10,661 nucleotides of DNA from Patescibacteria group bacterium (GTDB lineage: Bacteria > Patescibacteriota > Patescibacteriia > UBA1558 > GWA2-36-10), in contig JAUPVE010000016.1 in assembly GCA_030917205.1 (NCBI GenBank), positions 1 to 10,661 of the forward strand, given 5' to 3'. This document shows positions 1 to 10,661 of this stretch, piece after piece (the first letter of the stretch is position 1; the number at the start of each line of letters is the position of its first letter). Made by a program: the position numbers and the translations under genes. The notes below the pieces were generated by a model. That model made no database searches, was not told the origin of the DNA, and was given only the letters and a program-made list of their open reading frames with translations.

Positions 1-364
1 TTGGAAAGATGAGGCTCGAGTATTGGTACGCGGTAAAGTTTCAGAAAAAGACGGCCAACCAAAAATTTTAGCCGAAGGTGTGGAGCCAATCAGTGAAAAA
101 ATAGTCAATCAATGGAGCTCTGGCAAATTGGCTAACCATAGACTTTGGATAAAATTACCAGCCGCTTTTCAAAAGGAAGGTTTAGCTATCATCAAAAAAA
201 TACTAGAAACCAAACCCGGCGACACACCGGTCTACCTAGAAATAAATAATGGTAAATCTCGCAAACTCAAGACTACGATGAAAGTTTTACCTGATGAAAA
301 ACTAAAAAAAGAAATTTGCGAACTCCTAGGTCCAAATGCCTGGGAATTAAACGGAGAAAAATAG
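1..364 (+). CDS. dnaE: DNA polymerase III alpha subunit, C-terminal fragment
   Basis: This is the 3' end of a replicative polymerase gene that begins left of the window; the frame is open from base 2 and ends at TAG 362-364. The visible ~120 residues start in an OB-fold strand (a WKDEARVLVRGKVS-type segment, matching the W...LVRGKVS...DG pattern of DnaE). They continue into the C-terminal tau-binding region, with L-x-I-K-L, a helix ending in ILETKPGDTPVYLE, and a final LLGP. In the family this part binds ssDNA and the clamp loader; the polymerase and PHP domains lie upstream and are not seen. The TTG at 23 could be read as a start, but the homology runs through it, so it is internal. The stop codon lies inside the terminator stem. 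The family call comes from motif recognition and is fairly secure; PolC is less likely. Confidence 0.82.
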   Translation, partial: WKDEARVLVRGKVSEKDGQPKILAEGVEPISEKIVNQWSSGKLANHRLWIKLPAAFQKEGLAIIKKILETKPGDTPVYLEINNGKSRKLKTTMKVLPDEKLKKEICELLGPNAWELNGEK

Positions 365-382
365 CCTCGGGCTATTTTTTTT
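357..382 (+). terminator. Rho-independent terminator of dnaE
   Basis: The stem AAAATAGCC / GGCTATTTT closes on a TCG loop and is followed by a run of T. It overlaps the dnaE stop codon, so transcription ends right after the gene and the next gene needs its own promoter. Confidence 0.8.
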
Positions 383-392
383 ACTGTTTTTT

Positions 393-401
393 TGCTATAA
401 T
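393..401 (+). promoter_or_regulatory. Extended -10 promoter for the membrane protein gene
   Basis: TGC immediately precedes TATAAT (396-401), giving an extended -10 element. The -35 zone falls in the T-tract of the dnaE terminator and has no consensus hexamer. Transcription would start near 408, leaving a leader of about 20 nt before the ATG at 428. Confidence 0.6.
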
Positions 402-427
402 ATCACCAATAAACATCTAAGAGAATT

Positions 428-1558
428 ATGACTAGTAAAATAAAAACTAAAAATAGTATTTACGTCAAAATAATTAGCTTCTTTTTGATCCTAACAATCG
501 GAGCTATTTTTTTGATCCTGCACTTTGCTCTGTCCAAAGCTACTATCAAAATATTTAGCCGTGATGAAAATCAAAATAAACAAATTTTGATCCCCTTACA
601 ATCTGAAAATACTGAAGGCCTAAACTCCGATGTCTTGATTGGTAAAATCCTGAGTGTCGATCTAGAGCTAGAAGCTAGCGCTCCTAGCAACAGCGAGAGT
701 ATCCCTGCTGAATACGCAGGTAGCACTGTCACCATCATCAATAACTACAGCAAAGACCAGCCTCTAGTCAAAACCACACGTTTACTTTCCCCAACTGGTA
801 AAATCTACCGCATTAGTGAAAATGTGAATGTACCAAAAGGTGGCCAAGTCAAAGTCTGGGCCCAAGCTGACCAAGCTGGCTCTGAGTATGTCTCTGAAGC
901 CTTGGACAAGATGACTATCCCCGGCCTCTGGCCCCAGCTACAAGATATGATATTTGCTAAAAGCCCGGATGGCTTCAAACAAGAAAGTCGCCCCGGCTAT
1001 AATGTCAGTAAAGAAAATATTGATACGGCTCAAAATAACTTAATAGCCGAAGCCAAAAAACAAGGTTTGGAAAAAATAAATGAACTCTTGACTGCAGATT
1101 TGAAAATAGATGAAAATAGATTATTTATCAAACAAGAAATATTGAGCTCCAGTGCCGTAGGTGATAATAGCCCAGAAGCCAAAATAAAAGAAAAAGTAAA
1201 AGTATCAGCTTTAGTTTTTGCTACAAGCGATCTATACAAACTAGCGGAAAATAAATTTACTTCCCAGCTGGCTAGTGACCAAAGTGTTGTAGAATTTTTA
1301 ACAGACAAATATAGCTACAAAATATCCGAGATTGATGTAGAAAAAAACACTGCTATCCTCGAAGTCAACCTAGATGCCAAAATAAAATCTAGCAGTCACC
1401 CTTGGCTGATAGACAAAGAAAAATTAGTCGGCCTCAATGCCGAACAAATCAAAGAATACTTGCAAGGAGAGTTTAGTATCAATGAAGCTGAAGTAGAATT
1501 CTTCCCTTTTTGGGTCAAGACTGCTCCCAAACTCAAAGATCATATTATTATTGAGTAA
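428..1558 (+). CDS. Membrane-anchored extracytoplasmic protein, baseplate-J-like domain
   Basis: The protein has 376 residues. A positively charged N-terminus (KIKTK) precedes one hydrophobic segment at about residues 14-36, so the rest should lie outside the membrane. Residues ~92-168 carry a beta-rich pattern (AGSTVTIINN, LVKTTRLLSPTGKIYR, then VPKGGQV, AGSEY and IPGL). This resembles the baseplate-J/gp47-like beta domain often seen in CPR membrane proteins; the comparison is from memory, not a search. The remaining ~200 residues are charged alpha/beta sequence that I do not recognise. The role is unknown; a cell-surface or envelope-spanning function is an inference. The start follows AAGAGAATT, a weak purine-rich ribosome site. 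The gene appears monocistronic, between the dnaE terminator and its own terminator. Confidence 0.7.
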   Translation: MTSKIKTKNSIYVKIISFFLILTIGAIFLILHFALSKATIKIFSRDENQNKQILIPLQSENTEGLNSDVLIGKILSVDLELEASAPSNSESIPAEYAGSTVTIINNYSKDQPLVKTTRLLSPTGKIYRISENVNVPKGGQVKVWAQADQAGSEYVSEALDKMTIPGLWPQLQDMIFAKSPDGFKQESRPGYNVSKENIDTAQNNLIAEAKKQGLEKINELLTADLKIDENRLFIKQEILSSSAVGDNSPEAKIKEKVKVSALVFATSDLYKLAENKFTSQLASDQSVVEFLTDKYSYKISEIDVEKNTAILEVNLDAKIKSSSHPWLIDKEKLVGLNAEQIKEYLQGEFSINEAEVEFFPFWVKTAPKLKDHIIIE

Positions 1559-1561
1559 ATT

Positions 1562-1697
1562 AAAAAGCCCGCAAACTTTTTATCATGTCATTGCGAGCGA
1601 ACGAAGTGAGCGTGGCAATCTACGCTTATAGATTGCTTCGTCGCCTACGGCTCCTCGCAATGACGATAAACCAGTTCAGCGGGCTTTTTCTTTTTTC
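1562..1697 (+). terminator. Terminator split by a hairpin repeat in its loop
   Basis: AAAAAGCCCGC (1562-1572) pairs with GCGGGCTTTTT (1679-1689), and a longer T-rich run follows. Just inside, AACT (1574-1577) pairs with AGTT (1673-1676), and then TTTATC with GATAAA. The 78-bp repeat at 1587-1664 occupies what should be a short loop. The arms may work in both directions, since the left arm is A-rich. Confidence 0.75.
1587..1664. repeat. Hairpin repeat, family A (GTCATTGCGAG ends)
   Basis: Perfect 11-bp terminal inverted repeats, GTCATTGCGAG (1587-1597) and CTCGCAATGAC (1654-1664), flank an inner hairpin GCAATCTA / TAGATTGC (1615-1622 and 1629-1636). It has no coding capacity. The ends match a REP/MITE-like repeat type known in many bacterial genomes. 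Its left half recurs at 7561-7618. Confidence 0.8.
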
Positions 1698-1703
1698 TTT
1701 AAA

Positions 1704-1748
1704 ATAAAAAAAGACCTCGGTACTCACTGATGTGATACTACAGAGGTC
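1704..1748 (-). terminator. Terminator of the minus-strand variable-protein gene
   Basis: On the minus strand, GACCTC (1743-1748) pairs with GAGGTC (1713-1718), with an inner TCAC/GTGA stem, and is followed by seven T. It lies about 45 nt beyond the stop codon of the minus-strand gene, after a separate hairpin. Confidence 0.75.
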
Positions 1749-1750
1749 CA

Positions 1751-1787
1751 CTCATCTTGGAATCACTCCGTCCTAGGACAGAGATGA
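1751..1787 (-). other. Post-stop hairpin, candidate DGR 3' hairpin
   Basis: Read on the minus strand, CTCTGTCC pairs with GGACGGAG over 1766-1783 (8 pairs, one G-T). An outer TCATC/GATGA closure lies at 1752-1756 and 1783-1787. There is no T-tract, so it is not a terminator. Functional DGRs have a hairpin or cruciform just 3' of the variable region that aids homing, and this one starts about 5 nt after the stop codon. That role is an inference. Confidence 0.45.
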
Positions 1788-1791
1788 CTCA

Positions 1792-2415
1792 CTAGCTTTG
1801 CGAAACGACGAAAGCGAAGCCGCGCTCACGATCCCATCGATCGCCGGGGCGGCCATAGTACGCGCCCAGCCAGCGACCACGGCCAATGCGATCGGCATAG
1901 AGCAGGTGCGGATCGCCATCGGAATCCTTGATGGGCTCGTGCATGGTGATGATCCAGATCAGACCCATAGCCTCGATCTCGGCGTCCGTAAACTTATCCC
2001 GGATCAGGCACGCGACCTCGGCGTTGGGCTTGCTCAGCTTCCTGCTGTCAGCATCCTTGCGTATGTTCTTGGTGACACGATCCTTGTCGTTGAAGAGCAT
2101 GCCCTTCAGAACCGTCACCTGGTAGGTGACGCCGTTGGTGGGTACGAAGTCCCGATGGCAGAGCACCTGTTTGACACAGGTACCGATGCCGTAGCCCTTC
2201 TTATAGAAGTGGGCGATCCACTCGGAACCGGACTTGCCGTCCGAGGTGACGGAAAAGTAGATGATGCCGTCCTTCTCGATCCAGGAGCGAGCGGGCTCGG
2301 AGATCACCAGTTCGTCGCGCAGGAACGCTTGGGCACCAGAGACGCCGCCCAGCTTGTTGAGAACCGCCTCAACAAAACCGAACTTGACGTCCGCGTACTT
2401 CATGGTGGTACTCAT
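1792..2415 (-). CDS. Putative DGR-diversified protein, C-type-lectin-like tail
   Basis: This 207-residue protein has no signal peptide or membrane segment. I do not recognise residues 1-~120, which are mixed alpha/beta, with SDGKSGSEWIAHFY near the middle. The tail (~150-207) has the layout of a DGR variable domain: MHEPI, SDGDP, then RWL, AY, RW, and a fixed GFAFVVSQ end. Between these, candidate variable residues H170, Y173, D175, I177, G178, R179, G184, Y187, D192, D195 and R198 all use NNY codons. That is the outcome expected when adenines of AAY codons in a template repeat are mutagenised. There is no Asn in the last 43 residues. Start ATG 2415 is chosen because AGAGGA lies 7 nt upstream; the longer frame from TTG 2490 runs through leader hairpins. 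By hand count it is ~60% GC on sampled stretches against ~40% around it, suggesting transfer. No reverse transcriptase or template repeat is present, so diversification would act in trans. The gene itself is secure; the DGR role is probable. Confidence 0.68.
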   Translation of the reverse strand: MSTTMKYADVKFGFVEAVLNKLGGVSGAQAFLRDELVISEPARSWIEKDGIIYFSVTSDGKSGSEWIAHFYKKGYGIGTCVKQVLCHRDFVPTNGVTYQVTVLKGMLFNDKDRVTKNIRKDADSRKLSKPNAEVACLIRDKFTDAEIEAMGLIWIITMHEPIKDSDGDPHLLYADRIGRGRWLGAYYGRPGDRWDRERGFAFVVSQS

Positions 2416-2422
2416 GACAAGA

Positions 2423-2428
2423 TCCTCT
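2423..2428 (-). promoter_or_regulatory. Strong Shine-Dalgarno of the variable-protein gene
   Basis: AGAGGA on the minus strand lies 7 nt before ATG 2415. It decides the start codon and stands out because most other genes in the window have only A/T-rich leaders. Confidence 0.7.
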
Positions 2429-2516
2429 CTCTGACCATTGGTCAGAATTGTTCTCTTGCCTAATAGACAAGAGGCCACGACTTGTGGCAAGAAAATGCCA
2501 GAGGACCACCTGATTT

Positions 2517-2600
2517 GGTAGTCATAGCCAGAAAAGGCCGAAAATGTGTTCCCTCGACTTCGCTCGGGACGATCTTCGGTCGCTTTTGGCTATAACTACC
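2517..2600. repeat. 84-bp inverted repeat within the leader
   Basis: Arms GGTAGT-C-ATAGCCA and TGGCTAT-A-ACTACC pair at 13 of 14 positions as DNA. As minus-strand RNA the odd pair becomes G-U. Inner CCGAA/TTCGG and TCCC/GGGA stems follow. The core carries a CTCGACTTCGCTCGGGAC word typical of dispersed bacterial hairpin repeats. Confidence 0.7.
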
Positions 2601-2642
2601 TCGTTTTCGCAAGTATTTTAAGGTACTTTAAAGTAATATAGT

Positions 2643-2671
2643 AGTATAACATATATATCCTATTTTGTCAA
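2643..2671 (-). promoter_or_regulatory. Consensus sigma70 promoter for the minus-strand unit
   Basis: On the minus strand a perfect TTGACA (2666-2671) and TATACT (2643-2648) are separated by exactly 17 nt. Start is expected near 2636. Its -35 box is only 2 nt from the -35 box of the divergent thrS promoter. Confidence 0.8.
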
Positions 2672-2673
2672 TA

Positions 2674-2702
2674 TTAACAAGCAAGCTACATTAATATATA
2701 AT
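2674..2702 (+). promoter_or_regulatory. Promoter of the T-box thrS-guaB-miaB operon
   Basis: TTAACA (2674-2679) and a perfect TATAAT (2697-2702) are separated by 17 nt. The expected start, ~2709, falls just before the first base-paired segment of the T-box leader, which supports both calls. Confidence 0.75.
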
Positions 2703-2710
2703 TATAAACG

Positions 2711-2892
2711 CTTTAGACGATTGGAGTGATCACCAGACATTCTCCATAAATAAAATGGATCGAGCTCAGCTCGACTAAGTCTAAAAAAAGAGTGCTACCC
2801 TACGCCAAGGCTACGGGTAGAACTTGGGTGGAACCATCCCCTATTATATACAAGGGATCCCAAGACAAATCTGTCTTGGGTTATTTTAATTT
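2711..2892 (+). promoter_or_regulatory. T-box riboswitch, threonyl-tRNA responsive, transcriptional
   Basis: The stem I base is TTTAGAC (2712-2718) with GTCTAAA (2779-2785). A stem III-like hairpin is CTACCC/GGGTAG (2795-2820). The antiterminator is canonical: CTTGGG (2823-2828) with CCCAAG (2859-2864), a 7-nt bulge TGGAACC (2829-2835), and an upper stem ATCCC/GGGAT (2836-2840 and 2854-2858). The competing terminator CCCAAGAC/GTCTTGGG (2859-2880) is followed by TTATTTTAATTT and shares the CCCAAG arm. TGGA in the bulge would pair with the 3' end of a tRNA whose discriminator base is U. Threonine codons in stem I are ACT (2774-2776), two bases before the 3' base helix, and ACC (2732-2734); I cannot decide which is the specifier. 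The downstream thrS gene fits tRNA-Thr sensing. Confidence 0.88.
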
Positions 2893-2905
2893 CAAATATT
2901 AATTT

Positions 2906-2963
2906 TACCCCCTCTCTTTCTCCCCCTAAATTAGGGGGAGATGTCCGCAGGACAGTGGGGGTA
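2906..2963. repeat. Palindromic repeat between T-box and thrS
   Basis: TACCCCC (2906-2912) and GGGGGTA (2957-2963) form the outer arms, and CTCCCCCTAA / TTAGGGGGAG around A2930 forms a perfect inner palindrome. The ATGTCCGCAGGACAG stretch follows the inner palindrome. It resembles dispersed C-rich/TTAG hairpin repeats of other genomes. It sits between the riboswitch terminator and the start codon. Confidence 0.65.
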
Positions 2964-2976
2964 TACAAAAAAACAT

Positions 2977-4746
2977 ATGAACAAAGAAGAACAATTGCAT
3001 CAAATTCGTCACTCCCTGTCACACATCATGGCTATGGCCGTTTTAAAAAAATTTCCATCAGCCAAACTTGGTATTGGCCCAGTGATTGATAATGGATTTT
3101 ATTATGACTTTATTCTACCAGAAAAATTATCAGACACTGACTTACCAGAGATAGAAGAAAGCATGCGCGAGATCATAAAACAAAATATTGATTTTACTAA
3201 ATCTTCTGCTACTCGCGATGAAGCTCTCAAAAAAGCTCAAAGTAAAAATCAAAACTTTAAAGAAGAATTAATCAACGACTTGCCAGCTGACGAAGAAATT
3301 ACTTTTTATGCTTCTGGTGATTTTGAAGACTTGTGTGCTGGACCACACATCAAAAACTCTAAAGACATACCACTTGATGGTTTCAAGCTCACTCACCTAG
3401 CTGGTGCCTACTGGCATGGTGATGAAAAACGCGAAATGATGACTCGTATTTATGGTCTAGCTTTTTTAAATCGCAAAGATCTGGCTGTACATATTAATAT
3501 GCTTGAGCAAGCCAAACTCCGCGATCACCGCAAACTGGGAAAAGATTTAGAATTATTTACTTTTTCTGACATCGTTGGCAAAGGCTTACCACTCTGGACA
3601 GCTAAAGGAGCAGCCATCAGACGCGAGCTAGAAAGATTCATAGTTGATGAAGAAATAAAACGTAACTATCAGCATGTTTATACTCCTGATATTGCCAAAG
3701 TAGACTTGTACAAAAAATCTGGACACTACCCCTACTACAAAGACTCCATGTATGCTCCAATCAAGATTGACGATGAAGAGTTCATGCTCCGACCAATGTC
3801 CTGTCCTCATCATTTTGAATTATACTTGAGCAAGCCCAGAAGCTACCGTGAGTTGCCTATGCGCATTGCCGAGCTAGCTAAACTCTATCGCTACGAACAA
3901 TCTGGCGAGCTCACCGGACTCATCCGCGTCAGAAGTTTTTGCTTAGCCGATGCGCACATTATCTGCGCTGACAATGAGCAAGCCAAACAAGAAGTCAAAG
4001 GCGCTCTAGATTTGATTGAATATATTGCTAATACTTTTGGTTTAGAATTTGGCAAAGATTTTACCTATCGCTTGTCTTTGGGTAATAGACAGGATGAAAA
4101 AAAATACTACAAAGACGACCAAGCTTGGGACATGGCTGAAAATACTCTCAAAGAAGTATTGCAAGAAATAAAGCGTGACTTTGTGGCAGTAGTTGATGAA
4201 GCCTCATTTTATGGACCAAAAATAGATATCCAAATGAAAAATGTCATTGGCAAAGAAGATACAGCTTTTACAGTCCAATACGACTTTGTCATGCCCGAAA
4301 GATTCAATCTAGTTCACACTGATAAAAATGGGCAAGAGAAAAAAGGTATTGTCATCCATCGCTCCTCTGTCGGCGCTCTGGAACGAGTCATTGCTTTCTT
4401 GATCGAACACTACTCTGGCAATTTCCCAGTCTGGCTCTCCCCTGTCCAAGTCAAAATCATCAGCGTCGGCGAAACTCACATTGATTTTTGTCACCAAATC
4501 GCCAATGATTTTAAAAATGAAAATATTCGTGTAGAAATTGATGAAAGTGCAGAAACTGTCGGTAATAAAATCCGCAAATCTTCCCACGAAAAAGTTCCTT
4601 ATGTCCTAGTCATTGGTGACAAAGAAATGGGCTCTGAAGATTTAGCAGTCCGTGTGCGTGGACAAAAAGATTTACTTAATATCGACAAACAAAAATTTAT
4701 CACCAAAATAAAAACTCAAATCAAAGATCGTGATCTAACTCTCTAA
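2977..4746 (+). CDS. thrS: Threonine--tRNA ligase lacking the TGS domain
   Basis: This cytosolic class II synthetase charges tRNA-Thr. Numbered from ATG 2977 (589 residues), the editing domain comes first: HSLSH (12-16) and CAGPH (120-124) supply the HxxxH and CxxxH metal/editing residues. The catalytic core follows, with the zinc ligands C276 (RPMSCPHH), H327 (DAHIIC) and H461 (VIHRSSVGALER, motif 3). The last ~110 residues form the anticodon-binding domain. The N-terminal TGS domain of bacterial ThrRS (about 60 residues, E. coli total 642) is absent. The frame opens 12 codons earlier at ATG 2941, but those codons come from the palindromic repeat, so 2977 is preferred. No clear SD precedes either start. 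It is the first gene of an operon under T-box control; guaB follows after 14 nt. Confidence 0.95.
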   Translation: MNKEEQLHQIRHSLSHIMAMAVLKKFPSAKLGIGPVIDNGFYYDFILPEKLSDTDLPEIEESMREIIKQNIDFTKSSATRDEALKKAQSKNQNFKEELINDLPADEEITFYASGDFEDLCAGPHIKNSKDIPLDGFKLTHLAGAYWHGDEKREMMTRIYGLAFLNRKDLAVHINMLEQAKLRDHRKLGKDLELFTFSDIVGKGLPLWTAKGAAIRRELERFIVDEEIKRNYQHVYTPDIAKVDLYKKSGHYPYYKDSMYAPIKIDDEEFMLRPMSCPHHFELYLSKPRSYRELPMRIAELAKLYRYEQSGELTGLIRVRSFCLADAHIICADNEQAKQEVKGALDLIEYIANTFGLEFGKDFTYRLSLGNRQDEKKYYKDDQAWDMAENTLKEVLQEIKRDFVAVVDEASFYGPKIDIQMKNVIGKEDTAFTVQYDFVMPERFNLVHTDKNGQEKKGIVIHRSSVGALERVIAFLIEHYSGNFPVWLSPVQVKIISVGETHIDFCHQIANDFKNENIRVEIDESAETVGNKIRKSSHEKVPYVLVIGDKEMGSEDLAVRVRGQKDLLNIDKQKFITKIKTQIKDRDLTL

Positions 4747-4760
4747 AGAAAAAAATTATT

Positions 4761-6179
4761 ATGGAAATTAGAACTGCATTGACATACGATGATGTTTTAT
4801 TGGTGCCAAAAAAATCCAACATTACATCTAGACAAGATGTTGATATCGCTACCAAACTGACACAAAACATCTCCCTCAAAATACCTTTGGTCAGTGCCAA
4901 CATGGACACTGTCACCGAGAGTCGAATGGCTATCGCCATGAGCTTGGCTGGCGGTATAGGTATCATCCATCGTTTTTGTGATATCGAAACTCAGGTCAGA
5001 GAAGTCAGCCGAGTCAAGAGAAAACAAAATGTCATCATCGATAATCCTTTTACTGTCCGCTCAGACAATACTCTAGCTGAAGTCAAAGCCAAAATAGCCG
5101 AGCTCAACTGTACCAGTTTTCTAGTGACTGATGATGGCAAAAAATTACTCGGCATCATCACTCATCGTGATATGCTTTTTGCCTACAATGACTCTGTACT
5201 AGTATCTGAACTGATGACTCCCAAAAGTAAGCTCATCACTGCCGCCCAATCTGTCAGTCCAGAAGAAGCTAAAAACTTGATGAAGACCTACAAGATTGAA
5301 AAGCTACCACTCGTTGATGCTGATTTTAATATCATGGGTCTGATCACGGCGACTGATATCAGTCGTAATCTCAACAATCATCAAGCTAGCAAAGATAGCA
5401 AAGGCCGACTCTTGGTCGGTGCTGCTATTGGTGTAAGAGATGGCTTCTTGGAACGCGCCAAAGCTTTGATCGAAGCCGAAGTAGATGTCCTAGTCATGGA
5501 TATTGCCCATGGTCATTCTATCAATGCTCTGCGCTCCATAGAGCAAATCCGCAAAACCTATCCCAATATCAATATCATCGGTGGCAATATCGCGACAGCC
5601 AGCGCAGCTAAAGATCTGATCGCCGCTGGTGTCCAAGGTGTCAAAGTCGGCATCGGACCAGGCTCAATCTGCACTACTAGAATCACTACTGGTTTTGGTG
5701 TACCCCAACTAACTGCAATTTTCAACATTGCTCCAGTCTGCCAAGCAGCTGGTATACCATTGATTGCTGATGGTGGCGTCAAACAGCCCGCTGATCTAGT
5801 CAAAGCCCTAGCTGCTGGAGCTGACAGTGTCATGATTGGTGGTCAATTTGCTGGCACTGAGGAAACACCAGGACCAACACTGAACTACAAAGGCCGTCAA
5901 TACAAAATCTCTCGTGGCATGGCATCACTGACTGCTGCCCTATCTCGTCCTGATGCCAAAGAAAAAATCAACCAAATCACACCAGAAGGCATCGAAGCTA
6001 GAGTGCCCTACCGCGGACCAGTGCAAAATGTCATCAATACTTTTATCGGTGGCCTCCGCTCAGGCATGAGCTATGGCAATGCCAGAAATCTCAATGAGCT
6101 CCGAGCCAATGCCGAATTTATCCGCATCACCAACTCTGGACAAATAGAATCCGGCTCTCATGACAACGAAGTAATTTAA
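4761..6179 (+). CDS. guaB: IMP dehydrogenase / GMP reductase family protein with CBS domains
   Basis: The protein has 472 residues. The TIM barrel is interrupted by a CBS pair at ~93-205 (ITHRD and ITATD repeats). The active-site loop [11 protein letters not shown] places the nucleophile at C304, and ADGGV and GGQFAGTEE phosphate-binding motifs follow. IMPDH oxidises IMP to XMP with NAD+, the committed step of GTP synthesis; CBS domains bind adenine nucleotides in related enzymes. The flap between RGMASL and PEGIEARV is ~5-6 residues shorter than in E. coli IMPDH, and I see no Arg-Tyr dyad (SDRYF in E. coli). Some CBS-containing relatives without it, such as actinobacterial GuaB1, are GMP reductases, so the reaction direction is uncertain. 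The family is secure; the IMPDH name is the default. It overlaps miaB by one base (TAATG). Confidence 0.88.
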
Positions 6180-7507
6180 TGCCAAAAAAAATCAAACAAT
6201 TTCATCTCATCATCTTTGGTTGTCAGATGAATATGTCTGACGCTGAGCGCTTGGCTACAGTTTTGAAAAACCTTGGTTATGAAGAAACTAAAAATGAATC
6301 AGAAGCCGACTTAGTCGGAGTCATCGCCTGCTCAGTCCGCCAAGCAGCTGTTGATCGTATCTACGGCAAGCTACGCGAATGGCAAATAGTCAAAGAAAAA
6401 AAACCACTAGTCACTCTACTGTCTGGCTGTGTCTTGCCCGCTGACCGTAAAAAACTGGCGGACAAGTTTGATTTGTTTATTGATATCAATCATTTAGAGA
6501 ATCTGGCCTCCGATTTACAAAATATCCAGCCAGAAGAAAAATTAGCCTTGCCTAGCTTTTTTAGTATTAATCCCAGCTACTACTCTGACTATCGTGCCTA
6601 TGTGCCGATCATGACTGGCTGTAATAAATTTTGTACCTACTGTGCAGTGCCTCATACTCGTGGCCGTGAGACCTCTCGCCCAAGCCAGGATATCATCGCT
6701 GAAGTAAAAAAATTATTGCAAGCCAATTACAAAGAAATAATTTTACTTGGTCAAAATGTAAATAGCTATGGTCTGGATATCAAGGATGAAATAAAGTTTC
6801 CCGAACTTCTGCAAAAAATAGATAAACTAGGTGACAATTTTTGGCTAAAATTTTTGACCAGTCATCCCTATGATATGTCTGATGACTTGATAGCTGTGAT
6901 GAAAAATGCTAAAAACCTGACTCACTACCTACATCTACCCGTGCAGTCTGGCTCTGATGCTATCTTGAAAAAAATGAATCGGCACTACACTATCACTCAT
7001 TACAAAAAATTGATCAAAAAAATACGCACTAGTATTCCTGACATTGCTATCTCGACAGACATCATTGTTGGCTTCCCCACTGAGACAGCCAAACAATTCA
7101 AAGAAACTTTAGATCTAGTAAAAGAAGTAAACTACAACACAGCCTACTTTGCTCAATACTCTCCGCGAGTAGGTACTGCCGCTGCCAAAATGTTTAAAGA
7201 TGATGTAAAAAAAGAAGAAAAGAAAAAACGCTGGCAAGAACTTAATAAGCTCATAGGCAAACAATCCCTAGCTTTTAATAAAAAATTAGTTGGCCAAACA
7301 TCATTGGTTTTGATTGACCAAAATAAAAAAATTGATAAAAATTACCTGAATCTTGGCAAACTCGCCAACTACACGACTGTCAAAATCACTACGAAAAAAT
7401 CTATAAAAATCGGAAGTTTTGTGACAGTGAAAATAAATAAAGTATTAAATTGGGGCGTGGAAGCGGAGCTCTCCACGTCATTCCCGCGAAGGCGGGAATC
7501 CCATTGA
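6179..7507 (+). CDS. miaB: tRNA-2-methylthio-N6-dimethylallyladenosine synthase
   Basis: This radical-SAM methylthiotransferase adds the 2-methylthio group to i6A37 of tRNAs, after MiaA. The 442-residue protein has the UPF0004 domain with cluster cysteines C15 (FGCQMN), C51 (ACSVR, in place of the usual NTCAVR) and C84 (SGCVLP). The radical-SAM triad is C148-x3-C152-x2-C155 (GCNKFCTYC). It ends with a TRAM-type domain after ~370. RimO and MtaB are relatives; the C-terminal layout and the presence of miaA nearby favour MiaB. The ATG shares its A with the guaB stop (TAATG), implying translational coupling. The last ~10 residues, TSFPRRRESH, are encoded by a hairpin repeat rather than ancestral sequence, and the stop TGA lies just past the repeat. 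Confidence 0.92.
   Translation: MPKKIKQFHLIIFGCQMNMSDAERLATVLKNLGYEETKNESEADLVGVIACSVRQAAVDRIYGKLREWQIVKEKKPLVTLLSGCVLPADRKKLADKFDLFIDINHLENLASDLQNIQPEEKLALPSFFSINPSYYSDYRAYVPIMTGCNKFCTYCAVPHTRGRETSRPSQDIIAEVKKLLQANYKEIILLGQNVNSYGLDIKDEIKFPELLQKIDKLGDNFWLKFLTSHPYDMSDDLIAVMKNAKNLTHYLHLPVQSGSDAILKKMNRHYTITHYKKLIKKIRTSIPDIAISTDIIVGFPTETAKQFKETLDLVKEVNYNTAYFAQYSPRVGTAAAKMFKDDVKKEEKKKRWQELNKLIGKQSLAFNKKLVGQTSLVLIDQNKKIDKNYLNLGKLANYTTVKITTKKSIKIGSFVTVKINKVLNWGVEAELSTSFPRRRESH
7478..7502. repeat. Hairpin repeat encoding the end of MiaB
   Basis: ATTCCCGC (7480-7487) and GCGGGAAT (7492-7499) pair perfectly around a GAAG loop, within a GTCATTCCCGCGAAGGCG-type unit. This is a widespread bacterial repeat that yields SFPRRRES when translated. 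It lies inside the miaB frame. Confidence 0.75.
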
Positions 7508-7815
7508 TTTGCCGTATAGTTAGAAAGTAAATCTAAGCGCCCGCTGACAGCTTGCTCTCTTCATTGCGAGCGAACGGAGTAAGCGTGGCAATCTACGAGC
7601 TTGTAGATTGCTTCGTCGTCGAGCTGAGCTCGACGAAGTGATAGAATCTACAGCTTAAATTCACACCGTAGATTCTATCGGTCGCTCCGCTCCCTCCAGA
7701 ATGACAATATAGCCAACACTCTTTTTATATTTACTTTTGTAATAATTAGAGATAAACTGACTGTAGGTGCTGGTAGAAACTATTAGAAATAACAAATAAA
7801 ATTTAATAAAAACAT
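7508..7815. other. Intergenic region after miaB
   Basis: Nearly half of this 308-bp gap is the chimeric repeat at 7561-7705. The flanks (7508-7560 and 7706-7815) hold no gene, tRNA or clear terminator. The A/T-rich right part should contain the promoter of the protease gene, but I see no convincing -35/-10 pair. Confidence 0.6.
7561..7705. repeat. Chimeric hairpin repeat (family A left, family B right)
   Basis: The left ~58 bp match the family A unit at 1588-1643 closely (TCATTGCGAGCG, then GGCAATCTA / TAGATTGC). Instead of ending in CTCGCAATGAC, it passes through the palindrome TCGAGCTGAGCTCGA (7619-7633). It continues as family B: GATAGAATC / GATTCTATC (7640-7648 and 7671-7679) and the family B end TCCAGAATGAC (7695-7705). 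Confidence 0.75.
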
Positions 7816-8559
7816 ATGAATTGGAATCAAATTGTCAACAAAATAAAACCACATGTTGTAAAAATAAAAACACCAACAGGGAGTGGAACCGGTTTTTTAT
7901 TTATGTATAACCACGATAAATCATGGTGCGGAATTGCTACTGCTAATCATGTAGTAAGTGATATCGACGAATGGAAGCAGCCATTAAAATTTATACACCA
8001 AAGTTCAAATAAAATAGAACATTATATAGAAGATAAGAATCGCGTAATAATTTGCGATCCCTCAAATGATTCTGCCGTGATACTATTCCACAAACCAGAC
8101 GAACTCATTCTCCCAACAGAACCAATAAGACTTCGCCCATTGGAAGAAAAATTAGATATTGGCTCAGAAGTTGGATGGGTTGGTTATCCATATTTGGGAG
8201 AAAATACACTTTGTTTTTTTTCTGGAAATATCAGTGCACGTAATGACGAAAAAAATCATTATCTTGTCGATGGTGTAGCAATAAACGGAGTAAGTGGTGG
8301 CCCAGTTTTATATTCATCTGAAACTAATGGTGTAGAAATAATAGGAATTATGTGTGCATACATGGCAAACAGAGCGACAGGCTCTACGCTACCTGGATTG
8401 TCAGTTGCTCAGGACGTCTTTCATCTCCACAAATCAGTAGCCATGATCAAAGACATAGATGAGGCTAGAAGAAAAAAGGAAGATTTAAAAAAAGAATCTA
8501 AAAACGATGAAACTGTAAAAATACAAGAAGATCAACCAACACCACAGACAACGCAATAA
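7816..8559 (+). CDS. Cytosolic trypsin-like serine protease
   Basis: The protein has 247 residues. A chymotrypsin-fold protease domain spans ~10-205, with GSGTGFLF, the catalytic His H45 (TANHVV), Asp D85 (DPSNDSAVILF; D81 is the alternative) and Ser S160 in NGVSGGPV. The order and spacing fit an HtrA/S1-type triad. There is no signal peptide or membrane segment, so it should act in the cytoplasm, unlike most HtrA proteins. No PDZ domain follows; instead residues ~214-247 are a charged, probably disordered or coiled tail (KKEDLKKESK, then PTPQTTQ). The start ATG follows an A-rich leader without an SD. Codon choice (ACA, GGA, AGA) differs from the housekeeping neighbours, suggesting acquisition. 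The next gene begins 19 nt on and may be its partner. Substrate and role are unknown; defence or regulated proteolysis is speculative. Confidence 0.75.
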   Translation: MNWNQIVNKIKPHVVKIKTPTGSGTGFLFMYNHDKSWCGIATANHVVSDIDEWKQPLKFIHQSSNKIEHYIEDKNRVIICDPSNDSAVILFHKPDELILPTEPIRLRPLEEKLDIGSEVGWVGYPYLGENTLCFFSGNISARNDEKNHYLVDGVAINGVSGGPVLYSSETNGVEIIGIMCAYMANRATGSTLPGLSVAQDVFHLHKSVAMIKDIDEARRKKEDLKKESKNDETVKIQEDQPTPQTTQ

Positions 8560-8577
8560 AATTATATTTTATATATT

Positions 8578-8916
8578 ATGCCAAAAAATACAAATTTAGA
8601 AAATATAGCCGAAGTTTTTTATAATATTCGCAAAATCAATAAACATATTTTGATAACAATAAATGGTGCATTTTTAGTCGATGATAATTGGGATTTTAAT
8701 ATGAAAATAAATTTAGATGATGATATTCAAATAGAATACCGAATCCCTAATTTACTATCAAGTAAATCAGTAGTATTTAGATTTAAAATGAAAGAAATCA
8801 TTGGTTACGCTGAAAATAAGTACGGTACAATATTATACATAGAATCAGATATTACTATAAATATTCAACGTTCTGACACTTTACCATTGCTTATAGAAAA
8901 AATATCGTCCAAATAA
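8578..8916 (+). CDS. Small protein of unknown function next to the protease
   Basis: I do not recognise this 112-residue protein. It has no signal peptide or membrane segment. It appears beta-rich with alternating hydrophobic strands (HILITINGAFLV, then IQIEY, VVFRFKM and TILYIESDITINI) and short charged ends, so a compact beta-sandwich or barrel is plausible. It is the most A/T-rich gene in the window: 22-23% GC on two 60-base lines counted by hand, against ~38% or more in neighbours. It starts 19 nt after the protease stop with no SD and no intervening terminator, so the two are probably cotranscribed. A role as inhibitor, sensor or substrate of the protease is only a guess. miaA follows after 22 nt. 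Confidence 0.7.
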   Translation: MPKNTNLENIAEVFYNIRKINKHILITINGAFLVDDNWDFNMKINLDDDIQIEYRIPNLLSSKSVVFRFKMKEIIGYAENKYGTILYIESDITINIQRSDTLPLLIEKISSK

Positions 8917-8938
8917 AAATTTTACCCTTATTAAATAA

Positions 8939-9841
8939 ATGCCCACCAAACCCAAAATCATAGTCATCCTTGGCCCGACTGCTTCTGGCAAATCGGCCTT
9001 GGCTATTGATATTGCCAAAAAGTTTACAGGCGAAGTCATCTCAGCTGATTCCCGACAAGTCTATCAAGGATTAAACATCGGTAGCAACAAAGTCACACAA
9101 GAAGAAACCGAAGGCATCACTCATCATCTCTTGGATGTCATCAAACCAGATCAAGACTACTCTCTCCACGATTGGCAAGAAGCGGCTTTCAAAACTATTG
9201 AAGAAATTAATAAAAATCACAAAGTGCCCATCATCTGCGGTGGCACTGGACTATACCTGTCCTCTATTTTACAAAATTATCAAATTCCCAAAACTGATCT
9301 TAATTTACGCAAAGAATTAGAGCATTTTACTTTGGAGCAATTGATCAAGCAATTAGAAATTTCTGACCCTGAGATCTTACATAGTATTGATATCCACAAC
9401 AAAGTCCGTGTTTTGCGAGCTTTGGAGTACACCTTGGCTTTTAAAGCTAGTTTAAAAAATGACCAAAAAACTCAAAACTGTCCTTTTGACTATTTGGTTT
9501 TTGGGCTAGACCCAGAGCGCGAAGCGCTGTACACAAAAATTGATCAGCGCGTGGAGCAGATGATTGCTACTGGTCTGATAGACGAGGTCAAGCAAGTCTA
9601 TGCCCAATACCAAGACAAACAGAGCCATGCCTTGAGTGGTATTGGCTACAAAGAAATTATCCAATATTTAGACGGTAAAATTAGTTTAGAAGAAGCTGAG
9701 AATTTGATTAAAAAAAATACCCACCACTATGCCAAGCGCCAAATGACTTGGTTTAGACGCATGGAAAAGCAAGGTATCAAAATACATTGGAATTTAGCAA
9801 TGTCTGATATAGAGAAAGAAATAAATAATTTTCTAAAATAA
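8939..9841 (+). CDS. miaA: tRNA dimethylallyltransferase
   Basis: MiaA transfers a dimethylallyl group to N6 of A37 in tRNAs reading U-starting codons, giving i6A, the substrate of MiaB. The 300-residue protein is of normal length. It shows the P-loop GPTASGKS (12-19), DSRQVYQGLNIG (37-48, usually DSMQVYRGMDIG), HHLLDV, GGTGLYL (101-107), NKVRVLRALE, SGIGYKEI and YAKRQMTWFRR near the end. The ATG at 8939 places the P-loop where expected; no SD is visible (TTAAATAA precedes). It sits 22 nt after the small unknown gene and could be read from the protease promoter. Its terminator begins at the stop codon. The miaA-miaB pair is conserved as a pathway, but here the two genes are separated by the accessory pair. 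Confidence 0.95.
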   Translation: MPTKPKIIVILGPTASGKSALAIDIAKKFTGEVISADSRQVYQGLNIGSNKVTQEETEGITHHLLDVIKPDQDYSLHDWQEAAFKTIEEINKNHKVPIICGGTGLYLSSILQNYQIPKTDLNLRKELEHFTLEQLIKQLEISDPEILHSIDIHNKVRVLRALEYTLAFKASLKNDQKTQNCPFDYLVFGLDPEREALYTKIDQRVEQMIATGLIDEVKQVYAQYQDKQSHALSGIGYKEIIQYLDGKISLEEAENLIKKNTHHYAKRQMTWFRRMEKQGIKIHWNLAMSDIEKEINNFLK

Positions 9842-9990
9842 AAAACCGCCAAACATTGTCATTCTGGAGCGTAGTCGAGCTCAGCTCGACGAAGCGATAG
9901 AATCCAGCAATTTAAATTGACCTAGATTCTATCAGTCGCTCCGCTCCTTCCAGAATGACGAAGATAAAATAGGCGATTTTTTATTTTATA
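9841..9990 (+). terminator. miaA terminator with a repeat in its loop
   Basis: AAAAACCGCC (9841-9850) pairs with GGCGATTTTT (9972-9981) with one mismatch, and T-rich sequence follows. The family B repeat (9858-9959) fills the loop, the same arrangement as at 1562-1697. Confidence 0.65.
9858..9959. repeat. Hairpin repeat, family B (GTCATTCTGGA ends)
   Basis: Perfect 11-bp ends GTCATTCTGGA (9858-9868) and TCCAGAATGAC (9949-9959) enclose GATAGAATC / GATTCTATC (9896-9904 and 9925-9933). The palindrome TCGAGCTCAGCTCGA lies at 9875-9889. It is non-coding and related to the right part of 7561-7705. Confidence 0.8.
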
Positions 9991-10090
9991 ATCCCCTTCC
10001 TCATTGTGATCAATAAGGCCAAATAGGCAAATTTACTATCATATTAATGCTAAGTGTGTTAAGCTTAACTTAATTGCACAAAAAAAACCT

Positions 10091-10096
10091 TATAAT
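10091..10096 (+). promoter_or_regulatory. Probable -10 box for the YggT gene
   Basis: A perfect TATAAT lies 60 nt before the start codon, with no good -35 at 16-18 nt (TTAACT at 10065-10070 is 20 nt away). A palindrome TTAAGCTTAA (10059-10068) sits upstream and could be an operator. I see nothing else in 9991-10156. Confidence 0.5.
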
Positions 10097-10156
10097 AGTC
10101 GTAGGTACATATTTATCTCAAAAAATTTAATAAATAATTAGTAACCATGAAAACAT

Positions 10157-10516
10157 ATGGACTCTTCATATAGCTCATCTACTACTAAGCCAATATACCG
10201 AGGCACGCAAATTGTCTGGTATATTTTGGGTATAATCGAGGTGCTTCTAGCCTTTCGTTTTGTCTTGAAGCTACTCGGCGCCAATCCAGAGGCTGGTTTT
10301 AGTAATTTTATTTACACTGTCAGTTATATTTTTGCTGGCGGTTTTCTCAATGTCTTCCGCGTCACCAAAGTTGAGGGCAGCGTCTTTGAATGGACCACCC
10401 TACTAGCTATGTTGGTCTACTGGCTAATTGCCTGGGGTATTGTCAAAATATTCTTTATGAGCAAAACAGTATCAACACCAGAAGCCGCAGCCAAACTAGA
10501 CAAAGAAGAAAAATAA
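10157..10516 (+). CDS. YggT-family integral membrane protein
   Basis: This 119-residue protein has three hydrophobic stretches, at ~18-41 (IVWYILGIIEVLLAFRFVLK), ~49-67 and ~77-101 (LLAMLVYWLIAWGIVKIFF). The signature around IIEVLLAFRFVLKLLGANP matches the YggT/YlmG family of small inner-membrane proteins; the molecular role of the family is poorly defined. A Ser/Thr-rich N-terminus and a charged C-terminus (AAKLDKEEK) flank the membrane part. The ATG at 10157 is the start; an ATG at 10147 opens a frame that stops after eight codons. There is no SD. It is monocistronic, with its own promoter and a strong terminator. Confidence 0.75.
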   Translation: MDSSYSSSTTKPIYRGTQIVWYILGIIEVLLAFRFVLKLLGANPEAGFSNFIYTVSYIFAGGFLNVFRVTKVEGSVFEWTTLLAMLVYWLIAWGIVKIFFMSKTVSTPEAAAKLDKEEK

Positions 10517-10523
10517 TTTAGAA

Positions 10524-10558
10524 AATCCAGCCTCTCGCTAGAGGCTGGATTTATTTTA
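10524..10558. terminator. Bidirectional terminator after the YggT gene
   Basis: A perfect 12-bp stem AATCCAGCCTCT / AGAGGCTGGATT (10524-10535 and 10540-10551) with a CGCT loop is followed by TATTTT. The opposite strand also runs into a T-rich stretch, so it can serve the converging minus-strand gene. Confidence 0.85.
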
Positions 10559-10661
10559 CTTTAACTTTTCTTTTATTATCCCCTCTATCTTTTGTGGATT
10601 GGTTTTACCTTTAATATCTTCTAGTGTACCCGCATCATAGATTTAGGCTATATCAATTTTC
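10556..10661 (-). pseudogene. 3' end of a minus-strand gene with in-frame stop
   Basis: Read on the minus strand, the frame gives KIDIA, then TAA (10643-10645), then IYDAGTLEDIKGKTNPQ and IEGIIKEKLK, ending with TAA at 10556-10558. The part after the internal stop has protein-like composition and ends right at a terminator, as a real gene would. The KGKTNPQKIEGIIKEKL tail is faintly like GatB C-termini (KGKANPQ), but that is weak. The internal stop could be a true lesion or one wrong base at a contig edge (AAA to TAA). Confidence 0.35.

Follow-up and report, generated by a model that had tools for sequence, protein, structure and literature searches.

The window analyzed here, a whole contig of 10,661 bases (G000:C17), probably carries a DGR target gene that is now stranded and most likely fixed, and that would be expressed through a structured 5' leader. 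The last 43 codons of this target would be the product of adenine-directed mutagenic copying, with a template repeat (TR) as the source, in a locus whose order of leader, target, terminator, TR and reverse transcriptase (RT) is seen in the family and is presumed for the window copy. The target appears to be stranded here in that the assembled genome keeps neither TR nor RT, and its product, probably a binding protein, would today most likely be a fixed variant. Expression would start at a promoter that looks strong and pass through a structured 5' leader common to DGR targets of unrelated sequence, and the leader may set the amount of variable protein via mRNA stability or translation. It is this common leader that seems to be new here; no description of a leader on DGR targets was found in the titles and abstracts listed from the open-licence papers searched. 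The leader offers a handle on the function and expression of DGR targets in Patescibacteria. It also raises a testable question, namely why hypervariable proteins that are unrelated in sequence are encoded by genes starting with the same fold.

The target gene and its family

The target gene (1792-2415, minus strand, stop codon included; start ATG at 2413-2415) encodes a protein of 207 residues and belongs to a large Patescibacteria family of DGR targets, relatives of which are accompanied by TR and RT. The genome comprises 667,507 bases in 108 contigs and is 68.8% complete; its assignment to Patescibacteria follows from the names of its relatives. As the preliminary description of this DNA had noted, the neighbours of the gene are housekeeping genes, namely those for threonyl-tRNA synthetase, a radical-SAM/TRAM protein and IPP transferase; a further neighbouring ORF is read as a putative IMP dehydrogenase. 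The same description called the gene GC-rich, and at 59% its GC indeed exceeds the 39% of the remaining window, as its GC3 of 79% exceeds the 35-42% of five neighbouring genes. A trypsin-like peptidase ORF (PF13365, E 1.5e-9) also lies amid housekeeping genes, at 7816-8559 on the plus strand.

Pfam (E <= 1), NCBIfam and PHROGs (both E <= 0.001) gave no match to the 207-residue protein. A protein search with 1257 candidates returned 1170 homologues at E <= 1e-3, and a scan of genome contigs gave 88 relatives, the best 80 loci of which were used as the family set. An alignment of 40 sequences was made from the query and 39 sequences picked from 120 homologues among the matches listed. Phage and plasmid records gave no protein match to the target, and an origin from either was dropped. 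Two IMG/VR contigs encode relatives of the target. In the congener G001, a gene for a 376-residue protein and the leader region of thrS are syntenic with the window; because two other ORFs lie between them at that point, no empty insertion site is readable, and the attempt to place an insertion boundary was abandoned.

The variable region

The variable region (VR) spans codons 164-206 (1798-1926, minus strand) and aligns with the TRs of relatives. The tail pattern described from the letters is real: the 11 named codons of this C-terminal stretch are all NNY, and residues 164-206 include no Asn. NNY codons make up 65% of residues 1-159 of the same gene, and the chance of 11/11 is about 0.008 for positions that were picked after looking; taken alone, the NNY pattern is modest evidence. 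The evidence from family variability is much stronger. In the 40-sequence alignment, the seven positions that vary most, residues 1-7 left aside (195, 198, 173, 170, 177, 192 and 184), are all among those listed beforehand, and the mean entropy is 2.69 bits at the listed positions against 0.79 elsewhere. Positions 189 and 168, which were absent from that list, are variable too.

DGR loci in relatives

A search with the window protein produced a second match of 43-44 residues downstream of the gene in five genomes (G007, G009, G022, G061 and G074). The loci of relatives run in the order leader, target, terminator, TR and RT, with the TR about 340 bp downstream of the target gene and a DGR reverse transcriptase after it. 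These RTs bear LPLGN[LF]TSQ and usually also YADDF, and one that was scanned against PHROGs matched a reverse-transcriptase family (7.8e-105). VR/TR pairs were chosen by hand in 39 loci, with L049 and L061 omitted for their cut TRs, and three pairs were dropped for unequal length. In the 36 gap-free pairs, mismatches occur at 542/930 template adenines against 42/2736 other template bases (C 11/959, G 9/994, T 22/783), that is, TR/VR mismatch in relatives of the same family is adenine-specific. The earlier proposal of a DGR target is thus borne out in the family, and for the window copy it rests on homology, because no TR was found at the locus or in its own assembly. The window VR differs from the TR of its nearest relative (L032) at 16/24 adenines and 10/75 other bases. 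Against 37 TRs pooled it differs at 655/953 adenines and at 684/2710 non-adenine bases, the latter number being large because no TR from its own species is known.

Sixty-six family loci have at least 2.3 kb downstream; TR and RT are both present in 35 of them and both missing in 26, while three have RT only and two TR only. Two labels in this count are off, both outside the 26 orphan loci: the 'TR' of L080 is the VR of a second target, and L105, entered as RT only, has a TR. NNY codons are kept at 336/341 positions in 31 active loci and at 233/242 in 22 orphan loci (four loci in each group were unscorable). Since most orphans keep their NNY codons too, retention in the VR dates nothing, and dating of DGR loss through codon decay, for which active and orphan loci gave no clear difference, was given up.

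A structured 5' leader upstream of the target

A promoter-like site can be read at 2643-2671 on the minus strand, with TTGACA (2671-2666), a 17-base spacer and TATACT (2648-2643), and comparable sites are found ahead of the leader in many relatives. The structured 5' leader occupies 2514-2626 on the same strand, supported by covariance model, covariation and fold, and its main hairpin has arms at 2600-2584 and 2539-2517. A folded leader had been suggested from the sequence, and its fold indeed scores z = -6.05 against shuffles. The sequences upstream of the target in relatives combine a promoter-like site and a ribosome-binding region with a conserved stretch and a hairpin of the type GGTCATAGCC...GGCTATGACC. 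The region upstream of the target in the window also matched, among a few others, L165, the DGR locus of G001, which has a different target protein.

In a MAFFT alignment of 32 sequences, 18 of 21 leader pairs have changed on both sides and none of 500 shuffles reaches any of five covariation measures. Pairing holds in 93.5% of the cells of the leader alignment and in no more than 46.4% once the structure is slid, although this structure was derived from the same alignment and is therefore favoured over the slid versions. A covariance model (R1) built from 27 training sequences, with the window and G001 left out, finds the window leader upstream of the start codon at 43.0 bits (E 1.1e-8) and the G001 leader at 58.4 bits. 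Rfam 15 has no match at gathering score anywhere in the window, its leader included, and none at the leaders of five other loci, and identity with a known RNA family was rejected; positions 1500-3000 of the window gave nothing beyond a miRNA family match of 19.5 bits (E 0.94). The tip of the window hairpin (about 2543-2571, minus strand) has an extra stretch that is missing from three compared leaders and that resembles, by eye, the palindromic repeats of the genome.

Many leaders start with GTTCTTTGATAA, which resembles boxA. With a simple pattern, a boxA-like site is found upstream of the 16S gene in three of eight genomes (G001, G074 and G027) and in none of the other five, own genome included. 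Because there is no consistent shared boxA motif, we make no claim of antitermination for the leader. In G040, another boxA-like site was seen by eye just after a promoter-like site.

The leader across the family and the class

R1 matches at most 420 bases upstream of the target in 58 of the 80 family loci, while 18 are without a match and four have no room for one. Since 27 of the 58 leader-positive loci trained R1, the count among the other loci is 31/53. The leader is present in 26/35 active and 15/26 orphan loci. Same-strand matches in the 80 loci number 59; the only one that is not upstream of a target belongs to L061, where it lies between a cut TR and another ORF. L061 (2552-4638) holds a tandem pair of targets with one leader each and the cut TR in between.

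Class-wide, the leader is found at E <= 0.001 in 39/237 genomes, and one locus each was examined from 30 of these 39 (L190 and L193 are also R1 training loci). A DGR-type target follows the leader in 28/30 loci. Fifteen of the 30, among them L191 with 13 mismatches at other bases too and the short L217, are followed by a TR whose mismatches are biased towards adenines; the proteins of thirteen more share BLASTP clusters with TR-bearing targets. Behind the leader of L195 there is a broken member of the window's family, and behind that of L199 a 397-residue ORF unlike a target. Three groups without BLASTP link at 1e-3 make up the 28 targets, and two of these groups are small (two loci and one locus). 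RT occurs in 23/39 leader-bearing genomes against 65/198 others (one-sided Fisher p = 0.0021, uncorrected for kinship). In the congener, L165 (4917-7591) is a complete DGR with the same leader and another target type, of 186 residues, in which 18/33 TR adenines and 0/84 other bases are changed between TR and VR. In G013, an Rfam LOOT RNA (L210 2331-2444, minus strand, 74.3 bits) lies upstream of a leader and DGR target.

The genome of the window itself has a second leader, on contig G000:C79 (L219, 10306-10389, 60.8 bits), that is nearly identical to the first over the conserved stretch and the hairpin arms. The gene behind it (10436-11062) encodes 208 residues without BLASTP link to the window protein. 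A relative of this second target in G013 has an adjacent TR, with 23/30 adenines and 1/90 other bases changed; no TR for the second target itself was found in its own assembly. The same contig carries a 132-residue ORF (L219 13467-13865, minus strand), GC-rich by eye, which is near neither leader match.

We think it fairly likely that a dedicated structured leader is the common expression module of Patescibacteria for DGR-diversified proteins, including those without TR or RT, and that it places a dispersed repertoire under one control. A search for the leader is independent of RT and TR and finds targets, among them orphans, that an RT-based search would miss. The conserved hairpin could instead act as DNA, as a recombination or mobile-element site or a feature of the promoter region. 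Covariation does not distinguish single-stranded DNA from RNA, the hairpin comes close to a palindrome and R1 also matches the opposite strand, and the targets are distributed patchily (a match in 22/91 relatives). However, 58 of the 59 same-strand matches stand in the upstream interval given above and the exception precedes another ORF, a promoter-like site comes ahead of the leader in many loci, and the 3' side of the targets gave no hairpin of the leader kind. We therefore consider a role as DNA unlikely.

Stranded or served in trans

No RT was found in the genome of the window with PF00078 or an 18-sequence RT profile, and no TR was found in the assembly by protein or DNA search. The RT near the target that marks a complete DGR is thus missing from the contig, where the absence of RT and TR had been noted before, and from the genome as assembled, but with the genome 68.8% complete, failure to find RT and TR carries little weight. 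Class-wide, an RT at E <= 1e-40 is present in 88/237 genomes and absent in 15/38 leader-bearing genomes other than that of the window; given these 15 genomes and the 26/66 loci above, loss or lack of RT is common. The 26 orphan loci sit in 24 genomes, 11 of which have an RT by profile (one weak), and a family-type TR elsewhere in the genome is found in one of the 24 (G104). One orphan VR in G104 (L084), set against a TR from elsewhere in that genome, is changed at 20/34 adenines and 4/99 other bases, and this does look like service in trans. A second orphan VR of G104 fits that TR poorly, differing at 13/34 adenines and 12/98 other bases.

The main rival to a stranded target is an active one served in trans, whose VR would still be diversified by a TR and an RT encoded outside the assembled contigs. 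The assembly is short of about 31% of the genome, RT is present in more than half of the leader-bearing genomes (23/39), the congener has an RT with another target, and L084 provides a likely example; service in trans has also been argued for Thiohalocapsa, in the passages considered from PMC10907252. On the other hand, G104 is alone among the orphan-bearing genomes in having a family-type TR elsewhere, though 11 have RT, and in the assembly of the window's own genome no TR is seen for either of its two targets, which differ in sequence from each other. From the orphan counts and the single case of G104, we therefore favour a stranded target and regard service in trans as possible but doubtful. 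The preliminary description accordingly stands in its observations and in its core, the DGR target, while service in trans, which it had proposed, is unsupported: the search of the assembled genome for a near-copy of the VR and an RT found neither. It is most improbable that ordinary diversifying selection or recombination shaped the hypervariable tail with no DGR. Such an origin would fit a locus without TR or RT, and the NNY codons by themselves could be due to chance at the level given above, but in relatives the same codons differ from the adjacent TR almost only at adenines; judging from these alignments, an origin without a DGR is already refuted for the family.

Comparison with known systems

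DGRs of Patescibacteria/CPR (clade 2 of Roux et al. 2021, PMC8144416) resemble the stranded target described here in that, in the passages considered, their targets are cell-encoded, have no recognised domains and carry a C-terminal adenine-biased VR. The likeness concerns features of the target; the window copy, unlike those DGRs, has no TR or RT in reach. The same passages describe no leader, in contrast to the window target, and state that the authors' own approach would miss remote targets. The remote or incomplete DGR loci of Thiohalocapsa PB-PSB1 are, as far as the passages considered from PMC10907252 describe them, alike in having targets whose own locus contains neither RT nor TR. There, however, distant TRs match some VRs at all non-adenine sites, whereas no TR is known for the window VR, and both the taxa and the target types are different. 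Among the structured RNAs of Rfam 15, many cis-regulatory RNAs share with the leader a conserved covarying 5' hairpin, although none matches it.

Downstream hairpins and other elements of the window

A short hairpin follows the VR at 1766-1783 (minus strand), with a 7-bp stem that includes one G-T pair and the loop CTAG; the DNA fold of 1690-1800 has z = -3.18. Like the hairpin/cruciform of Bordetella phage BPP-1, as described in the passages considered from Guo et al. 2011 (PMC3240598), it closely follows the VR and has a short stem and a loop of four nucleotides, but the window loop is not GRNA. RNAalifold predicts no pairs among the post-VR stretches of 26 relatives, and a conserved structure at this place was dropped from consideration. 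Further on, the same fold takes in a terminator-like hairpin (GACCTC...GAGGTC) and T run, read from the sequence at 1705-1748 (minus strand).

The leader of threonyl-tRNA synthetase (2697-2930, plus strand) looks by eye like a T-box riboswitch, with GGGTGGAACC and then a terminator hairpin. It has no Rfam match at gathering score, and 2697-2816 is 80% identical to the congener. Palindrome-rich, REP-like intergenic repeats of the GCGAGCGAACGAAGTGAGCGTGGCAATCTA type occur at 1587-1622 and 7560-7595, with similar ones seen by eye at about 9860-9960; the repeat has two copies with at most three mismatches, where none is expected by chance.
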